Position numbers and translations under genes: made by a program. The notes beneath the pieces were generated by a model. That model was not told where the DNA came from. It worked only from the letters and a program-made list of their open reading frames with translations, and ran no database searches. Below are positions 1 to 64,000 of a stretch of 64,000 nucleotides of DNA, piece after piece. The stretch comes from Hypoxylon rubiginosum (lineage: Eukaryota > Ascomycota > Sordariomycetes > Xylariales > Hypoxylaceae), in assembly GCA_902806565.1 (NCBI GenBank), contig CADCXA010000065.1, forward strand, positions 372,001 through 436,000. The letters run 5' to 3'. How positions within the stretch are numbered: the stretch's first letter is position 1; every line of letters begins with the position of its first letter.

Positions 1-64
1 AAGACCATACAAAACACTAGATACCTAGTAAAAACGACAAAGGATGAAAGACCTGAGTCAACAT

Positions 65-3000
65 CTAGGAGGCGGTAACTCCATTCTCCCGCTGCCTCTT
101 GACGATGTAGTATGTAATCAAGCTCTTCGGGTCTTCCTTGATGCCCTTCATACTCTCCCAGAACTTGGTCTCGCCCAAGCGGGCGTGCAGCGCAACACAC
201 AATTGGACGGCATCCATTCGCACGCCACTCTCCTTGCTCTCGAGGCAGTTGCTCGCGAGGCCTAACAGACCCGTAATCTCGCTCTCGCTAGGTGCGAACG
301 TTGTTCGCGAGTCGACGAGTTCCTTCAACACGTGGAGGCCCATGCTTAAACTGCGATGGCCCGAGGTGTTCATATCCATCTTGCTCAAATCCTTTGTCAT
401 GGTGACCGTGATCTCGTCCGCGTCCCCGATCGTTACCAATTCGTCCGCGAGTAGCTCGAGTCCACTTACGATATGTGTTCGGGCGTCGTAACGAGTCCGC
501 GCGGCAAGCAGGGCCTCAAGTCCGCGGGAAACGTGGGGTTGGAACCTGTCGCGAGACTTCTTGAGTAATAGCTTGATGGTGGCTAGAATCTGCGCCTTTA
601 CATCTTGAATCTTCTCAGGGGCAATGTTGTCAAGAGGAGATTCAAGGTACTCGAACAGTCCGACTAATAGGGGATCGAACTTGTCATCAGTAAGCAGCAC
701 TTTGTTATCGCGAAGGAGACTCTGTAACTTGCGGAAGCCATGTACATCAAGAGTCTGCGCCTTCACGCGAGCGATGCCGCTTTCGATGAGGCGGGAATTC
801 TGGCGAGTTTTGTCAGGCGAGGAAAGAGGACTGCCAGGTACCTCATCCATGTCTAGAGGGTTGTGTGAGAGAATGGCAGCATCTTCATTAATCGGCTTGT
901 CCTCAAGCACCGGTCGCTCCACGATACCATTCATGACTGGCCGAGGTGTAGGTTGATCCTCCTCTGTAAAAGGGTCTTCGTAGACTTGTAATGTTTTGGA
1001 CGGCGTCGGAGTGGCTGATTTTGGAACAACATTGGCTTTCTCATCCTCGACAGGTGTAGGTGCAGGTACAGGTGCAGGCGCAGGCGCAGGCACAGGCGCT
1101 TGAGGGGAGGATTTAGGTGAAGTCGATTTGGGTGAAGTCGGCTTGGGCGGCATCGTCTGTAAGCTCTCCTTCAACTGAGCAATGTTTGGCACAACAAGCG
1201 TGAGGTCTTCATTCGCGTTTGTAGGGCTGCTAAGAGGAAGGTCGATCACCGAGGCCTTAACCTTCGCCGGACTATTCTTCGGAGAAGCGACAGCCTTACT
1301 TGGCGCCGCTTTCGAAGGAGTTGGAACGCTGGATTCGCTAGCAGTTGCTACGTGTCCAGGACGAGTTCTTGGGGCTGTCCTTCTAGGAGACCCCGAGATG
1401 GTCTTTGGAGTCACGGCTTTTGACTTCGTGCTCTCAGAGGGGCTTGTCTGCTCTCTCGATGGCCCATCGTGCGTCCTAACTGAATACGGCCCCGCGGTAG
1501 CAGGTCGAGGTGCTATATCGGGTCTCCTCCTAGCTGGTCGCATGGGAGCTACCGACATGCCTCCGTGAGATTTCGCGGATGTATCTGGACGCGTTCGCGT
1601 TGCAGGAGCAGTCGCATGTGAAACTGACGACATGTTCGACGAATTAGATACGTTCCGCACTGGCGATATGGTCGCCATTGCGGATCCTGGTCGAGAGGGC
1701 AAGTTTCTTGAACCTAGAGCTTTCTTCTGTGCCAACATTGCCTCTCTCAATGAAGGTTTCGAGCTGGTCATAGTGCTCTTGGAAAGACCCAAACCTGGGC
1801 GTGGAGCTGGGTCGGACTTCTTTGGCGAGTTCGGATTGTTGGGATCTTTTTGTAATAATTTCTGAGCGGTAGAATCGAGGTTATCCATGATTCTTTACTC
1901 AAGTTAGTCGCCTCACTAGAAAAGGGGCGGATCGCCAGACTCACGTTTCTGCTCTTGCCGGCCAGATTGCGGCATACGCCCAGTATGTTGAGCGCATCTT
2001 CTCACGAACTCCAGGATTTGCATCGTTCAGACCCTTCTTCATACACTTCTCAATCACGTCCAAGCCTCCGCCATGTTCAAGGTGGTTCTTGTGATGCAAC
2101 TCCTTCTTCAACAAAGTCTTCAGCCACCCCGCGGCATACGTCCTTGGTTGGACATTCTTATCCTGGCAGGCACCCCATATGTGTTGCATGATCCTAGCAT
2201 TATACGTGGCTCTTCCAATGATGGTATCCACCGTGGTGTTGGCTTGCTGAGAGGCGATCTTTTTCGTCGCCGCGCACAGCTTTATGAATGTCTGCATGAG
2301 CAGCTCGACCATCGGATCGATGCCAGGCCCAAACGTGTTGGCTAGATCTTGGATGAGAGCACATCCTTCTTTAGATAAGCTGGTTCGCAGAGAGACGACG
2401 GCTTTGATAATGCCGTCAAGCAACCCTCGACAACTAGCTATAAATGCGTCAGGGAAATCCGACGGCGCATTACCAGCAAGTAGTCTTCGTAGCTTAGTGG
2501 TGCTCTCTTCTCTCTTCAGCCAGTTTTGCTCCGTCTCCCTGCCCTCGAACCATTGGTGCATGTCCCTGAATATATCGTCCAATTCTCTCTGAGTATTGAC
2601 GTATGAAGGCTCAACCGATTCAGCCTTAACCTCAGGCATTGGCGTTATCGGTCGTTCGCTAGCAAGGGACGAGACACTTGCAGCAAGATTCGGCCTCGTC
2701 TGCATTGCCGAGGCTGGTCTTGATTCGGGGTCTCCCCTCGAGGATGTTGGTGCCAGTTCCTTTACGATAGCCTGCTCTATAGCTGGTCGTACCTTGAAGT
2801 TCTTCAACTGCCTCTTTAAATCCGACTTGGCCGCATTCGGGGCATCCCTGCGCAATGATGTTAGAATATATGTTGCATATACGAAGGCAATATTTTCTCC
2901 AACCTGAATAAGTCTATCACCGTGCTCTTGGCTACGTCTCGAACCATGCCATCAGCATCCTCTAATAACTCCATCAATGTGGGCACGTAGGCGCGGAATT

Positions 3001-3549
3001 GTAAGCCTTGGTCCTTGTTCATCTGAAGATTGTTAGCCGGTCTAGTCTGTATCACGCCAGCCCCGTTATTGAATGCGCGCGTACCTGCAATAGCCATTGC
3101 ATGCCTGATTCCTTGGCCCTCGGGTTCTTCCCAACCATGGCAGTATTGCGCACGAATCTCTCGGCTTCCACGGGCACTTGACTATACATGGTCGCCATCG
3201 CCTGTATGGCCAATTGTCTGAACTTGTCCTTCTGATCGCCCATCTTGTCGACGATGAGGGGTAGGGTTTGTTTTGCCTCCCTGGAGAGGTACTTGGGCTC
3301 TTGTAGCGACATGCGCGTCAAGAGGTGGTTCAATGTGGTGAAGCCAGCATTCACGAGGGCCGAGTGTTGCGAGCTGGAAGCAAGCCGAAGGGCTTCGAAG
3401 AGAGGTGCGACACACGGATCGGGTACGCTGTAATGTTTAATGGCGGACTTGACAGACGTGATTTGCTGGATTTTCGCGTCGACCGAGGCATCTTTTCTGA
3501 GGATTGCCAGCAAGCCGGCAACTTGCTCCTCAGTGAGCATTTCGGCCAT
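65..3549 (-). CDS. stu1: Stu1/CLASP-family microtubule-associated protein
   Basis: Four exons on the minus strand: 3549-3085, 3022-2904, 2847-1945 and 1892-65. The introns are 52-62 nt, each with GT..AG ends, and all phases join cleanly to give 1104 residues. The first exon (MAEMLTEEQVAGLL...) and the second form an N-terminal HEAT/TOG-type helical repeat. Residues about 280-495 match the CLASP N-terminal domain (helical array ending ...GVREKMRSTYWAY). Residues about 500-850 are Ser/Pro/Lys-rich and basic, with a Pro-Ala run (near 1050-1100) typical of the microtubule-binding linker. The last 230 residues form another helical array. The family binds plus ends and promotes spindle-microtubule rescue and stability; that role is inferred from homology. 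Length agrees with filamentous-fungal Stu1. The stop is at 65-67, so the gene is complete at the window edge. Confidence 0.93.
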
Positions 3550-4486
3550 GATCGCTCAGACGAATCGAGGATCTGGCAACGGGTCGTAAGATCTCTGCAG
3601 TATTTGCCAATTCGTCTATGCCAAGTTGTCTTGTGTATGCTCAAAATCGGATATGGAGGGGTCGGGGTGGTCTGGCTATCGCGGTTGGGCAAAGAGTGAT
3701 ATACCGGCTGACTTGGATCCAGAAAAGTTGAAAATGTTTAGGAACCTGGTGTTTTGCGACAGTGTTTCAACAGTCTTATTCTAGAAGTGCCAGTGCCAAT
3801 GCCGGTACTAGTCAACAAGTTTGCGATTGCAAGGACGAGGACGAAGACGAGGGAGATTTTTGTATGCGATATGGTACGGGTATTGGTAATGTTACGAGAA
3901 TGACGAGAATGACTTGGAAGATGATTTCTCCTGTGTTGTTGTCATTTGAGTACGAAGTAATTGGTAGCTTGTTGATGCGGGAAAAGATTACCTGCACCAC
4001 GACAACGGCGGGTTCGGGGTTCTCTAGTGCTCTCCACGCAGTCTACGGTACTTCTGTGGGGGCTCGCAGAGCACTAGCAGAGCACTAACATAGTAGTACA
4101 CACATCGCTAGAATCGCCAAAAGAATAGCTGCAATGAATCCCATTCGTTGCTTTAACCAACAGGGGCAGGGGCTAAGGATCCACCCAACTGCATCGCACC
4201 AAACTTGCCCCGCGGCAGGGCGACGGGGGAGCGTAGGAGGGGCATACGTAAGGGCATATAGCATACATAATAAGCAGCAAGTAAACATCATCTCACCATC
4301 TCAGCCGTCTCTTCCTCACCTCACGTCACAGCCGAATCCACAGGTATCACGACCACATAAATATATAGTGTAACTCCAGCCAACTCGAAATCATATAAAA
4401 GTCGTCAAACATTCGACACACACTGTAACTCCAGCTAATTCACTACAAATTCACTTCTAATCATCCTCTAAAACATCATCCCTCCC
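3550..4486. promoter_or_regulatory. Divergent intergenic region, Stu1 / BSP peptidase
   Basis: This non-coding stretch holds both promoters. A CT/CA-rich tract (about 4285-4485), typical of fungal 5' leaders, precedes the + strand gene. The phrase TGTAACTCCAGC occurs twice, near 4369 and 4423, flanking a TATAAAAG at about 4394. No reading frame here looks protein-like. Confidence 0.4.
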
Positions 4487-5509
4487 ATGAGTCTCCCTGA
4501 TTCAGATCGTAACCTATCCGGAGTGAACAACTTGGACATACACCTTAGAGTATCTATAGAAGACAGCGTCGCAGAAAAGAACAAAGACCAGTCGAAACCC
4601 ACCCCGTCGATGCCCCTCCCGCCCAACACCACGCCGGCCCCCAAGCCGGTGTTCATGCCCGGCATGTCTCACCGCACAGAAGCACCACCACCAGCAGCTC
4701 CGACCTCCTCCGCCATTCCAGTCCCGCCGCCAAAGGAAGACGAGATACCGGACCAGCCTACCGAGACAAAAGCAGACAAAGAAACATCATCCATCGAGCT
4801 CCCGCGCCTACGCCTGCACATCCAAGACATCGCTCACGAAGGGTCCTCCGTCTTCCTCTCGGCCGTCAACGCATCTACCGTCCTACGCTCCAGTATACAA
4901 GCTATAGACAAACACCTCTACTCGAGCCTTTTTACCTCTCCCGCCTCCACCTCCACCTCCACCTCCACTCCTACCTCCACCTCCGCATTCCCTCGTCGCC
5001 CGTACCCGCCTCCCACCCGCTCCGTGACCCTGATCCTGCGGGACATGGACGGTGTCGCCTACACGACGGGCTCGGACCTGGACTCGGACCACAAGGAGAT
5101 CCACTTCTCCCTGCGGTACATAAAGTCCATATCCCCGCCCTCGCGGCGAACCGCCGAGATTGCCGGCGTCGTCACCCACGAGCTCGTCCACTGCTACCAA
5201 TGGAACGGGAAGGGCGCCGCCCCCGGCGGCCTGATCGAGGGTGTCGCCGACTGGGTCCGGCTGCAGTGCGATCTGGCCCCGCCCCACTGGCGGCGGGAAG
5301 TGGCTGGCAAGTGGGATGCCGGATACCAGCACACGGCCTATCTGCTTCAGTACCTGGAGGATCGGTTTGGTGAGGGCACGGTGCGCAAGATCAACGATAA
5401 GCTGAGACGCGACAAGTACGAGGAGAAGGCCTTTTGGACGGAGCTCCTTGGGAGACCAATAGAGCAATTATTTGATGACTATAAGGAGACTCTAGAGAAG
5501 AAGCAGTAG
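4487..5509 (+). CDS. Basic secretory protein (BSP)-family zinc metallopeptidase-like protein
   Basis: Single exon of 340 residues, no intron needed. Residues 1-100 are Pro/Ser/Lys-rich and look disordered, and there is no signal peptide, so a cytosolic location is inferred despite the family name. The BSP core follows from about residue 105 (LPRLRLHIQDIAHEGSSVFL). It carries the zinc signature HELVHCYQWNGKG at residues 231-243 (HExxHxxxxxG) and then GLIEGVADWVRL, the usual BSP partner motif, and WDAGYQHTAYLLQYLE. A Ser-Thr run near residues 152-168 is encoded by a CCACCT-type repeat (4946-4982) and is probably length-variable. Plant and fungal BSPs are peptidase-like proteins whose substrates are mostly unknown, so activity here is inferred from the intact metal site only. 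Confidence 0.85.
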   Translation: MSLPDSDRNLSGVNNLDIHLRVSIEDSVAEKNKDQSKPTPSMPLPPNTTPAPKPVFMPGMSHRTEAPPPAAPTSSAIPVPPPKEDEIPDQPTETKADKETSSIELPRLRLHIQDIAHEGSSVFLSAVNASTVLRSSIQAIDKHLYSSLFTSPASTSTSTSTPTSTSAFPRRPYPPPTRSVTLILRDMDGVAYTTGSDLDSDHKEIHFSLRYIKSISPPSRRTAEIAGVVTHELVHCYQWNGKGAAPGGLIEGVADWVRLQCDLAPPHWRREVAGKWDAGYQHTAYLLQYLEDRFGEGTVRKINDKLRRDKYEEKAFWTELLGRPIEQLFDDYKETLEKKQ

Positions 5510-5819
5510 AGACATCGAGATGCTAAGACGTATATGTCCTGCTCGATGGGAAATTAGTGGCTACTGAACTTCTTTACATGCTGAGACGAGTTACAATGCA
5601 GATACCCCGTTGCGCGCAATAACATGTTTTGAAATGCAAACCTAAACGCTGTCTAGCATGAGAAGCAAAATCAATGTGCCGTATATAGGGATTCTTATCC
5701 TATTTGTCCATCCCTAACTTGTCACCCTAGTAGAGGTGCTTAGATTCCTTGCCCGAGACGCCATGCCAATATACACCCCGGGTACTGATAAATGCAAAAT
5801 TGGAAAGAGATGTAGATCT
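5510..5819. other. Convergent 3' intergenic region
   Basis: This is 310 nt between the 3' ends of two converging genes. It contains only AT-rich, terminator-like sequence; no coding signal is seen. Confidence 0.4.
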
Positions 5820-6944
5820 TCATGCGTGTGTTGCGCCGCCAGCTTCACTCTCGCTTACCACGCTGCCAACCTCGGTCCAGCTTGCTGGGGTCATCATGCC
5901 CTCGTCATCACTCATCACGTCGTAAGGCCGACTCCCTGACCACGACCGGGCAGATGCAGCTTCGTCCCCAATGTCCTCGCCGGAGCCTGCCAGGGAAGCA
6001 GAGTCTACTGGCGTCAGCATGCCCTCGCTAATGATCTCTGGCTCCGACAAGGGTGCGGCGGGTGACACTGGCAGCGGCGAGTAGAAGCTAGCCGTCGAGG
6101 CGTCTTGGGTCCAAGCCTGGATGGAGCTGAAAACGTCGTGTCGGTCATCCTGGCCGGCGGTCATGTATTCATTCGGTCCCAACTCTCGCTCCAAAGGTAG
6201 AGCCGAGTCAGCCTGCGCCGCGGGAGTCTCATCGTCAACTTTGATTAATTGGGGAATTGAAGGTGATGGGGAGTCGGATTGCGACGTTTCATCCTTGTTA
6301 CCGAGCTGTGTGCTAGTACTATAGATGTCCGTGTCTATCTCGTCTTTTTCGGGATCCATCAAGCTGTTCTCAAAAGCGACGTATTCGTCAATTCCGTGCT
6401 CGTCGCTGAAGGGGTTCGTGTAGATGGATGTAGAGAGGCCTCGCGCTCCATCTCCACGTCGTCGTATTGTACCTTCGACATTTCGGGCATCTGAGCCGGT
6501 GTGGAAAACGTAGGTACCCTTCTCGGCGTTGTCATCCTGTCGCATGAAGTCGTCGAAACTGCGTGCTGCAGAATGTGGGCGTGAATGGCCCATCTTCTCC
6601 GAGTCCTTGGATACCTTTCCTTGTTTCTCCTCACGTATGGCGTTCCAGTACATGAGCTCCTCGCGTTGACGTCGGCGGGTCTCGTCATCGGCATCGACAC
6701 CTAATTCATTGATATCTATGCCTCGGGAGCGTAGGAAACCCTCGGCATCTTCGGGTCTGTTGAATAGGTTCTCCCGCTCCTCCGGGCTGATGTTGTCACC
6801 AAGGGAGCGGAGTGCAAGGGCAATGCGACGTCGAAGATCGTTGGCCATACGCTGTATCTCGGGTGATTCATAGATTGCGACGGCAGCTGCAACAGCTACC
6901 GAGGCGGCAATGATGCCGACTGTTACGGCAGGATGGTTAGGCAT
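5820..6944 (-). CDS. Conserved fungal membrane-anchored protein of unknown function
   Basis: Single exon of 374 residues. The N-terminus (residues about 7-24, VTVGIIAASVAVAAAVAI) is one transmembrane helix with no cleavage site, so a tail facing the cytosol is likely. A short conserved amphipathic block follows (YESPEIQRMANDLRRRIAL, then an ISPEERENLFNRPEDAEGFL-like segment, about residues 25-75). The remaining 300 residues are acidic, Ser/Thr-rich and low in complexity. I do not recognise an enzymatic domain. The 5' side contains a possible leader intron (donor GTAAGT at 7276, acceptor TTAG at 6963) and an upstream ATG (see findings). The function is unknown; calling it a real gene rests on the conserved-looking N-terminal third and normal fungal codon use. 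Confidence 0.75.
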   Translation of the reverse strand: MPNHPAVTVGIIAASVAVAAAVAIYESPEIQRMANDLRRRIALALRSLGDNISPEERENLFNRPEDAEGFLRSRGIDINELGVDADDETRRRQREELMYWNAIREEKQGKVSKDSEKMGHSRPHSAARSFDDFMRQDDNAEKGTYVFHTGSDARNVEGTIRRRGDGARGLSTSIYTNPFSDEHGIDEYVAFENSLMDPEKDEIDTDIYSTSTQLGNKDETSQSDSPSPSIPQLIKVDDETPAAQADSALPLERELGPNEYMTAGQDDRHDVFSSIQAWTQDASTASFYSPLPVSPAAPLSEPEIISEGMLTPVDSASLAGSGEDIGDEAASARSWSGSRPYDVMSDDEGMMTPASWTEVGSVVSESEAGGATHA

Positions 6945-7097
6945 GATGCAAATGGCGGTAGACTAAGGAGACAATGCAGGTGATAGAAGATTGGGTAATA
7001 GGTAGTAGGGATGCGTAGCTTGTGACACTGATATCGGGGGTAAATATGAATAGAAGAAAAGACGGTGCCTATTTCCTAAGAACCAACGAAATAGTGC

Positions 7098-7119
7098 AAG
7101 ACAAGACAAGACAAGACAG
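7098..7119. repeat. ACAAG microsatellite
   Basis: About four tandem copies of ACAAG lie in the presumed leader or promoter of the gene starting at 6944. Confidence 0.7.
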
Positions 7120-7424
7120 GATTCGGCTTTGCGTGGCTCGTTAGTCCCTTCGTACGTGTGTATTCGCCACCGAGCTCGAGGCAGCACAGCAGGCACGCAA
7201 CATTCGAAGAAAGTGATCTACAAACGATTGGACGTGGGGCAGCGGGAATGTATCAAATGACATGGTCTCGACTTACCCTTGGCGATAACGGGAACAGGCA
7301 TGTTTTTTTAAATAGTAGCTGGTAGAAAAGCAGAAGACCGATTCCCGCGAATTATGCAAGCCTATTGGCTTGGAGGTTGCGAATAAAATAAAAGGGAGGA
7401 GAGGAGAAGAGAAGATGTGAGATT

Positions 7425-7425
<1 letters not shown>

Positions 7426-7458
<33 letters not shown>

Positions 7459-7459
7459 T
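7426..7459. repeat. 7-bp tandem repeat (GAGATGC/GGGATGC)
   Basis: Four to five tandem copies of a 7-nt unit; later copies change GAGATGC to GGGATGC. Confidence 0.75.
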
Positions 7460-9085
7460 CGAGAGGAGGTAAGGAGGAAGGATGATTGATGGTTGATGGT
7501 TGGCTACGACAGGAAAGCGACCTATAATATGCGTCCTCAGATAAGGTTTTCGCAGGCACCTCGGAGTTGGGAGGTGAAAAAGAAGCACTTGGGCAAACAG
7601 GTAAGGAAGGCACCGGCTGATTCCCAACACAACTCAAATTCCCTTAAAACGCCCCATTGCGTAATGTTAGTACAGCTGCGGCAGTCAGTGCAAACCAATA
7701 AGACTTGTCCACGGTGAGAGGCAGAGTTAGATGTCAACTCTAGCCCACCGTACGTAATCGGTCGAGCATACATATATTTAGGCTGCCGTTTTCCTCTATC
7801 AAAATACTTTAACCAATTTCCAAAGTTCAATCATAAACTGCGCAGGTGGGCTGTTTAAACGCCTGTGAACATCGTCTACCAAAGTTATCGATATCGAGAT
7901 AGTGGGGTAATTTGCCCCGCATATGTATGTCTACATAAATGTCTTGTCTAAGACTTGCTCTGTCTGTGTCTATTTTCCAAGGGTCCACGAACCCAGAGCT
8001 GGCAAATTCCGGCCCTTGCATAAACTATTTAAAAGTCAGCTACGCCTTGAGGCCTGCGAGTTAGCTGACTTTGCATCTCTAGGCTATGTCGAATCTTACT
8101 TAGGCACTTAGATATGTTCTATATTGATAACCTGAAGAGGTTATCCGTGGAGTTTCGAACGTAATCCCTCATTGTACACACTTTTATACTAAATCTTTTT
8201 AGCCACAGAGTGAAATCAAAACATCGAAACACTGCCCATATCTAGTTTTTCGCGCAAAGTCCGAGTTACTACGTGCTATGTATAAATACTTAGGTATCAA
8301 AGTTCTCTTTTACGGAAGCGTTGGACAAGCCTCGGCTTCCACGGATAGCGGCTTTAGCGTATTGCTAACGAAAGCTTGGCGGCCGTATTAGTTAAGCTGT
8401 TCCGCCAGGCCGCTAATAAAAAGTCCAATGCAAGGTACCGCAGTGGAAACCTCCTATTCGTATCTCACGCAGAACAACTAGGCCTGTTGTGTAAAACTTC
8501 CACAGACACTAGGATTTCGAACATTTCCGGCGGCTTCAAAGATCTTCTCATCATCTCATCACGTGAAGCTTGTTTTACGTCTAGGTATTCCATACCTTTG
8601 GCCTACAGTCTACTACCTAGTTTCGTGAGGCCTAACCATAGCTCACGTACCAGGCAGGTGGCTATCTAGAACGAGAGGAGATGGTTAGTCTTCGGCCTCA
8701 TATTGTGTATGACAGTGATAGACGACGAGGGATATCTGGAGTTTGCCGTGAGAAACAGAATAGTTCGGAGACGATCAACAAAAACTTGAATACCAGTTCC
8801 CCTTATAATAAGCTAGTATCTCGATCGAATATCCTCAGTTGACTTATCATGATGTAGGAAGAACAATTCGCGTCTCAGTCCTCCCCTCTATGCAGCCCGC
8901 ACATCTCATCGTACGAGGTCAACGGGTACGACGTGCGGACTATACGAAATCTTCGTGAGACAACATGAACGGTGATGAGCGCTGCTCCGCGGCATAGATA
9001 CCATTTGGAAATGATCGGCTTGTTGAACAGCATATGTTGCGCAGTTTCTCGAGTATAGGCCAGTCCAGCCTCGTCGTCTTTCACA

Positions 9086-9580
9086 ATGCAGTTCAACAAC
9101 GCTGCTCTCTTCCTCTCAGTTCTCTGGGCGGCCCTGGCTATCCTGCTCATGACGTTCGAACTTCTCGTCTTCTGGGACGGCTAGCGTATTAGTTGCGTGA
9201 ACGGCTGAGGCAAGTTCATCTCGTCGACCGCAGCATGCTACCTACCCCTTCCGCACCCAAGGTATCGAAGGCTCGGACAACAAGAACCTCCAGGCTTTTG
9301 GCTACGGCACCTGCATCGCCGAGTCCGGCGTTCTCGACTGTTGCGAGCCCGAAGGGGCACCGGCAATCTTCACAGTAAGTAGAGTTGCCCGAATCCTTTT
9401 GTTATCAGAGTTGGCGCTAGCTAGAGGACGACGCTGTGTAGTAGCAGTTCGCAGACTAACATCATCCGCCATAGAATAGCGGTGCCGACCTCAAGCTCAT
9501 TGGCTCCGGCATTGCCTTCTCGGCCAACTCGACCCCCAACTCGGGCGACACGGCCCGGAGTGGATATCATCGTTGGATGT
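9086..9580 (+). pseudogene. Relic of a small secreted protein gene
   Basis: ATG at 9086 opens a signal-peptide-like start (MQFNNAALFLSVLWAALA...) that runs into a stop after 32 codons. In another frame, 9239-9371 encodes a protein-like stretch (TYPFRTQGIEGSDNKN..., with Cys pairs in GTCIAES and LDCCEPEG) ending at a plausible GTAAGT donor (9372). After a CATAG acceptor (about 9474) the coding resumes (NSGADLKLIGSGIAF..., to about 9580) and then breaks down. Two well-formed exon pieces in different frames, with stops between them, indicate a decayed gene. The family is not recognised; a Cys-containing secreted (effector-like) protein is the best guess. Confidence 0.5.
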
Positions 9581-10646
9581 GGTGGCAGCGAGCAATTCTT
9601 CCTCCAAGTCCACTCTGTTTCGGATCAGAGTGGGGGAACCCGAAAACAGCTCTGAGTTCATGATGCCGACTCGATTGCGGTTCTTGAATGCACACCTACC
9701 TAGGCGCTCAAGCCGCGTGAAGTCGTAATATTAGATAGGGGAAAGTCCATGATTGGCTTCCGCCAGCAGAAATTGGCCGCCTCATGATCTGATTCGGATC
9801 ATACCTAAATCATCGTTACTCTTTTTCGTTCGACGTGAAAATCGGGCGGCTTACAACGTAGAGCATCCATCTGCGATCTGGAAACCTCCCAAAGCGGCGT
9901 GCATTGGTCCCGAAGACGGGCAGCCTGGCAGCTTGGGTAGTATATAGGCGGTCAAGCTTTGTGACTTATCTGAGGTTAGTGTGCCCGGGAACGAATAGTG
10001 TTGGATCATTTGACAAGTCATGTGTGTAGTAATTGCATGAAGCTGTAACGGTATTAACTAGGTATTTTCACTCGATAGTCTCCCACTCTGGGCTGCGGGT
10101 ATGTAAAATAAGGAAATAGGTACATGAAGAAACGCCGCAAAGCCTCCGCTCCGGATCCGATTCGCCCCCAGAAAATGTCAGATCGGGATACCCATCTTGG
10201 CCAAGCCGGACTCCATCAAGATGCCAGAGAAACAACGTGTATTTTTATTCTTTTATTCTTTTACTTCTTTGATTAGGAAGGGGGTTAGGGTGTGTTTAGC
10301 TTCTGCCCACCCACGTGCGTTGTTCGAGTACGTCTGAGGCGGCTTTCAACTGGCCGGTCATTCGCTGTCACCAGTCCGTCCAATTAGATGGCCATCATTC
10401 CATCCCGCATTAGTCTTTCCTATACCCCTAATATCCTGTGTGGTACTATTGCAGCTGGGGTGACACAAGCTGATGTGACAAGCTTTCTTCCTCGCGCCCC
10501 AGCCGATCAGCTCCCGTTTCTAGATAATGCCGCATCATCAGGTGCCAAACGTCGAAACCATTCTGCCATTGGGACCCATTCCAAGCAAACGTCTTGTGTA
10601 CCCAGAAAAGATGATCTGCGGCAGGGTTCCCTCGATGTGAGGAAAC
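9581..10646. other. Gene-free stretch
   Basis: No convincing coding sequence. Only short random frames and an AT-rich patch (about 10240-10270) are seen. Confidence 0.35.
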
Positions 10647-10935
10647 TTAATGCGACGAGGTAGACGCGACGGAACTGCTCGACGAGGTCGACGAGGTGGT
10701 CGAGGTGGAGAGGCTCGAATCGGTCCGGGAGATACCCGGGGCCTTTACGATTCGCGAGCGCTCACTAGTTATGTGAGTCAGCCATTGGGCAGTGGGAAGG
10801 GCTACTGTGTATATGGGACGCTTACTATGAGGCTCTGTCGCTGTGCAGCTGGCACTTCCATTGGCCGCCTGCAGTCTTCAGGGTGAAGGTGAGGGGCTTG
10901 GTGGTGACGATTTCCTTGATGTCTACGGAAGGCAT
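10647..10935 (-). CDS. Small two-exon protein of 75 residues, unknown function
   Basis: Exon 1 is 10935-10826 and exon 2 is 10764-10647. The 61-nt intron has donor GTAAGC, a CTGAC branch-like site and acceptor CTAG. The start sits in a good fungal context (GTCAACATGCC). The joined reading frame is open and in phase (110 + 118 = 228 nt). The first 36 residues (MPSVDIKEIVTTKPLTFTLK..., then GGQWKCQL) look like a short beta-rich module. Exon 2 begins YERSRIVKAPGISRTDSS and ends in a Ser/Thr-rich tail of about 30 residues. No family is recognised and no signal peptide or membrane segment is visible. Because both exons are short, such a gene is easily missed by ORF length filters. Good splice signals and amino-acid composition support it; expression is not shown. 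Confidence 0.6.
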
Positions 10936-13900
10936 GTTGACGAAGTGTCTCTTTTGTAAAGTGGATGTATATATAGTAGATGTTGACTTTAATAAAGGAC
11001 TAGGCCTTGGAAGAACTGATCAAGTTCGAGAAGCGAGGAGTTTGAGAGTAGAGATTGGTCTTTAGGGAGCGGTTGATTTGAGAACACTCAAAGTTTAAGT
11101 TGAGAGGAGTCGTAGAGGAGACGACGAGACAGATATATATACTATTTTGTGAAGCGGGTGTGAAGCGGGCAAGGAAACCGAATCCCGCGACTAGTATGTC
11201 CGTGCATAAGCCTTGGATGTAGATACATACCTTCGGGTAGTGTTAAGTTGGACCCCTGATCTGCACTGACAGATAGTTACTTAGCTACCGAGCTATCTCA
11301 TAAGCTCCAGTGATAACACCTAGGCCGTAATACTAAATCGCACCGGTGAGTTATTTTGTGTCGAAACGCAGGCCAACGCTTTCGGAAATAGCCTCTCTCC
11401 AGTGGGTATCCTGGGGCTCGAAGGGGCTCCGCTCGAGCAGCCACTTACTTCGCGGCGTACCACATACGTGTGTAAGTCGGGTGGGCATGGGGTACATGGA
11501 TGTGAGAATGTGAGAATGTGGAATGTGGAAGCTTCCCCAAGTCGTCGGTATATCCTGGTAAGACCACAATGTCCAAAGATCCAAAGGATAACCACAACCA
11601 TCATTTGTGGGTTCTACATAGTAGGAGCAGTTACGGCGCTCAGAAACTGTCAGACCGCCTACCGCACGCTCTATGCGAGATGTCTATAACTAGACGGTTG
11701 CCAGAAGTGTCACGCGACAAGTGTGAAGGTCATGCATGATGCAACCTTCTCGCCCTGCACTTTTTGGTATCGAGGCCCGTCAGAAGGGTCGGCGACAGGT
11801 CGTGATACGCCCACGCCCACACCATCGATAAGGCGGCATGTACACGGTCTTTGGTACGGCCGAGGGTGCGTGGGATAATCACGATCGCTAGAGTTGGTAA
11901 TATAATAGGTCCCGCTATAGAGAAAGACTAAGACTAAGTCTCTAATCTACCTACCTCACCAGTAGATGAAGAAAATGTATCTAAATTGTCTCAGACTACG
12001 GCCTAATTTTTACGGAGGGTGTTGGTCGTCAGCCATCGAAAGTTCCTCCTCACGAAGACGCCTCCAAGAGCAACGCATAACCGAAGTCAATGCTACATGT
12101 ATAGAGACCAGACTCGTAGAAAAGAAGGTTCGTAGGGCGTTATGATCTTGCTTCGGATCTAACTTAACATGCTGATGGTGCTGATGGTGCTGATGGTGCT
12201 GATGGTGCTGATGGTGCTGGAGAAAGTCTCCTTGGCAGGTACAGACAAGCTCACCGTCAGACCGTTGTCCCTCCTTCAAACCCCCCTGACTCCCCTTCAA
12301 GTCTCTTTCTAGAAAAGCCTCAAGTTCTGTAGATCGCCTGCAGTGTCCACCATTTCCATCGCACAATCGGGATGATCTCACCGGCCTGCGGTTCTTCTGC
12401 GTCTTCTTGCGTCTTGCTTGACCCTCCAGACCCTCTCAAGCCTCCCCTGGCCTCCCCACCAGCAACTCATCAAGACCCAGTACGCCGCTGACCCTTGACC
12501 CTGCGAGCGATTTCCCTAAACAGTACAGCCGGCACACGATGATTGGATGGCATGTCTCAGAGGGAACAGAGTCTAGCCTCACTAGGATTAGATAAGTACC
12601 CGACTATCGGGGCTATCCGACATCTCCGTGATATTGCCGCACCAACATCCCTGAAACGAATGAAGAGATGACAAATTTCGGTGAACGATTCGAGTTTGCA
12701 GTTTGCTTCGTTGTCGTCTAGATGCTAGAGCCTAGATGCTAGATGCTATCTCCAGATACGTTACTCGTAATTCCTTCCCCGGCTCACTGTTGATGTTGTT
12801 CAATTAAGATGTTGACGAGGCTAAACTGCATAGATTAATTTTCTCCTGCGTCGCATCTCGGGCTGACGGCCTAGACCGTGGCCGATGGTGGATGATATCA
12901 TGACCTGGATCGGGCCCTAAAGTAGGCGAGCCTGCGAAGGGAATTCAGACTGTCAGTTGAGATATTATCCAAGCAGCAAAAGAGTTTGATAAAGAGTTGA
13001 AGCTATTCCTCTAAGGTGACACCCAAGCTGATAAGGTGGTCTAGCTTTTCAGCCCGTGGCGTTTCTGTTTCATCTCAATCTCTTTGCAAAGGACCGCGGT
13101 ACAGTTGCCTTTGCGGCATTTCCTAAAAATAGCGATCCAACCACGATCTGGAAGCCTGTGAACCAGAAGGGTGAACTCGAGGGGTGAACCCCGGATGACA
13201 TTCCTCGCGTGGTTCGTCGACATGATTTACGACATGTGAGCAGTCATTCATATTGGCTCGATCGGTACCAAGGTCGTTATTATCGGCGAAAGTGCTTCGA
13301 TTTAGGAGCTGTCAGCTGGCGAGAGAAGCTGCGTTGCTTACCTAGGTATGCACCCCGTAGGCTATTGAGAGGCAATATGCAACATATTCGGCGCTGCGAC
13401 CAAAAGTCAAGATTCTATTGATCTTACTTACATATCTACCCAGGTAGGTAACCGACGTTGAGCAAGACTGGCCTACCCCAAAGCTGGTGGTTCGATACTT
13501 ACGTTTGGGGATGTGGGATGCCAGTAAGTATGCCAACATGCCGGAAAATAATCCATGAACTTCGCGGCAATGCAGGTAGGCCAAGGATATCTGACTACCT
13601 GGTCCGGGGAGAACACTTACTATTCCGCTCCTTTTCCAAATTACGGAAAACGGACACCGTATCCGAGATGGCAAATTCCTAGAGCGGCCAGCCCTTTCTG
13701 CTATTTTTTTCTTTTTGGAAGGGTGATATATTCAACATCTCACGGGTCAAAACTGTTACTGTCGATACGCATACGCCGGTGTTATCTGTATGGACACTGA
13801 CAGCATACACGATACACTTATTCGAGTCATTGGTGGCTTAAAAGGCCAAAAAAATTATAGTCTAACAATCTTTCATAATAATATGACAGAGGAGTCGTGA

Positions 13901-14925
13901 TTTGCCACCCATGTGAAACCCAACTCCAACATCTTCAGAGTGTACGATAAGCTGCAATTCACGAGATAACGTGAACAGAGACAATGCCGAACACCGGAAA
14001 ACATGATAGTGGCGATCTACTCATCTCACTTCTATCCTCTCACATTGCTCAAGCGTGTAGCTCAACCCCCATACTCTACATCTGCAAACATCCGCCATAT
14101 CTTACTGAATTCTGCCTTGTTTCTTCGCCTCCTTTCTCTCCTATCCGCCCTCGCCAAGAGATCATCTGCGTATCTGCCAGTTCCTATCTGAGAAAATGCC
14201 TCAAGGATCACGCATAACGAGGACGGGATGGCATCCTGTGGCGCTTCTTTATATAATACCTCTAGCATGGATAGTGCAGGTGAACTCGGCACGGCAATGC
14301 AATAGGTTGCAAATCTCTGGTGCCTAGGCTAGGTATTGATATTGATCGTAGGCAGTACAAGTACATATAACCCTTACAGCTGACAGGTATAGCAAATTTT
14401 GATACTCGCTCGGATTGTAAGATTCTGCCTCTTGAATCAGGTTTGGTCACGGTGGAAAGTACATAAGTGACCTGACTGTAGCTTGTATATGGTACGGGAC
14501 CGATCCAAGATCGTGTCAACGCACTCCCAGTGGCAAAGACGAGTAACATCAGGCGATAATAAACCCAAGGGTTTCTCCTATAGTATAGAGCAGGAAGCTA
14601 TACTCTAAGTAAGGCTCGGCACGTATAGCTCTAGGGAGTCTGAGGTTGAAATGTGCTCCAGGAAAACAATATAGTCCGAACAGGAGGCGTTCCTACTGGT
14701 TCAAGTTTCGTAATAAATTCAACATAGAAAAGGAATAGCGATTTTTACGCTTCTGTTATCATAATGCTCATTTCATTGAATCTAATCTCCGCCTCAACTC
14801 AATTCCAGTCATGCAAAAAATCGATCCCATTGTTGTACACTCTACAGCGGGACTGCCCAGCTCTCTCTAACGGACGCCATTACGTATGGATGGTGGAGAA
14901 GGAGGAGATTGAGAATGGTTGGTAT
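10936..14925. other. Gene-poor 4-kb stretch
   Basis: Apart from the promoter of the small gene ending at 10935 and a 9-bp tandem repeat near 12.2 kb, I see no supported gene. Frames of 60-120 codons occur on both strands but have no recognisable motif, mixed codon use and no good splice partners. The final 150 nt or so before 14926 are 3' sequence of the IDH gene. Confidence 0.35.
12171..12219. repeat. 9-bp minisatellite (GCTGATGGT)
   Basis: Five to six perfect tandem copies of a 9-nt unit. On the minus strand it would read as a His-His-Gln repeat, but the surrounding frame is not convincing as a gene. Confidence 0.85.
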
Positions 14926-16378
14926 CTACAGCTTGGAAATGATGGCACCCGCGAACTCGTGAGTCTTCGCCTTTCCGCCCAGGTCGCCCGTCAGCGCCTT
15001 TCCTTCCGCTAGGGTGTCGAAAGTGGCCTTCTCGATCCTGTCGGCATAGTCGGTGAGGCCCATGTGCCTCAGCATCATCATGGAGCTGAGAAGCAGGGCG
15101 GTGGGGTTGGCCAGACCCTTGCCAGCAATGTCGGGCGCGGATCCGTGCACGGCCTCGAAGATGGAGCACTCGTCACCGATATTTCCGGACGGCGTAAGAC
15201 CCAGACCGCCAATCAGACCGGCGCACATGTCGGAAAGGATGTCACCGTACAGGTTGGGCATGACGAGGACCTTGTCGTTGTACGGCAGAGGGTCGGTGAC
15301 CATCTTCAAGCAAGTGTTGTCCAGAAGCTCGGCATCGAATTCAATGCCGGGGAAGTCCTTGGCTACGTCACGGGCGGTCTTCAGGAAGAGACCGTCGGAC
15401 ATCTTCATAATAGTGGCCTTGTGGACCACGCGGACCTTCTTGCGACCAATCTCCTCGGCCTGTTGGAAAGCGAATCGTAGGACGCGCTCGCTAGCCTCGC
15501 GGGTAATGAGCTTGATGCTCTGCACCACACCATCGACCACAACGTGCTCAATGCCTGAGTATTCGCCCTCGGTGTTCTCTCGGATTAGGACGGTATCGAC
15601 ATTGTCGTAGGGAGTCTTGAAGCCAGCGACGGATCGGCAGGGTCGCAAGTTGGCAAAGAGGTTGAAGGTTCGTCGGAGAGTAAGGTTAAGGGAAACATGG
15701 CCCTTGCCAACGGGGGTCTAGGCCAAGTTAGCTTGCAATCATGCGCAGAGACACTCGATGATAGACCTACAGCGAGAGGACCCTTGAGGGCAACCTTGTT
15801 TTTTTGGATGCTCTCAATGGTCTCGGGAGGAATGGTGGTCTTTCCATCTACCAATCTCGGCGTGACATCAACAGGTTCCCAGCTAATAGGTGTCTAAGAA
15901 GTCTTAGCAATTGACAATCCGGGCCTTGAATGATCGCTGTAAACGAACCTGGGCGGCCTCGAAGATATCCTTGACAGCTTTCGAAATCTCAGGTCCAATA
16001 CCATCACCCTCAATAATGCTAACTAGGTATCGTCCCTATAGTGCAACCCGTTAGTGATTTTGTCTAGACACGCGACAATGGGCTAGTCGGCGCTATAATT
16101 GAGTGATTTTCCTCGGCTGGATTTCGGGTAGGTAGAAGTCGCAGAAAATAATCGTAACACATACATCGGAACCCTTCGTACCGGTGAACTTGGCGACTTT
16201 GTCGGAGTAGAATCTTCGGTTCTAATGAATGTCGGGTTGGTTAGCGACGGTGGTCATGGAGGGCCAAAGCTCTTCGCACTCGGGTGCCCACCTGGAAAGA
16301 TAGAGATGCGGCAGCTCGGGGAGCCGCGGCTAGGCATTGGCGGCGCAGAGGCGCGGCAACCGCTCGAATGGTCAGCAT
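14926..16378 (-). CDS. idh2: Isocitrate dehydrogenase [NAD] subunit 2, mitochondrial
   Basis: Five exons: 16378-16292, 16221-16165, 16035-15949, 15893-15771 and 15717-14926. All exons are whole codons (phase-0 introns) and give 381 residues. Residues 1-35 or so are Arg/Ala-rich without acids ([20 protein letters not shown]), a mitochondrial targeting peptide, followed by [12 protein letters not shown]. The catalytic-type core shows the metal-dependent decarboxylating dehydrogenase signature: EGDGIGPEI, then [13 protein letters not shown], and later [19 protein letters not shown] and the nucleotide-binding end segment [14 protein letters not shown]. The enzyme oxidises isocitrate to 2-oxoglutarate with NAD in the TCA cycle as a hetero-oligomer with Idh1. 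The Idh2 assignment rests on closeness to the catalytic subunit. Confidence 0.96.
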
Positions 16379-16963
16379 TATATAGAATTAAAGGGAGCGA
16401 ACGATCTAGTATGAGGGGGAGGCTCCAAAAGGAATAGAAATGCTGGCACGGATAGAAGAAGGTTGTCGTGGGAGTTCGCGAAAAGCGATTTTGAGGCTCG
16501 GGTGGTATCGGACGGACGGCTGTTGCATCTGCAAGATCTGATAACGACCTTGAGCCGAAACGGGATTTTTTTCACCATAGATTTGCCGATAAGCTACGTA
16601 ACATTTGGCTCTTTGGCTCTCAGGCTCTCTTCCTTGTGGCTTACCCAGTGGCTTGCAGGGAGCTATGCCTAAATGAGTTAAGTCGCATATTGCATAGTTG
16701 AAGTGAATCCACAAAAGGTACGTACCCCTTTTGGAGGCGTCTAAGCACGACAACCTTCGTTTGGTCCGTGATCTAATTAATAAATGTATGAATCCAATCC
16801 AGAAACCACCATAGCTCAGCACGCTCTGAGAGTGTGTAGCAGACAGCCAATACGACCAAGTAACATGCGATATTAACAACCTACACACCTCGACGGATGG
16901 GAAAGGCATAAATTACGGCACGTAGCCATAGACTACTGCCGAAAGGCATCCCTCGTAGTGGTC
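16379..16963. promoter_or_regulatory. Divergent promoter region between idh2 and sec5
   Basis: This 585-nt spacer separates two housekeeping genes read in opposite directions and should contain both promoters. A 167-codon minus-strand frame crosses it (16909-16406) but lacks any family resemblance and overlaps the IDH leader. Confidence 0.5.
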
Positions 16964-19900
16964 ATGGCCGACTTCGACAGAAATGTACTGGAATTCTACC
17001 AGCTATCTACGCCGTACCCCTCAGAATGGCCCGCAGAGAAGAACGATAAGAGCGACGAATCGGACAGCGAACAGGAGCAGAAGAAGCAAAAGATCAACCG
17101 CAGAAAGTCACGATACCAGGCACTTGAACGAGCCGTCAGCAACCGGGCTAGCATAGTCCAGGGATCCGAGAAGTCAGCTAATGGTGTGAGCAACTTGGTC
17201 CAGAAAGACGAACCCGACCCGTTAGGTACATCGGATAGCGTTGTGAGATCACTGAGGCAGTTGGGAGTACAAGTCCAAGATGATATCCGTTTACGTACGT
17301 TTCATAGAACCAATTAATTTTGCATGCTATATCCAAGCTTACCAATGCGCTCTCCAGGGAACCGCTTCCTCTTGTCCTCCACTAGCTTCTCGCCTGCCCT
17401 GTTCCTATCTCAGATGCATGCGACCGCCGATACCGAGTCCCTACTAAGCGGTCTCGATGTTCTATCTAGATCTATCGATCAAAAGTCCGAATCCCTAAAG
17501 GTCCTTGTCGAATCGCATTTCGAGAGGTTCGTACGGGCCAAAGCTACCATAGACAATGTCTACAAAGAGATGAAATACCGAGGAGCCGAACCTCCATCCT
17601 CGTCTCGCGCTCGCGCACACTCGCGACATGCTAGCAAGAGCAGTTTCAGAAACAGCAGTGGTGGCGCCGCTCTTGGAACCAACCCATTAGCGTCACCTCT
17701 CGCCAACGATAGTAGGAAGAAGAACGCGCTTATCAAAGAGAGTGACTACGGAGTGATGGGTATCAAAACACCTCTATTAGACGTGGCTGCTAAAGCCGAA
17801 GACGTCTGGGGCCCAGCACTTGGTGGTCGGGAGAAAGAGGAGAACCTGAAGACCGTATCGACTTCTCTTGACCGATATAAGGAATATATCGAGGCAAGCT
17901 CTAATATTGCCGATAGTATTAAGCGCAAGGACTATGAGGCATTGGTGGACGAGTACGTGCGTGCTCGGAGATTCGCGGACGAGACGCGTAGACTCGTTGA
18001 AGATTTAGGCTCAACTCCACCGAGCGAGACTCAGACGTACCAGATTCTACTTGCAGCTAGAATGTGGTACGACGTGGAAGAGCAAATCCAGCTTTTTAAA
18101 CGCGACGTGTGGAGAAAACTCACCTCGCTTCATACCGTATCGAAGGCGGAGGCCATGGCTGGACAGCCGCAGGACCAGCACATGGAACTAATTGGATTAT
18201 TGCTAGAACTTGGCGTGGATGACAATCCGATCTGGGTTTGGCTCTTGAGCCGATATGATTATCTCAAGGGAAAGATCTCGTCGACAGGCGAACGCGCAAA
18301 AGTCGAGATCGAAGTGCTCAGACGGCGTCTAGCGAGCGGTGAAAAACCAGCACCCCAAATGATGGCCACACATCTCCGAAACCTCGGCCGGCAGTCGGTT
18401 GAGAGTAAGGTCAATGGGCTGGATTCACCCGATGTTATCGAATTATGGGAGAAGATGCTCTCCTTCCTATCGAGTCTCTTATCTGCACAAGGTATTCTCG
18501 GGGAGGTCGTAGAATTTTGGCAAACGGTTGAGGGGTTCATCGATGGAAAGGCGCAAAAGTCATTACCAACAGGTTATAATGGCGAGTCTCGCGACCACCA
18601 TCGACTTTCGCAGCAGGGCACTGTAGATCTACAGAAAGGCACTACAGAGCTTGTTGATATGCTCCGTGCACACGTTTTCGAGTTCTTTGCCGGCGCACCT
18701 CCCGAAGATATCTCACTTCTTTTCTCCCCCTTGCCGCCTTCTCCTGGGACGCCGTCAGCAGGGTTGACACCCACGCGAGACCCTCGTTTCAATTTTGATG
18801 CGAATAACCTCCCTCCGCCATCGCCTAGGAAAGGGGAGACGTGGGAGAAATTTGCATTCTGGCCACCCACCTCCAATTCGGTCAGCGGTGTCCACTACTT
18901 GTCTAAGATGCTTACGTTGGTCGGTTCTGGCGCATCAGAGATGGCGAGCGTGGCTCCCGTTAGCCAAGGCGACGTGAAGCAGGTAGAATTGCTGAGAAAT
19001 TTAGTTGGTGCCGCGCGTGAGAGGTGTGTTAATGCGCTATGCGCTGCTTGGAATAAGGATGCCGAGAACATTAAGTATGTCGAGGATTGGAAGCGCTCTA
19101 AGGAGATGGGAGATGTCACGCGCATGCCGACGAGCTTTGCCTCGTTCGAAGGTGCGCTGCTCTCCGGAATGCAGAAGATCCTCTATATCCCAGAGGCCAT
19201 GGCTAAGTCAGGTGCCGGGGATATTATCCCTGCGCCGCCGACGAAGTTACTACAGTCGGTAAGGAGTCAATATGTTACGACGCTCTATAAAGCTCTTAGC
19301 GGAATGGTTGAAAATGCGGAGCGCGCTGTTAAGAAAGCGGACGATGAATGGACCACCGACGTGGATATGTCTATGAGATCCGGAGACGATAGAGCATCTC
19401 TAAATGTCGGCTCAGGGACCGTCGATCCTGGTGACAGAGTAAGTTCTTCTGAAAACGATTCGAAAGATCAGGCTAATACTCAGTTTCAGAACGTTCGTAT
19501 GCTATTAACACTTGGTAACCTTCATGCGCTGCGCACTAAAGTTGTGCCCAATTTGAACGGCCAATTTGAGAACGCGTTCTCCGTAAAGCTTACCGATGAA
19601 TCCAAGACCATCAAGGATGTACTCGGCCAGATCGATGCCCGTCTATTCCAGACGTACACCCGCCCGTCGCTTGACAGCCTGCGCAAGATTATCCGCGCCG
19701 GCCTCGCCGATCCCAAGTGGGCGCCCCCCAAACCCACCGAGGTCAAGCCGTACGTCTACGAAGCCCTGCTCACGCTCGTGCTGGTGCACACGCAAGTGTC
19801 GACGACGGCGCCGAGCATGACGCACCAGGTGCTCTCGTACCTCCTGGAGCAGATCAGCCGCGAGCTGCTGGACTGCCTCAAGGCGCGGCCCAAGTTCGAC

Positions 19901-20242
19901 CTCGGGGCGCTGATGCAGGCGACGCTGGACGTCGAGTTCTTCGCGCAGACGCTGAGCCAGTACACGACGGAGCGGGCGTCGGGGATCCAGGGCGAGGTCT
20001 ACTCGATGCTCGACTCCAAGACGGACAACCAGGCGCGGGCCCGGCTGCAGGACGAGCTCCCCGGGATGCGCGAGGTGCTCAAGAAGCTTAGGGAGCAGTC
20101 CCGGAGCGAGTTCGCGTGCTTTAAGCGGCCGCGCCGCGCCGGGTCCGCGGCGCCCTCGCAGTCGCAGTCGTTGTCGCTGTCCCAGGGGCAGGGGCAGGCG
20201 CAGGCGCCGGGGCAGACGCTCGAGCGGACCGCCACGGGCTAG
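16964..20242 (+). CDS. sec5: Exocyst complex component Sec5
   Basis: Two exons, 16964-17294 and 17358-20242, with a 63-nt intron; 1071 residues. I start at the ATG of MADFDRNVLEFYQL; the two codons before it begin with GTG, not ATG. Residues 1-110 are acidic/basic and disordered. The conserved Sec5 core starts at exon 2 (NRFLLSSTSFSPALFLSQMH) and continues with a coiled segment (SLLSGLDVLSRSIDQKSESLKVLVESHFERFVRAKATIDNVYKEMKYRG, about residues 127-175), the hallmark of the family. The rest is helical-bundle sequence. The final 35 residues are a Gln/Ser/Gly-rich tail. Sec5 belongs to the octameric exocyst that tethers secretory vesicles at hyphal tips and septa. Base composition rises to very GC-rich over the last 600 nt. 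Confidence 0.93.
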
Positions 20243-20898
20243 GCCCTCGTGCGCGAGCACCGCGACGGCGGGCGCAGGGTCGTGGGCGTACTGACGCCGC
20301 AGCGGTTCGTCCCTTCGAGGCACGCTATTCAGCTTCCCATCTTGTCGAACGACGACGACTACGTGCTAGAGTTCCAGCTCAGGGCGTGGATACTGCGAGA
20401 TAGCTTGTAGCTGTTGATGAGGCGGGGGGGGGTGTGTATAGGACAGTTGGGAGGGAGAGGGGTTGAGATGTTATGGGTGTGATTGTAACTCCCTATTCTT
20501 CCTCACAATGTTAATTGAAGATTCATCAGGCTTCATCGACCCCACAAGAGAGCATCAAGGCAACGTCACTACTGATGTCTCAGCCGGAGCAAAGTATAAT
20601 AACTTAAGTATTGAAAAGAGAGAAGTTGATACAGCTTTTTGAATTGTATATGCTTATACGTTATAAATTAATGGGTGCTCTTTGGAAATAATTGCTTATA
20701 TATTATGTCCGTGTTTTGAAATTAGGGGCCCTTTGACAAAGAATAGTAAATAGTACGGTCATAAGTGATGTCGACGCCATCGCTAATGGGACGACGAACC
20801 ATTTACTGTATATATGATGGATGCTTTTTGATACATACAGGTTGTTTCCCCTTATCTTCCTTGACTCAAGTGTCAAGTCTCCGAGTCGCCTTTCGGTT
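20243..20898. other. Convergent 3' intergenic region
   Basis: Between the 3' ends of sec5 and the NLR gene. AT-rich from about 20580, with a G run (20424-20433). No coding signal. Confidence 0.4.
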
Positions 20899-23800
20899 TC
20901 AATCTCCGGTGAATTGGATTTTTGGCAATTTTTCTTCTGGGAAAGAAAAGTTCAAGAGCCAAACTCGACCAGACCAGCAGCCGATTGCGATGGTCTGCGT
21001 GTGAACAGCTGAGCTATTAGGCCGGTATTCAGGAGGTAGCCAAAACAACTTCTCCTCGTTACAGATGATCCATTCCGCGCGAGAAGGTGTCACATGTCGC
21101 CTGTCATGGGCAGTCATACGAAGCCACTGAGAAAAAGTGGTAGGTGGCCGTCCGGTAGGTACTGATATGGGCAAATAATGTACCCTACCTTCGAAGTCTT
21201 TGGAAATAACCTGGCTTCCATCAGGCGAGAAAGCTATCGAAGTCGAAAGTTGGGGCGCTTGTAAGGTTTTGAAGCACTCGCCGGTTTTCGTGCTCCATAC
21301 CCACACATCAAAGCCTGAGGAAGATGCGAATAGGCTCCCATCAGGCGAAAAATTAATGTCCCTGACATAGCTTCTATGCTTTATAACCACCGTTAAGTCT
21401 GCGGCCATCATTATGTCCAATACCTTTACTGCCCCGTTGAATGAATTTATCGCTATCCGGTGGTTAGGTAAGAATGCCATTGAACAGAGGGCGTCGTCAC
21501 CCTCGAAGGTCGCTAAGCACACACTACTGGCTATGTCCCATACCTTTATTATAAGGTCGCTTGAGGCCGATGCTAGTTGACTCCCGTCGGATGAAAAGGT
21601 GACCAAATTTACAGAGTTTTTATGGCCTGTAAGGGTCTTTAAAAACGTACCCGTTGTTGTATCCCATATCTTTACTGTAGAGGAGTCGCTGTTTGAGCCC
21701 GACGCCAGCTGACTTCCGTCGGGTGAAAAGGCGACTGGACGAACATATGACCTATAGCCTGTAAAGGCTACTACACACGCGCCCGTTCTTATGTCCCACA
21801 CCTTTATTGCTTCGTTGCTTGGGAGCAGCACTAACAAGCTCCCAGTGGGCGAAAGGGTGGGCGAAAGGGTGACCGACCCCACATAGCCGTCCGTAATGGT
21901 TTGTAAAGGTTGATTTGCATGCGCCTGTTCGCATGTCCCATATCTTTGCCGTCCCATCAAGTGAGGCTGACGATAGAGAATTTCCGTCAGGTGAAAAGGC
22001 GACCGATTCAACAGACCTTCCATAGCCTGTAAGGACTGCTTCACATGCACCTGTTTCCATGTTCCATACCCTCACCGTTTTATCATACGAGCCTGACGCT
22101 AGTAAGTTCCCGTTGGGCGAAAAGGCGACTGATTCAACGCCATATTCATGGCCTGTGAGAGTTGATAGACACGCACCCGTCGTTGTATCCCATAACTTCA
22201 CTGTGAAGTCTTGCGAGCCCGACGCCAAGCGGTTCCCGTCAGGCGAAAGAGCTAATGACATGACCTCTTTGCTGTGGCCTGCGAATGTCATCACACACGC
22301 GCTCCATTGATCTTCGACAGCCGGTTTTAAAGACAGCCACGAAGGTTTCTCAACTTTAAATAATTCTCGTATTAGACTCTGGCAAGGGGTAAAAAAAAGC
22401 GCCGACGCATATACCTGCAGTGGACTGCTCTCGATCGCCAGCATGTTATGTCGGATAAACCGGTATGCGTCGTGGATAAGCTTGCCAAGTTCCGTGGGTT
22501 TTCCCTGTCCCATATAGTTAAATAATATTTCATATAAATTTCATGATTGCAGCCTACCAGAACCAGTTCCTTCAATTTCGATATTGCTAAGACCCCTTGC
22601 GGCAGACTCTCGATGATACTAAGAGCTTCGAGCCAGTGAAGATAGTGCTCTCGTAGGAATCTGTAGACTATTCCATCATCTTGGAGGCTATTGTTCTGTA
22701 TCTGCTCGTTGGGTTGGCACTCCGCCAGGTGGTTAGCCCAGTAGACACACGAGTACCGCACGGCTGCTAACGGGTCGGGATCTGGCGGCGTGATTTGGGT
22801 TGGGGGTATCCCCCAGTTATCCATGTTGTAGATATCGCGTCGAAGGATTTGAGACATAAGTTTTAGCGATCTTTGACAAATGGTGTAGTGTCCGCCTCTC
22901 ATGCCCGAAAGGAATATCGTGCTGGCTGCGTTTCGTAGCAGATAGTCTTTTGCTGACTGATGTAAGAAGTAGATGATTCCTTCCCGAAGAATAAGAAACG
23001 AGCCGCAAAGTTTGACAATTTCTTCCAGGTCTTCTAGCTTCAAGCACTCTGGTGACTCAACAAGAGGTGCTAGTTCCTGTAAAGAAAGGGGTCGGTATAC
23101 GATTGACATGATGCCTACTATTTGCTTGCAAGATTCCGCATCGTAAGACTCTGTGATCTGACCCATCATCCGATCGTAGAGAGAATCAAGTCCAGCTCGG
23201 AACTCTTCCAGTTTGGCATACGTATGGCGTAGCCTAACTTTAGGATCTGCAAGTGCTTGACACACCAAGGCTACCCAAAGGAACGTACCGCGGGAATTCG
23301 ATACTAAGTAATTTTGGACATCCTCTTGCAATCCAATGCTGTACCTTTTCTGCTCGGCTAATTGGTCAACCTTATGTTGGATGTAGCGACGAACCGCTTC
23401 CGAGATGAACAACTCATTGAGTTCAAGGCATAGTGGCCTGATATGTTCTTTACCACTGTATAGTCGTTCCTCGATGTCTAGTCGGTTACGACTAGACACG
23501 ACCCATTTAACCCGGGAGGGGACAATGATCAGATCGAGAAGTAGTGGGAGATCCTTCTCGCACTCGTCAAGGGCGTCGACGACGAAGATAGCATCCGGAA
23601 AGCTGGGGTCCTGCAACATGTTCTCGAAGATATCGTGTAACGCAACCCATGCATTTACACCCTTGAACAATGCCTCGCCTGTGCGATTGTACACTTCCTC
23701 TAAGTGCGAGATGAGTGATAGTTGTTGGTTGACAAGGAGATAGATTAGACCGCGTAATACAGCCGTCGCATTGTTCAGCCGCGGATCGGTCGCTTGGCAG

Positions 23801-24218
23801 AAGAAGAAGGACAGAAGATGAGTGGTGTCGGAGGTCTGCTTCTGGTTCTCTAACTCGTTGATGATGCCGCAAAGTAGCATGGTCTTGCCCTTACCTGGGT
23901 CGCCTCTAACCCAAAGTAAACCACTAGGGCCATCATGCCATCGTATGAAATCATCGTTCTCGAGGACCCAGCAGTATGCGTCGCGTAGGAGGCCGCCCTT
24001 TGCCTGTTCAATGCGTTTCCTGTCGTGACGAGGGTCGGTCAAGAACAAGTCAGCGAGACACTTGTTGTTTAAGGGCCCTTCAGCCTGTTAGCAACAAAGA
24101 TGGTAACCAATACCTGTTACATACCAATATTCACGTCTCCTCCGACTGTGATATTTCCAGGTCCCGAGTTTTGAATTCCTTGTCCACGGAAATTGGTTAA
24201 ATTGGCATGGCCAGCCAT
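20899..24218 (-). CDS. NACHT-WD40 NLR-like receptor with N-terminal amyloid-type motif (frameshifted)
   Basis: Exon 1 is 24218-24125, exon 2 is 24077-22558 and exon 3 is 22504-20899 (introns 47 and 53 nt). Residues 10-32 are a Gly/Gln/Asn motif (F-x-G-x-G-x-Q-N-S-G-x-G...) that ends exactly at the first intron. Then comes a fungal STAND linker (CLADLFLTDPRHDRKRIEQAKGG), Walker A GDPGKGKT at 90-97 and Walker B FVVDALDECE at about 196-204, that is, a NACHT NTPase. WD40 repeats start near residue 605: about three, then a frame change near 21885-21897, then about six more and a family-typical C-terminal extension. Removing one base there restores a frame of about 1072 codons, so the allele is either damaged or misassembled. 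The family senses non-self or pathogen cues through WD repeats and triggers cell death; that role is inferred. Confidence 0.85.
21847..21870. repeat. 12-bp tandem duplication within the WD40 region
   Basis: GGGCGAAAGGGT occurs twice in direct succession and duplicates four residues (TLSP) of one WD repeat. It lies within 40 nt of the frame change in the NLR gene. Confidence 0.85.
21885..21897 (-). other. Apparent single-base frameshift in the NLR WD40 array
   Basis: Upstream WD repeats read in one frame up to the segment encoding FTNHYG. Downstream repeats continue in the +1-shifted frame from YVGSVTLSP. The two frames overlap here and no GT..AG intron can bridge them, so an extra base is the simplest explanation. 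Confidence 0.7.
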
Positions 24219-24507
24219 TGTGCTGCTTGGGGGTTATTGGCAAGGTGCTTTTTCCAAGTCTGGAGAACTGCCCATCATAAATACGTCGGAAGCAATAGGC
24301 AGAAGCAGGCTGAGATCAGTTCAGCTCAGTGCATGTCTATATAAGCAGCCACTTAGTGCCCAACTGCAATAATACCTGAGAGGTACCTGGGTACAGATAC
24401 ATCATAGTGGCTACGGTTACTGTTAATTGGTCGATCTCAGCCTAGAATGCGTGCCTTGTGTCTGGCAAACGAACAATATATTATTTGCATGCTGTAGCTA
24501 CACCGTC
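24219..24507. promoter_or_regulatory. Spacer between the effector and NLR genes
   Basis: A 289-nt gap between the stop of the PNP gene and the start of the NLR, both on the minus strand. It must contain the NLR promoter and the 3' end of the PNP gene. TATATAAGC-like sequence occurs near 24338. Confidence 0.4.
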
Positions 24508-25572
24508 TCATTGATGCTGTCTTTGCCGTCTTTGCCCAAAGTGCATACCCCCGCCGATGGAGACACTCCCAGTGCCAGAATTTTGAACGCCTCGGCCATT
24601 GAAGACAATCGACCTGCCATTCCCGTCCGATGAACTACTAGTACTGTTTTCCGGCTCTATATAAGAAAGTAGTTCCTTGCTGCAAGCGGCCGCAGCCGCA
24701 GCCGCATAATCTTGCCAGTCGTCATTATTGTGCGAGTCTGCATAATCGGAAATGCCACGGATGACGATACAAGGGAAGTCCGTCGCCAAACCGGCAGCCT
24801 CTGTCTCGACACAGAGAATATCGCCGCAACTGCGCAGAATAGCGTTCCTCTCAGCAGCATCTTCAATGACGCTGTCGCCTGAAGCAATCAAACCGTAGTG
24901 GATTTCGGGTGTATTGGATGGGCGCGGTGACCTTTCAATAGCTTTGGACATGTCGCAATTCTCGCACGATACGTTGGCGGAGGCATGTGGATAATCCTCC
25001 TCGAACAGAACGTCTATCTCAGTAGTTGGCCGTTTGTAGTTGCCAGCGTGTCGTCCCTTTCGCAGCATGGCTGATAGAAACTTATCGACCTCGTTCCCGT
25101 GGGATTGGTGCATGGCCTTGATGGCTTCTCTAAGGAGAAGCGGCGAATGTGACAAGGAATCTTTGAGGACGACGCCGTCGGTAGTCTCTTCCCCCAGCTC
25201 ATATTGAACCAAGCCGTTGTACGATTCGTTGGGCATGCTTACGACCACGTCGCCCAAGCGGATGTCGTGGTTGGCAGTCGGTATCCCTCCTCCGATACCC
25301 ACGAGAAATCGCCACTGGATACAAGGGAAGGTTCGCTTCAGTTTCGTGAACACGGTAGCAGCTGATGCCTTTCCTCGAGTTTCGGGGAGGTATGCGAGTA
25401 CGACGTTATGTCCACTAAGCTCGCCGAAACCATAAGTGTCATCGCTCCCATTCCGAATTTTCGGGGGAATATTCGGGGGCGGGTATTTTCGGTCCAGCAT
25501 GTAACGGACGGCCTGCATCTCAAAGCTCATGGCACAAACCACAGCGACGGTATAACCATAACGAGATGGCAT
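24508..25572 (-). CDS. Purine nucleoside phosphorylase-fold effector with C-terminal amyloid-type motif
   Basis: Single exon, 354 residues. Residues 6-305 are a PNP/UDP-phosphorylase domain of the kind found in fungal NLRs: YTVAVVCAM at the start, phosphate-loop-like GIGGGIP at 92-98, SGDSVI at 231-236, nucleoside-site VETEAAG at 255-261 and IRGISDYADSH at 271-281. A Ser-rich linker (about 310-320) follows. Residues 324-346 repeat, gap-free, the 23-residue motif that opens the adjacent NLR (F-x-G-x-G-x-Q-N-S-G-x-G-...-G-G-...-G). An enzyme or toxic domain followed by an amyloid motif matching a neighbouring NLR is the known layout of fungal amyloid-controlled cell-death effectors. The expected action is hydrolysis or phosphorolysis of purine nucleosides or nucleotides on activation; that is inference. 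A distinctive detail is Thr in the E-T-E triad, where family members commonly have Met. Confidence 0.87.
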   Translation of the reverse strand: MPSRYGYTVAVVCAMSFEMQAVRYMLDRKYPPPNIPPKIRNGSDDTYGFGELSGHNVVLAYLPETRGKASAATVFTKLKRTFPCIQWRFLVGIGGGIPTANHDIRLGDVVVSMPNESYNGLVQYELGEETTDGVVLKDSLSHSPLLLREAIKAMHQSHGNEVDKFLSAMLRKGRHAGNYKRPTTEIDVLFEEDYPHASANVSCENCDMSKAIERSPRPSNTPEIHYGLIASGDSVIEDAAERNAILRSCGDILCVETEAAGLATDFPCIVIRGISDYADSHNNDDWQDYAAAAAAACSKELLSYIEPENSTSSSSDGNGRSIVFNGRGVQNSGTGSVSIGGGMHFGQRRQRQHQ

Positions 25573-25739
25573 CTTCCGCGTACTTTAGGACACTTCTGAT
25601 AACGATTTAGAATAAAGTGATGTAGCTTCAAGTTAAGAGAGAAAATAAGAGGTAGGTTATAAACAGAGCTGCAAAAAACTACACTAAGCGCAGCAAGACC
25701 CCTCGGTATATATACACACACACCAATATCCCTTAGCGT

Positions 25740-25755
25740 GTGTATTATAATACAC
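25740..25755. repeat. Perfect 16-bp palindrome GTGTATTATAATACAC
   Basis: Self-complementary site about 170 nt upstream of the PNP start codon. It could be a regulatory dimer site or a remnant of an inverted-repeat element. Confidence 0.6.
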
Positions 25756-25776
25756 GCACCAAGGTCCTCTGGTGTA

Positions 25777-26105
25777 GTGCGTGTACACCACGTGTATTAG
25801 GTGTATAAGTCTGAATAGGGCAAAAAGTGGGTTGAGTAGGGACTGAAGCCATTATGAGCAAGTGAAGATATCACTAACTAGCCTCTTTCCAAATCAGAAT
25901 CAGGACCCCTGGTAACCTGAATTGGTATCTTGGCTATGTAGATACCTTATAATAGGGCTGGTATCTGCCCTTGCTTTATATGTAGCCACCTCAGGTCTCC
26001 ACATATGGGGGTCTACACTTAAGCAACCACACCTCACCTACACACACGATGGCTTCATGGTGTGGTGCGGTGGGGTGCCGTTGATTAGGGTGCGTGTACA
26101 CCACG
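25777..26105. repeat. Direct repeat pair, 16 bp, 313 nt apart
   Basis: GTGCGTGTACACCACG is present at 25777-25792 and again at 26090-26105. The flanks (GTGTATTAG / GTGGATTA) are also related. This may bound a small non-autonomous element. Confidence 0.65.
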
Positions 26106-26126
26106 GTGGATTACGTGTGGTTGTTT
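26021..26126. repeat. Inverted repeat (AAGCAACCACAC ... GTGTGGTTGTTT)
   Basis: Arms at 26021-26032 and 26115-26126 match at 11 of 12 positions; the interior is GTG/CAC-rich. MITE-like in form, identity unknown. Confidence 0.5.
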
Positions 26127-26969
26127 GCTATAAAAAGGGATCGAAAAAGGAAGAAGAAAAGGACTGCAAACTTGAATTTAAAAAACACGTAGACGGGATG
26201 ACTACTCCATATCTCATCTCCGAGCCTCACTTTTCTAATGGACAAGAATAAGACACATCGCTGGGACCGAAGACGAGGGACCTCGTCACGAATGCGCTTT
26301 TGGAAATTATGTGAGTTGGATGCAATTGCAGCGCCAGTCATACGTGAGCACGCCACAAGCGAGATCAGTTGAGAGCTACCAACTTGGCTACCCTTAACTC
26401 GTCGCGCTCATTGCAGTAGGCAATTACTTCTTGATCTGTCATACATTTAAAATAACAGCGCACGAGATAAACTCATCGCCCCCAAACAGCAGCTGGGCTA
26501 AGTTGGCCGTGAGAAAAATTTACCCCTTTTCTCCGTCAGCTCTCCAGATAGATGGCTGGCTGTGACATACCCACGTTCACTTCTATCTGATCTCTGAATC
26601 AAGTCATTTTATTTCTCCCACCGCCTGCAGATCAATTTCTTGTAACAAGTATTTTAATTGGAACGTATTTAACTTAGGAACTTTCAGACCTAGACTACCT
26701 AGGTAGATATCGCTACTTTGTAGTTCTATTATTAGCACATCGGTGTTTAGTTAATTTATACATCCGATGAAGCTTAACGAAGCTTCGATTAACATCGTGA
26801 GGGATAGTATATACTCGAATGCGTAACGTTGAACGGAAGCCCATAGTCCTAGGTAAGGAGAGACGGTCGCGGTAGGCTATGTAACTTGCTGAGCCATAGA
26901 CCAGGCAGGCAGGCACCCGTCTCGCGTAACCATGAGTTCGTCTAGGCTGGCGCCCCCTAAATACCCAGT

Positions 26970-27590
26970 CTGAAACTTTCCTCCACCATCGCTCGCCCAA
27001 GATAGGTAAGCCACCCGCCCGTCGCTTTTCAGCAGCAGGGACCGCCACGTCTCGATTGCGGCCGTCTGATCTAGACGGCGCCATGGGCGCCATGGCGTAG
27101 GCCATGGTGAAGACAGGATGTTCGCGCCGCCGCACCGTCTTTGCTGGTTGCTTTAGCTTCGAGGGCCACCGGACTAGGCGACGCAAGCGGTTTGTGGCGA
27201 GGAAGGTAATCACTGAGATCTCGGAATGACCCCCCCCTCTCCCCCCTTTGAGTCGAAATTATGAGTCCGTGACTTCTTGTGTCGATTTGGAAGCAGACCA
27301 GGCGGGCAGCCCCCTGTCGCTTTTTTGGTAAGCTGGGACCCGCCACACCCCGTGTCTGCTTTCTTCTTCCTCTTCTGCCGCTGCGTGATCTGGACGGCGC
27401 CACGGCGCCGGCCACAGTAAAGAACGCAACCGCGCCGCCGCACCGTCCTTGCTAGTTACTTTCGCCTCGATGACCACCGGTCCAGGCGAGGCAGGCGAGG
27501 TACCTACATAGTTGCTTGCGGTTTGTCGTAGAAAAGGTGAAATTATGAGTCCGTGACTTCTTGTCCGACCCAGGAGAGCAGGCGGCAGCC
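26970..27590. repeat. Diverged tandem duplication, period about 300 bp
   Basis: Two successive copies share the same order of blocks. These are CCGTCGCTTTT...GGGACC-like, GATCT(A/G)GACGGCGCCA, CGCCGCCGCACCGTC(T/C)TTGCT(G/A)GTT, a GG(C/T)(G/C)A-rich block, and GAAATTATGAGTCCGTGACTTCTTGT (27257-27282 and 27539-27564). A third, partial copy begins after 27564 (CAGGCGGCAGCCC). Divergence is considerable, so the duplication is old. Confidence 0.7.
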
Positions 27591-27599
27591 CTCGCTCGA

Positions 27600-28300
27600 A
27601 GAACTCGAGGGCCGCCCCCCGTGGCTCGGAGAACTCGAGGGTCACCGGCCGACAGGCCAGACCTGTACGGGTTCACGCCAGGAACAGACCTGGGAGCTCA
27701 AGTCCCGTCCGCGGCTACGTCCTTAGGCGCAGTATCTTCCCCCGCAAGGTTAGGCGTAGACAGGGACCCCCGCCTTGTTGTGTTCAAGCGCGGGAGTCCC
27801 GGGCCGGGCGTAAGAGGCGGAGATAGGTAGTCTTAGCCCAGCCAAACTGGAGGGTCGTTTCGTCGCTGCCATCGCCGGCTACGGTCTGTCGTAGGGATGT
27901 GCCGCGGCTAGAGCACAAGGCACAACCGACGGCACTCCTGAATCGGGGTTAGAACACCCCTGTGGCGCCGGTACCGGGACGAGCATTCTGTACGGCCTCC
28001 CGCTGGAGGCCGATAGTGACGTTAAGGATGGCCGGGCGCGGGACGGCGACGCAGCATATGCGCCGAAGGTCAGGAGAGCAGACCCTAGATCAGAACGTGT
28101 TAGAGTCCTATGTTCATACCTAGATGTTTTGGTGGAGAAAGAAAGAAGAATATCAAAAACTTACCCCTGGACGGGGGTGCCACTTAGGTAGTGGCAGTCT
28201 GCCATTTCTCCACCCCTAGCTTCCCAGCGAAGCATAGGCATTGCCCGTTGCCCCCTGTTGACTGGCCTCGGAGGACCTTGGGCGAGGCAATAAGGACAGT
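27600..28300. other. GC-rich gene-free DNA, possible degenerate mobile element
   Basis: Strongly GC-rich compared with its surroundings. No intact frame. Short hairpins occur (for example TGCCACT-TAGGT-AGTGGCA near 28170-28190). I cannot assign it to a known element. Confidence 0.3.
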
Positions 28301-28335
28301 TATTCTGTCCGCGGTGGACATGTACCATGGGTACT

Positions 28336-28473
28336 TAATTCGGTGTTTATAGTGGCAATCTTGTCGCTCGTACCAACCCTATTAGGGTCAACATCGTATA
28401 AGTCGATAGTTGATTCGGTGTTTGTAGTGGCAAGCTCGCCGCTCGTGCGGGCTCTATTGGAGCTAACATCGTA
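28336..28473. repeat. 75-bp tandem duplication
   Basis: 28336-28398 and 28411-28473 are related copies (T(A/G)ATTCGGTGTTT(A/G)TAGTGGCAA...; ...CAACATCGTA / CTAACATCGTA), offset by 75 nt. Confidence 0.75.
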
Positions 28474-28676
28474 GAGCACGAATGCCCCTATATTTCGGTT
28501 AGCATACCTGAAGTACCTAGATGTATGGGAAGGGTTTGACTTACAATTTGCCTAGGCCATTTCGGCTGACAGGGCCGGCCATCCATGATGGCAAAGTCCG
28601 CGGGGTGGCCGGTCCCGTCGGGGTCGTCGGCCAGCATGGGAACGTCGGGGAGCACGAACGAACCGTGCTTACCGTA

Positions 28677-28797
28677 TATTAATAAAAGGCGAACGTCGAA
28701 GTTGCGCTGGTCGCGGCGGAATCTTGACAAAGTCCATACCGTATATGCTGAAAGCTTCCGCGACCAGCGAAACATGACGCCCGCCTTTTATCAATAT
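28677..28797. repeat. Imperfect foldback (hairpin), copy 1
   Basis: Arms of about 40 nt (28677-28718 and 28758-28797) pair imperfectly around CGCTGGTCGCGG / CCGCGACCAGCG and ATAAAAGGCG / CGCCTTTTAT. The same layout recurs about 360 nt downstream. Confidence 0.7.
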
Positions 28798-29033
28798 GGC
28801 CCCTGAACCAAGTAGCCTGGGCCAATGGAAGACCCGGCATGGGCGTGCCGACGGGTTCTCAGCCATGACGTTGGCATAGGACATAAGGTGTAGTCATAGT
28901 CCTGTGGTGTAGTGAACATCCGGTTGAAAATTCGGCCGCCCCACAGGCCTCTTCGTCTCTCTACTCTTTGGTTAGCCGACCCATGTTTTAGGGAAGGTCA
29001 ACTTCTATGGAATGGAATGGTATGGCACTTACG

Positions 29034-29149
29034 GTGTATTGGCAAAGTGCGAACGACATGCTTCGCCGACCACAGTGGATTTTCACGAAGACCATGTTGT
29101 GAAAGATGCTGTGGCCAGCGAAAGCACGCCGCTGCATCTTGCCGATACA
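29034..29149. repeat. Imperfect foldback (hairpin), copy 2
   Basis: Arms 29034-29078 and 29107-29149 (TGTATTGGCAA / TTGCCGATACA; CCACAG / CTGTGG). The first arm resembles that of copy 1 (TATT..CAAA.TGCGAACG / TATT..AAAAGGCGAACG). Confidence 0.65.
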
Positions 29150-29274
29150 GCTTCGAGAACACCGTGCCAGGGGCCTAGGTGAAAGACCCGACACAGGAGG
29201 CGTGTCGTTGTCGTGGCCGTCGCCTCTCCCCTAAGTACTCTTGGATCAGCCATGTTCTAAGACAAACTTCGGCG

Positions 29275-29385
29275 AAATGGTATAGTGCTTACAGTAAACT
29301 GGCAAAATGCATGCGGCAAAATGCATGCCTGCGGTATGTTTAGCCGACCATGACGTATCTTGAAGGCCGCCATGACCAGGGCACA
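29275..29385. repeat. Third, degenerate copy of the foldback unit
   Basis: GGTATAGTGCTTACAGTAAACTGGCAAAATGC matches the first arm of copy 2 (GGTATGGCACTTACGGTGTATTGGCAAAGTGC). It contains a short internal direct repeat, GGCAAAATGCATGC. The second arm is poorly kept. Confidence 0.5.
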
Positions 29386-29689
29386 GGACATCCCCTTTGC
29401 CAACGCCTCCTGTACCCTAGCCGCGGGTGAGACCAGAGACCACCCGCCACCAAAGGGTATCGGGGGCGCAATGGGGCAGTCTGGGCTCGTCTTCGTTTCG
29501 TAAAGGTGTGATCTCCATCTCCATCTACCTTAAAGTCCTAGAGTGAGCCATAGGGCGCACCACGGCCCTCGAGTTGTTGTAGGCTTGGAGGCCCACCGCG
29601 ATAACGGGCCCGTGGAAGACCCAGCTGTAGCCTGGCTGGTGGAAGACGCGGCCGCAGCCGGACATGCAACTGCTGAGGACAAGGTGTAT

Positions 29690-29758
29690 TCTTCATTCGT
29701 GACCGGAGCACAGGGCTTGCTCTTTCCGTTTACCTTATGCTCCGGCCACGAATGAAGA
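29690..29758. repeat. Near-perfect 21-bp hairpin with 27-nt loop
   Basis: Arm TCTTCATTCGTGACCGGAGC+A (29690-29710) pairs with 29738-29758 with a single mismatch. Size and shape resemble a small-RNA precursor stem, but no transcription evidence is available from sequence. Confidence 0.8.
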
Positions 29759-29759
29759 C

Positions 29760-30425
29760 GGAGGCGGCCTCGAATGGGATGCTCCAGACCGTGCTGCTGG
29801 ATCTAGGATAACTAGTTGTATAGGTAATGTTGGTACAGCTGTATGTGCAGTGGATGTGTGTGTAAGTCTCCATCTACTCCCTCAGGCTGAACATAGTGAT
29901 GTCCTCATCGTCAGGTACACGCAAAATTGCGTAGACGATCGCCGACGTTTTCGAACTGTATTATTTTCGGTCGGCTGCGACTAAAACATGTAGGGGTCGT
30001 CGAAAATTTTGGAACGGTACCGTGTCTTCGTTCGAAAATTCCTCGGCTATCGACGCAGTGAAAGGGCCTCGACAGCTATTGCCGCTCTGAGCCATGACCG
30101 AGGGTCTCTTAGCAGAACAACGAGGAGACCGCTCCCTACTAGGGAGGAACTCTGGTATGTCGGTCATGTCTCAGTTAGGACACAAGAAGTCAATGCCAAG
30201 GAAAGTATTCGTTGAGGCGAAATTAGGAGCACGTTATCCGTGGGTGGTGGTTGATTGGGTTTTCGTGATAGCAGACTATGTCGAATAAAGTCTCTTCGGA
30301 TATAGTTGACCTTCTTCGCAGCTGTGTTGACATTGAGCGAATGAATACAGACCTAGAGTGGAGGGTTCTTAGTGGGTAAATAGATGAGTGTCGACACAAC
30401 TGACATGACCTGATACATATGACTG
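29760..30425. other. Gene-free stretch
   Basis: Short frames only. A further weak inverted repeat (TGAGCCATGACCG near 30090 with CGGTCATGTCTCA near 30160) is seen. Confidence 0.3.
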
Positions 30426-30426
30426 T

Positions 30427-30477
30427 TGAGTGATGCTATGAGTTGAGTGATGCTATGAGTTGAGTGATTCTATGAGT
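30427..30477. repeat. 17-bp minisatellite, three copies
   Basis: TGAGTGATGCTATGAGT twice, then one copy with a single substitution. Confidence 0.9.
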
Positions 30478-30481
30478 ATCG

Positions 30482-30557
30482 TGTAGAAGAATGATGGGTT
30501 TGTAGAAGAATGATGGGTTTGTAGAAGAATGATGGGTTTGTAGAAGAATGATGGGTT
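30482..30557. repeat. 19-bp minisatellite, four copies
   Basis: Four identical copies of TGTAGAAGAATGATGGGTT directly follow the 17-bp array. Confidence 0.92.
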
Positions 30558-30645
30558 GATGGACTTCGTGGGGATAGCAGGGCATGGGACCTGGGGATAT
30601 CCTCGTATTGGTGTGGGTGTAGTTGTTGTTGCTGCTGCTTCTGAT

Positions 30646-30965
30646 GTGCTACAGCAATCACCTTGCTGGCGTTGGTATACTCATAGCAATCGACCTATTT
30701 GGGTTAGTATACTCATCGTGATCAACTTGTTGGAGTTAGACCCACCTCACTACCTAGTAGTTGCTGCCAAAGAATTCACAGTGCTCGTCTCACTTCACCA
30801 GTGAAGGTGTATTGGTATATAGCACTCGCCCCTCGATCCCCGTATGTTGCTAGCAATCGCTCTATTTGTGTTAGTATACCCACAACAATCGCCTTGTTAG
30901 TGTTAGTACCCAACTTACTATTTGCCGCCAACAAGGTATTCATGAAAATTTCTTCACTAGAGTTG
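30646..30965. repeat. Nested tandem repeats: about 33-bp units inside a 167-bp duplication
   Basis: Short units of CAATC..CTT...GTTAGTATAC type recur. A larger unit starting AGCAATCG at 30685 recurs at 30852 (offset 167 nt), followed in both by TTG(C/T)TG.CAAAGAATTCA / TTGCCGCCAACAAGGTATTCA-like sequence. Confidence 0.65.
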
Positions 30966-32062
30966 GCGTGTCGTGTGACTGTAGGTTGCTTGGGATTAGT
31001 CCACTGTGCTGATAGTCACTTGTCGCGTGATACCAACCACTCGGGCTAACCCAATGGTGATAGTCTATGACGGATAGAGATATCTTGAGACAATCCAAAC
31101 ACTAAGCAGGTCGTCTGTCTAAGGAGTCAAGTTAATATGTAAATGACAAAGCACATGCAAGAGGTTACTTACTATTCAAGAATTATCACCAACGTGATGG
31201 ATATAATGTCCTTTCTCTTCTTAGTATTCTTCTTGGTAAGGAGGTATGGCGGGTAGGGGCGAAAAGGTCTTAGACATGGCGCCCCCGTAAACCGCCCCTG
31301 CAAAAATGTGAAGCCGATCCCGGAAAGTTTGCTCAAGACGGGGAAGTAATGGCGAAGTGTTGGGACGAGGGATGTTGCAGGTGCTTGAAGCAACTATCAC
31401 TGAATGCTAACGAGTAGATCAATGAACTGCACAGTGCAGAGAGTGTAGTAGTGTAGTGTAGTGAAGAAAATGTGTAGTGGTGGTGGTGGACGTGGATGAC
31501 AAGACTGAGGACGACGACGGAAAATGAAAGATGGAGGATGCAGGATAAGAGTGCTCGAATTCTGCAGACTTAAATAGATTTCACCGTTGCCGGCTAATCA
31601 ATGGCTTAGAATCGTGTGGAATAATCAAATCAACCCTAAGTTAGGCGGTGTCTGCAGGTATATTTGTGATTGCGCTCTCTAATAGGGGCATACTAGCCAA
31701 CGTTGCTCAGTGACGGCGGGTTAACCGGCAGAAAATTGAATCACTGCGTTCCCGCCGCCAACCGTATAATCAAATCGAAGATGGAATCACCGTTGTATCT
31801 ATGTACATGTACTGATTCGCTCTTTTATGAGTTAACGTCAATTAATACGTTAGGTACCTTGTAGTAAATGTCACGACGTAGCCTTAAAAAGTGCAGGAAA
31901 GCCGACACTATGGTGCAAGTAAGTAACTACGAATTTATTACATATAGGTATCAAAGGTTACGTATATAGGTACCTAGCCCCTAAGGCCTTTTATCTTTGA
32001 AATGTAACTTGTTTGAAGCTTTTCTAAATTAAACCATTATAATTAATATATGTGCATATATA
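30966..32062. other. Gene-free stretch before the SDR gene
   Basis: Includes GTAGTG-type and GTGGTGGTGG simple sequence near 31446-31490. The last 100 nt or so are probably 3' UTR of the SDR gene. No supported gene. Confidence 0.35.
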
Positions 32063-33219
32063 TTAAAGGCCCTCAATGTGTGGCTTCCACTGCTCCTCGC
32101 ACCATTCCCACAGCTTCTGCCCATAACCCAAGCCGCCTTCGTCCTTAGACTTCATGGCCTTAGCAATATCCGGACGCCACATGATATCAACAGCGCATAT
32201 TCTTCCCCAAGGCAGGATGAGATTAATGTAGTTTTCTGGCTTGATATCGGGCGACAAGCCGGCGTATAGCTCCGTGTACGCCCCGTAGATGGTATCGTGC
32301 AACATGGTGGCGTTCAAAACAGCCATCAGCACCTTCGGAGTGCCCGCGTAGCTTCCAGCCTTTACGACTCCGGGGTTCACCGTGAGACTGAGGATGCCGT
32401 CCTTGCCGTAGCGTGTCGCAAACTCGTGAGCTAGCATCCAGGTGCCAGCTTTCGAAACCGCGTAGTTCTTTGCTCCGTCCTCATACCCGCGGTCCAGCAT
32501 GGAGAAATCGACACCGTTAGGTGGCGCGTTAGTATCTACTAGGTTAGTCGTCAACCAAAGAACCCTCGTAGCGCCTGGTGCCGAACTACTAGCCGCTGCG
32601 GCCTGGAGCAGGGGACGTAAGAGTTCAGTAAAGAGCAATGTTGCGATGCAGTGCATGCCTATTAGCGGCTCGAAGCCCTGCGCAGTCCTGGTGCCATATT
32701 TCACGGCGTTGCCACCGGTACCGGCGTTGTTCCAAAGAATGTCGAGTTTGGACTCCTGTCGCGCAAACTCTTTAGCTGCTTCCTGGACGATTTGGAGGTC
32801 ATTTAGATCAAGATGTAGGAATTTGATCTGGCCTCTTCCGGGCTTGTCCAGGGGAATGCTGTCTGAAATGGTCTTGATAGCTGCTTCTGCTTTGTCCTAT
32901 ATGCTGAAATTAGATGCTGTAGAAGAAGAAAAGATGAAGGACGTGGTGAGGATGAGAGCAGAGACGAAGGCTACACCGTTTGCTTCGAGAGATTCAGGAC
33001 AATCTCTACCAGTTAACTAACCTTAGACCGCGAGGCCATGTAGATGGTGGCGCCGGTGGTGATAAGAAGCTTGCATAGCTCAAAACCAATACCCGCGTTG
33101 CCGCCGGTCACGATGAAGACGCGTCCATTCTGAGAGCCGGGGGTGAGGTTAGCCTCCGTGAAGGTGGCCTTGGGTGGATAGTATTGGCTAAAGAGGCTCC
33201 TGAACTTAGACGCAGACAT
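32063..33219 (-). CDS. Short-chain dehydrogenase/reductase
   Basis: Two exons, 33219-33022 and 32896-32063, joined across an intron of 125 nt (GTTAGT..ATAG); 343 residues. Classical SDR signatures are all present: nucleotide-binding TGGNAGIG (about residues 39-46), DLND after the third strand, NNAG in the central sheet (WNNAGTGG) and the catalytic YAVSK (Y-x-x-x-K), with a Ser-containing segment before it. After the active site comes NPGVVKAGSY, as in retinol-dehydrogenase/WWOX-like fungal SDRs. The start MSASKFRSLFSQYYPPKATFTE is typical of this fungal subgroup. No targeting signal is seen, so a cytosolic NAD(P)-dependent oxidoreductase is inferred. The substrate cannot be told. It has no biosynthetic-cluster neighbours. 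Confidence 0.9.
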
Positions 33220-34433
33220 CCCTAATGGTTCCCCGATAGGTAGTGTTAGGTATTTGAAGTGAAGAACTTAATTAGCGAGGTTTCCTTTGGTAATAAAGAA
33301 GCTGTGATTATGATGGCCGAGGTTCAAATATCGTGTTACCAACACCTGCGTAACATACATGTAGGTACCCGCGTACCTCCTAGGTTTTAGGTACATGCCT
33401 AGGTACATGCATACCTAGGGCTAGGTACATAGGCACACTGGATGTCTCAGTATGACATGTCAACTATCAGAACCGATGATATAGCACAAGGCGGTAGAGG
33501 GCAATGTATAGATCCATGCGGGAACGGCCGTTGAGTTGGTATTAGCCTATGCATAAGGAAAATGTTGCTACGCACTACCACTAAGCCTTGCCCGCGTTCT
33601 ATGATGTCAGGGAGCGGCTATTATACCAAATTCTTTGTTTCCCTTGAAGTCGAGTCTCCTTCTACGAGTGCTTTCGATATCTTCGGTGAATAAGTTGCAG
33701 TAAGGGGCGTCGAAGGAGAAAGACAGCATCATAGTCTCTCCGTAACTCGCAAACTACATAGTAGCTAATCTTTCAATATAGACCCAAAATATGTAGAGCC
33801 GAAGCGCAAAATCTACGTAGGCACACTATTAGGATATGATATGCTTAAACGAAAGCATGTCTTCCGAGATTCTCAAGTCGACACTCCTAATTCTATTAGG
33901 AAACTTAGTTTACGATATCACGGCCTAGGACTCCTTTTAATTCAAGAAAGACAGTCTGGAAAGTTGTCAAGCGTTAGAGGCCCTCCCTGGAGGCACTGTG
34001 TGCTGTCTTCATGTTGCGATAGGGGGTTATGAAGGTCGTCGATTTAAAGTGATTTTATGGAGCTTGAAATTTCTATTTACTTGAGATGGCAGTTAACTCT
34101 CTTGAGACTGAAAGCTTAGCCTATAAATAGCAAGGAAGATGACTTCTAAGAGCCTGCAAGCGTTTACTACATCTATAGGAGACACCCTACTGGTGATCTG
34201 GACAGTGAACGTGGAAAATTGCCCTAATGCTAATAAATCAGAGCAAATACAATGGAGTAAAGAGTTCAATTTTATCTGAATTATGATCAATCGATCGCTC
34301 CATGAAGGCACTAGGGTAGGCCAATGTCAGAGCACCCTTATAAGCTGACCCGAACGCCTGTAGATGACAGCTTAATGATGACCATGCCTCAAGTTCCTAA
34401 CGCCAAAGCATGAATGCAACCAAACGCAAAGAC
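33220..34433. other. Intergenic region between SDR and Atos-like genes
   Basis: Holds the SDR promoter and a cluster of CCTAGGTA-type motifs (33355-33432). Nothing coding is convincing. Confidence 0.4.
33355..33432. repeat. Cluster of TAGGTA / CCTAGG motifs
   Basis: At least six overlapping copies of (C)CTAGGTAC or its complement in 78 nt. The same word is scattered through other intergenic regions of the window (for example 13340, 26698, 42058, 44360). Confidence 0.6.
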
Positions 34434-36929
34434 CTATTCCTGCATTGTATCAGACCCCTTGTCTGCCTGCCCTTGAACTCCAAGGGATCGCAACCGTTGT
34501 GAAAGCAAACTCTCTGCGACGCCAGTGTTGCCATTAATTAGGTGGGCGAATGCATTGCCTCCGTAGCCTACGTCGCCCTTGTTGAGCTTATCATATCTGC
34601 CAATCTGGCCGTCTAGGCTATCCCAGTTTGATATGTTACTCGAACTTTGAGTCGTTGGCCGACTCGCCTGAGAAGAATCTGGCGATTGAGGTGCGGCGTG
34701 GCTCGAGTTGCTGTTTCCGTTTAGTATACTTCTAGTTCCATCATTTCTGAGAGGAACAGGTTCAATCGGTGCCGTGTCTCTAGAAAGGTAGAAAGGATAA
34801 GGTTGATTCTGAGCACTCATGGTGTTCAGCCCGTCAGTAGTATCATAAGCTTGGCTCGAGCCACCAAAATAGAAGCCCGAGCTACGTCGCCTGAATGCCT
34901 TGTCGGCAGCTAGACTGGCGCCAGGTCCTGTGCCCCCTGATATGGGAGGATGCATCACTCTGATCGGTTTGTAGCTAGTGAACCTAGGTTCAGGTAAGGT
35001 GATCTCGTTTCGAAGTTTCTCTTTGCCATCAGGCACGCGATTTGCGAATACAACTCGAACGTTTTTGTATAGATAATACCGACCTTTTGAGGGACAACAT
35101 ATGTGTAGATGGACGAGATATCGAAGGATAGGTCGATCTGCTGTCCCGTTATCCCTCATTTCCGGCATATTATCAATGATTGGGCCAGCAGAGTAGCTCC
35201 GTTGCCGGATAAATGTTTTGGTGCCAGGCTCCATTCCTGCTAGGTCATATGGAACTAGAAATAGTTTGACAGCTGTCTTGTTGGGGTTCTTAATAATAAT
35301 CTGAATCTGTCCCTTCTCAGGAATGCGGTAACTTCCACCAGGAGGTGCCCTTGGAGAACCTGACCTGCGTTTCGGTCGTTGAGCTCTGCTCGGGCCACGC
35401 TCTAATGGTATTGCAGGGCGTTGTCTCGCCCCGGCCCTCTCGTCTTCCGCCGCTATCTTGTCTAAAACGTCCAAAGCCCGACTCTGAAGCTTCCGTTTTG
35501 ACCTCGCGTCTTCGTCCTGATTAGGAAGACCATTCTCTAAGTCAATCTGACCAACATACGGGCTTGGTCCGTCCTCTTCTTTCGACCGCCCATGGGAGGA
35601 GCTAGCATAACTATAGAACACGGCAGGGAAAGGTAACGTTACATGAGGCGGACACCGCAGGCTTGATTTACACTTACCCAATCCCAGCACCCCGATTTGA
35701 GCCAAGAAATCGAGAGGCTTTGAGGGAGTAGTTGACATCCGGCCACGCAGTATGCTCTCCTCGTAGGACCCTACCATGGAAGCATGTTGGAGCGGTGATA
35801 TATCCGAACTATACGATGGTCTCCTTGACCGCAGCAGCGCCGGAGTTTGTGGTGAGGACGCAGAGGTAGCAAAGCTAGGAGTGGAGGCAAGAGACCGTCG
35901 AGGTTGATGTGCCTGGTAAGGGAATGTCCTCTCCTGGCGTAGATGGGACGGCGGCGGCCTCGGCGACGGGCTATGAGCAATTCCATACGGGGTTGAATGA
36001 GACGACATCAACGTATGGCGACGCGTATTTTTGGGAAAGCTTGAGGTAATGTCGATACCATCCATCGGAGAAGTCAAATCGATATCGTCGTTACTCTCTG
36101 ATTGGACCAAAGGACTGGTCGGCGGCTTGTAGACGAAGCTTGAGGAAATAGAAGAGGATAGCGAAGTATAGCCCAGGGGCGTTTCATCGGGTCGTGTTGT
36201 GGCGTGCCGTCTTTCGAATGGGAAGGGTGTAAAGTTTCTTGGGGGCGAAGTAGCAAACCACGAATCGCCAATGCTACTAAAATCCTCGTGTCTCTGAGCT
36301 CGCTGGCCATCTTGTACGGAACTACCATTCTGGGAGGTTTCATCTTGGGTGAAATCTCCGCTATGAAGAGCTGAACGCGGGCGCTCGATGCTCAGCCCTT
36401 CTCGTAGTCTTCCCTCATCGTCAAGATCGGCATCTCGCTTCTCGGGTGTTATGTTGGCTGGAGGCAGTAAAGTCGGGGAGGTGGTAGATGGACATTTAGA
36501 ATCGCGAGTTGGTGACGTAGGTTGTTGACTCCATATTGACCCGAACTGGTTACAAACCCAAGAGTTAGCAAATGGAATGGGCCATATATATCTTGGGGCG
36601 GAAGAGGAGCTACGAACATGTCGGCTCGGTCTCCAAGTTGGGCTCTCGCCTTTCTTCAATCGTTCAATCAGTTCAGATCGATCAGAGCAGGCGGTGGTGA
36701 GGTCTCGTTCGGGTGTTTGCGATGTTGGCGGTGCTGGGCTATCGGATATTGGGCCTTCACACAGTTCCGTCCGAATGCTTTCCTCCGACTGTTTCCTTCT
36801 CAGTAAATTGTCGTGGTGAAATCCGTCTGGCGTTGGTGCCATAGCTGGCGTGGGCATAGATGTAGGTGTCGATGCGGATGGCTGCTCAGCGGATTCCCTC
36901 CGCTTCAGATCTATCTGAAAAATTGGCAT
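34434..36929 (-). CDS. Atos/FAM214-type conserved protein
   Basis: Single exon. I choose the ATG of MPIFQIDLKRRESAEQ (36929), giving 831 residues; the ten codons before it lack an ATG. Residues 1-380 are Ser/Pro-rich and disordered. About 385-445 is the Atos conserved domain (VGSYEESILRGRM ... LDFLAQIGVLGLGKC ... CPPHVTLPFPAVFYSY). About 530-645 is the second conserved block (KGQIQIIIKNPNKTAVKLFLVPYD ... FIRQRSYS ... LRYLVHLHICCPSKGRYYLYKNVRVVF). The order and spacing match the DUF4210 plus FAM214 architecture of Drosophila Atossa and human ATOSA/ATOSB. The family is nuclear and linked to transcription control in animals; its role in fungi is not established. The C-terminal 190 residues are again disordered. 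Confidence 0.85.
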   Translation of the reverse strand: MPIFQIDLKRRESAEQPSASTPTSMPTPAMAPTPDGFHHDNLLRRKQSEESIRTELCEGPISDSPAPPTSQTPERDLTTACSDRSELIERLKKGESPTWRPSRHVRSSSSAPRYIWPIPFANSWVCNQFGSIWSQQPTSPTRDSKCPSTTSPTLLPPANITPEKRDADLDDEGRLREGLSIERPRSALHSGDFTQDETSQNGSSVQDGQRAQRHEDFSSIGDSWFATSPPRNFTPFPFERRHATTRPDETPLGYTSLSSSISSSFVYKPPTSPLVQSESNDDIDLTSPMDGIDITSSFPKNTRRHTLMSSHSTPYGIAHSPSPRPPPSHLRQERTFPYQAHQPRRSLASTPSFATSASSPQTPALLRSRRPSYSSDISPLQHASMVGSYEESILRGRMSTTPSKPLDFLAQIGVLGLGKCKSSLRCPPHVTLPFPAVFYSYASSSHGRSKEEDGPSPYVGQIDLENGLPNQDEDARSKRKLQSRALDVLDKIAAEDERAGARQRPAIPLERGPSRAQRPKRRSGSPRAPPGGSYRIPEKGQIQIIIKNPNKTAVKLFLVPYDLAGMEPGTKTFIRQRSYSAGPIIDNMPEMRDNGTADRPILRYLVHLHICCPSKGRYYLYKNVRVVFANRVPDGKEKLRNEITLPEPRFTSYKPIRVMHPPISGGTGPGASLAADKAFRRRSSGFYFGGSSQAYDTTDGLNTMSAQNQPYPFYLSRDTAPIEPVPLRNDGTRSILNGNSNSSHAAPQSPDSSQASRPTTQSSSNISNWDSLDGQIGRYDKLNKGDVGYGGNAFAHLINGNTGVAESLLSQRLRSLGVQGQADKGSDTMQE

Positions 36930-37705
36930 CGTACTGTGCGGCAGTCGGTCTAGAGCCACCAGGGAGTAGTTTTATGTTATAAACATTTCTAGTTTCTCAG
37001 TCTTCTGGCCTTCAAGGAATGGATTAGTATCAGGTCCTGACTCGTTACGCTCGTTACGTCCGCTTCATTGGTTCGGAGGACTGGGAAGTTGGAAATAGAA
37101 TAGTAAGCGTTTAATCTTCGCTGAGAGTTTTCAACTAGACATTCACAGTGACTTTGCTATTTCAACTGGAAATAACTAGCCTGGAGTTGAGAGAAATACA
37201 CACGTAGAGGGCCTATTAGCATGAGACATGTAGGAAGAGGTAGAAAGTTGAGTTGGTAGGTTAAGGAACAAAAGGGATCCATTCGTCCTTGATCATCCGG
37301 ACTTTATTTACCTATCGCCTACCGCTATCACCCGTTACCGGCAAACCTATGACTGCACAGCTGCAATAAACTGCGGTAAGTCAGTAAGTCCAGCGTCATT
37401 ATTAGCGCCCGTTTATTGCGCCTAAACAGGCCTAAAGGATGCCCGGTTTGGGGCCGAATTAGCAGGGATAGCAAGCTGACAGGCATGACAGGGCGAGAAT
37501 GGAAGGTCACTTGTACCCTAGACTGGCCTAGCTGCCTGCAACCACTAAATCGACCTATCCGGTAGTGCAATTAGTGCTGCCCACCATACCCATTTGTACC
37601 CGTAACCGCTTATCGATAACATTCGATAATTAATTCATCGTTTTTTCAATTCTCGTCAGCTAGCCCGAATTTAGAGATTCTACTTCTATGAGACATTCAT
37701 AAACG
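36930..37705. promoter_or_regulatory. Divergent promoter region between the Atos-like gene and fyv7
   Basis: This 776-nt spacer should hold both promoters. No coding signal is seen. Confidence 0.45.
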
Positions 37706-38393
37706 ATGGCACCGAAAAGACCTCTCGAATCGGATGGCGCAGCTACGCCAGCAGCAAAGAAGCTTCGGAAAGGTTTTAAAATAGGACCTGAAAATCTGCC
37801 AGAGGGTCCTTGGAAGAGAAAAGGTTTGTGACCACCTCGGCAGACATTGCTTGCGCTATACCCAGTCGCTAACATCTGCCCTCCTGTTAGTTGATAAAAT
37901 AAAAAAGGACATCATTTACAAGGCAAAGATCAAGAAGGCATACAAAAAGATCAAAGCTGCGGAGCAGACGTCTTCTAAACCTGACACCGCCGACACAACG
38001 ACCGCAACCGACGATGCAAGTGCAGCGCCCCAATCACCGACCATTCACCCCGAGAGGCAGGCGATGCTAGAGGAGGATGAAGAGCCTGAACCGTCTCCAC
38101 CACCGCCGCCGTCATCAACCGAGCGCTACAAGCCGCACCGGCACAAGCAGAAGCAACGGAAGCCTGGTTACTTCGACAAAGCTTCGGCCGAGGCGGAGCG
38201 CAAACAGGCCGAAGCAGACGTACGGGCGCAAGAGATCGAGGCACGAAATGCGGAACGGAATCGCAAGATCGCCGAGCGTGAAAGGTTTCGAAAGGCCCTA
38301 GCAAAGGCGCGAACCCCGGGTCGTGATGGTCAGCGCAAGTTAGGCAGGGAGAGTGGGCTGTTGCTCGAGAAGGTCAAGAAGCTAGTTGGGTAG
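37706..38393 (+). CDS. fyv7: rRNA-processing protein Fyv7
   Basis: Two exons, 37706-37823 and 37891-38393, with a 67-nt intron (GTTTGT..TTAG); 206 residues. The N-terminus (MAPKRPLESDG, then KLRKGFKIGPENLPEGPWKRK) and the post-intron KVDKIKKDIIYKAKIKKAYKK form the Fyv7 signature. A disordered acidic/Pro middle (about 75-125) follows, and then a Lys/Arg/Glu-rich helix (KPGYFDKASAEAERKQAEADV... RNRKIAERERFRKAL), ending in KVKKLVG. Fyv7 is a nucleolar factor needed for early 18S rRNA (SSU processome) maturation. It lies head to head with the Atos-like gene. Interestingly, another ribosome-biogenesis gene (Kre33/NAT10) lies about 10.5 kb away. Confidence 0.88.
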
Positions 38394-38712
38394 GCGAAAT
38401 AAAGAGAAGGAGGTTATTCCGAGATGGGCAACCTACCAACGTCTGACCACGAATATCCTCGCTTCAAAGATGCACAGCAGCGAAAACTAGGTTGCATATA
38501 TAGAGTCTATTTCTGAGCGAGGATAGACAACTCATTGCCTCGTTGCCAGGTAGACAAATGTCTAAATGGTGCTATAGAAGACGAATTTCGTCTCAGTTCC
38601 GAGTTATTTCGGTACAGTTTGTCTAGCAACTCGACCGGACAGCACCTTAAACTAACAAGATTAAGATCTAATAAGACGAGAAATATCCCAGCATTCATGA
38701 TACAATTATATA
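38394..38712. other. Convergent 3' intergenic region
   Basis: 319 nt between the converging fyv7 and kelch-type genes; AT-rich 3' UTR-like sequence only. Confidence 0.4.
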
Positions 38713-40656
38713 TTAAAATGTATACTTTCGATCCGGAAGTTCAGGCCTTGTGCGCGGCGTAGGAACCGGAAGTTCATATGTCCAATCCACATCCTCGCCA
38801 GGAAGCTCACCTCTGGCCGTACCACTTATCTCCACCGGTTCTATCGGTGTTGGTTCAAGCGTCATCATCGTCCCCGGCGTAGTTGATCGCAACCGAGGCG
38901 TGTCTTTCGGCCAGGGTTCCGGCCTATACTCGCTTATCTCTTCGCTTATGGCGCTTTGGCGACGGCGCCGTCTTCGCAGCAGCAAGAATGCGACGGCACA
39001 CGTTACGCTGATAAATATCACGCCTCCCACAGTACCACCAACAATACCACCAATCCTTCGACCCGAATGCGAGCTGTCCGAGTTCTCCGTTGACGAAGAG
39101 TTGCTAGTCGCGCCGTACGTAATGGAGCTACCATTTAGGAATAGCTGCTTTACTTCATCGCTGGTCCACATGACGTTATTCATGCCTCCTTCTACGTACC
39201 AACTACTCACTTGGGCGGGGACATCGTAATTTGTCGCGTTCGGATCGTATGAATCCATCCACTTCATCTCAGTCATGTCGAAAATGCCAATTCCCTGTCT
39301 CCATGGATCAGGAGTTGTCATAGTAGAACGAAGTCCAGATCCACCGTCGACGCCTCCGTAGCTTAGCATCTGTCTTTTGCCCTTGCCAACGACGACGCAA
39401 GCGTGATCCGCACGCCGTGTTCCAAGAGAGTCCGCTTTGAAGAATATGAACCCGGGTAAAGAGAGCACATAGACATCAGAAGATACAACACCCCATTGGT
39501 CTGATGTGCCACCATAGATAAATCTATTGCTATTAGTACATTCATGTTTCCAATTAGTTCACCACCTGGGGGTAAACTCACATCTCGTATGTGTTGTTCG
39601 GTCCCTCAACACCAACACTGCATGCTCTTTCAACCAGAGGCGGACGCATTCCGTTCGTCAATTGGGTGTACCACTTTCCCGTCACCGGATCGTATAGCGT
39701 GAGCATATTCCAGCTGAGCTGTACGATACTGCCCGCCGTCGCGTCAACGGGCGCCTCCGCGCCGCCGAAGAAGAGCAGTAGGCCGTTAGGCCCGAACGGT
39801 ACGTATTCGGCCTGTCCGTTCAGGTTTGTCCCGTATCCTTGGTATCCGGCCGTCGAAATGTTGGTCCATTGGCCGGTCTGGAAATCGTACGACACGAGGC
39901 CGGGCACGGCGTATCCTGGGTCTTCCTTCTGAATGGAACGGTCGGTTTTCGAAGTGACCTGGCCACCAAGCGCGTAGCCTACGCGGGCCGTTTGCGTGAA
40001 GGAAGAACCAACCGGGCGCCGGAGTCGTGAGAAGTCGCGAAAGTCCCCTTGCGGGACTTGTGACCACGCTCCACCTCCTGTACCGTCGGCGTTAAACAGC
40101 CACAGCTCGTTCGCAGGTGGCGTCGCGGTTCCCACCGCCATTCCGCCCCAGGTGTAAAAGGTATTAATGGGAGTATCCGTCCAGTATATCTGCTGATCTA
40201 GGAGCGGCGCCGTCTTGGGAATAGACCGAAACTTGACCGTTTCGTTTGTCCATGCTTCGTCGAGCCTCAAGGAGAGCGTCGAATTCACTACTTATCTATT
40301 AGTGAGTGCCTGTTGAATGCGTCGATATGGACGGGCATACGGGCGGATAAAGAGTAGCTTTGACCCAATTGAGTACTATTTGTCTCGGTGCCATTGGTTT
40401 GTTGTAACAATTCGCCGCCGTCTACGTAGAGATAGTCGCCGAATGCCACAACTAAGCTTGAAAGTTAGACTAAATCCGCTCTCTCAGGGCCATTAGGTAT
40501 TGCCTGACCTGTAGGATACCTGTGCCGGACGAAACTCTCAAGACCGGAATTGTCGGCGCCGCGCCTCGTGAGGCTATGCCCATCCGTCCAGCTACCTTCT
40601 CCAAGCCGTCCCAATACCGCGAGCAGCAGCACCAAAGGAGAGCACAAGCCCTTCAT
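38713..40656 (-). CDS. Kelch-repeat-like single-pass membrane protein
   Basis: Four exons: 40656-40509, 40451-40341, 40287-39582 and 39523-38713. The introns are 53-58 nt and the phases join to give 591 residues. Residues 1-20 or so are a signal peptide (MKGLCSPLVLLLAVLGRLGEG). The ectodomain follows, with kelch/galactose-oxidase-type beta-propeller blades: FGDYLYVDGGE, FYTWGG, GYALGGQ, LLLFFGG, IFIYGGTSD and MLSYGGVDG, and several N-glycosylation sites (NGT, NST, NTY, NGS). At about residues 465-490 a Gly/Val/Ile-rich transmembrane helix (GGIVGGTVGGVIFISVTCAVAFLLL) is followed by the stop-transfer RRRRRR and a Pro-rich cytosolic tail of about 90 residues. This architecture is common for fungal cell-surface kelch proteins of unknown ligand. 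Plasma-membrane location is inferred. Confidence 0.88.
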
Positions 40657-43600
40657 TGGGGCGGTTTGACATTTCAGGAGGAAAGATTAAGCATTGTGAG
40701 AAACGCAACCGAGAATATAGTAATCTGGGGTCTCGAAGGAAGCGAGAAGCTGCAGGATTCCTTCTTGGGTGTGGCAAAACCTCATCGCAGTCCACGGATA
40801 TCAGTCAGCTCCAAGTCGCCTCTGTACGTCCTGCAAAATTACCACCTCAAAACTTGACCGGCAGACCGAACTATATTTCTACGCAAATTACTACGCACCC
40901 GGTCCGTTGCGAAGGGGGCGGAAACTCGTTCTACCCATACAGACAGGATTTGTTGGTCACTTATAATAAATGAGATGAACTGCCCACCCAACAACAGCAC
41001 GACGACGGCGACGCAATGGAACAGGGGGTTGGGATCGGATCAAAGACCTCGCCAGTAAAAGATCAGGTACCGTAAGAGCGCAGCTTGATGCCTGTCAGGG
41101 CATACCAATCAGGGGACAGCGCTGACGGTGGAACCTCCAGCCACGCAGCAAAACCCCCGAAAGCCATCTCTCCAACGGTACGGCTGCGGCGCGGTCAAAT
41201 TGGACGAATCGATACCACGACAGCTTTGTATATCGACGCACATGCTTCAAGGCCCGCCAGCCAGCCAGCTCTCGCCGTCATCCGATCTTTCTACATTGTT
41301 GATCACGTCTCGATTATGCATGTAACTGACCCGGCTCTTAAAAGAATCCCGTGGGGGGAACTCGAAGTTGAGAAAGCCAGGTGCCAGGCCGCCAATGTTG
41401 GCTTTGCGTACTAAGCCCGTTTCAGACGAACTGCATGTCTTAATTTGATCCTTCGACTCGGCCTCGATCGAGAAAGGATCGCTTCCGGGGATGATACGAG
41501 GGTGGCTATTCCCGGACCGTACCGACATCGTCGGCGAATTTTTGGAACGAGGGTCCAACATGGCAATTCGCAAAAGATTTGATGCGTTCATATCATTATA
41601 CTGGAGGCATACTCGTCTACCTAAAGAACCAGCAATTGCATCATTACTCAGCTTAACGGGAGTCTAATTTAGCTCTCCCGGCTGGCTGTCGTGAACTCGC
41701 GCCCGATTCGGCGATTGGCCCAGGGGTAAGTAAGCGCCATAATCCCGGACGCACGCGACGATCACCCTCGCCATAAGCAGCCTCGCCACGCGGAACTCTT
41801 CGTGGTAGGCAACAAGATACAGCTCTAGGTAGTGTACATGCGGGATAATAATCATGTCGGTATATAGGACCTCAAACCAACCAATCTCGAATCTGCCAGA
41901 ACGAACTAACAAGACAAGCTCTCAGTCGATCTTGTAGGGACGCATTGGCCAAAAAAGAGCGGTTTCTAATAATAGCAACATATCTACGCGGACGGTTCTC
42001 GGCCCCAAAGCTATCAACGAGGAGGTCTAGCTGGAACAGGTATGTACATAGGTATGTACCTAGACCTAGGTAAGATTGCAAGAAACAGTAACGGGAAGGT
42101 GAGTGCGAGTTTCAGCTGATCTAGATCGCGAAACATCGGGCACACGTGGACGTCCTGCATGTCAGATATGGCTTTTTTTGCTTGGCTACCGCATTTCACG
42201 TTTTTTCATTATGTGGACACCATCAAGAAGCTGCTCGTCGATAGCTTGGCTTTCATCGAGACCACCCTTTCGTGAGCCATTCCGAATAGGGCGGAACCTC
42301 GTGTTTCCTCATTTCGGAGAGACCTATGTGAACTACTCCCTAGGTAAGCAAGCACCTGTACGCAAGCTTGACAAGTTTCCTACTGTGATTATGTCATCCA
42401 CCATTGGCTACACCAGAGGTGTATTATCTAGCTCGTTTATGAAGCCTCAAGTATCTCATTCGGTTCACGACTAGAGTGGCCACTCCAAAATAGACCGTAT
42501 TGCCTTTTAAGATACCTAAGTAATTTTATTAATTTTACGATAAAGCAACATTTTCAAGGCACGGACTATCTGCAACGATGAGTGGGGGTCGTATCAGTCC
42601 CCAGAAGTCCTAGCGAGTTTCGACTTTGAGGAGCGAAAAGTTACGTTGCTGAAGCTCCTCATAAAGCTGATTATCTATGAACCAGGATGTCTTGTTGCTA
42701 TACTATAGATTCAGATGATTTATAGAAGTTCTAGGGTTTTATCTCCATTGGTGCCTTAACCGCCAGTGATCTGTTTTATTTTCAGCTTCCTGGTTTCATC
42801 ATTACGACATCGCGCGAAGTGTCCTAATAGACTGAGATATATCAACTCTAACCACTGCTCTTTTAATGTATGTCCAAGGAAGATCTATATGTATCAATTC
42901 TTTGAGGCCACGGACTGGTATGGCTACACAGATTAGTTAGTCTAGTACCCCTAAGCCGACAGTTTTGAGAGCATATCTCAGCTAGGTGTCAACTATTAAC
43001 TACGGTGCTATGTACTTATTATTACTATGCCTAGGTATTCTTCATGAATACTCTTTATTTAGCCAGTCCACACATTTGTTACATAATTTGAACCCGAATT
43101 CAAAGAGATGTTACAACACCCGAGAGGAGGATCTGTCCTCTCCGCCGATAGACTACTATCTACACCATGTCTATCCTACCTCTTAAGTTTCTCTCCCAAA
43201 CCCAAGAGGTCGTGACTCAGACCGGAACAGATTTCAGACTCTGCAGTTTAGTTGACGACGAAACGACCTACATCTACTGTAACGGTCATTCTTAGAAAGG
43301 GGGGTTCTGGATTGGATTTATGGTCTCTGGCATCTTGGCTTTTGTCAAACTATCTATCTTACGTTAGTTATCCACTCGACAATAACGATGTCTAAGTAGA
43401 GCTGGCTGGACTGCTCAAAGCCGTCACTTTCGCTGCGTGGATGCTCTCGACCGCTCGTGCCCCCTGAACAAGTCATCTTCGAAAACTGCCTTCTCCCACA
43501 ATGGTAAAATGGCACTATAGATTGCTTTGCCTTCATTTCCGAATGTGATCACGTCGTTGGGTTAATTCTACTTAAGTTAATTAGACCTGTCACTTCCAGC

Positions 43601-43887
43601 CGTCTATTATGGCATACCCAATTATCATGACGAATGAGCACCGTTACTATCCGGAAAGAGGACCAGTCTCTATGAGCATTGAATAGTAACTCAACAGCTA
43701 TCGATGAATTTCTTTTCGCTGCAAAGGATTCAGCTCAAGTGCATTATCTCCTGTCGACCATGGAAGTACTGTATTTTCCGACATGGTCACGCAAAGGTAA
43801 CAACTCTCAAGCCCTTCAAGGGGGATCCTGTCCATTGACATATCTACGGAAGCCCCCACTTAGACTGTATTGTACGTAGGGTCAACG

Positions 43888-44016
43888 ATGAGCATTACAT
43901 ATGCTACTCATCATAGACGCATGATAGCGGGGCTCGTGGTGTCTATCCTTGGCACCGTTGGGCTCGCTGCTTTATATATCGGCTGGTGGGCTAGTGGGAC
44001 GCAGGGAGGGCAGTAA
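43888..44016 (+). CDS. Possible 42-residue single-pass membrane microprotein
   Basis: ATG in good context (GTCAACGATGAGC). The frame encodes a basic start (MSITYATHHRRM), then a strongly hydrophobic helix (IAGLVVSILGTVGLAALYIGWW) and a short polar end. The shape resembles small mitochondrial or ER membrane subunits, but I recognise no family. It could also be the last exon of a longer gene or a chance frame. Confidence 0.25.
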   Translation: MSITYATHHRRMIAGLVVSILGTVGLAALYIGWWASGTQGGQ

Positions 44017-46562
44017 CTTTAAAGTCTACTTGATGCCGTGAAAGCCTTAGATGCTTTTCTGTTCAGTTATGTCGAGAGCAACGCCGAAACAGTCGATATC
44101 ACGAAGATAGAGTGAGCTACGGAGCGCTTGTAAGTCAAGGGGTCAGAAAACGAGAAAGAATCATAATAGCAGAAGCGACAAGAGTGTGAAGCCCGAAAAG
44201 GATGGTGCTATATACGGGTTTTCAATAGGCATCTAATCTCATCATGTCTTACAAGGGTTTTGAGTTTGAACCTATTTCACGAAATCTCTATGAAAGTTTA
44301 GCCAGGCCATCTCAACTCTTGCTAGTTTTCTAACTACTAGCAACTATAGACTAGAATACCTAGGTAAAGTGCATATAGTAGTGGTATGGATTCATATATG
44401 CTCGAGTCTTAATAGCCTCCACGAGTAACCACTTCTAGAACTTACTGTAAAGCCGGATCATGCGCACCATACTTTAGGTACCTGAGTAAACTTATACTTG
44501 TCTAATTCCTTTCTCAAAGACCGTTTGTCTGATCAAAACGATTTGAAGAATATAGCAGTTCAGTCGTTTATTATTTTCAAATTATAAGCCCTCGTATTAT
44601 TCATCAATCCACCTACCTCTTAAAATTTGTATCAACCACCCCCCTCCTCTTAAACTCTTCATAACACGTCATGTAGGCCGTTTCGAAGTAAACAATATGA
44701 ACTCGGCTATTGAAATAGAGCAACTCAGAACTCAAATTCCCCCAAGAAACTTGAGCCGTGTTATTGTATCGACAGCAGAAGAGAAATACTCTTTCATTGG
44801 TGCAATATCTTGACAGTGCTCCAATGAAAACCAATTCTTGGCTGCCTTTGCTCATCTCACCACATCGGCATAACTCTCAACAAAACGCATCAACGTTACT
44901 TTTATAGTCGCCATCAATTTGGACAATCATTCCCGTATGTTCGGTTTGATCGGCACTTAGATGAGGAGGTATAATGTGTGAGAAGCTTCATCTTAACTTC
45001 TAGCTTGAGAGCTTTGGTCTGGGATAACTATTGACGATGTTAAATTTCACCAAATAACCTCCTATAGATGTAACTAAATGATACTTATATGAGATAGTCG
45101 CTATGTTTTTTTAAGACTTTATAAAGCCTTGTAGATATAATCTGAACTGACGGTGGCGCACTTAACTCATTTGCGATTTTGGAACCTGTGCATTTCGTCA
45201 TTACACAATTGAAACCAATTATTTGGGTGGCACAAAACTGAGGGTTGCTATATCTGAGCTTCTTATAGCGCATCATCTCATAGAACTGTCTAGCCCTCGA
45301 AGTGCGTCTCCTACACATATAGTAGGGCGTAGAATAGATAACCGTAGCCTATTCAATTGGCTGTGCACGTGTCGCATTCGGGGGCATTGAGCTTGCGTTG
45401 AGATGGTATTAGTACGAAGTACAGCGAGAGGAGTTAGGACTCTCAGCGAAAAAGGACGCTTGCAAGGTCCCGGCAGTTAAAGAACGGACGACGACTTGAC
45501 CAAAGTTTCGAATAGAGTGATGACATAGGATTGGAAATGAAAAGTCATGCATGCTACTATGTAGATGAAAATTGCTTTCTCGTCTCTAGACTAGAAGGTC
45601 GTCTAGCTATATGGACTTTTGACGACTTGGCAAGAATGCTTGAACAAATGTCTCATTTCTCGGCTTCGTCGAGTTGAATTGAACTTGTGCAGATCCTCCA
45701 CGGTGGCAGTGGCTAGGGGTGATGATTCGCTGAAAGGATGCACCTTTGATTGGCATACATGAATGCGATCATAAGCACTTAGGTACATAATTGGATAGCC
45801 TATGATCAGAATTATTGCCTTTCTGTGATAATGCTTCTACTATTACTGTGTTGTTAGCCTCTAAGCAAAAGTCCTACCTTACCGATGTGGTTTAGCTCTT
45901 GCTTCTGTCAACCATGTGTCTATATGCTGACGGCATTTGCGTGTGATTACGGCTTGCGGATTAGTTCAGCTTGTCGATCATTATCACTTCTTGCCTAGCC
46001 AGGCTGACCTATGTATGTAGTATGTAGTATGTATTAAGATCGCAAGTCTTGTAAGTAGAGTGAAGGGATGGCACAACTCTACAGCGAGTTTACGTGAGGG
46101 ACCTACGCATGTAGGTAGGGCGCAGGGTAGAAGATATCGCTGGCAAAATATCTTCTTTGTTATAAGTGGTTGAACACGAGATTCTCCGTGTCTTCCGTTC
46201 TGCGATCTGGAGGCCAACCAACAACTGCCCAACTCCCGGCCCAGCATGTTGGTTCCCCGTGGCGGTGTGGCTCACAGGACCGATTTGTTAGGGCCGGGAG
46301 AGAAGAAGTCCGGGTCGAACTGGGCCAAGAATTCTTAGTCTCAGATAGGGGACTGGCAGCACTGGCAGCACTGGCAACTGGCAACTGGGTACGCTGGGGG
46401 CTAAAAATGGAAGCCTGCGAAAGCTATCTTGGCTATCAAATACCACCCGGGGTGTGTGTTGCATCAGCAGACGTTGCCGTTTTAATCCAAATCGGTCTGG
46501 TAGTCTGGTACTTTCGTAGTCCGGTAGGTATCGCTTCCCCTTAAGGGATCGCTACATACCTC

Positions 46563-46604
46563 TTAGCTCTTAGCTCTTAGCTCTTAGCTCTTAGCTCTTA
46601 GCTG
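46563..46604. repeat. 7-bp tandem repeat TTAGCTC, six copies
   Basis: Five perfect copies and one with a final C-to-G change, about 270 nt upstream of the DUF7053 start codon. Confidence 0.92.
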
Positions 46605-46871
46605 TGCTGACGCCGAGCGCCCACCACCTTGTAAGGCACTTTTCTTGCCTTGTACGAGGGTAAATCTCCCAACCTATCGCTTTGGCGCAGCAATAATTAT
46701 GCGATGGACCTGAACAGGGCTTACGTGTAATTGATTTGAGGGACATTGTTCCCCAAATTTCATCCTTTCCCTTTTACCATCGTCTTACATCGAAGTTGAC
46801 AAGAATCAACAAAGAGAAAACCCGGACACACAGACACGCAGATACACACGCAGACACACAGCTCGCCCGCG

Positions 46872-48143
46872 ATGGTGCTCAAAAAGAAAGAGGTATACAC
46901 GGTCATAACGCCGATCCCTGGCTTTATACCCCGCCAACTCGCTATCGACATTCTCCACAGCCATGGTGAAGTTATCACACTGAATCCCCTCGTTCTCGAA
47001 TACAAGCAGATCAAAGCACCTCGCGATGCTGCATCCGACGAATATTTTTCGACATGGTACGAGATCATAGAGCGCATTCAGTACATCCCTGGTGTGGGAA
47101 GATTGGGGTCCGGCAAAATTACTTTCAACGGCTGCTTTCATGACCTCCCCTGGGGCCTTCAAACGCACATTTACGCGCCCATGGGCGTCGACCTCCGAAA
47201 CAAGTATCGCATCGCAGGAAACCAGCCGGGTGTTGAACTTCCGGAGCACCAGGAGATTGGATTGGCTGCGCTTGGCGCGCCAAAGGATGGCTTATACCTG
47301 AGAGAAGACATCGAAATACGATGCAACATTACCATGATCGGCCTAGTGAAGGCGCAGATGAAGGCGGCTAGCAAAGAGATGGTAGGCAGGATCATTAAGA
47401 AGGCGGAATTACTCGATGCTGGTGTGCTGCAAGCAATGATCGAAGATGGGAAGATGAAGACATTCAATCCGAATGATAGGACGTACACCGGTGGCTTGAG
47501 CGGCGGAGGGATGAAGTCGCCATCATTATCGCCAGGGAGCCCATTCCAGCCGCCAATGTCACCGTCGACACCATATCAAATACCCCGACCACTCTCGCTG
47601 CAGCAGGGGAGCAGGCCCGGAACAGCAGGCTCACTGAGCTATCCGGCGCATTGGCAGGCGCAATTTCAGCAGACGAATTCGTATGACCAGAACAAGATAC
47701 ACCAACAATACGCCGAGCTCCCAAATAACCAAGCTGATCAAGGTATCATCATGGAGCTACCAGGCGACTTTCAACACCCACAGGGGTCGCCACACTTGCA
47801 ACCGCCGTCACATCCATCACCGACCTACCCGCACCACCAAGGCCGAAACTCACCGTCATCATTCCAGTCTCACACATCCGACCACAAGTCCTGGGGTTGG
47901 TCTCAGGGCCAGCCGAGTCCATCGCTCCAGAGCTCACGGCCAACTTCGTATTCTTCGGACGCGAGCAGCGCCGGCTATGGGTCTCCCGCGCTCGACCACA
48001 AGGGTTTCGCGGCGGAACTGCCTACGCATCTGGAGACTACGGAGGAGTACCACCAGCACCTGAATTCCTACACGACAGACTCGCGCGGGCGCTCGGCGTA
48101 CGCCTACAACCCGGCAGATTACGCCCAGGTTCGTCGGGGATGA
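46872..48143 (+). CDS. DUF7053-type fungal protein
   Basis: Single exon, 423 residues. The first 175 residues form a compact alpha/beta domain (VLKKKEVYTVITPIPGFIPRQ ... HSHGEVITLNPLVLEYKQI ... WYEIIERIQYIPGVGRLGSGKITFNGCFHDLPWGLQTHIYAPMGVDL ... NITMIGLVKAQMK). It matches the fungus-specific DUF7053 proteins, which resemble a lipid-binding START-like or polyketide-cyclase fold in length and pattern; that fold is my inference. The remaining 230 residues are Pro/Gln/Ser/His-rich and disordered. No signal peptide. The leader contains a CA-type run (46826-46861). Function is unknown. Confidence 0.8.
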   Translation: MVLKKKEVYTVITPIPGFIPRQLAIDILHSHGEVITLNPLVLEYKQIKAPRDAASDEYFSTWYEIIERIQYIPGVGRLGSGKITFNGCFHDLPWGLQTHIYAPMGVDLRNKYRIAGNQPGVELPEHQEIGLAALGAPKDGLYLREDIEIRCNITMIGLVKAQMKAASKEMVGRIIKKAELLDAGVLQAMIEDGKMKTFNPNDRTYTGGLSGGGMKSPSLSPGSPFQPPMSPSTPYQIPRPLSLQQGSRPGTAGSLSYPAHWQAQFQQTNSYDQNKIHQQYAELPNNQADQGIIMELPGDFQHPQGSPHLQPPSHPSPTYPHHQGRNSPSSFQSHTSDHKSWGWSQGQPSPSLQSSRPTSYSSDASSAGYGSPALDHKGFAAELPTHLETTEEYHQHLNSYTTDSRGRSAYAYNPADYAQVRRG

Positions 48144-48918
48144 CGAAACAAAGAAATGGCTAGACCTACGCGTCTGGTCTGTGTGCCATAGCTCGGGTTC
48201 GGCTTCATGATGTCATACCCGGTTCTTCTTTTCCTCTTGTTGAAAATACATGTAGCGAATTTCCCCCGCCTTTGCTTCTGGGATTGTGGAGATGTTGGGC
48301 GTTGTCTGTACGAGATATTCCAGGGGCATACAGGATTTCGGGAGGACCACGGTTCAGCGCTATGTTGGTTATATGTCGGTTATATGTTTTGAGTGCGGAA
48401 AAAACTACTGCGAAACTTTGGAATGTTCATACCCTAGATTACGGCTGAAATTTAATGAGTGCGATGTTTCTTGACTCGGAAGACTTGTTGGTTTTGGTCC
48501 AACTTTGGTGGCCTCTACTTTTCTCTATCAGTGTCCTTGAGTACAATGAGTGAACTAGTAGATGTTCTTTAAAGACAACAGCAACTTCTACTGCCTCAAG
48601 CTACTTACTAGAAAGCACACGTCTTATCTACATATCTGCTTGTAAATATCACATATGAGAGTTCGTCTAAAGAACTCAAGGTTACCTTTCTATGCTATGT
48701 AGCAAAAAGGTTATGCTATTATCGAATACTTGGCTACATGTACATATGCAAGTTATGGTGGGGTGTGGACCCAAGTCCCAGTATTTTGTATCACCGCTTG
48801 GCAGAATTTCTTATCATCCTACAGATAACCTTTTCTCTGGGAACTTTTTTCTGCGCTGGTAAGAAGCTATTCAAGCTATTCAGACAGACACCGAACACAC
48901 GGTTTGCGACTCTAGAAA
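48144..48918. other. Intergenic region, DUF7053 gene to kre33
   Basis: 3' UTR of one gene and promoter of the next; AT-rich around 48480-48740. No coding signal. Confidence 0.4.
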
Positions 48919-51900
48919 ATGTCGAAGGAGCAGGGTGGCAGTATGGCGCGAAAGGCCGTGTAAGTAACTAGCGCTCAATTCAACCAGTTATCACCAATTC
49001 CTTGATAATATACTAATTTCTAAATCTACTAGGGACTCGCGCATCCCTACTCTAATCCGAAATGGCCTTTCCGAGCACAAGCGAAGCTTCTTCGTCGTGG
49101 TCGGCGACCGATCCAAAGATGCCATCGTCAAATTGCATTATATCATGTCAAATATGGACTTGCGCCAGAACAAATCCGTACTCTGGGCCTACAAAAACAA
49201 ACTCCTTGGCTTCACCAGTCATCGGAAGAAACGAGAAGCCAGGATTAAGAGCCAGATCAAGCGCGGTATCAGAGAGGCGAACTCGGAAGACCCCTTCGAA
49301 CTCTTCGTTTCGCTGCACGACGTCAGATATGTCTATTATAAGGAGACCGAAAAGATTCTAGGTAGAACGTTTGGCATGGTAAGGAGCCTATATGGATGCT
49401 GCATGCTAAGTTTATACTAATATTTATGCGTTAGTGTATCCTACAAGACTTTGAAGCCCTTACGCCGAATACCCTGGCGCGCACTATCGAGACTGTCGAA
49501 GGAGGTGGCTTGGTGGTGCTCTTATTGAAGGGAATGGACAGCCTAAGGCAACTCTATACGCTTTCTATGGATGTACATTCGCGCTACCGGACCGAAGCCC
49601 ACCACGACGTTGTCGCAAGATTCAACGAACGCTTCTTACTATCATTGGGTCGGTGCGAGTCTTGTCTTGTCATAGATGACGAGTTGAACGTTCTGCCAAT
49701 CTCAGGCGGAAGGGGGGTGAAGCCCCTACCGCCTGTGGAAGAGACAAAATCAGCCGAGGAGGTAGAACTGGAGAAAACTAAAGAGTCTCTTAGGGATACG
49801 CAACCTATAGGATCCCTCGTCCAACTTGCGCGGACGAAAGACCAAGCAGATGCTCTTATTACGTTTGTTGACGCTATATCGGCCAAGACATTGCGTAACA
49901 CGGTCTCTTTGACTGCGGCGCGTGGTCGTGGTAAATCAGCAGCGCGTAAGCATTCTACTCACTTGCCATGGAAGGAAGATGCTAAATTTTGTAGTGGGTG
50001 TTGCTATTGCGGCCGCGGTGTCTTATGGCTACAGCAATATCTTCGTCACGTCTCCTTCTCCTGAAAACCTGGGCACTCTATTCGAATTCGTATTCAAGGC
50101 ATTTGATGCTTTAGGCTACCAGGACCACACAGATTATTCCATCATTCAATCTACAAATCCCGACTTCAAGAAGGCGATTGTTAGGGTCAACATTTTCCGA
50201 AATCATCGCCAGACTATCCAATACATCCGACCGCAAGATTCCCATGTACTAGGACAAGCAGAGCTCGTAATTATTGATGAAGCGGCGGCTATTCCACTGC
50301 GTAAGTTACTACTTGCCCTTCAAGCAAATTTACATGCGCTAACGCTCGGCAGCACTGGTGCGAAAGCTCCTGGGACCGTACACAGTCTTCATGGCTTCGA
50401 CGATAAGTGGCTATGAAGGTACTGGGCGTTCCCTCTCATTAAAACTTATTAAGCAACTCAAGGAGCAGGCTGCGACTAGTGTGGCCCAGGATGGTGAATC
50501 CAGAAGTGGAAGGTCTCTAAAAGAAGTCACTCTCGCGGAGCCAATACGTTACGCAAAAGGAGACGCTGTCGAGAAGTGGCTGAATGCACTTCTTTGCTTA
50601 GATGTAACAGCATCTAGGCCCAAGAACAGTGTGTTCCCGGATCTTTCGCAATGCCAACTTTTACATGTCAACCGTGATACCCTCTTCTCTTTCCATCCAG
50701 TACCGGAAAGATTTCTACGACAAATGGTGGCTCTTTTTGTAACCAGTCACTATAAAAACACCCCAGATGATATCCAACTTATGAGCGATGCCCCGGCTCA
50801 TGAGCTTTTCGTCCTAACTTCTTCAACCATTCAAGACAGCGGCCTTCCCGAACCTTTGTGCGTCATACAGATCGCGTTCGAAGGCAGCATTAGCAAGAAA
50901 AGCGTCTTGGCCGGCCTAGACAGAGGCCAGCGGCCTGCGGGCGATTTGATCCCTTGGCTAGTCAGCCAACAGTTCCAAGACGATTTTGCTTCCCTCTCCG
51001 GTGCTCGCGTTGTACGGATAGCGACCCATCCAGACTGCGTCTCAATGGGATACGGGACAAAGGCGCTCGAGCTTCTTATCGATTACTTCGAGGGCAAATT
51101 CATAAATCTGCGAGAAGATCATGATCACGTTATGAAGGAAGCTGCCAGCAGCATAGTTACGGACGTGGTACAAACCGGAGATCGTGATCTCCTTCATGAA
51201 GAAATCAGGGTTCGAGATATTGATAAGATGCAACCTCTATTCTCCAGACTGGCTGAACGCAAGCCCGAGGACCTGGAATATGTCGGTGTTAGCTACGGTC
51301 TAACGCAGCCCCTTCACAAATTTTGGTCACGCGCCTTGTTCGTACCAGTGTACTTGGTAAGTCATTTCTACTCCTAACAGTTTATGCCTGTACCATGTCG
51401 AGGCAACTGTAGCTAATTATTTTACAGAGACAAACGGCCAATGACTTGACCGGCGAGCACACGTGCGTTATGCTCAGACCACTGAAAGAGGAACGGGAAT
51501 GGCTTGGGGCTTTCGCAACGGATTTCCATCGCCGTTTCCTTGCTCTGCTTTCTTACAAATTCCGCGATTTTCCATGTGTCCTGGCGCTGAGTATAGACCA
51601 GTCCGCCACAGCGGGCGCCGAACTAGACACGTCGAACAAGCTTCCTGAACTGACAAAGCAAGAACTGGACAGACTACTGACACCCTTCGACTGTAAAAGA
51701 TTAGAGTCGTACGCCAGGGGTGTCTTAGATCACCACGCCATCCTAGACCTTATTCCTAAACTAGCAGGTCTCTACTTTACAGGTCCTCTGAAACCAAGCA
51801 TCAAGCTCACAGGTGTGCAGCGGGCCCTACTACTAGGAATAGGCCTGCAGCGGAAAGATGTGGGGGCTATATGTACTGAGATGTCTCTGGAATCGTCCCA

Positions 51901-52445
51901 GGGTCTAGCTATGTTCATGAAGATCATACGAAAGATCACAACGCATTTCTCGTCGCTGATTTCATCCGCCGTCGAGGCTAATATGCCGAAATCGGATGCT
52001 ATTGGTGTTAGCAGGGAGAACGCGTCGGGAGTTCACGAAGACGAAGCGGTGGATGATAAATACGCGCCGTTAGAGATGAGCTTGGATGCCGAACTGGATG
52101 AGGCCGGTGACGAGGCGCTGCAGGAGTTGAGAGCGAAACAGAGGGAGCTCATCGACTCTCTCCCTCTTGACCAGTAAGATTTTCCCTCACATACCCGGCA
52201 GTCAAAGGCTTATACTTACACTACGTTTCAGGTACGAGATCGAAGGCGACGCGCCCGGCTGGGAAGAGGCTGAGCAGCAGGTGCTCAGAGCGACCAAGAA
52301 GGGTCAATCCAACCCCGTCGTTAGTATCAAGGCCAAACAGGCTAAGCGGAAAGCCGGGATGACGGCTGCGGAGGTGTACGAAGAAGCATTCGGGGACAAG
52401 AAGTCCAAAAAGCCCAAGAAGTCCAAGAGGAGTGCGGATGATTAA
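48919..52445 (+). CDS. kre33: RNA cytidine acetyltransferase Kre33/NAT10
   Basis: Seven exons: 48919-48959, 49033-49378, 49435-49945, 49995-50300, 50353-51356, 51428-52173 and 52232-52445. All introns are 49-73 nt, phases agree, and the product has 1055 residues. Domain order: N-terminal TmcA-like domain (VDSRIPTLIRNGL ... SFFVVVGDRSKDAI ... VLWAYKNKLLGFTSHRKKR), ATP-binding P-loop AARGRGKSAALG (about 290-301, split by an intron), DEAAAIPLPLV (Walker B), STISGYEGTGRSLSLKL, GNAT acetyl-CoA site (VVRIATHPDCVSMGYGTKALELL) and a tRNA/rRNA-binding C-terminus ending in a Lys-rich tail (KKSKKPKKSKRS). It makes N4-acetylcytidine in 18S rRNA and in tRNA-Ser/Leu, and acts in the nucleolus in small-subunit assembly. 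Length is normal. Confidence 0.96.
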
Positions 52446-53060
52446 GCTAACGTCTAGGTGTGCCTTAATTAAAATCTGTATATAATCCCGTGGCGTGTCC
52501 GACAAGATGTCTTCGCACTGTAGACATACGTCCCTCCAACGTTTTTGTCCGTGTACAACCACACATTCCTGCATGGAAAGGCGGAAGCATTCCGTCAGCT
52601 CTCTTTATTAAGTCACGAGACTTCCAGCCCCTTCTTGCTGCCTGTCTCCTAGATATCTACCTCCTAAGGTATGAGTTGCGTTGTTCAAATGCCGTGTACC
52701 GAAGGGCGGCCCCATTTGGCATATCGAATGCCGGATTAATTGTTGAATTGACCTCTGGCGACCTGTCATGTTCACCGCTTCTAACAACATGCAATTTGCA
52801 CCATCTTGTTACAGAGGTTTCGTGTGTCGATTAATCACATTTCATTTGGGGCTACCCTGGCCTCACAATCCCCAGAGGACTACTCCCTGGATAGGTCAGC
52901 AGGTAAAGGATGAGGGAATGATCGGACCAAGAACAGTCTTTCACTCTCTTGCGTAACCAGTTCGTGTATTGACTTTCTCATAGGATCGCATACTCATGAA
53001 TGAAAAAACCAAGACCACTTCAATTTAAGTACAGATCGCACGGATACTATCCAACAGACA
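52446..53060. other. Intergenic region
   Basis: 3' side of kre33, then featureless DNA up to the NRPS-like relic. Confidence 0.35.
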
Positions 53061-53945
53061 GGTGCAGCCAGGGGATATAGTTCCTGTGTTGGCAACTCGA
53101 ACCTGTGCGATGGTTGCCATCTTCATGGGAGCGCTGAGGACTGGTGCTTGTTATATGCCTATGGACATCGAGGCCTGGGTTTAGGAATGCATTACTTCGA
53201 CCCTTGAGAGAACCAACGCAAGCATCTTAGTGAACTTGGGCACCTCTAAGTACCCCGGGTACGACGTCATCTCACTCGATGAAGTGAAAGCCGCAGTCGA
53301 GGCAGCCGTTGGTAGCGAACGAGAAACTCCAAATGGCATTCCCCGAGTTCGAATCAAGCCGACATATCTAGCATACAAAGTAATCTTCACATCCGGGACG
53401 ACATCAAAACCTAAAGGGGTCATGGTGTCTCATCATTCTCTGCTGAGCTATGTCGTGAATGGTAATGAGGACATACTTTTAAAATACCAACACCTAGGGA
53501 TGACCTTTGCTACACTCCGCAACGGTGCTCAATCGATAGTGTCTAGTGTCGGCCATCTCGGACTTGGAGAGTTAGGCAACACATGCGACTATTGTTATTC
53601 ACGATGTCAAGGCATGCACCCAGCTCAGGACCCTGATCGTTGGGGGCGAGGATCCTAAGTACTCCACTTGATCACCGTGCCTGGTATGTTCTCGACCTTG
53701 TTGTTCTCGGCGCGTCGTATCTAGGCGGACGGGTGGTCAGTCAGCATCATACTGAACGAGGTTCAAGCAGAGCTGCTAGGCGAAGAGTTACCGCCAACCG
53801 AAAAATCTCCGCAATTCGTTGAAATAGCTCTTAAACAGAAGCAACAGCAAGCTAGCCCGGAAGGCATTTCTTTATGGGCTGGTATACTTCAGAGCTATCC
53901 AACTCCCGCCATACTAAATCTGCCTAAAGCGCTACTGAGTCAGAG
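53061..53945 (+). pseudogene. Relic of an NRPS or NRPS-like adenylation (plus condensation?) gene
   Basis: From about 53061 the plus strand encodes an adenylation-domain stretch (QPGDIVPVLATRTCAMVAIF ... GALRTGACYMPMD) interrupted by an in-frame TAG (53180-53182). It then continues with the core AMP-binding motif FTSGTTSKPKGVMVSHHSLL (about 53391-53450), the usual P-loop-like A3 motif. Then come RNGAQSIV and, in a different frame, LRTLIVGGEDPK (about 53620-53655), as in A-domains. After further breaks, 53745-53950 encodes a segment (EVQAELLGEELPPTEKSPQF ... GISLWAGIL) resembling the entry of a condensation domain. Stops, frame changes and missing middle parts show a dead gene. It is probably a remnant of a secondary-metabolism gene. 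Confidence 0.7.
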
Positions 53946-54461
53946 GCCTTGACTGATTGCATCACCGTGCATATGAGCTCTCAGCTTCCAGTCTTCTTTT
54001 CATCCAATCAAAAACTTACAGCCTATCTCTGACTACTGGCTCAGTAGGCTCTTTGCGACCAAAGGACCTATCGCTGTGTGGCAAGTGTTTACAAGTCCTT
54101 CGATAATAATAAGGCAGACATATTATTTTATTACAGCCTGCCTCTATCACACCGGAAAAGGCTAAAATAATTGGTGAGGTTATTCTTTTAAAGTAGGCTG
54201 GCGTAATATCACATGGTGGCTATGTTTTGTGAGACCCTAATAAGTTTATGTCGCAATATTGGATAGGTAGCCAAGCGGTTCGACTTGATATATGATATAA
54301 TACAGCCTCCCTTAAGTCCCCCAAGGTCAGGACTGGAGACCTAGAGGTGTTTTGATTTTTTTTAAAAATTTTTTGGCAAGACACTGAAGAATGCGCCGAA
54401 ATCGTTCTATCATAGAATAAAATACGTGAAATCTATCACCCCTCTCTCTCGATTTTGCATC
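53946..54461. other. Intergenic region
   Basis: Non-coding. The stretch 54300-54461 is the likely promoter/leader of the ankyrin gene (T-rich run near 54353-54370). Confidence 0.35.
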
Positions 54462-57400
54462 ATGGCTGACCCTTTGACCATCTCTGCTGGCATAATCCAG
54501 TTTGCAGATGTTGCGCTCCGGCTCTGCGTAAAATTGCACTGGCTCTGCTCTGAGATGCAAGATACTCCCAAGACCATAAGCCGCCTTCACCAAGACCTCA
54601 AACAGCAACTTTCAATTGCACAAAATATCCGAACTACCCATGTCAAGAATGCAGCAGCCACAACTCCGGATACGACAGCCGCGTGTCTCGAACCCATTCT
54701 TGATGATTACTTGCAGGCCATGAAAGCCTTACTCGTTACCCTGGAGTCAGTTGTCAATAGGGACGGCATGGACGCCTTCCGACAAGGATGGAATGTGATG
54801 CGCGCCATATACAAGAAGAACGAAATTTTGCTACTCTGTGACCACCTCGATCGTAAGAAAGGTCTCATCTCTATGTGGTTGAGTAATGCGAATTTGTGAG
54901 TCTGTACTATCAAATTGAAGTTTCCGACTGCTTACTTGGGCAAATTCATAGTATATTGTCACAACAGATACATTGCTCGGTCAAGAGGAGTCAAGACGAG
55001 ACTGCAATGATATTGAGGACCCTCGAAGCGGATATTTCCAAATCAAATGCCCATCTACCTCTCTTAGTTCATCGAATGGAGACAATTTCGAACGAGTTAA
55101 CTAGTGGGATGCACAATAGCTTTGAACAGCAACAACAGATAATTACGGCTTTGGCCCAAACTACTACTGATGTTTCCAGACTCACTCAAGAATGGAAAAC
55201 CATTGCGCCTACTGTAAGATGCACATTCGTAGTCGTTCTGGTTGTTAACTACTTCATGTACCCGGTTATGCTAACGTATATGACCTATGTTCAAAGTTGC
55301 ACAACTTTAAGGCTATTCTAAACCAGAATCCCGAGTTTGCACGTACGATTTTTCGGACAGTCCAAGAAATGAATCAAAGGGATGCTGTCGATGGTTCTAT
55401 TCACGAAGAACATGTCCTTGATTCCATTAAATCCATCCATCAGCATAACGGCAAGCTTGGGCCACAGTTTAGAGCATCATGTACGTGCCGAGCAGTCAAC
55501 CAAACCGCCCAGATGATACCTTTGTCGTTCTTACATTTCAGGAAGGTGTTCAAGAGATATCATTCTCGCCACTGCCCCAAGTTCACATGTTCGGAGAACA
55601 GCCTGGAGTATATGATGAGGATTGTCCCACCGTCATGGCTTCTTCGTCATACTATTAACTTAAGTATCGTTGTCCGGAACTGGTCGACGCACACTGGCTT
55701 TTCTATATCCCCCCTTGTTATTGGCACAAGCCGGCTGGTGGATCGAACGAACTCGCCAAGTTTCCTCGCCGTACAGAGGACGTGGAATCAGCTTGACCGG
55801 TCTGGCTTTGAGAATAGCCCAACAGTGATTGATACTTTAAAGACAACACTGGGGGAACTGTTCACAAGTCAGCAGGCATCTCCACTCGACGAAGATTGCT
55901 ATGGAAATACGCTTCTTTCGGTAAGTTCGATAGTTTAACTAAACAGCCAACTTTTACAAACCACTAATATTAGGCCTAGGAAATTATCTGCGTATATAGG
56001 CGCCGCCAGTCATGTGGGGTGCAAAGCACAGTAGGTCCTGGCGGCCACGAATATGTGTCATTAATACAATATCTTCTTCGAAGTGGTGCAAATCCGAATT
56101 ACATTTATTCACCTGAGCAGAACAGAACTTACCCTTTCGACTTGAACGGCACTGCTATTGACCAAATTGCTTACGAATTAGTACCTGGAACAGGACTAGA
56201 TCTGACTGAGACTATATATAGGAGCATTGTCGACGAAGGGGGTGTATTCTCCCGGCCTATCGATGAGCTGACAGGGATACATCCGCACTATCGGTTCCGG
56301 AGATTTCGGCTGCAAGTACAGCGACTTCGTCGATTCCCGGAACAGCTTGAAAGTAAGGAGAAGGCTATTGCATTAGAAGACATCCCAGGCTAACATCTTC
56401 CACAGTCTGCGGCTATAGTGATCTGGTTGCGGCCATAATTCAACAGTCGGCGAAAGATTTCCAACGACTATTGAAAATTTGTGATTTGAATCACGAATCT
56501 CCCTTTAACGGTCTGCGTGCTATCCACTTCGCAGTCATGTGGCCATCAGCCCTCCAGCAACTCATTTCAGCCGGAGCAGATGTCAATTGTGAAGACGACT
56601 ATGGGCGTAGGCCTATTCACCTTGCTGTTGCTCTGGATGAGATTTTGGCCGTTGAAATGCTTCTCAAGGCGGACTGTGCATTAATCACGCCGGAGAACAC
56701 CTACAGTCTACTCCAACTGGCTCTAGATCACCAATTCGGATACAGGCAAGGACGGATCGAGATCCCAAACTTAGTTATCGATGGCCTTATCGATAGACAT
56801 GAACGACTTAGAAACCTGGCGTTCTCTGTTTTGCCCGATTCCTCCCCAGTACGGCAAAGGCTATCTGACAGCTGTTTGATCGAGAGCCTTGCTCCTACAG
56901 TAATTCACGAACTTCGAAAAAACAATATTTCCATCCCTACGGGGCTGGAGCTGGATGGGAAAGATATATATGACACTTGTGACTTTCATTCCGATATCCG
57001 CCTAACACCAACATTAGCAGAAAGACTCTGGGTGGGAGGATTTCGTCGAATTAATGATTACTTCGACCACGATTCACGTGCTAAAGATTCGACACCAATT
57101 TTAGCAGCTTGGTACAATGCAGATTTCGAGATGGTATCCTGGTTCATTAGCAAAGGTGCCTCTCCCTTTTCGAAACAGCGCAAATTGCCGATCTCAGGGC
57201 TACATGTCTACGCCAAAAGACTAAGTTTCCCCGGAGCTTATTTCCGTCACGAAACCGAGCGCGTCCACACTAGCACGATACATCTCGAGCAGCTAATCCA
57301 AGAGGGAACATGCTACAGAGATAATTGTTCTTGTGTTTGCTCTCCAGAAGGTTGTACTCCTGTTTCGATATTTATCAAGTCGATATCTCGATATCAACCA

Positions 57401-57763
57401 CCTGGCTACGATGAGTTTTGCACTAAACTCAAGTTATTTTGGAAAAAGCTTTTGCCTGGATCAAACCCTGAACCGGAACAGCTAGAAGAATCATTGAGAG
57501 CGTTGATATTTCGCAGGTTTCTAGAGCCGGAACAACATACTTGTTGCTCCATTAGTCAATTGGGCCAGGCAATGTCGAACCCGCCGTGGTGTCCCAAGGC
57601 AGCAAAGGAGGCTATAAAACCGGAGCTGGATTTCGAAACAATGGTGGCATTCCACCGGGAAAAGATGGCAAAGTGCTACTGCCCTAGCATTGAAAAGCCT
57701 CTGTGTGTTGTTTTTTGGGATGATTGTCAAACGATAGCAAATGGCGGCAGAATCGAAAAATGA
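54462..57763 (+). CDS. Ankyrin-repeat protein with fungal STAND-type N-terminal domain
   Basis: Five exons: 54462-54895, 54952-55213, 55297-55920, 55980-56352 and 56406-57763. Introns are 53-83 nt, phases agree, and the product has 1016 residues. It begins MADPLTISAGIIQFADVALRL, the hallmark of the fungal STAND N-terminal (HeLo-like/PF17111-type) domain, with a helical region to about residue 230. A middle region (about 233-440) has a Cys-containing segment (FRASCTCRAV) and a WLLRHTINLSIVVRNWS-like block seen in fungal ankyrin proteins. Ankyrin-type repeats follow (YLLRSGANPNYI; RAIHFAVMWPSALQQLISAGADVNCEDDYGRRPIHLAV; MVSWFISKGASPF). A Cys-rich TCYRDNCSCVCSPEGC near residue 860 is typical of this family. 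There is no NACHT or P-loop, so it is not a complete NLR. A role in signalling or heterokaryon incompatibility is only an inference. Confidence 0.82.
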
Positions 57764-58469
57764 TGCCTAACCGTCTGTTCCAACCCCTTTTTCTTAGGGT
57801 TCGGGGTTCGCTGCAGCGACCTCTGTCACTGGGGTCAGGCGTACAAGTCCGTGAGGCGGCGAGCAATAATCAGGTCAAGCTAGCAAGGACTCTTTTCTTC
57901 TTGTAGTTCGACTATGTTAAGCAGCCGAGCGAGGGAAGCCTGCTCATCGAGATCGACTACGATGCGAGCGTCGTCTCGCGCGCATAGGTCTAGGCCATAA
58001 AAGCACTTATCCCCGACGTCGTGGGTCGGCTTGCGCGCCTGGGGATGCCCAGCTCTATTCTCTCCGCGACTCGTTAGGAAAAATAGGGGGAATTTGATCA
58101 TTTACGTAGTTTTTCTCAGTATTGGTTTCAATGGTGCAATCATCGCTTCTACGTTACCAAGCAGCGCCTCAGATTAAAAACTGTCTCTGTTTGCATGGCA
58201 TGACATGATTTGAAAAGGTTGTCCCGCTCCATCTACCCTACGTCTTGACGTATGTCACGGCTTACGTAAAAGATTACATAATACATATTACGTAGTGTAT
58301 ATTACGTAAGCGGGCCGTTATCAAAACCTGGCGGAACCCCTTTTGTTTACCTTCGCGAAACAACAGTTCCTAGACCTTGACGACGCAGTACAGATGGAGA
58401 GACGTTTGGGGAGCGCCCTTTCATTATTGCAGTACCATTATTCGTAAGTTTCACATTAGATAGGTACTT
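57764..58469. other. Intergenic region with possible gene remnant and inverted repeat
   Basis: A GC-rich block (57880-58080) reads as protein-like fragments on both strands without an intact frame. An AT-rich inverted repeat CTTACGTAA (58261-58269) / TTACGTAAG (58302-58310) follows. Nothing can be assigned. Confidence 0.35.
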
Positions 58470-59243
58470 TCAGACTGTACCGAACTCTTGGTAGCCATCT
58501 CCTTTGTCGATCTTAACCACTATCACCACGAATTGCCCATTCTGTTCCTCGTCCCAGATGATATTCCCGTGTCTGTCGACGGGAATCAACTTCCTCCCCT
58601 CTTCCGTCTTCCTCATCTTCCTCTTCAGTTCCAGACTCGTTTCCTTAAACCTCGCCTTCGCCGCCTCGGCCTCGGGCCCGGTCAGCTCGGGGCCGGGGGT
58701 CGGCATGTACGTCCACGGGACGCCGTACTCGGCCTCCAGCTGCCGGCCGACGTCCTCCTTGGCCACCCCCGCCTTGGCGGCCGCGGCGACGTAGTAGTCC
58801 CAGACGCACCGCAGCGACCAGCCCGCGGCCCACTCGCGCTTGTCGGCGTCGGACACGGGGCGGCCGGCTTTCCTGAGTCGTTTGTGCGCGATGTTGATGT
58901 GGATCGTCATGTCTATGTTCAGCGAGACGCCGTAGTTGTACTTTCCGCGGCCGTAGATCCGGAAAGCCTGTTTGCTGCCTTCCATGTAGCGGTGCTGGGC
59001 CGCGAGCGCATCATCTGGAATGCACAGCTCTCCTGTCTGGGGACCAGGTTCCTTCGCCGCCAAGCCTTTGAGCTGGTTGACGCTTGGGACTAGTTTCTTC
59101 AGACGGGCCTCTGAGATGCGCCATTGGTGCGGTTCCCCTTTCAAGATATCTAAGATCTTAGACCTTCCAAGGTCTGGCTTCTCTCGTCGGATTCTTTGGA
59201 CCAGGTCGACAACTTCTTGATCTGATGGCGTCACGCTGCCCAT
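58470..59243 (-). CDS. Unrecognised fungal protein, 257 residues
   Basis: Single exon. Residues 1-55 form a helical, winged-helix-like block (EVVDLVQRIRREKPDLGRSKILDILKGEPHQWRISEARLKKLV). This pattern is also seen in front of other modules in fungal proteins. The centre contains an aromatic/Gly segment (QAFRIYGRGKYNYGVSLN) and a helical WSLRCVWDYYVAAAAKAGVAKEDVGRQLEAEYGVPWTYMPTP. The C-terminus ends in a short beta-rich part (IPVDRHGNIIWDEEQNGQFVVIVVK). No signal peptide or membrane segment. Strong GC bias in the middle and good codon use argue for a real gene. I do not recognise the family as a whole. Confidence 0.7.
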   Translation of the reverse strand: MGSVTPSDQEVVDLVQRIRREKPDLGRSKILDILKGEPHQWRISEARLKKLVPSVNQLKGLAAKEPGPQTGELCIPDDALAAQHRYMEGSKQAFRIYGRGKYNYGVSLNIDMTIHINIAHKRLRKAGRPVSDADKREWAAGWSLRCVWDYYVAAAAKAGVAKEDVGRQLEAEYGVPWTYMPTPGPELTGPEAEAAKARFKETSLELKRKMRKTEEGRKLIPVDRHGNIIWDEEQNGQFVVIVVKIDKGDGYQEFGTV

Positions 59244-59754
59244 CTTCTCTAGCTAGGTCGCTGGTTTCTCCAACCTGATATGATAATTTCCCTGTCTTGT
59301 TAAGGAATGGCAGAATTTGTTCAGAAATCCACAATATGGGGACTGTTATATATTATTTATGAGTTTGATCTTAGCTCACCGCCTCTAGCACACACCCTAC
59401 CGTGTGACAACTTGTGTGAAAAACAGTAAGGGGGCACTGCAAGAAGCAAACGCAGGAAAACCATTGGCGATATGACAAACTTCAGAGCTTAGTTATATCA
59501 TAAAACTTGTATTAACTCCCGTTTCTGAATATCTTATAACGAAGTGTACAAACGGGACCCAAGGTAACTGTTCTATGTCATCGCACACAACAATATCTCC
59601 AGAAGAGCTTTCCGGTTAAGATAAGGTACTTGATTTAGCTACTAGAGCTCAGTGAAATCTCTCGAATTGATAACCCTAAATTCCCGAAAACTCCTATGAA
59701 ATCTATTTGGATCGTAGTTATGAAACTATATCATATGGGAAGCTCTTCTTTGAT
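59244..59754. other. Intergenic region
   Basis: Promoter of the minus-strand gene starting at 59243 and 3' flank of the NucA/NucB gene. No coding signal. Confidence 0.4.
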
Positions 59755-60763
59755 TTAGACAGCCGGAGTAATCTCCTCGACAATTGTGTCCTCCCTCATC
59801 TCCAAGTTCGCCAACATATACCCATAATCCTCGTCGTCCTCATCCTCGTCACCGTGCAGCTCTCTCATCTGGTTAGGGTTCCCAAACTGAGCCTGCTCGT
59901 CCCACAGCGTCGCGTTGCGCGGCAAGACAACAAAAGCCCGCTGTCCGATCTGAGCGCCTCTGGGAAGATCCAGCTCCAGACCCGAGCTTGTACGATATAC
60001 AGGGGCACCGGGAAGCCTCTTATCCAACCCGCTGCGTCTCTTGGTCTTGGTCTTCTTCTTTTGGCCCGCATCCGGGTCATTATCCGTCCCATCTTCGGCT
60101 GTGTCGCCGCTATTAGCTGTACCACCAGGCCCAATGACCTCGTTATCGTCATCGGCATCGCAGTCTTGCTTTTCGCAGTACCCGATATCCCCAGCATTGG
60201 AGAACTCCACCGAGAACTGACACTTGCCACCATTGTTACCCTTGCAGAAGCTGCTCTGGTAGAAAGTGCCAATGATCCCGCCTTGCTTACGGTTCTGAGC
60301 CGCCGGCACGCAGCGGTTGAGGCGGGTGGTGGCACCGTTGGTCGGCACCGATGACGCAAAGGGGTACTCATCGCATTGGAACCCGGCAGCGTGGCCCTTC
60401 TTGGTTGAGCAGCGGTTGCCGCCTGACGCGATACAGCCAGCAGCCTTACGGCGGTTGCCCTTTGTGGTTTTGTCGGGTTTGTCATATTTCAACTCTTCGC
60501 CGATGCCAGCGCAGAAAGCTCCTGTGATGAACATCGTCAGTTTGGGAGGTCATGGAAATAGTAAGGATGAAGGGAAAGAGAGAGGAGCCTTAGTTAATAC
60601 CGTAGCACATATTGGTACATATCTCGTCCAAGCCGTCATTGCACACGAAGATCATAAGATCATTGGGATCCGCACGAGATTCGAGATTCGTATCAAGGAC
60701 GTTGACGGCAGATGAGGCCGCGGCGAGGCCGAGGAGAGAAGCAAGCAGACTGAGGTTCTTCAT
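59755..60763 (-). CDS. Secreted NucA/NucB-type deoxyribonuclease
   Basis: Two exons, 60763-60601 and 60521-59755 (79-nt intron, GTATTA..ACAG); 309 residues. Residues 1-20 are a signal peptide (MKNLSLLASLLGLAAASSAV), then a Cys-rich segment (CNDGLDEICTNMCYGAFC). The NucA/NucB core shows AAGCIASGGNRCSTKKGHAAG and the active-site signature GFQCDEYPFASS with its Asp-Glu pair, followed by CVPAAQNRKQGG and FCKGNNGGKCQFSV. The family comprises secreted non-specific DNases (Bacillus NucB). Beyond the core is an unusual C-terminal extension of about 140 residues: acidic (DCDADDDNEV, DEDEDDEDYGYM), a basic patch (QKKKTKTKRR) and a hydrophobic block. Extracellular DNA degradation is the likely role. Confidence 0.87.
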
Positions 60764-62120
60764 GATGATAGATGGACTCTGGAACTTAGGGAACTGCGAA
60801 TGATGAGCCTAGATGTTGGATGAAGTTATTGGACCGGACTGAGAACAAGCGTCAACAGCACGACTTTATAGAATTATCTCTGCCAGCATCCGGGCCTTCA
60901 TTAGACCAAAGTTTCTATAATAGAATCCATGCAACCTTGGCCGTATTCCTCACTCCCACAACATCCCTCAAGCTCCAGTGCCTCGTCCCGAAAGACATCT
61001 CGATCCTTGGTGCCTAGAATAGGGGCTGTCACGTCATGAGAGGTTGCCGTATCGAGAGATCTCATGTCAGGCAAACCGCACAGCCGATCAATGCCAGTCT
61101 AGACATGGCTATGAGATTTTCGCTAAACTGAAGCTGTGGTAAGTCAGATAATATTATCAATATGCTCACTTTATGTCGATGCTCACCGACAGCCTCGGGG
61201 CCAACGTTTGAGCTATTGTTAAACTGTCCCGTGAGTGGATAGCACGATGAATTCTGACATCACGAATGTTATGATATTTAGCCTGGGTTTGGTAGGATAT
61301 GCAGATTGTGATCAGCAATCCATGAAACCAAGGACACTCAAGAGAGGCGGTGACAGATTCTTTTAGTATAGATATCAGTATTGATCTGGAACGTGTCTGG
61401 CGAGAGGGTAGGCGTAGCAATTTAGATTGTCAGCCTCAATGCAACTACTGTATTGTTAGAAGCATGATACTATGAGGCAGTCCACTACCTCATGCTTCTA
61501 TAAATTTCATATAATCCATATTATTGAAATCTATCTATAGAGCGTTACTGATGATCGCCGGTATTTGTACTACCTACACAGAGCTGAAGATATATTCTAC
61601 ACTGTACGAGAAGAGGAAAATCCCATAGGTCGTCACTCGACCGTCATGTTTTGGAGTCGTAGCCCTCCTCGGAAAAGTAGAAGAGGGAGTAGATAGCAAT
61701 GCTACCTCAGAGGACGCATGAACGGAAGGAGGAAAATATGTTTATGCCGCCCATCCCCTTTTCCTTCGAGTTCGGTTAAAGGATCCATGATACTGTAGCA
61801 CAAAAATGAGAGCTGATAGAATGGATTCGAAAACGCCATGCATTGTGCCGGAGGATGTGAGTGACGTCAAAACTACCTAAACATATCATCCAATGGTTAT
61901 ACTGGAAAAGGGGTAATGGTGGTCTGCTTACCTAATCTCAGGTATCCAGGTGTATCAATCGGAGTTGGCGCTTCTTGTTAACTGTAACTGTCACTAAAAT
62001 AAAATAAAAACTTGCAGTATCGCCAGCCGCTTTATTACAGCTCTCTTTTGTTCGCCCAGAGGAACAACGAAGCTTAAACGCCAAACATTGCCGCTCAATT
62101 GTGAGATTTGAAAAGAAATC
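60764..62120. other. Divergent intergenic region with a short hairpin
   Basis: Promoters of the nuclease and of the gene at 62121. It contains an inverted repeat (AGAAGCATGA at 61458-61467 with TCATGCTTCT at 61490-61499). No coding signal. Confidence 0.4.
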
Positions 62121-63662
62121 ATGCCCGACAATCCAGACCTTTCCCTGCCCGCCAAGGCACCGTCGATGGCACGCTACCACGACCAGCCTATGTCTTTACA
62201 TCCAGCAGCTCTCTACACTCTCGTCGACCTGACGGACGCAGAGCTTGAAGACCTGGAGCGCGAGTGCGAAACTGGGTGCATCGACACGGGTAACGAGCGG
62301 GGCACCAACGTGCGTCTCGCCCCGCGGCCACGTTTTGTCGGTCAACCGCTGCGCGCCGTCTTTGACTACCATCTCGAGTTGGGAACCCAAAACACGTTTG
62401 AGCCCGCGTATTTTATCGCCGCCGCTGAGAAAGACTGGCGAACCAGGGGAGTCATACTGGTAACCCTAGACGATGACGAGCTTGATTGCAACGTTGACTC
62501 ATTTCGCATCAAGGCTGTTGATGCCGGCTTGAGTATAGTGAATCTGCAAATTGCGAATTCTTCGTGGGACGAAGAAAAAGATTGTTATGAGTTTCGCCCT
62601 GATAATGGAGATGATGACAACAATGATGATGACGACGACGATGACGATGACGACGATGGTGATAATGAAGATGGTCCACCGGCGCCGACCAAAAATGCCC
62701 CCCTAGGCTACTATATCCCCATTTACATCCACTCAAGTCTATCTGAAGATAAAGTGACTTCCAACCTGGAGCCAGCGTTCAAAAATAAATCGCCCGAAGA
62801 CTTCGCCTGCCGCATCCAAGCCAAACTCACGCCTGCATCCTCCGCCTCAGACACAGCATCGACCCAAGACCTCACCCAGCAAGCCGCCGCCTTGCACCCG
62901 CTGCGCTGTGCGAAGAATCCATATTTGCACAAAACTTACCTCCTCGTCATCGATACGGCAGACCCCGTCGAAAATGGCATGCTGATGGTTAAACTGCCGT
63001 CGTGGGATGCGAGCCACTCAGAGACGGCTGAAAAGACAGACTTGCGTCACGTCGGGGAGGAATTGGCCCTTGCTACTACCTCTCAGCAGCACATCCGCAT
63101 CCCGTATTCTTGCCACGACGGCCTGCAGACGCGCTTCCTGATCTTGGCGAATGGCGACGCCGACTGGCCGTCGGAGGACGTGCGCGCCCAACCCGTCTTC
63201 GTCGTCTTCCAGTACAACACGCACGGCAAGGAGCTGGGTTTCGGCGCCAATTCGGTGGATCCCGGCGCTGCGAAGCGGAAGCCCGGCGAGGAGCGACTGG
63301 TGTATGCGCCCGAAGTGGTCAAGCGCCCCGGACACGGTCTGGAGAGGATTGCGTGGAGCTACGACGAGGCTGTGAGACGATTTCCTTGGTTCTGTCGGGA
63401 GAAGCGTTTTGTCGAGGGTCTGGATACGGGTTTCTTTATATGCGTGGATGGAGACGGCGTGGCTACGACGGGGCTGCTGCTGGTGCGGAGAAAATGGGAC
63501 GGGAACGTGTGGGGCCGGACACGGGATGAGTTACTCGGTTTGCCCGTCGAGGATGTGAAGGATGTAAGAGTCCCCATTAAGGAGGCACTTGTTCTTCTGG
63601 AAAAGGGGAGGAAGGGCGAAACAGATTGGATGAGTGAGGGCTTGAAGGATTTCTTTTCGTAA
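62121..63662 (+). CDS. Unrecognised protein, 513 residues, with poly-Asp tract
   Basis: Single exon. It starts MPDNPDLSLPAKAPSMARYH. The first 155 residues and residues about 190-500 look folded (alternating beta-strand and loop patterns: RAVFDYHLELGTQNTFEPAYFIA; YLLVIDTADPVENGMLMVKLP; QPVFVVFQYNTHGKELGF; GFFICVDGDGVATTGLLLVRRKWD). They may be two or three repeated beta-rich modules. A stretch of about 25 residues almost entirely Asp/Asn/Gly (around residues 162-186) separates them and is encoded by a GAT/GAC run at 62610-62668. No signal peptide or transmembrane helix. I cannot name a family. Codon use and length support a real gene. Confidence 0.7.
   Translation: MPDNPDLSLPAKAPSMARYHDQPMSLHPAALYTLVDLTDAELEDLERECETGCIDTGNERGTNVRLAPRPRFVGQPLRAVFDYHLELGTQNTFEPAYFIAAAEKDWRTRGVILVTLDDDELDCNVDSFRIKAVDAGLSIVNLQIANSSWDEEKDCYEFRPDNGDDDNNDDDDDDDDDDDGDNEDGPPAPTKNAPLGYYIPIYIHSSLSEDKVTSNLEPAFKNKSPEDFACRIQAKLTPASSASDTASTQDLTQQAAALHPLRCAKNPYLHKTYLLVIDTADPVENGMLMVKLPSWDASHSETAEKTDLRHVGEELALATTSQQHIRIPYSCHDGLQTRFLILANGDADWPSEDVRAQPVFVVFQYNTHGKELGFGANSVDPGAAKRKPGEERLVYAPEVVKRPGHGLERIAWSYDEAVRRFPWFCREKRFVEGLDTGFFICVDGDGVATTGLLLVRRKWDGNVWGRTRDELLGLPVEDVKDVRVPIKEALVLLEKGRKGETDWMSEGLKDFFS
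62610..62668. repeat. GAT/GAC trinucleotide run inside a coding region
   Basis: Imperfect (GAY)n run encoding an Asp/Asn tract in the protein that starts at 62121. Confidence 0.8.
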
Positions 63663-64000
63663 GCGCTTCTATTACGAGCAGGCCAGCAAGTCTATAAGCC
63701 ATGTGTAAACTAAACTCAATAGAACCCATAATCTACTGTCTTGAGGGAAAAAGGGGGGAATTTGTGAACGGAGATGAATTTGGTCTTGGCAATACAGGCG
63801 GCCGGATCCCCCTTTTCTAGAGCACTACGCCCCTGCTAAGAGGGAGCAGCGCCCACCAAAAGCTGGGATATGTGTGAACTCGAGTGAGGCAAATGAGAAT
63901 GCGGACGATTGAAAAAATTTATATAATAATTTCTACACAGTTTAAATACATTTTTGATATCGTATATAAATACGGAGGTCGCTTTCAAAGGGTTTTTTCC
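63663..64000. other. 3' flank, window end
   Basis: AT-rich sequence after the stop at 63662. I see nothing else in it. Confidence 0.4.

What the first reader, a model, noticed from the sequence alone, without database searches (positions are those of the whole stretch)
20899..25572. Candidate amyloid signalling pair: NACHT-WD40 receptor and PNP-fold effector sharing a 23-residue motif
Seen: residues 10-32 of the NLR and 324-346 of the adjacent PNP-fold protein align without gaps. They share F-x-G-x-G-x-Q-N-S-G-x-G, then G-G and a final G. The motif is N-terminal in the receptor and C-terminal, after a Ser-rich linker, in the enzyme. The genes are 289 nt apart on the same strand. Known: fungal NLRs pass a signal by templating amyloid folding of matching motifs in cell-death effectors (HET-s, PP and sigma classes), usually encoded by neighbouring genes. 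Inferred: this is such a pair with a nucleoside- or nucleotide-consuming effector, resembling PNP-type ATP-depleting immune effectors. Which amyloid class it belongs to (sigma-like or new) I cannot settle by eye.
Basis: partly seen in the sequence, partly recalled or inferred. Interest (0 to 1): 0.88.

Follow-up and report, generated by a model that had tools for sequence, protein, structure and literature searches.

The report
Fungal amyloid-linked immune receptor and enzyme
Two neighbouring fungal genes, an immune receptor and a nucleoside-cutting-type enzyme, share a short tag of an already described amyloid signalling family, so this looks like a new example of a known device, and the receptor copy in this assembly has a broken reading frame.

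Summary
In detail: receptor residues 10-32 and PNP residues 324-346 align without gaps (11 of 23 identical, score 75; 0 of 2000 shuffles reach it, best 44). There, peptides of one Colletotrichum pair formed fibrils and the effector-side motif behaved as a prion in Podospora. A profile from relatives' PNP tails finds this receptor's N-terminus at 37.6 bits and 32 of 120 NLR relatives; a profile from relatives' NLR motifs hits 95 of 120 PNP relatives, all near the C-terminus. Motif queries on the 48-Mb genome hit these two genes and one further, apparently frame-broken, PNP gene. Verdict: new member of a known kind, possibly decaying here; templating, substrate and cell death are inferred.

The parts
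24508..25572 (-). PNP_UDP-fold protein (354 aa, single exon), MTA/SAH-nucleosidase-like, with a low-confidence C-terminal tail
   Evidence: PF01048 E=9.9e-15; AlphaFold2 model mean pLDDT 74.5, residues 117-128, 260-263 and 314-353 below 50; Foldseek best match a putative MTA/SAH nucleosidase, E=3.7e-12, TM 0.53 by query length
24535..24603 (-). effector-side PUASM-type motif, PNP residues 324-346
   Evidence: PNP-side profile 26.9 bits, NLR-side profile 15.0 bits, both built without the window; alignment with relatives' C-termini
24125..24218 (-). NLR exon 1, residues 1-31 and the first base of codon 32; carries the receptor-side motif (residues 10-32, from 24191)
   Evidence: PNP-side profile from relatives only scores 37.6 bits; P0121 residues 1-31 match 24218-24126
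24078..24124 (-). proposed intron 1 (47 bp), directly after the motif
   Evidence: GTATGT donor, GCTAAC branch-like site, frame restored; P0121 match resumes at 24066
22558..24077 (-). NLR exon 2: NACHT/NPHP3_N ATPase region
   Evidence: PF24883 E=1.9e-30, PF05729 E=1.2e-15
22505..22557 (-). proposed intron 2 (53 bp)
   Evidence: P0121 match ends at 22558 and resumes at 22504
21752..22504 (-). NLR exon 3 as read in frame: WD40 repeats, then residues past the frame break to the stop at 21752-21754
   Evidence: three PF00400 stretches; translation
21858..21896 (-). interval in which the WD40 frame breaks
   Evidence: P0121 and P0123 match either side in different frames; a 12-bp tandem duplication lies at 21845-21871
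20899..21857 (-). further WD40 repeats and C-terminal tail in another frame
   Evidence: P0121 755-1054 matches 21858-20938, 36%; five PF00400 stretches in the frame 20901-22071

Best explanation
The locus encodes a PUASM-type amyloid signalling pair. Model: ligand binding by the WD40 propeller lets the NACHT ATPase oligomerise; the clustered N-terminal motifs fold into a beta-arch amyloid seed; the seed templates the same fold in the flexible C-terminal tail of the neighbouring PNP-fold protein; this clusters and activates the nucleosidase-like domain, which probably destroys an adenine nucleotide pool and so kills or arrests the compartment. Shown here: the motif match, its conserved position on both sides in relatives, gene adjacency, the predicted fold and the retained catalytic residues. 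Shown in print for a relative: fibril formation by both peptides of one pair and prion behaviour of the effector-side motif. Inferred: templating between these two proteins, the substrate, the outcome. In this assembly the receptor's WD40 frame is broken, so the pair may be only partly working here.
For: Motif match far beyond shuffles. Cross-finding by profiles made from relatives only (66 PNP-side and 22 NLR-side motifs picked from the 240 listed relatives by a regular expression): PNP-side profile hits the window NLR at 37.6 and PNP at 26.9 bits; NLR-side profile 41.9 and 15.0 bits (PNP E=0.0036); best other record of 4034 about 10 bits (both proteins also appear there as six-frame pieces). 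NLR-side profile hits 95 of 120 PNP relatives, all ending within 45 residues of the C-terminus; PNP-side profile hits 32 of 120 NLR relatives at E <= 0.01, 31 of them starting before residue 64. Likely pairs elsewhere: Orbilia ellipsospora TWF694_002860 (P0112) and TWF694_002859 (P0170); same species and same longest-contig length for P0005/P0127 and P0030/P0167. P0139, a Monosporascus gene model running from a PNP through the motif core into an NLR, suggests consecutive genes there. Published PUASM work, passages and one section read: PMC9815663. PNP: E18, E258, D276 retained, aligned with MTA/SAH nucleosidases.
Against: Both motifs have I or V where the published pattern ends in F; so do, with L or W, 26 of 66 PNP-side and 10 of 22 NLR-side relatives. 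25 of 120 PNP relatives are not hit by the NLR-side profile and 88 of 120 NLR relatives not by the PNP-side profile. The cognate test on four pairs is not decisive: 2 of 24 permutations, the true pairing included, reach the observed sum. P0020 shares a contig length with three NLRs that lack the motif. A motif-only protein search found nothing (13 candidates, none at E <= 10). The receptor frame is broken and the PNP differs at 18 of 122 near-invariant columns, including M257T in EMEAAG. No experiment was done on these proteins.
Confidence: 0.85

Rival explanations
1. A once-working PUASM pair that is decaying in this strain: the receptor lost its frame in the WD40 domain and the enzyme is under relaxed constraint. 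Compatible with the best explanation on identity, rival on present function.
For: Frame break in the WD40 region where two relatives leave only 7 and 4 residues; PNP departs at 18 of 122 near-invariant columns, next worst of the 52 aligned sequences 11, median 3 (the 51 relatives were picked by me from the 120 listed); the other motif-bearing PNP gene in the genome also changes frame just before its EMEAAG.
Against: The PNP frame is open over 354 codons; E18, E258 and D276 are kept; the motifs still match each other well; the WD40 sequence after the break is still open and recognisable, so the break is recent or an assembly error; many changes can also mean adaptive change.
Confidence: 0.4
2. 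The motif is sigma-like or a new class rather than PUASM.
For: Shared G-rich, Q/N-containing look; the endings here (GGD, GGG) differ from the ARD and GND said to prevail in PUASM; the published profiles could not be run.
Against: No sigma family listed in the Pfam scan at E <= 10 (weak matches may be filtered out); single 23-residue motif; relatives with GRD, GGD, GGN and GND endings align as one family with five invariant columns in the 32 sequences aligned.
Confidence: 0.05
3. Chance similarity of two glycine-rich tails.
For: Both segments are rich in G, N and S.
Against: 0 of 2000 composition-preserving shuffles; in 48 Mb only three places match a 32-residue motif query at E <= 10 (the tool scores only its best candidates).
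Confidence: 0.01

Closest known systems
PUASM pairs (NLR N-terminus / PNP_UDP C-terminus), e.g. EQB50683.1 / EQB50682.1 of Colletotrichum gloeosporioides (PMC9815663)
   Same: core motif pattern, its position in both proteins, PNP_UDP effector, NACHT-WD40 receptor, adjacent genes
   Different: I/V instead of the last F; GGD/GGG instead of the prevailing ARD/GND; receptor frame broken in this assembly; unusual T in the enzyme's EMEAAG
HET-S/NWD2 (HRAM), PP (HELLP/SBP/PNT1) and sigma (SESA/SESB/HET-eN) systems
   Same: the same logic: matching amyloid motifs on an NLR and on effectors encoded nearby (passages)
   Different: different motif families; the named effectors there are pore-forming or lipase-like (an HRAM variant also goes with PNP_UDP)
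PNP-type ATP-cleaving immune effectors (Detocs)
   Same: PNP-family enzyme used in immunity (reviews read in passages)
   Different: a bacterial three-gene defence system; ATP cleavage untested for this protein; no comparison with a Detocs sequence was run

Membership tests
PUASM | core pattern FxGxGxQxxGxG | tested here: met
   both motifs carry it
PUASM | final F of the published pattern FxGxGxQxxGxGxF | tested here: inconclusive
   I in the receptor, V in the PNP; 40 of 66 PNP-side and 12 of 22 NLR-side relatives have F, the rest L, I, V or W
PUASM | N-terminal in a NACHT or NACHT-WD40 NLR | tested here: met
   residues 10-32; NACHT and WD40 by Pfam
PUASM | C-terminal in a PNP_UDP (PF01048) protein | tested here: met
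   residues 324-346 of 354; PF01048 at 8-304
PUASM | receptor and effector genes adjacent | tested here: met
   289 nt apart, same strand
PUASM | Pezizomycotina host | tested here: inconclusive
PUASM | score with the published profiles | not testable with these tools
PUASM | amyloid and prion behaviour | not testable with these tools
   needs peptides and strains
sigma (NACHT_sigma, PF17106) | match to the Pfam sigma profile; about 40 residues of repeated submotifs | tested here: not met
   no sigma family listed at E <= 10 (HMMER filters apply); single 23-residue motif
PP | NxGxQxGxN core | tested here: not met
   core here is GxGxQxxGxG, compared by eye; PP pattern
MTA/SAH-type nucleosidase | fold and catalytic acid residues | tested here: met
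   Foldseek E=3.7e-12 on a predicted model; E18, E258, D276 aligned; which E. coli residues are catalytic is recalled, with Glu12Gln and Asp197Asn mutant titles as support; all NCBIfam matches are below cut-off
ATP nucleosidase immune effector | cleaves ATP | not testable with these tools
   needs an enzyme assay; T at position 257 occurs in none of the 116 of 120 relatives that could be read there

The most novel reading that the evidence does not exclude
In this genome one receptor motif is matched by two PNP tails, the neighbour and a second gene on another contig (C30), so a single PUASM receptor may once have fired two separately encoded nucleosidases; and the neighbour, with its changed EMEAAG, may have shifted to another substrate or to a regulatory, non-catalytic role.
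Probability: 0.1. Interest if true: 0.45.

Novelty: new member of a known kind. Interest (0 to 1): 0.27.

Why it matters
It adds a further PUASM pair, from a fungus whose closest named relatives in the lists are Hypoxylon and Daldinia, and the relatives' lists show the motif on many PNP proteins (95 of 120 by the NLR-side profile). The pair is compact and its parts are separable, so it is a handy case for two open questions: whether PUASM seeds across from receptor to effector (the 2022 paper left the co-aggregation study for later) and whether the fungal enzyme consumes ATP. The apparent decay of the receptor and of the second effector would illustrate turnover of such units.

Tried and rejected
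Sigma, PP and a wholly new class were considered and set aside. An intron was considered for the WD40 frame change: five GT-AG pairs of fitting length were listed, but each would remove stretches that match the relatives, which leave only 7 (P0121) and 4 (P0123) residues there. A motif-only protein search gave nothing. The NLR beside the second PNP on C30 was tested as its partner: its upstream reading frame matches that PNP's tail no better than shuffles (304 of 2000 reach the score); it resembles the window PNP's tail weakly (22 of 2000) and the window receptor's motif somewhat (1 of 2000), so no second pair is claimed. Two further PNP-like genes, on C3 and C32, show no such tail in the frames read; the C53 matches look like an ordinary metabolic phosphorylase, as recalled. 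Of the 101 NPHP3_N matches in the genome, 30 came as loci of about 3.5 kb and were scanned by pattern together with 6 other loci: only loci of the window's own pair had the motif, plus one unconvincing hit in L007. The remaining 71 matches were covered only by the whole-genome peptide searches, which would miss strongly diverged motifs. The PADLOC scan failed. PMC12258605 was read in passages and not used.
Full report
Observation. The PNP-fold gene runs from 25572 to 24508 on the minus strand (354 aa, one exon). The NLR starts at 24218, 289 nt further on, and needs two short introns (24124-24078 and 22557-22505); laying the Daldinia relative P0121 on the DNA agrees with these exons. The 23-residue match (receptor 10-32, PNP 324-346) has 11 identities and score 75; shuffled termini reach at most 44 in 2000 trials, and no other 23-residue window pair of the two proteins beats it.

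What it is. PMC9815663 (outline, passages and section 39 read) describes PUASM, pattern FxGxGxQxxGxGxF, found in N-termini of NACHT and NACHT-WD40 NLRs and in C-termini of PNP_UDP proteins encoded next door; its Table 1 gives 33 NLRs with the motif and 11 motif-bearing genomic neighbours. Both peptides of one Colletotrichum pair gave fibrils and ThT signal, and the effector-side motif, fused behind GFP, formed infectious foci in Podospora; fusions with the motif in front of GFP or RFP did not. PMC12261475 (passages) lists PUASM 1-2 beside HRAM, sigma and PP. A search for the word PUASM returned 11 papers, of which these two are relevant by title.

Relatives. Of the 120 best PNP relatives listed (6151 matched), 66 carry the full pattern at the C-terminus, 27 a looser variant by pattern and 27 neither (8 of these 27 look like variants by eye). 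The profile built only from 22 NLR-side motifs hits 95 of the 120, all within 45 residues of the C-terminus. Because the query included the motif, these shares are biased upward. Of the 120 NLR relatives listed (1390 matched; query residues 1-110), 22 carry the full pattern and 32 are hit by the PNP-side profile at E <= 0.01, 31 of them starting before residue 64; the exception, P0139, is a PNP-NLR chain. The profile from relatives' PNP tails scores the window receptor at 37.6 bits and the window PNP at 26.9; the profile from relatives' receptors scores them at 41.9 and 15.0; the best shuffled or unrelated record scores about 10. Three of the 120 PNP relatives carry NACHT-type or TPR domains in the same chain (P0078, P0092, P0073; Pfam column) and are not hit by either motif profile. 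That would fit the motif standing in for a direct fusion, but it is only three gene predictions.

Pairs elsewhere. Orbilia ellipsospora locus tags 002860 (PNP) and 002859 (NLR) are consecutive; P0005/P0127 (Hypomontagnella) and P0030/P0167 (Colletotrichum spaethianum) share species and longest-contig length. Against this, P0020 of Ilyonectria shares a contig length with three NLRs (P0142, P0186, P0219), none of which the PNP-side profile hits. With the window and three such pairs, the cognate sum is reached by 2 of 24 permutations, the true pairing included, so co-variation is neither shown nor refuted. The Monosporascus model P0139 joins a PNP, the motif core and an NLR in one chain, which suggests consecutive genes and an exon edge just after the motif there too.

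Own genome. Peptide and whole-protein searches of the 48.3-Mb genome find the motif in three places: this receptor, this PNP, and a second PNP gene on C30 (the composite query found the first two only). These searches score only their best candidates. The C30 PNP carries the motif after an apparent intron, but its frame changes just before EMEAAG. Its neighbour NLR carries no convincing partner motif. The genome has 101 NPHP3_N matches, several of them exon pieces, so the motif marks a very small subset of its NLRs.

Mechanism. The PNP domain is closest to MTA/SAH nucleosidases by sequence profile, by NCBIfam (all matches below cut-off) and by predicted fold. In the model 237 of 353 residues have pLDDT of 70 or more; residues 117-128, 260-263 (beside EMEAAG) and the tail 314-353 with the motif are below 50, so the model says little about the active site, and the tail is as expected for a segment that folds on templating. 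E18, E258 and D276 are kept and align with the nucleosidases; their catalytic role is recalled, with mutant titles as support. Reviews read in passages say that PNP_UDP immune effectors act on ATP (PMC12881547; PMC10197012; PMC11249213); the primary paper was not held. Templating, substrate and cell death are inferred for this pair.

Against a fully working pair. The receptor frame breaks between 21896 and 21858, with a 12-bp tandem duplication at 21845-21871; the in-frame product would be 788 aa with motif, NACHT and the first WD40 repeats. The PNP departs at 18 of 122 near-invariant columns, more than any of the 51 relatives aligned, which I picked from the 120 listed (next 11, median 3), including EMEAAG to ETEAAG, seen in none of the 116 of 120 relatives that could be read there. 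An assembly error in the receptor cannot be excluded.

Verdict. A new member of a known kind. It would interest specialists as a further case and as a possibly decaying unit, not as a new class.

Noticed in passing
G000 contig C30:680184-681468 (L065 about 3185-4470, minus strand): A second PNP-like gene with apparent introns and a C-terminal PUASM-type motif, changing frame just before its EMEAAG, divergent from a NACHT-type match at C30:682433 on.
   Followed up: partly
window 21858-21896 and 21845-21871: Frame break in the NLR's WD40 region next to a 12-bp tandem duplication; two relatives are continuous there.
   Followed up: partly
P0142, P0144, P0152, P0172, P0185, P0186, P0206, P0212, P0219, P0228 (N-termini): A different recurring short N-terminal motif, roughly G-x-A/S-x-V/I-H/Q-V-G, on related NLRs, possibly HRAM-like (recalled); not compared with any profile.
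   Followed up: no
P0139 (Monosporascus sp. GIB2 DL765_007220): A predicted chain that joins a PNP, the motif core and an NLR; either a gene-prediction merger of two neighbours or a real fusion.
   Followed up: partly
window 17318-20239, 1944-2951, 50343-51374: The window also holds ordinary conserved genes (Sec5 exocyst, CLASP, NAT10-like).
   Followed up: partly
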